NCBI GenBank assembly: GCA_017633195.1
Contig: JAGBPV010000060.1
Location: forward strand, 1 to 17,969
Direction: 5' to 3'
Length of the DNA: 17,969 nt
Source of the DNA: a bacterium
GTDB taxonomy: Bacteria > Bacillota_I > Bacilli_A > Mycoplasmatales > Mycoplasmoidaceae
A program made the translations under genes and the position numbers. This document shows positions 1 through 17,969 of this stretch, piece by piece. The notes below the pieces were generated by a model. The model was not told the origin of the DNA. It made no database searches and saw nothing but the letters and a program-made list of their open reading frames with translations. Within the stretch, counting starts at the first letter, position 1. Every line of letters begins with the position of its first letter.

Positions 1-203
1 GCATTTTTAGCAAATATTCCTCCACGTGATATATAAGTTTTAGCAGCAATTAGACATAAAAAACTTGGTGCTAAAACTAAGTCTAATTGATCTGTTAAAA
101 AATGATTTTTATTCACCATATGATTTAAAGTCATTAAATAATTGATCGTTTCTTTACGATCCTTATTCATTTTTCAATTACCAATAATAATTTTTCTTCT
201 CAT
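1..203 (-). CDS. tpiA: Triosephosphate isomerase, N-terminal 67 residues (runs off the window)
   Basis: Interconverts dihydroxyacetone phosphate and glyceraldehyde 3-phosphate in cytosolic glycolysis. The protein opens with MRRKIIIGNWKMNKD, the TIM N-terminus. GNWKMN (residues 8-13) carries the catalytic-site Asn9 and Lys11, and Trp10 is encoded by TGA, which fixes genetic code 4 for this window. A second TIM-like stretch, LAPSFLCLIAA, follows near residues 47-57. The start at 203 is chosen because it gives the normal family N-terminus; a weak GGAAA ribosome site lies about 8 bases upstream. It follows the hexose-phosphate mutase gene by 41 bases on the same strand and appears to have its own promoter inside that gene's 3' end. 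Only the 5' part of the gene is present; nothing looks damaged. Confidence 0.95.
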
Positions 204-243
204 AAATAAATTTCCAAAAATAATTAAATCTTTTAATTCTTAT

Positions 244-272
244 ATTATAAATTTAAAAAATTCTTAAATCAA
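244..272 (-). promoter_or_regulatory. Probable sigma-70-type promoter for tpiA
   Basis: On the minus strand a -35 TTGATT (272-267) is followed by a 17-base spacer and a perfect -10 TATAAT (249-244). The -10 overlaps the stop codon region of the upstream mutase gene. The predicted transcript would start near 237 and leave a leader of about 35 bases before the tpiA ATG at 203. The same -35 hexamer and spacer length recur at the surface-protein promoter (11729-11757). Confidence 0.6.
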
Positions 273-1891
273 GCATTTCATGAATTGATTTCACTATCTA
301 AACTAGAAATACTTTTTCCATATAAGTTATAATAAATTTTAAATTTAGGTTCTGTGCCACTTTTTCTAAATCTAATTCATGAATCTTCTTCTAATATTCA
401 ATCAACACATCCACCATCTTCATTAAAACCAATGTAAGTAATCTTTCTATTTAAAACTTCTTTTTCATTAAAATCTAAAAGTTTTTTTAAAATATCATCA
501 ACTTTTTTTCTTCAATTATCACTTTTAATAATGAAAGAAGAAGTTTTTCCTTGTCAATATCCAAATTCACTATAGATTTGGTTTAAATAATCAACAAAAT
601 CTTTATTTTCTTTAATTAAGGTTGTATAAATTTCTAATGCTAATGCTCCTGCTTGAAATCCATCTTTATCACGATTAATACTTGAATTTAAAGCCCCAAT
701 TGCTTCTTCAAATGCTACTACTAAATCATTAACACCGATTTTGTCTGAAATATAATTTCCCATATATTTAAATCCAGTTGGAGTTCTGTGAACTAAAGCA
801 TTATATTTTTTAGCAATTCTATCAACTAAATTTGTTGAAACATATGAACTTACAATATAAGGTTGTAAATTAAATTTTTTATTTTTTAGTACATAATAAC
901 TATAAATAATGCCCATTTCATTTCCAGTTAAAAATCTTCATTCATCATCTCTTTTAATAGCAACAGCCATTCTGTCTGCATCTGGATCATTTGCAATAAT
1001 AATTTTGGCATTGTTTTTTTCAGCATACTTAATTGCTAAATTAAAACTTGAAGGATCTTCTGGATTTACAACATCACTATAAGTGAAATTAGAATCATAT
1101 TCATTTTGTTCTTTAACATCAATAATATTTTGGTATCCAAGCATTCTTAAAAATCTTGGAAATTTCTTAACACTTGTTCCATGATGTCCTGTAAAAACAA
1201 TTGGATAATTTTTTGAAACATTAGGATAAGTATTAATTAAAGCACTTTTTGCTGCAATAAAATAATCATTAATATTATCTCTTGAAATATAAGCAATATT
1301 AGATTTGTCTAATTGATAAACTTTGTCTAAAATTTCATTAAAATTGCTGCAATAACTAATAATGGTATTTGCTTCTTTATCTAAAATTTGTGCTCCATTA
1401 TTTCCATAAATTTTAAAACCATTATAAATTTTTGGATTATGACTTGCTGTAATGTTAATTCCAGCGTGAGCTTTGTATGCTAAAACTGTATATGAAATGA
1501 TTGGAGTTGGCATTAATTCATTATTTTCAAATAATAATGCTTTAATTCCAAAACTACTTAACACTCTTGCACAAATTAAAGCAAAATGACTTGAATTTAA
1601 TCTATTATCGTGTCCTATAACTACAGTAATCTTTTTTTCTTTATCAAATTTTTCTAATAAAAATTTACTTAATCCTTCAGTTAACATTTGATAAGTAAAA
1701 GAATTTAATCTTTGAAATCCTGGACCCATTTGCATTCTTACTCCAGCAGTACCAAATTTTAATGGTTCAGTTTGAAAGATATTTGTAATTTCATCATCTT
1801 CCATGTTTGCTAATTCTGCTTTCATAGTAGCATTAACTCTTGGGTGATTTAATCAAATATTGTAATATTTTTTTGTAAGATCATCTAACAT
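245..1891 (-). CDS. Phosphoglucomutase/phosphomannomutase (alpha-D-phosphohexomutase family)
   Basis: 548 residues, normal for the mycoplasma enzymes usually named manB/pmm/pgm. The family interconverts hexose (and in some members pentose) 1- and 6/5-phosphates through a phosphoserine. Visible motifs are the substrate-entry segment KFGTAGVR near residues 45-52, the phosphoserine loop TASHNPKIYNGFKIYG with Ser150, the Mg-binding loop DPDADR (Asp302, 304, 306), the sugar-binding FEEAIG loop, and the C-terminal phosphate-binding RKSGTEPKFK. The EEAIG form (rather than EESYG) with DKDGFQAG after it is closer to the PGM2 branch, so a phosphopentomutase side activity is plausible but unproven. The start at 1891 has AAGGAG about 13 bases upstream; an internal ATG at 1825 would lose 22 residues. 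It lies 4 bases after cdd, so it is co-transcribed with it. Several Trp are TGA. Confidence 0.93.
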
Positions 1892-1895
1892 CTAT

Positions 1896-2348
1896 TTATT
1901 TTGTCTCCTTCTTTTTATTTAGTAAAAAAGCATTTGGCAATAAATCATTAATTCTAAAAACACTTTTATCCTTATTTATAGAATAACAAATTATATTGTT
2001 ATTTTCGTTAAAAAATTCTTGAATGAATTGTAAACATGCTCCACAAGGAAAGATAATGTCTTTGTAAGTCTTAGAAATATTTGATGCTAATAAGTATAAA
2101 TTTAAGATAGTTTCATCTGCATCTTTATTGCTATAAAAATTACAAATTGCATTTCTTTCAGCACAGATTGTTAAACCAAAACTAGCATTTTCAACATTAT
2201 TACCAAAATAATATTTATACGCATTGTTAGTTTTAGTTTCTAAAACACAACAAACATAAAAATTAGAATATTTTGCATAAGAATTAAATAAATGCTTTTT
2301 TAAATATGAAAAAATTTCATCTTCATTTAATCTAATTTTTAATTTCAT
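1896..2348 (-). CDS. cdd: Cytidine deaminase
   Basis: 150 residues. It hydrolyses cytidine/deoxycytidine to uridine/deoxyuridine in pyrimidine salvage. The zinc site of the small tetrameric class is complete: CAERNAI supplies the first Cys ligand, the catalytic Glu and the charge-balancing Arg, and PCGAC supplies the other two Cys ligands. The C-terminal tail (FLLNKKKETK) is lysine-rich. The start overlaps the end of the deoA-like gene by 17 bases and the stop is 4 bases before the mutase gene, so translation is probably coupled along the operon. No strong ribosome site is visible before the ATG, consistent with coupling. Unlike its upstream neighbour it shows no loss of catalytic residues. 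Confidence 0.93.
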   Translation of the reverse strand: MKLKIRLNEDEIFSYLKKHLFNSYAKYSNFYVCCVLETKTNNAYKYYFGNNVENASFGLTICAERNAICNFYSNKDADETILNLYLLASNISKTYKDIIFPCGACLQFIQEFFNENNNIICYSINKDKSVFRINDLLPNAFLLNKKKETK

Positions 2349-3741
2349 CTTTATTCTTAATAACTTTAATTAAATTTAAATTATCAAAAGCATCTTGAAA
2401 ATAATTTTTCACAGTAATTAATTCTCTTTTATCAAAATATAAGATATTATTGCTAAATAATTCAAGTAAATTTTCATCCATTTTGCTAGAAACATAAATT
2501 ATTGCAATAATTTCATCTTTATTCACTTTATCTCCAGCAATTTTATAAAATAAAATTCCTGCTTGAGTATCAATTTTATTACTAGAATTTAATGAAACAT
2601 TAATACTATTTGCTACATAACTTATTAAACTATAATCTTTAAAATCAATATATCCATCTTGTAATGCTTTAATTTCATACTGGAATTTAGGTGAAAAATA
2701 GCGATTAATTCTAAAATTATTGTATTTTATTAAACTAGCACCTCTTTGTTTTGCACACATTCTTTGAAAAATACTTAAAGCTTTTTTACTTGAAAATAAT
2801 TCTTCAACCATATTTTCAACTTTTTGTTTATCAATAATGAAATTTAATCTATAACAAATTTCACTGACCATCTTTTTTATAACATTTACAACATCAGTTC
2901 AATTTTTATAATTATCAAATAAATTTGTTACTTTTTTAATTTGTAAAGCAGAACCAATATATTTTCCAATCACATTATCTGAACTTGTTAAAAAAAGAAT
3001 AGCTTTCTTTTTAAAAATATTACAAATGTTCAAAATTTGATTAGCAATCTTTCTTGCATTATTAATTGTTTTAATAAAACTACTATTACCAAAAGGTAAA
3101 TTAATAATTAAAATTGTGTTTTTGATTTGAAATTTGTATGATAATAACAAAACAAGATATAAATAAATACTACCATAATCAGCAACTATTAAGTTTTTTA
3201 AAAAGAAATTAAAAAAATCAATAATAGTTTTATCTTGTTCTAAATAAATTAAAGATTCTTCTTTAATAATGCTATTTAGTTTAAAAGAGAAATTACAAGT
3301 TACACCAATGCTATCTAAAGCACTAAAAGTATTTCCAAAGAAATTCATATTTCTAGTAAAAATATAAACAAAATTTAAATTTAATGCACTTAAAATTGGT
3401 CCTAACACTAATGGTAAGCAATCATCAGGTTTATTAAAATTTAAATAATCTAAAACATATCCCTCTTTTTTTTCTAAAGCATTGAATTCTTTTGAAGAGT
3501 CCAAAATGCTTTTAATAAATTCTGTTACTTCTTCTTCATTAATTCCTTTAATATCTAAAGCAGTAATTAAACTTCCTAACTCTAAACCATTTAAATATTT
3601 TAAGTGGTATAAATTCGCTGATTTTTCTCTTAAATATGATATAAAAAAATCGAAATCATTTTTTTGAAAAATAATTCCGTTCTTTTTCTTGTTAGTAAGT
3701 TCTTTTATTGATGAATTGGAAGAAAAACTATTTCTTTTCAT
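2332..3741 (-). CDS. DeoA (pyrimidine-nucleoside phosphorylase) family protein with eroded active site
   Basis: 469 residues in one frame through a TGA-Trp at 2899-2901. Overall order and length fit thymidine phosphorylase: an N-terminal helical segment (IKELTNKKKNGIIFQKNDF), a middle LVLGPILSALNL segment, and a C-terminal segment ending in KNYFQDAFDNLNLIKVIKN. The defining motifs are lost, however. The phosphate-binding KHSTGGVGD region reads LNFNKPDDCLP (residues 100-110). The family signature [20 protein letters not shown] reads FTRNMNFFGNTFSALDSIG (128-146). MDVKVGSGAF reads INLPFGNSSF (213-222). By eye the pyrimidine-binding Arg, Ser and Lys are also replaced. The frame is intact, so it looks like a pseudoenzyme or early decay rather than a broken gene. 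It overlaps the preceding gene by 14 bases and cdd by 17. Family assignment is moderately sure; loss of phosphorolysis is inference. Confidence 0.75.
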
Positions 3742-4159
3742 CTTCCTTTAATGAGCTTGTTCATAAACCACCTTTTGTAGAATATGCATAAGCTTGTACA
3801 GTGGTACCATGTGGGATATGAAAGTTTACTTCTGGTTTTTCATTTTTTGCTAAAAATCTTCTAATTTTTAATGAATCAACATCTAATTCAACAAAAATAA
3901 CTTCATTTTTAGCATGACAGCAGTTTGGATCAGTTCCACCACAGCATTCACCATCTTCATGATCATCACATTCAACTTCTTTTTCTTCATTAACTTTTAC
4001 TGAATATCCAAGTTCAGTTTTTGTAATAACAGGCATGTATGGTTCATCCGCATCATTGCTTGTTCTTACAACATATTCCTTAATGTTTGTTTTGTTCAAA
4101 CTTAGTGGTGAATCAATTTCTAATAATTGACCATCTGGGGTTTCAAAAAACTTTCTCAT
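3728..4159 (-). CDS. Desulfoferrodoxin/superoxide-reductase-like protein lacking the iron ligands, with a Cys/His-rich insert
   Basis: 143 residues after reading a TGA at 3761-3763 as Trp133. The C-terminal two thirds match the superoxide reductase (neelaredoxin) beta-fold: EPYMPVITKTELGYSVKV (39-56) against EKHVPVIEKxxNGYKVxV, then VIFVELD, RRFLAKNEKPEVNF (100-113) against KFLKPGDxPEAEF, and AYAYSTKGGLW (123-133) against AxEYCNLHGLW. The Fe ligands of that family are all replaced: the His of KHVPVI is Tyr41, the Cys of CNxH is Ser127 and its His is Gly130, and the HPMEEKH segment is gone. In its place residues 64-82 carry C64, H67, C72, C73, C80, C81 and H82. The N-terminus has no rubredoxin-type cysteines. 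The start has AAAGG about 9 bases upstream. It occupies the place of deoC between deoD and deoA. The homology is visible; metal binding by the insert is inference. Confidence 0.7.
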
Positions 4160-4184
4160 TTAAAAATACCTTTCTACTTTGTAT

Positions 4185-4207
4185 AGTATAATGTTAATCT
4201 AATTAAC
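4185..4207 (-). promoter_or_regulatory. Candidate promoter and operator of the superoxide-reductase-like gene
   Basis: A -10-like TATACT lies at 4190-4185 on the minus strand, about 26 bases before the start codon. Immediately upstream is a perfect inverted repeat, GTTAAT-TAG-ATTAAC (4193-4207), in the -35/-10 spacer where a repressor would sit. No convincing -35 is visible. The dyad has no U-run after it, so it is a poor terminator for the upstream pgk-deoD gene. The operator role is inference. Confidence 0.4.
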
Positions 4208-4223
4208 TACTTTTATTTTAAAT
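4201..4223 (-). repeat. Direct repeat copy A (3' side of pgk-deoD)
   Basis: A 23-base sequence spanning the stop codon of the pgk-deoD gene. It matches positions 6199-6221, just before that gene's start, with a single mismatch (C against G at the tenth base, read on the plus strand). Both copies lie in the same orientation and both are just upstream of a minus-strand gene. The sequence is AT-rich, so coincidence is possible. Confidence 0.5.
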
Positions 4224-6186
4224 TAATTTTATTATTTTTTACATAATTATAAATTATTTCTAATCCTAATTTTGCCATATCTTTTAATGAAGTTTGACGT
4301 TCATATGCACTCATTTCTTCATGTGTAATGATATTATCAGAAATTGTTAAGATTCCTATTGCTTTCTTTTTTAGCATGATTGCATTAGCATATAAAGCAA
4401 AAATTTCCATTTCTACTGCTTTACTATTGTTTTTTTCTTGCAATTGTTTTGGACTTAAACAAGTATAAAAACAATCTGTTGAAATTACATTTTCTGCTAA
4501 TAATTTAATATCATTTAATTTTGCAGTTTCTTTTGCTAATATGTCTAAATTATCATCAAGTTTTAAAATCTTTGATTTATCTTTTAAACCTAATTCATTA
4601 GCATAATTTGAATCACTATAAACTTCTTTAGCAAGAATTAAACTTCTTACTTTTAAATCTTTATCAAGTCCTCCTGCTGTGCCTAATCTAATAATTAAAT
4701 CAACATCATAAAACTTGAATAATTCATAACTATAAATCCCAATTGATGGCATCCCCATACCATGACCCATAACAGTAATGAATTGATCTTTATAATAACC
4801 ACTATATCCACTCATGTTTCTAATATTAGTTACTAATTTAACATCACTTAAATAATTTTCAGCAAGTCATTTTGCTCTTAATGGATCACCACAAACTAAC
4901 ACGGTTTTACTAATTTCATCTTTGCTTGCACCAATGTGTGGTGTTAATCCTTTATTTTTATTCATATTACTTAATCCTGGTAAATCTTTTTGTTCTAAAT
5001 AAGCCATACTAGCACCTCCGCCTGTTGAAATAAAACTAAATTTATCTTTATATCCAAAGTTAATTGCAGCACTTGCTGAATCTCCTCCACCAATAATAAC
5101 TTCAGCTCCATTTTTTACTAAATTACTTAAAATATCAAATAATGTTTTAGTACCATGTTGAAAGTTTTGCATTTCTGTTACACCTAAAGGACCATTATAA
5201 AAAACAGTTTTTGCATCTTTTAAAACTTCTTTATATTTAGCTTCTGTTTTTGGTCCAATATCTAATCCCATTAATCCTGTTGCTTCTTTTGAATCAATAT
5301 CAACTGCTTTTCCAGGTTTATCTTCATATTTATCTACACCTATAAAATCTGAAGCTAAAACAATCTTTTTATTAATATCTTTTTTTAAAATATCTCTTGC
5401 AACATCTAATAAATCATCTTCAGTTCTACTAATACCAACATTTAAACCTAATGCTTTAGCAAATGTATAAGTTAATCCACCACTAATAATAACCTTATCA
5501 GCTATTTCTAAGACTTTATAAATGACATTAATTTTATCTCGAACTTTTCCACCACCGAAAATAGCAACAAATGGATGATTTACATGATCTAAAATCTTAC
5601 TTAAAGTTTTTAACTCTTTTTCTACTAAAAATCCAACTGCATTATTTGGTTGATATTTAGCAATAATCGCGTTTGAAGCATGATTTCTGTGAATTGTAGC
5701 AAAAGCATCATTAATATAAACTTCACATAAACTAGCAAAGAATTTAGCTAATTCTTCATCTCCACCACTTTCTTTATTTGTGGTTTTGTGACTAATATTA
5801 CATACATTAAAATATCTTGTATTTTCTAATAATAAAATTTCTTGATTTTTTAATTTATTTGCTGCTTTTTTTATTTCAGCTTCATTTAAACTATTGCAAA
5901 AATAAATTTTTATTTCAGGTAGTTTTTTAACTAATTCATCATAAACAATTTTTAAAGATTTATCGTTATTTTTTATATCTTGTTCACAATTAATTCTTCC
6001 AAGATGTGAAAGAATAATAATCTTACAATTGTTTTTTAATAAGTATTTAATTGTTTCTAAAGATGCATTAATCCTTGTATCATCTAAAATTTTGTTTTCA
6101 TATATTGGTAAATTTAAGTCTAATCTTAAAACAACTTTCTTGTTTTTTAAATCAATATCTTTTAAAGTTTTGTATACAAATTCCAT
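4213..6186 (-). CDS. Phosphoglycerate kinase - purine nucleoside phosphorylase fusion
   Basis: 657 residues in one frame; the only TGA between the halves (4867-4869) is Trp440, inside the PNP domain. Residues 1-407 are PGK (1,3-bisphosphoglycerate + ADP to 3-phosphoglycerate + ATP): RLDLNLP 21-27, SHLGR 60-64, LLENTRYF 119-126, NDAFATIHRNHAS 159-171, GGGKVRDKI 211-219, GPLGVTE 332-338, GGGDSAS 367-373 and STGGGAS 387-393. Residues 414-657 are DeoD-type PNP (phosphorolysis of purine nucleosides): TPHI with His417, GDPLRAK 433-439, MGHGMGMPS 473-481, RLGTAGG 500-506, VEMEIFALY 591-599, and TISDNI with Asp617 followed by ERQTS (629-633). Both active sites look complete. The linker is about 6 residues. 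AGGA precedes the ATG at 6186 by 7 bases. An internal AGGA-9-ATG at 4965 could also give free PNP. PGK has a known fusion precedent (PGK-TIM in Thermotoga); I do not know of a PGK-PNP fusion. Confidence 0.93.
4963..4980 (-). promoter_or_regulatory. Possible internal ribosome-binding site and start codon for the PNP domain
   Basis: Inside the fused gene the codons for PGLSN-Met read CCAGGATTAAGTAATATG on the minus strand, which places AGGA (4978-4975) 9 bases before an ATG (4965-4963). Initiation here would give a 250-residue stand-alone PNP that starts 9 residues before the conserved TPHI, a sensible distance for DeoD. The AGGA also falls in the conserved PGK C-terminal PG dipeptide, so it may be incidental. 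Confidence 0.35.
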
Positions 6187-6198
6187 ATTTTTTTCCTA

Positions 6199-6221
6199 AA
6201 TTAACTAGTTTTATTTTAAAT
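6199..6221 (-). repeat. Direct repeat copy B (5' side of pgk-deoD)
   Basis: Partner of 4201-4223 with 22 of 23 identical bases. It lies 12 bases before the pgk-deoD start codon and overlaps its ribosome site flank. It abuts the terminator of the upstream operon. It could be a shared leader element or a trace of a past duplication or insertion event around this gene. Confidence 0.5.
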
Positions 6222-6256
6222 AAAAAAAGAAAGAATGATTTATTAATCAAACTTTC
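6222..6256 (-). terminator. Rho-independent terminator of the surface-protein operon
   Basis: On the minus strand GAAAG-TT-TGATT, a 4-base loop, then AATCA-TT-CTTTC forms a two-part stem interrupted by a TT/TT internal loop, followed directly by seven T (6228-6222). It begins 30 bases after the stop codon of the four-TM protein and ends about 35 bases before the pgk-deoD start. The plus strand also has a T-rich run after the hairpin, but no plus-strand gene uses it. Confidence 0.65.
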
Positions 6257-6285
6257 ATTTTTTATTTTGATTTTACTTATAAACT

Positions 6286-7422
6286 TTATACATTTAATAA
6301 TTGTTGTTTATTTTGATTTAATTGTTGATCTTTAAATAAATTATCAGTAATAGACATGTCACATAATTTACTTAAAACTTCTTTGTGTTGGTGATATTTT
6401 TTATTTAATCTAACTAAGAATCATACTAATGTAATCATGAACTTTAAATATAATCCAAAAATCACTCAACAATATCATGCTGTATAAATATTAAAGTAAA
6501 ATGCTGGTTGATCATTATTAATACTTGCTTCTTGAATATATCTTACTTTGACTCTAGCAAAAGCAGCAATAGGGAAACTTACTCCTACTCCATTAATATT
6601 TAAATCATTAATATATTTTTCAATTTCTTTTGAATTAACTGTAGATGAATTTGAAGAACTTGAAGATATATTGTGAATTGGGGGTCAAACTAAACTTGGA
6701 TCATATTTCATTAATAATGTTTCAATAATTGCTGAACCAGGAATAACATTAACTTCTGTTATTATGCCAGATAAAACAATAAAGACAATAATAAGAACAT
6801 ATGAAGCTGTAAAGTATCTTTTGATTTTGTATCCATTTTGAGTATATTTTAAGAAACTATTGTATCTAGCAAAAACTATAAAAGAACTAATAACAAAACT
6901 CAAAATAAAGAATTCAAAAATTACATAACATATTCCATATCAGTTTAAATTTGGACCAATAAAAGTACCTAAAATTCTAGCAATTCCATTATGATTATTA
7001 ATTAATGCAGTAATTGAACTTCCTTGTACAGGTTCTATTTGAAAAATGTAATGATATAAGCCAAAATTAAATCCATATATTTTTATGAAGTTAGATGCAT
7101 CATCATAACTTGTTATTCCAATACTTGGACTAAAAAGTTGTTCTTGAGGAATTGCATATCCTTTTGTTATAAAATCAGGACTAAACAATAATACCATTCC
7201 AAAAATTAAAAAGATGATCGTAAAAATAAATCCAATTAATAAAATTTCAAAATGAATGTGTGGTTTTTGTTGAAATATTTTCAATTTATCATATTTAGAT
7301 TCAAATTTACTTAATTTCTCTTTAATAACTTTTTTTAATCTTAAAGACTTAGAAGTTTCTTCATTTAATTCTTCTTTATTTTCAATAAGATTATTTTTAA
7401 CTACTTGATTTTTATTATCCAT
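6286..7422 (-). CDS. Membrane protein with four predicted TM segments, function unknown
   Basis: 378 residues after reading TGA codons as Trp (e.g. 161 and 246). I do not recognise the family. Residues 1-56 are highly charged and cytoplasmic-looking. Hydrophobic segments follow at about 59-80, 161-185, 204-222 and 312-338, with a basic loop between TM2 and TM3 (KYTQNGYKIKR), which argues for both termini inside. The loops TM1-TM2 (about 80 residues) and TM3-TM4 (about 90, with the Ser/Asn stretch SSSSSNSS) would be extracellular. The C-terminal tail is polar and Gln/Asn-rich. It starts 14 bases after the surface-protein stop, without an evident ribosome site, and is followed by a terminator, so the two proteins are probably made together and may form one surface complex. 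No transport or enzymatic motif was seen. Confidence 0.85.
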
Positions 7423-7436
7423 AAATTATATCTATT

Positions 7437-10400
7437 TTAATTTAACATAAAGTCAGAACCTGGATTAATAGTTAAATCTAATCCACTAATTCACATATTA
7501 TTAACTTCAATACTTGAAATAACTACTTGACCATTTGAATTGTTAAGATAAATTTTATATCCGTCAAATTCTTGTTGAATAGCAGAATCAAATCCTAATA
7601 TTTGTGCAACCCAAATCATTTGAAATGTCATTGATGGATGCGGAGTGTTTGCTCAATCAATATAACTTGTTCAAGATGGACTGTCCATTGTATATGTATA
7701 TTGAGGACCTATATCACTAAAATTAAATTTATAATATGTATCATGTGAGTTACTGCTAAATAGTAATGGATACATATATCTTTGATCAAATCAAGCTACA
7801 TTCTTTGTAGTATTGTAATAATTAACTGCTCCTGAATTACCACTATTTACTAATGATGTTAAGTTGTATGTTGCTGAACCTGACACATTTTGATAGAAGT
7901 TTTGAACATTAATCAAACTGTTTTCTCCAAATAAGATTTCTTGACCATCTTCATTTGGAAGAATAAAGTATGCATAATATCTATTATTAATATTTTCAAT
8001 AAGTTTATATGTAATATTAGTTGGATTATTAATTGTTAATTCACCAATTCCATCAAATCCACCAATGTTTATATTTGTGATAGTTAATGAATATGGTAAT
8101 TGTAATAAACTAGCAATGCTTGAATAATTACTGGAATTTGTTAAGTAATTTGATAATTGAACAAAGTTATTAATTCCATAATTGCTCAAACTAACTTGAC
8201 CAATATTAATATCTTGTGCACCAAAAGGATTAATAATATATGAATTTACAGTTACTGGTTTTGCTACTGCTGTTTGAACATAAGATCCATAAGGTGTTTC
8301 ATTAGATGTTGAAATTGGAGTAATTCTATTATTATTTCAGTGATTAAACATTACTGATTCATTAAACGCATATGAAATATTTAAAGTAGGTTTAAAACTA
8401 GCATCTGCTCCAGTTAATTTTAATGATAAACCACTTCCGGCAAATTGACAATTGCCATCTACTGGTTCTAAATAATATCCATATCTGATGTTAGTTGCAT
8501 CTTGCATGTTTGGAACAAAATTATAATTTAAATTTGTAGAAACTGCAAGATATTTTCAAACACCATCAATTGACTTGTAATCACTTCTTGTTGCAATAAT
8601 TTGTGGATATGAATTTTTTACTCCATTATATGTAAAGTAAATAACTGGAATCATTTTGAATTTTACTGCTGTAGTTTGATCTAAATCAACACTTAATCCA
8701 ATATGACCAATTAAAGGAATATTTGTAGCTTCACCATTAATATCTCAAGTCATTTTACTAATAGTTGCTATTTGTGTACTTGGATCATAATTAGAAATTT
8801 GACAATCAAAATTAGAGTAATTTAAAATAGCATCAGATGGCATAGTAGTTACATAATTGTTTGTTACATTTGCCATATTAGCAAAATCATTTTGAATATC
8901 ACTTGCTGTTAAAGTTTGCAATCAACTTTTACAATTTGATAAATATTGGTTAGCAATAGTTTTATTGGATGGTACTAACATTGTATTAAAGTCAGTTAAA
9001 CTAGCATAAACACTGCTTCCTGTTGCATTTAAAAAGATTGTTGATTCTGGAGCAACTGAGATTGGATTAGATGAAGTTGGATCTAATAAAATTGTATTAA
9101 TAGTAGAGTTGTTTTGTAGTTCTAAACTATTAAATTCTAATGTATTTTTACCACTTGCACCTGTTACTACACATGCTTGATAATTTAAAACAGTTAAATA
9201 TCCATCACTAATTAAATTAGAAATAGCTTGTCTCATTTGAATATTATGTGTTGAATCTGGGTTTTCATTTCCAGATAAATTAATATTGTTTAACATTAAA
9301 TATGGATAATTACTATCTGCTACATCAACATTTTGATTTAAATTCAATGTCAAAATAAAACCAGTTATTGTAAATGCATGATTACTAATATTTAATTCTT
9401 GGTAAGGAGAAAATACATAACTTACATTAAAGAAATTAAAGTTCACACATGAATTGCTTGTATTTAATAAATTAAATGAAGTAATATTAATGTAATTACC
9501 ATTAACTTTGTAAGTTAAATTAACAATTTTTAAATCTTTAAAATTTGAATCAATTTGTTCAAATTCTTTAGTAATATAATCAATAATTTTTGTATTGTAA
9601 TAAGAATCTTTATTGATTAAATCCATTGCATTAGTAGATGTAACAAACTGATTATTATTAATTGTTGCAAAATTAATACTAATTGGTGAATCAAAGGATA
9701 AATTAGTTGCTACTTTATTTGAATTTAGATAAATATTATAATTTAATGGAATTTGTGCAATATTTTTTAAATTATTTAATGGGTAAATTGCAACAGGAAC
9801 ACTTGAACCTTTTATATTTAAATAATAAATATTTGAATATTGTACAGCATCATTATTTAAATGTGTGTAATATGCATAATTATAAACTGCAGCGCTTTTT
9901 ACATTAATTATTGCAACATTATTTTCAAATTCAACAGCAACATTAAATGATTTAACTTTTAAATTAGAATTTAAATTAATTAAATTAGTCTTTTGTAATA
10001 ATTGATTGTATAATGAAGGACAATTTTGTGAAGTAACAGTAAAATCATTTGGATTTTCACTATTAATTAAAGCATTTAAATTATCTGAAATATATTCTTG
10101 TAAATTAGAACTTTCTGTATCAAGATTAATAATTCCAGTTGAATTAACTTCTTGGTAAGTGTCAGAATTATTACTATTTGTTTCTGCAACAGGCATACCA
10201 TTAATTCAAGATGTTGGAATGGATTTAGTACCTTTTAAACTGGTTGCTCCATTTTGATAAACTGAACCAAAATTAGATGCATCTGAAAATCCCAAATCAT
10301 TACTATTTGATGGAGTAGTGATATTTTTAGTGTTAAGTGAACTAGTAATATCTCTATTAGTCATTCAAAAATTATAAAACAAGAAAGAAAAAGCAATATT

Positions 10401-11675
10401 TACCATGCTGAATTTCTTACCATTAGGAAGTAATAAACATAAATCACTTTGTGGATTTGCTGCATTAATACCATATCCTAAATGTAATTGTGATGGATCA
10501 GAAGGCATATTAGGATTTTCTGAATTTGAGAAAACTGTTCCACTAATAGTATTTTGAGCAATTGTTGGACTTGTTTGAATTGTTCCATCTTGTTGTCATA
10601 ATAGAATTGGTGTTAAATTAAAAGTCATTGGTTGATTGTTATCAATATTAAAAGTTAATGATTGACCTAGACTTTTAACACCAACTGTTAAAGTACCAGT
10701 AAGTCCACCCAAAATAAATTGTGGTTTTCCAGTTGGACTTTGACTTGAAGGAATAAATTTAGAACCTGCTCAATCTACATTTAATTTTTGAAATTGAATT
10801 TGAGCTTGTGTTCCTTGAACATTAGCATTAATAACTTTTCCACATGCAAAAAAATTAAAAAGATTATATAAGTCTTTTTGAACAATATTTGATCCATTGT
10901 CATTTAAAATACTTTTACATATTTCAATTGGAGTTGTTACTGGCAATTTTGGTGCAGTATATATAACTTGTCCATTTTTCTTTTGAGTAGTAAATGCATT
11001 TGATAAATTATTAATTGTAAATAAGTTATCAATATAACTAAAATTATTAATTATATTTGTTGACAAAGCAGCATTTGTTGTATATTCAACATTACCATTT
11101 TGCATGTATATTCAAACTTTTTGACCTGGTTCAATGAAAAAATATGAAGTTTTTGCATTTTCATTAGATTTATATTGAAATTGAACAGGAACTTTATTAG
11201 GATTAATAATTTGAAGTGCTGCAAATTCTAGTGAACTAGATGCAAAAGTAGCAGGTTGTGCTAAATAATAATTAACAATTTTTAAACTTTGTTGATTATA
11301 AGCATTCAATCATTGAATTCCTATATTATTTAATGCTTCTAAAGTATCAGCAAAAATTGTAGGTTTATTAGTTTTTGAACTAAATAAACTTGCACTTGTA
11401 TTGTTATTTGAAATTGAGTTATTGAAACTTACTGGTGATAACGCAATAGAAGAACCTGAATATGGTTTACCACCACTAACTAGTAAACTTGAATTGGTTG
11501 AAACATATTCTGGAGCTTTACTTTGTGTTTTGGTATTAATTCTTGTTGCTGCAATACTTCCAGCAACAATTACTCCAGCAAATGCAAATGTACCTGCAGT
11601 TGCTAAACCAATAACTAATTTTTTCTTGTTAGAAGATTTTGTTTTTTGTTTTGTAACTGACTTTTTATTAAACAT
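7437..11675 (-). CDS. Large surface-exposed protein with N-terminal signal anchor, function unknown
   Basis: 1412 residues once at least 16 in-frame TGA codons are read as Trp. The N-terminus is basic (KKSVTKQKTKSSNKKK), then one hydrophobic segment (about 20-44, LVIGLATAGTFAFAGVIVAG) with no lipobox Cys. It is therefore a signal anchor or Sec signal rather than a lipoprotein signal. The remainder is rich in Asn, Ser, Thr, Tyr and Ile and poor in Lys/Glu, which is typical of mollicute surface adhesin-like proteins and suggests extracellular beta structure. There is no C-terminal anchor. It holds nine Cys, all in the middle (codons between about 8430 and 10940), for example EICKS, FFACGK, NCPSL, FDCQI and GNCQF. 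I found no clear internal repeats or adhesin signature by eye. A GAGAG-like weak ribosome site precedes the start. It is first in an operon with the four-TM protein. Adhesion is a guess. Confidence 0.88.
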
Positions 11676-11728
11676 TTTTTTCTCTCACTTAATATAACCA
11701 ATATTTTTTGTAATATCATTTAATCATT

Positions 11729-11757
11729 TTATTAGCATATAATATTTTTTAAATCAA
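11729..11757 (-). promoter_or_regulatory. Probable promoter of the surface-protein operon
   Basis: On the minus strand a -35 TTGATT (11757-11752) is separated by 17 bases from TAATAA (11734-11729), which is preceded by TGC, an extended -10 (TGn). The -35 and spacing equal those of the tpiA promoter. The leader to the ATG at 11675 would be about 45-50 bases. Confidence 0.5.
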
Positions 11758-11760
11758 GAA

Positions 11761-11769
11761 TTTTTTTTT
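11761..11769 (-). repeat. Nine-base homopolymer (A9 on the minus strand) beside the -35 box
   Basis: The run lies 3 bases upstream of the -35 hexamer of the surface-protein promoter. Homopolymer length changes in promoter regions switch surface lipoproteins in some mycoplasmas (vlp genes of M. hyorhinis). In those the tract lies in the core promoter, so the effect here is uncertain. Confidence 0.6.
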
Positions 11770-11818
11770 GTTATACTAAAAAGGACTTAAAATAAAAAGA
11801 TAAATTTTAATTAATTAT

Positions 11819-11824
11819 TATAAT
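11819..11824 (+). promoter_or_regulatory. Possible -10 element for the DUF402 gene
   Basis: A perfect TATAAT lies 30 bases before the ATG at 11855, in the 179-base divergent region shared with the surface-protein promoter. No matching -35 is visible. Apart from the elements listed, the divergent region 11676-11854 holds only AT-rich sequence. Confidence 0.35.
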
Positions 11825-11854
11825 AAATTTATTTTTCTTAAAAAATAATGTATA

Positions 11855-12469
11855 ATGTCAGAAAAAAATAATACAAAAAGACAAAAATTTTATTTAACTA
11901 TGATTCAAGCATACAAATATAATGGTTGACTTTATCATACTTGACAACCATTGTATATAGTTGATAAAAATAAAGATTATTTATTTTGTGCAGCAAGATC
12001 AGTTTATGTTTTAACAAGTAAAAAAAATTCTAGTACATGTTTTAAGCATAGACAAAATTCTTGTTTTACTTGTTGATTCTTCTTTGAAAAAGAATGATTT
12101 AATATCAAAATTACAATTAATACTTTTGAAAAAACTATTACTTATTACATCAATTTAGCATCACCATATTTATTAGAATGTGGAGTTATTAAATATATAG
12201 ATTTTGATCTTGATTTTAAATGCATAAAATACATAAATTCCAAGCATTTTAAATGGCACCAATTAGATTTAAAAGAATTTCATGAAAATCAAGAAAAATA
12301 TCATTATCCAAATTTGATTTTAAATATTGTTAATCATGCAAAAACTAGGGTAGAAAAATTAATTAAAGTTAATTACTTTACCAACAATTTTTCATATGAT
12401 ATTTTAAAAAAATATTTAGATACTGTTAATTTTAATGATTTAGAACCATCAAATAGTTTTAGGGAATAA
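11855..12469 (+). CDS. DUF402 family protein, probable nucleoside tri-/diphosphatase
   Basis: 204 residues. It matches the B. subtilis YgaC / S. aureus Ntdp type: AYKYNGWLYHTW (19-30) against SYKHNGxxHRxW, then EKEWFNIKITI against SKYWFNVI, INLASPYL against CNLSSPF, and the Asp-rich metal segment KYIDFDLDFKC against KYIDYDLDIKV. Members hydrolyse nucleoside tri- and diphosphates with divalent metal in the cytosol. The mid-section that normally reads REPAICYF is diverged and Cys-rich (STCF, NSCFTC). Trp codons are mostly TGA, with one TGG. No ribosome site precedes the ATG at 11855, and TATAAT at 11851-11856 overlaps it. An in-frame ATG at residue 16 (11900) is a possible alternative start, but residues 10-15 fit the family. 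The next gene follows 3 bases after the stop. Confidence 0.85.
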
Positions 12470-12472
12470 AAA

Positions 12473-13204
12473 ATGAATCTTTATGAACAATTTGATAAAA
12501 AAATTCAACAACTAATTGAAGATGACAAAAAATTAGAACTAGTTCATCTTTTACAAGATGAACTTCATACATCATATGTTCCTGAACCTTTTTATACTAA
12601 ATGAACTAACTTATTAAAAAAATTGAGTGTTGAGTTAAATCAGATCAAACAAAAAGAAGAAGAAAAACAATATTTTAATAATTTAAAAAAAGCAGATTTA
12701 ATTAATAATATTCTTAAAGACAAAAAGATTAATTTAAGTTTTTTAAATATTTATTTGAATAAATTTAAAGATATAGATAGTGAAGAAGATATTGAAATTT
12801 TTCAATTAATTTTAAATAGAAGAGATATTCAACAAGATGAAAAATTTGAATTGTTAAAATTCTTAATAACGAATTCAAAACATAATTATCAATTCTATAA
12901 TGCAATTATTAACAAGAAAGAATTAATTAATGATCAATTTTTAAAGCAATATAATGAACAAATAAAAGAAATGAAAAATATCATTAATCTTGAAGTTAAT
13001 AAAGATATAAGTATTCAAAACCTTAGTTATCAATTATTAAACTTAATTAATCTTTATTATTTTCCAAGTACCATACAAAAAGAATTAAAAATTAATGATA
13101 AAATGCTAGCAAAAATAATTATTGAACAAATTAATAATCAATTTTATATAAATAAAAAACAAACAAATAAAATTATTGAAAAAATTCTAAAATACTTTAA
13201 TTAA
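12473..13204 (+). CDS. Helical cytosolic protein of unknown function
   Basis: 243 residues with one TGA-Trp near residue 44. I do not recognise it with confidence. The first 50 residues (YEQFDKKIQQLIEDDKKLEL then HLLQDELHTSYVPEPF) resemble the start of helical, TPR-like low-GC Gram-positive proteins, possibly Pfam DUF3196, in which a helix pair is followed by a Y-V/I-P motif. The rest is Lys/Asn/Ile/Leu-rich and predicted almost wholly alpha-helical, with no TM segment, signal peptide or catalytic motif. AGGGA overlaps the stop of the DUF402 gene and stands 7 bases before the ATG, so the two genes form an operon. Its stop faces that of trmB across only 4 bases with no terminator between them. 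Confidence 0.85.
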
Positions 13205-13208
13205 AAAT

Positions 13209-13883
13209 TTATTTCTTTAATGATTTTGCAATCAGTTTATTAATTAAATTACCTTGATTGTGAAATTTTTGTTCATATTCAGTAGCAATATTATTTAAAT
13301 TAAGTTCATTATTTAATTCATTATATAAATCATAAGTTAAATAAATAATATTAAATAAATTACTATTTTTAATGCTTTGTATAGAATAATTAAAAAATTC
13401 TAAATTATCAGTTTTCAACTCTAAATCATGAGCTTTTTTTAAAATTAAAAAATATTGCTTTAAAAAACTAATATAAGTTAATCTTCTTTTTTCTTGTCTT
13501 TTTTTTGGTCAAGGATCACTGAAATTTAAAAAAATCTTATCAACTTCATTATCATCAAAAATAAATTCAAGTTTATTAGCATCAGCTAAAGTAAATTTTA
13601 AATTATTAATGATATATCCTTGTTTAATAATATCATCTGCTTTTTTTATTGCTTTTAATAAGATTGTTGCATCTTTTTCTAAAGCAATAAAATTAATATG
13701 AGGATATTTTAAAGCTTGATTAATAATAAACTGTCCTTTTCCTGAACCAATTTCTATATAAAGTTCATGATTATTATTAAAATATCATCTTCATTTTCCA
13801 TGATTTGCTAATGCATCATGTATATAAAGATTTTTATATTCTAATAATAAATTTAAAGCATTTTTATTGTGTCTAACTCTCAT
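13209..13883 (-). CDS. trmB: tRNA (guanine-N7)-methyltransferase
   Basis: 224 residues. It methylates G46 in the variable loop of tRNAs with S-adenosylmethionine. It has the family N-terminus MRVRHNKNA, the SAM-binding loop EIGSGKGQ (44-51), the acidic FIALEKDA after it, and the signature NFSDPWPKKRQEKRRLTY, whose Trp is TGA. The C-terminal substrate-binding motifs are a TDN segment followed by ATEYEQKFHNQGNLI. Length is normal. The ATG at 13883 lies 5 bases after the ispH stop, with no ribosome site, so translation is likely coupled to ispH. The end is only 4 bases from the end of the convergent helical-protein gene. Confidence 0.94.
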
Positions 13884-13888
13884 AATAT

Positions 13889-14776
13889 TTATAAATTATA
13901 GCTTTTAATTTCTTGTATAACTTCACTGATTTTATCTTGTGGCGAACTAGTTCCTGCTGTTATTGCAATTTTATTCTTATTCAAAAATCATTCTTTTTTT
14001 AATTCTTGTTTATTATTTACTAAATAACTATCAATCTTTTTTGTTTTTGCTAAATATACTAGTTGATTTGAATTATTACTTTGTTTATCACCAACAACAA
14101 TTAATAATTCAATATCATCATCCATTTTTAAAACTGCTTCTTGTCTTCTTGTAGTTGCATCACAGATTTCATAATCATATTCAATATTTGAATAATTTGC
14201 TTTGAAATACTTGATGATTTCATAATAATCAAAAATAGAAATTGTAGTTTGACTTAATAAGTAATATTTTTCATTTTTATTTAAATTTAAGTGTTCATAA
14301 GATTTATTAATTCTTGCTTCATCAATATCAATAAACAAAATATCTTTACTAATACTTAAACTTGCATTAGATTCAGGATGATTCTTTTTACCAATATAAA
14401 TTATTTTGTATTGTTCAATTTTTTGCTTAATAATTTCATGAATTTTGCTTACATATTTACAAGTAGCATCAATTATAATAAAACCCTTTTTTTGTGCTAA
14501 TTCAAAAACTTCATCTGCTGTACCATGAGCACTAAAAACAATTACTGCATTATCATCATTTAAGTTTTTGATTAAATCATATCTTGATGTTTTTTTATCG
14601 TCTAAGAATTTAACACCTTTATTAATAAATTCTTGCACAACATTTTCATTATGTACAATTCATCCTAAACAATAAATGTTTTTATTTACATAATTATTAA
14701 TAGCATCATTTAAAACATTGATTGCATTTACTACACCTTGACAAAATCCTCTTGGAACTAATTTAATAATTTTCAT
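13889..14776 (-). CDS. ispH: 4-hydroxy-3-methylbut-2-enyl diphosphate reductase (LytB)
   Basis: 295 residues. It is the 4Fe-4S enzyme that makes IPP and DMAPP in the last step of the MEP isoprenoid pathway. All three cluster Cys are present: GFCQG (Cys12), DATCK (Cys106) and ICDATTRRQ (Cys205). Diphosphate and catalytic residues are also kept: VHNENV (His42), SAHGT (His84), NHPES (His133 and the proton-donor Glu135), SQTT (about Thr177), DKQSNNSNQ (Ser233, Asn235) and TSSP (about Ser277). Length is near normal. The start gives the canonical KLxxPRGFCxGV N-terminus; no ribosome site is visible. trmB follows after 5 bases. Many mycoplasmas lack this pathway; I recall it from M. gallisepticum and M. 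penetrans. No other pathway gene is in the window. Confidence 0.94.
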
Positions 14777-14849
14777 ATTTAATATTGTTTAAAAAAATTT
14801 AAATTTATTAAATTATAAAATAATTAAATTAGTTATAAAGGAATAATTT
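14777..14849. promoter_or_regulatory. Divergent promoter region between ispH and the helicase gene
   Basis: 73 bases, almost all A and T. On the minus strand a perfect TATAAT (14817-14812) could serve ispH. On the plus strand TATAAA (14814-14819) overlaps it and TTATAA (14833-14838) is nearer the helicase. No convincing -35 was found for either. The helicase has a good ribosome site, AAAGGA (14837-14842). Confidence 0.35.
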
Positions 14850-16292
14850 ATGAATACTAAAACACCATACTTAATAACTGATGATTCAATAAAGTTCAAT
14901 TATAAAGAACTGAAATTAAATGACAAAAAATATCAAAAAATTTTAGGAAATCTTTTAGAGATAAATAAGAATACTACATCTGAGTTATTTAGTTATTTAA
15001 GTAATTTTAATAAAGATCTTAATTCTTTTTTAACAAAACAAGATATTGAAATAATTTTAAATAATGCAGATTTTAAAATTCAATTAAATCCAGATATTGA
15101 ACATATTAAAATTGAAGAAGAATTAAAAAATACTAAAAATAATATTGATGATTTTTTTTCAAAAATTAAATCTTGTGAATTATTGAATAAAGATCAAATT
15201 CAAGATTGAAAAAATAATATAGATAATAAACAAAAATCAGAATTTTACAAAAAAATTATTTGAGAAAATTTAAAGAAGAAAAAAAGTAACTTTTTATTTG
15301 AATGAAAAAATATTCAAAAACAAATTCATACACTTTATAATGAAACTGGAATTTGACCTTATTATATTGCTACATATTTCATACAAACAAATATTAATTC
15401 CTTACAAATTCAAGCTCCTTTTATTTTGAAAAAAGTTGATATTGAAATTTATGGTAATGATGTTTATTTAACTTCTTATTCACCGCTTTGTGAATTAAAT
15501 GAAAAACTATTATTTTTATTAGAACAACAAAGAGGAATTAATCCACCTAAATTAAATCCAGAATTAAATAGTATTAATATTAATCAATTAAATGAAGAAT
15601 TAAATAGTTATTTTCATAATTTGATTAACAATAAAGATATTTTAATAACGAATAACTTTAATAATGATTGAAAAACTAAAATTCTTCAATTAGAAGATGA
15701 AATTAATAAAACTAGTGGAATAATTAGCATGTTTTGTGCTGCTACAAGTGGACAAATTTTAAGAAAAGTAATTTTAAGATTAATAAAAGAAAATAAAATG
15801 GATAATTTATTGCATATTGATGAAAATTATGATATTTTTAGTTTTAAACAAAATGCAATAAATAATCTAATAATTAAAAAAGAACCAATTGTAAGAATTT
15901 GTCCAACTGATCCTAGTCAAGAAAAAGCCATTATTCAAGCATTAAATAACAGTTTAATTATTATTGGACCCCCAGGAACAGGAAAAAGTCAAACAATTGC
16001 AAATTTATTAGCAAATATTTTATATAAAAATAAAAAAGCATTGTTTATTTCACAAAAAAAGGTTGCATTAGATGTTGTATTAGAAAGAATGCATGATTTG
16101 CAATATTTTTGTTTACAGTTAACTCCAAAAGATACAAGTATTAATAAGAATAAGATTAAAGAAGATTTTTATAAAAAATTACAAAAATTATTTGAAATAT
16201 TAAGTGAAACAAATAATTTAAGCAATGTTGAAAATAATATTACTAGTTTAGTTTCAAATTCACAACAAAAATATTGAGATTTAAAAAAATAA
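14850..16292 (+). CDS. Superfamily-1 helicase/ATPase, N-terminal part (frame broken at its 3' end)
   Basis: 480 residues before a TAA at 16290-16292. It is the first part of a DUF4011-type SF1 helicase, like the large putative helicase MG140/MPN153 of M. genitalium/M. pneumoniae. The N-terminal domain shows GIWPYYIATYFIQ and QAPFILKKVDIEIYG, matching the YLAxGFL and RAPLLLxPV segments of that family. Next come CPTDPSQEKAI (the Q motif region) and Walker A GPPGTGKSQT (373-382). Motifs Ia and after (ALFISQKKVALDVV) follow. The remaining helicase motifs continue in the +1 frame from 16285, so a product ending here would lack motifs II-VI and could not unwind. Several TGA-Trp lie inside. Ribosome site AAAGGA precedes the ATG. 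The break lies in seven A (16283-16289). Confidence 0.85.
16283..16292 (+). other. Frameshift site: A7 tract followed by TAA
   Basis: The zero frame reads GAT TTA AAA AAA TAA. The +1 frame opens at 16285 and carries the rest of the helicase. One A fewer in the run would give D-L-K-N-K-Y-S-N without interruption. It may be a real mutation, a sequencing error, a phase-variable tract, or a site where RNA polymerase or ribosome slippage restores the frame. Confidence 0.8.
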
Positions 16293-17969
16293 ATATAGTA
16301 ATTTAGATGAAAATATCTTAAATGATTTTTACAATTTATGTGCATCTTATAAATCGTTAAATAAAGAAAGATTTCTAATAATAAAACAATTGGTTAATGA
16401 TTTTAAAGAAAAAGGGATTTTAGATAAAGTTAATGAAGCATACAAAAATCAAATTGGAATAAATATTGAACAATTTGCAACCTTTTTTAGTTATCACAAG
16501 AAGGGAATTTTTAAGAAAGATTATGATCAAAATGTTTATGATTTTTTTCATCAATATGAAAAATTTTTTAACACATTAAATGAATCTAAATTAACATATG
16601 ATGATTATTTAAAACTTAATCAATATTTTGATAATGATATTTACTTAAATTTGTATGATGATTTATATAAACCTTTTGATACCTTACCTAAATTAAATAA
16701 TTTTGTTTCTAATTTAAAATTATTAATTAAACAACAAACTAATAGTTTTATTCACAAAATAAATACATCATTAGCATTAAAAAATGAATATAACAAAATG
16801 AAGGGAAAAATTGATCAAGGGTTTTTATTTATAGAAAAATTCTTAAAATTTTATGAAAATTTACTAAAAAATTTATTTCCAATAATTGTTGCAAATCCAG
16901 ATACTTTATCATCTTTTATTAATTTTGAAAAAGATCAATATGATTATGTAATTTTTGATGAAGCTAGTCAGATTTTTTTAGAAAAAGCAATTCCTTATTT
17001 AAGTATTGCTAAAAAAGTAATTATTGCTGGTGATAGTGAACAAATGCAACCAACTAATTGATATGGTTTTAGAATCAATGACAATGATGATGAAAATGAA
17101 ATTAGTGAAGAAAAAGAAGATTCATTATTAAATTATGCTATTTCAAGTGGTTTAACTTCTTTAACTTTGGAATTAAATTATAGATCTAATAATGCAAGTT
17201 TAACTTCTTTTTCATCCAAGGAATTTTATAATTCAAATTTAAAATCAGTTGATTTAAATCAAATCTATAATAATCCAATTGAAGTTATTGAAGTCAATGG
17301 AAAATGAAGTTGTCAAACAAATCATGAAGAAGCAATTAAAATGATTGAGTTATTAAAACAAAATTATACAAAATATAACAAGATTATTTTATTGACTTTA
17401 AATAAAACTCAATGTGATTATGTTAATGAATTATTAAGTAAAGAGCCTGAGCTTTATGAATTAATTTTTAAAAATCGTGTAATTTTAAAAAATCTAGAAA
17501 ATATTCAAGGTGATGAAGCAGACTTAGTGATTATTAGTATTGCATATACTAAGAATGCTTGTTTAGATTCAACATATGTTGCTAGAAGCGGTGGAAGAAA
17601 TGCTTTAAATGTTGCAATTACTAGAGCAAAACAAAAAATGATTGTATTAAAATCAATTAAAGCAAGCGAAATTAAATCAAGTAATAGAAGTAGTATAGAT
17701 TTGGATACATTTAAAAGATGATTAAGTTTTTTAGAATTAAACAGTGAACAACAAAAAGAATATTGCATTATACAAAGTGAATTAACTAGTGAATTTGATT
17801 CTAAATTTGAAAAAGAAGTTTTTGAATGATTAATAAAACAAAAATATGACAAAAAAGTAAAAATCACTAATCAATATCCAGTAGGTTCATATAATATTGA
17901 TTTTGCAATTGTTGATGCAGATACAAATCAATATTTATTAGGATTAGAAGTAGATGGATTTAAATATCA
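16285..17969 (+). CDS. Superfamily-1 helicase C-terminal part with restriction-endonuclease-like domain (runs off the window)
   Basis: About 560 residues, open from 16285 to the window end, with no good start codon or ribosome site of its own; it is the continuation of the gene that starts at 14850. After a helical spacer it has motif II YVIFDEASQ (about 16948-16974), motif III AGDSEQMQP, LELNYRS (motif IV), QGDEADLVIISI (motif V) and NVAITRAKQKMIVL (motif VI). This order is that of the Upf1/Dna2-like SF1 group. An acidic insert (DNDDENEISEEKED) follows motif III. The C-terminus carries a PD-(D/E)xK nuclease-like domain of the kind often fused to such helicases: FEKEVFEWL, then NQYPVGSYNIDFAIVD, and LGLEVDGFKY at the edge. 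The catalytic Asp and Glu-x-Asp residues appear kept. The cellular role (DNA repair or processing) is inferred from the family. Confidence 0.85.

Follow-up and report, generated by a model that had tools for sequence, protein, structure and literature searches.

The locus and the fused open reading frame

The window, meaning the whole stretch of 17,969 nucleotides analysed here, carries on its minus strand a single open reading frame of 657 codons (6186→4213), read with code 4 and free of internal TAA and TAG, in which two complete enzymes succeed one another, first a phosphoglycerate kinase (PGK) and then a purine nucleoside phosphorylase (PNP) of the DeoD type, as summarized in Table 1. The one in-frame TGA (bases 4867-4869) encodes W440 and lies inside the PNP half, so it is this half that needs code 4 to be read. 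Pfam PF00162 matches over its full profile (1-379 of 379; E 7.8e-121; 404.1 bits against a cut-off of 27), Pfam PNP_UDP_1 matches with E 1.8e-27, and the NCBIfam deoD family TIGR00107 covers residues 417-645 (profile 1-229 of 232) at 260.4 bits, above its cut-off of 232.25. In a sequence search of the PDB, the best PGK match is the Thermotoga maritima enzyme (1vpe; residues 7-411, E 1.7e-101), and DeoD chains align mostly from about residue 415 of the fused protein onward. An earlier sequence-only reading had described one frame with full PGK and then full DeoD motifs, joined by about six residues without a stop; the reading frame, Pfam, and NCBIfam bear this out on the minus strand, which that reading left unstated, and a linker of about nine residues (406-414) comes close to the claimed length.

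The junction reads GGGAS-M394-AYLEQKDLPGLSN-M408-NKNKGL-T415-P-H417-I-G. The PGK tail LPGL ends at residue 405, the linker follows as S-N-M408-N-K-N-K-G-L, and the DeoD part begins at T415-P-H-I-G; the C-terminal LPGL of PGK and the TPHIGA start of DeoD are thus both kept. H417 is equivalent to His4 of DeoD, which we take to contact the ribose in the neighbouring active site.

Table 1. Features of the fused gene and its cluster, with positions in the window.
Feature	Position	Strand	Evidence
Fused ORF, PGK then DeoD-type PNP, 657 aa	4213..6186	-	ORF, Pfam, NCBIfam
PGK domain (PF00162), residues 8-400	4987..6165	-	Pfam match; 72/80 invariant columns kept
PNP half, residues 408-657 (M408 codon 4963-4965)	4213..4965	-	PF01048 at 428-640; DeoD alignment from T415; 39/40 invariant columns kept
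H417, equivalent of DeoD His4, immediately past the linker	4936..4938	-	Alignment
Candidate internal start 1: GGAGG (5015-5019), 7 bases, ATG (M394); within the PGK GGGAS motif	5005..5019	-	Duplex -9.0 kcal/mol
Candidate internal start 2: AGGA (4975-4978), 9 bases, ATG (M408); probable old deoD start	4963..4978	-	Duplex -4.1 kcal/mol
143-aa ORF, weakly superoxide reductase-like, second gene of the cluster	3728..4159	-	Partial dfx_rbo match, 26 bits (cut-off 146.9)
deoA-like pyrimidine nucleoside phosphorylase paralogue, catalytic motifs lost	2332..3741	-	Pfam, NCBIfam, alignment
cdd, cytidine deaminase	1896..2348	-	Pfam, NCBIfam
Phosphohexomutase/pentomutase-type protein (pgm/manB-like)	245..1891	-	Pfam, NCBIfam; 51% to the last deo-cluster gene of L154

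The genes of the cluster, in the order pgk::deoD, superoxide-reductase-like ORF, deoA-like ORF, cdd, and pgm, are closely spaced or overlapping. The sequence-only reading had placed deoD at the front of the deo cluster in pneumoniae-group mycoplasmas; deoD heads the deo-type cluster in the relatives' operons examined here (L002, L154, L155, L156, L158, L160, and L161), where it is followed by deoA, cdd, and pgm, usually after a 212-213-aa ORF that is missing in L158 and that presumably is deoC, as it reads (L160 is cut at cdd). Since deoD is here fused to pgk, the deo cluster of the window begins with pgk.

The 143-aa ORF has no Pfam match; it contains a Cys/His-rich insert and bears a weak, partial likeness to desulfoferrodoxin/superoxide reductase. 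The deoA-like protein reaches 152 bits against TIGR02644 (cut-off 409), and the KHSTGGVGDK, SGxGLGxTGGTIDKLxSI, and DVKVGDG motifs of its relatives are gone, although the protein is still conserved (P0237 77%, P0242 45%, P0246 43%); it looks like a conserved enzyme that is catalytically dead or repurposed. Elsewhere in the window, two neighbouring plus-strand ORFs (14850-16292 and 16390-17967) look like a single AAA_11/AAA_12 helicase in two pieces, and at the end of the second there is a nuclease-like match to MTES_1575 that stays below threshold. A minus-strand ORF (7437-11738) encodes a protein of 1433 aa that has no Pfam match and starts with a hydrophobic segment; it is possibly surface-exposed or secreted.

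Conservation and rarity of the fusion

The sequence-only reading had proposed a search for other proteins in which PF00162 precedes PF01048. A search with residues 360-657 against about 5.8 billion proteins returned 1360 matches, and two of the best 120, which were listed, carry both Pfam domains. P0001 (657 aa, a cluster of 16 member sequences) is 98% identical over the searched part, and P0002, a protein of 651 aa from a cluster of 21 sequences whose longest contig has 64,975 bases, is 67% identical; the junction is the same in both. To these is added P0059 (438 aa, a cluster of two sequences), a protein cut by the contig end 31 residues into its PNP half, which reads PGK...LHGLTYMDKKGLTPHIS...GDPLRAK and was counted as fused from reading these 31 residues by eye. 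The three clusters draw on two sources, ena and lgn. The longest contig of the deoA-like relative P0242 also has 64,975 bases and is probably the same contig as that of P0002.

No further fused protein appeared among the 120 listed of 7739 matches to P0002, and a scan of viral contigs with P0002 gave no match. In the order holding the genome G004 (Ureaplasma sp. Hg2), a match to at least one half at E 1e-20 is present in 312 of 320 genomes, and no fused copy was seen among the best 150 places listed, at the head of which such a copy would be expected; in a scan of genome contigs, no match spans both halves among 80 of 207 relatives. In trees of each half, the fused PGKs (four rows) are monophyletic with full support, as are the fused DeoDs (three rows). 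To judge from these sequences, the PGK-PNP fusion is real and conserved between diverged relatives, and its carriers belong to a lineage close to the mycoplasma order of G004 that has apparently not been cultivated.

Tandem pgk-deoD genes and the origin of the fusion

Two of the best 150 places listed in the genome scan, in G302 and G300, span both halves, each as separate ORFs. In G300, pgk and deoD are in frame with one stop and 9 in-frame bases between them; in G302, they are in frame with a stop and 9 bases that include a second in-frame stop. Among the 73 genomes for which both places were listed (drawn from 152 PGK places, which include G004 and G005, and 150 DeoD places, which include G005, with only the PGK portion entered for G300 and G302, where one match covers both halves), pgk and deoD share a contig in 45, and in six the strand that bears deoD also has pgk no more than 3 kb upstream: G004, G161, G300, G302, G303, and G305. 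The two genes adjoin directly in five of these, separated by 11 (G004), 9 (G300), 9 (G302), -1 (G303, a TAATG overlap), and 20 bases (G305); G161 has a deoxynucleoside kinase (dNK, PF01712) between them. The PGK of G303 (L153, 1093-3369) is 758 aa long because its C-terminus is extended by about 340 acidic, repetitive residues, and it is its stop that overlaps the deoD start. The PGK ORF of G218 (L119), at about 600 aa, is also much above the usual length.

The sequence-only reading had derived the fusion from the loss of the pgk stop. The in-frame joint stands; stop loss by itself may not account for it, since deoD heads the deo genes of the relatives examined and pgk comes directly after gap in 28 of the 35 genomes inspected (not a random sample, as G303, G305, and G161 were included for their apparent pgk/deoD adjacency). 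Unless the two genes already stood in an ancestral tandem like that of G300, a relocation of pgk is required as well.

The trees bear on this question with 31 unfused PGK rows and 41 unfused DeoD rows, each including two outgroups (G006 and G007), sampled from the 312 genomes that match either half and the 301 with a DeoD match. Among the relatives are near-copies (G275/G279/G274 and G276/G277/G278), and locus counts do not equal independent lineages. The PNP pieces of the window and P0001 begin at N409, and the PGK pieces carry a few linker residues; no effect of either is expected. In the PGK tree, the fused rows and four tandem genomes lie on one side of a branch with support of 85/94, which is not firm, and the fifth tandem, G004, lies elsewhere; holding the fused rows with G275-G279 and G003 gives p-AU 0.068. 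In the best DeoD tree, fused and tandem rows are apart, and holding the fused rows with all five tandems gives p-AU 0.11, with four 0.007. On a common origin of the fused clade and the tandems, the PGK tree thus leans for and the DeoD tree against. The stems of the fused clade are long in both trees, at 0.79 and 0.81 changes per column, which could reflect relaxed selection.

A proposed bifunctional enzyme at the head of a deo-type operon

Passages of PMC6609329, citing Pollack 2002, describe mycoplasmas as lacking ndk, with PGK acting on purine (d)NDPs and not on pyrimidines; phosphorylation of GDP, dADP, and dGDP by PGK is reported there for other mycoplasmas. A search for NDK (PF00334) found no match in any of 16 relatives, whose genome completeness is not given, and found matches in 12 of 14 control genomes, so that these cells, too, are probably without an NDP kinase. 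Because of this, PGK would here also serve as a purine NDP kinase, and because PNP takes purine nucleosides, both halves of the fusion would act on purines, one at each end of the salvage route. This link, which rests on the role reported for mycoplasma PGK as a substitute purine NDP kinase, was overlooked in the sequence-only reading, as were the candidate internal starts described below and the lost catalytic motifs of the deoA-like protein.

Our favoured explanation, held with moderate confidence, is that the gene encodes a conserved, functional bifunctional PGK-PNP enzyme heading a deo-type operon, selected for co-production and not for channelling. The PGK half would convert 1,3-BPG and a (d)NDP into 3-PG and a (d)NTP, and the PNP half would convert a purine (deoxy)nucleoside and phosphate into the base and (deoxy)ribose-1-P, or the reverse. 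The PNP half may form the usual hexamer, with PGK lobes carried on its N-termini. In this way a single product from the head of the operon would couple the step that opens purine salvage to the one that closes it. Phosphoribosyltransferase and nucleotide kinase steps lie between the PNP and PGK reactions, and for this reason we do not expect direct channelling; with no metabolite common to the two steps, the advantage would most likely lie in co-production at a fixed ratio and not in channelling. Of the options that the sequence-only reading had listed, the real bifunctional protein is the one we favour, in this form, and the neutral fusion is kept as the main rival. The occurrence of pgk close upstream of deoD in 6 of the 73 genomes counts as support for the favoured explanation. 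Set against it are the facts that the PGK and PNP steps are not consecutive, that one other fusion partner of PNP (GNAT) is no salvage enzyme, and that one fusion, P0007, has its PNP at the N-terminus.

A neutral origin is a distinctly less probable, though serious, account, according to which an operon accident was fixed without advantage in a shrinking genome and both enzymes work as before. The missing common metabolite fits this account, as do the long stems, which would agree with fast drift; extra residues at the N-terminus of DeoD seem to be tolerated (in the solved chain 4m7w, the match begins only at residue 25 of 258, presumably after a tag), and the partners to which PNP is joined are diverse, with GNAT among them and many in single-member clusters. 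Against it stand the retention of the junction in three lineages, across divergence to 67% identity, and the recurrence of the pgk-deoD neighbourhood in other mollicutes.

Candidate internal starts

A second alternative, which we regard as unlikely, is that the gene yields two products, the full-length PGK-PNP and a free PNP from candidate starts at M394 or M408, with the codons of GGGAS doubling as a ribosome-binding site. We calculated anti-Shine-Dalgarno pairing at 12 gene starts and at the 62 internal in-frame ATGs of the fused gene. The pairing at M394 is the strongest of the 62 (the best real start, that of pgm, reaches -9.1 kcal/mol), and M408 ranks sixth, about equal to the fused gene's own start (-4.2 kcal/mol). 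Both methionines are present in all three fused lineages, while position 394 is leucine in 29 of 30 locus PGKs that are unfused and carry the motif (two outgroups included) and in 163 of 169 others that have it; the two residues before M408 vary between the fused lineages (SN, AF, and TY). These points favour a second product, but the glycine codons partly force GGAGG, which is also present in 12 of 32 distinct unfused PGK sequences, and methionine at 394 occurs in 7 of 199 unfused PGKs as well, one of them from the mollicute G005. M394 may, moreover, be one inherited change, and three lineages are few. Pairing is a weak predictor, as the mem378, lipo, p204, trmB, and ispH starts have no such pairing, and it was computed on the DNA of the window alone, P0002 and P0059 being known as protein.

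An extended form of this idea, which we put forward as speculative and rather improbable, combines it with the kinase role of PGK: PGK, as purine (d)NDP kinase of cells without NDP kinase, and PNP would have been joined as one purine-handling enzyme, and the GGGAS codons with the clade-wide Leu-to-Met change would have become an internal start that also yields free PNP, giving mixed hexamers with a tunable number of PGK arms.

State of both halves

Invariant columns were defined as those at least 97% constant in unfused rows, which gives 80 columns for PGK (202 rows) and 40 for PNP (41 rows). In the order window, P0001, P0002, and P0059, the fused PGKs keep 72, 72, 73, and 72 of the 80, and the PNPs of the first three keep 39, 39, and 38 of the 40; over all compared columns, the match to the consensus is about 52% for PGK and 51-57% for PNP (203/391 and 135/235 in the window). 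The single changed invariant column in the PNP of the window is T54S, numbered along the PNP piece as cut for the alignment. On the PGK side, the four fused rows share changes at otherwise invariant columns (D127N, W150F/Y, G163A, and W330Y, with G102 and G174 replaced), G163A falling in the DAFGTAHRAHAS motif, and because of these clade-wide changes the kinetics of the fused PGK may differ. An AlphaFold2 monomer model has a mean pLDDT of 92.9 and a pTM of 0.73, with blocks over residues 391-420 at 86, 84, and 81; its PGK fold matches 1vpe with a TM-score of 0.93 by target length, and the 50 matches listed in a structure search are all PGK.

Both halves thus look active, and a pseudogene half was set aside, nearly all invariant columns of both families being kept. 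It is very improbable that one half is now non-enzymatic or repurposed, as the adjoining deoA-like protein appears to be. That protein, conserved despite the loss of KHSTGGVGDK and other motifs, offers a precedent, and the shared PGK changes, G163A in particular, point the same way; the fused halves, however, unlike the deoA-like protein, keep nearly all of their invariant columns, and PGK is required for glycolytic ATP, with no second pgk in the 18-kb window. An assembly or sequencing error that removed a stop, a concern of the sequence-only reading as long as the fusion was seen in a single window, is refuted to near certainty by the identical junction in P0001, P0002, and P0059 (16, 2​1, and 2 sequences) from both sources.

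Comparison with known systems

No paper describing the PGK-PNP pair was found in the open-access literature searched, in agreement with the sequence-only reading, and the passages of a PGK review that name PGK-TIM as the two-enzyme fusion contain the term 'nucleoside phosphorylase' 0 times (PMC7729029). The PGK-PNP protein is apparently an undescribed pairing within the known class of bifunctional fusions, whose members, according to passages of the same review, usually join steps with a common metabolite (PMC7729029). Here an ATP-forming enzyme of glycolysis is linked to one of salvage, and the fusion is conserved and not a one-off, and long-lived in a probably reduced genome. If the purine-kinase role of PGK selected the fusion, it would be natural evidence for the idea that minimal cells use glycolytic kinases in place of NDP kinase, and it is a possible case of a coding motif that doubles as an internal ribosome-binding site.

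The closest parallel on the PGK side is the PGK-TIM of Thermotoga (NCBIfam NF010569 / PRK13962), in which an N-terminal PGK is likewise in frame with another complete enzyme and the two reactions are likewise not consecutive (passages of PMC7729029). The partner here is a DeoD-type PNP and not TIM; Thermotoga also has a free PGK (passages of PMC7729029), whereas none is seen in this window. Tested for membership of NF010569, the fused protein reaches 391.1 bits against a cut-off of 883, through its PGK part only, and has no TIM match.

The pgk-deoD tandems of Ureaplasma sp. Hg2, G300, G302, G303, and G305 resemble the fusion in gene order and strand, with deoD coming directly after pgk. They differ in being two ORFs, in being followed by HU (G004, G300, G302, and G303) or metK (G305) instead of deoA-cdd-pgm, and in that their DeoDs lie, though not firmly, on another branch of the DeoD tree than the fused DeoD.

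On the PNP side, PNP is the C-terminal domain, as it is here, in six of the seven other PNP fusions scanned, where it follows DeoB-type (P0003/P0005), phosphoribosyltransferase (P0010), DeoC (P0011), PGM (P0040), or GNAT (P0014) domains; in the seventh, P0007, PNP comes first and is joined to cytidine deaminase. Most partners come from nucleoside or pentose-phosphate metabolism, and salvage partners upstream of PNP are, as far as these domain orders indicate, a recurring pattern. The present fusion differs in that its partner is a glycolytic kinase and in that its clusters hold 16 and 21 members, whereas those of P0010 and P0040 are single-member.
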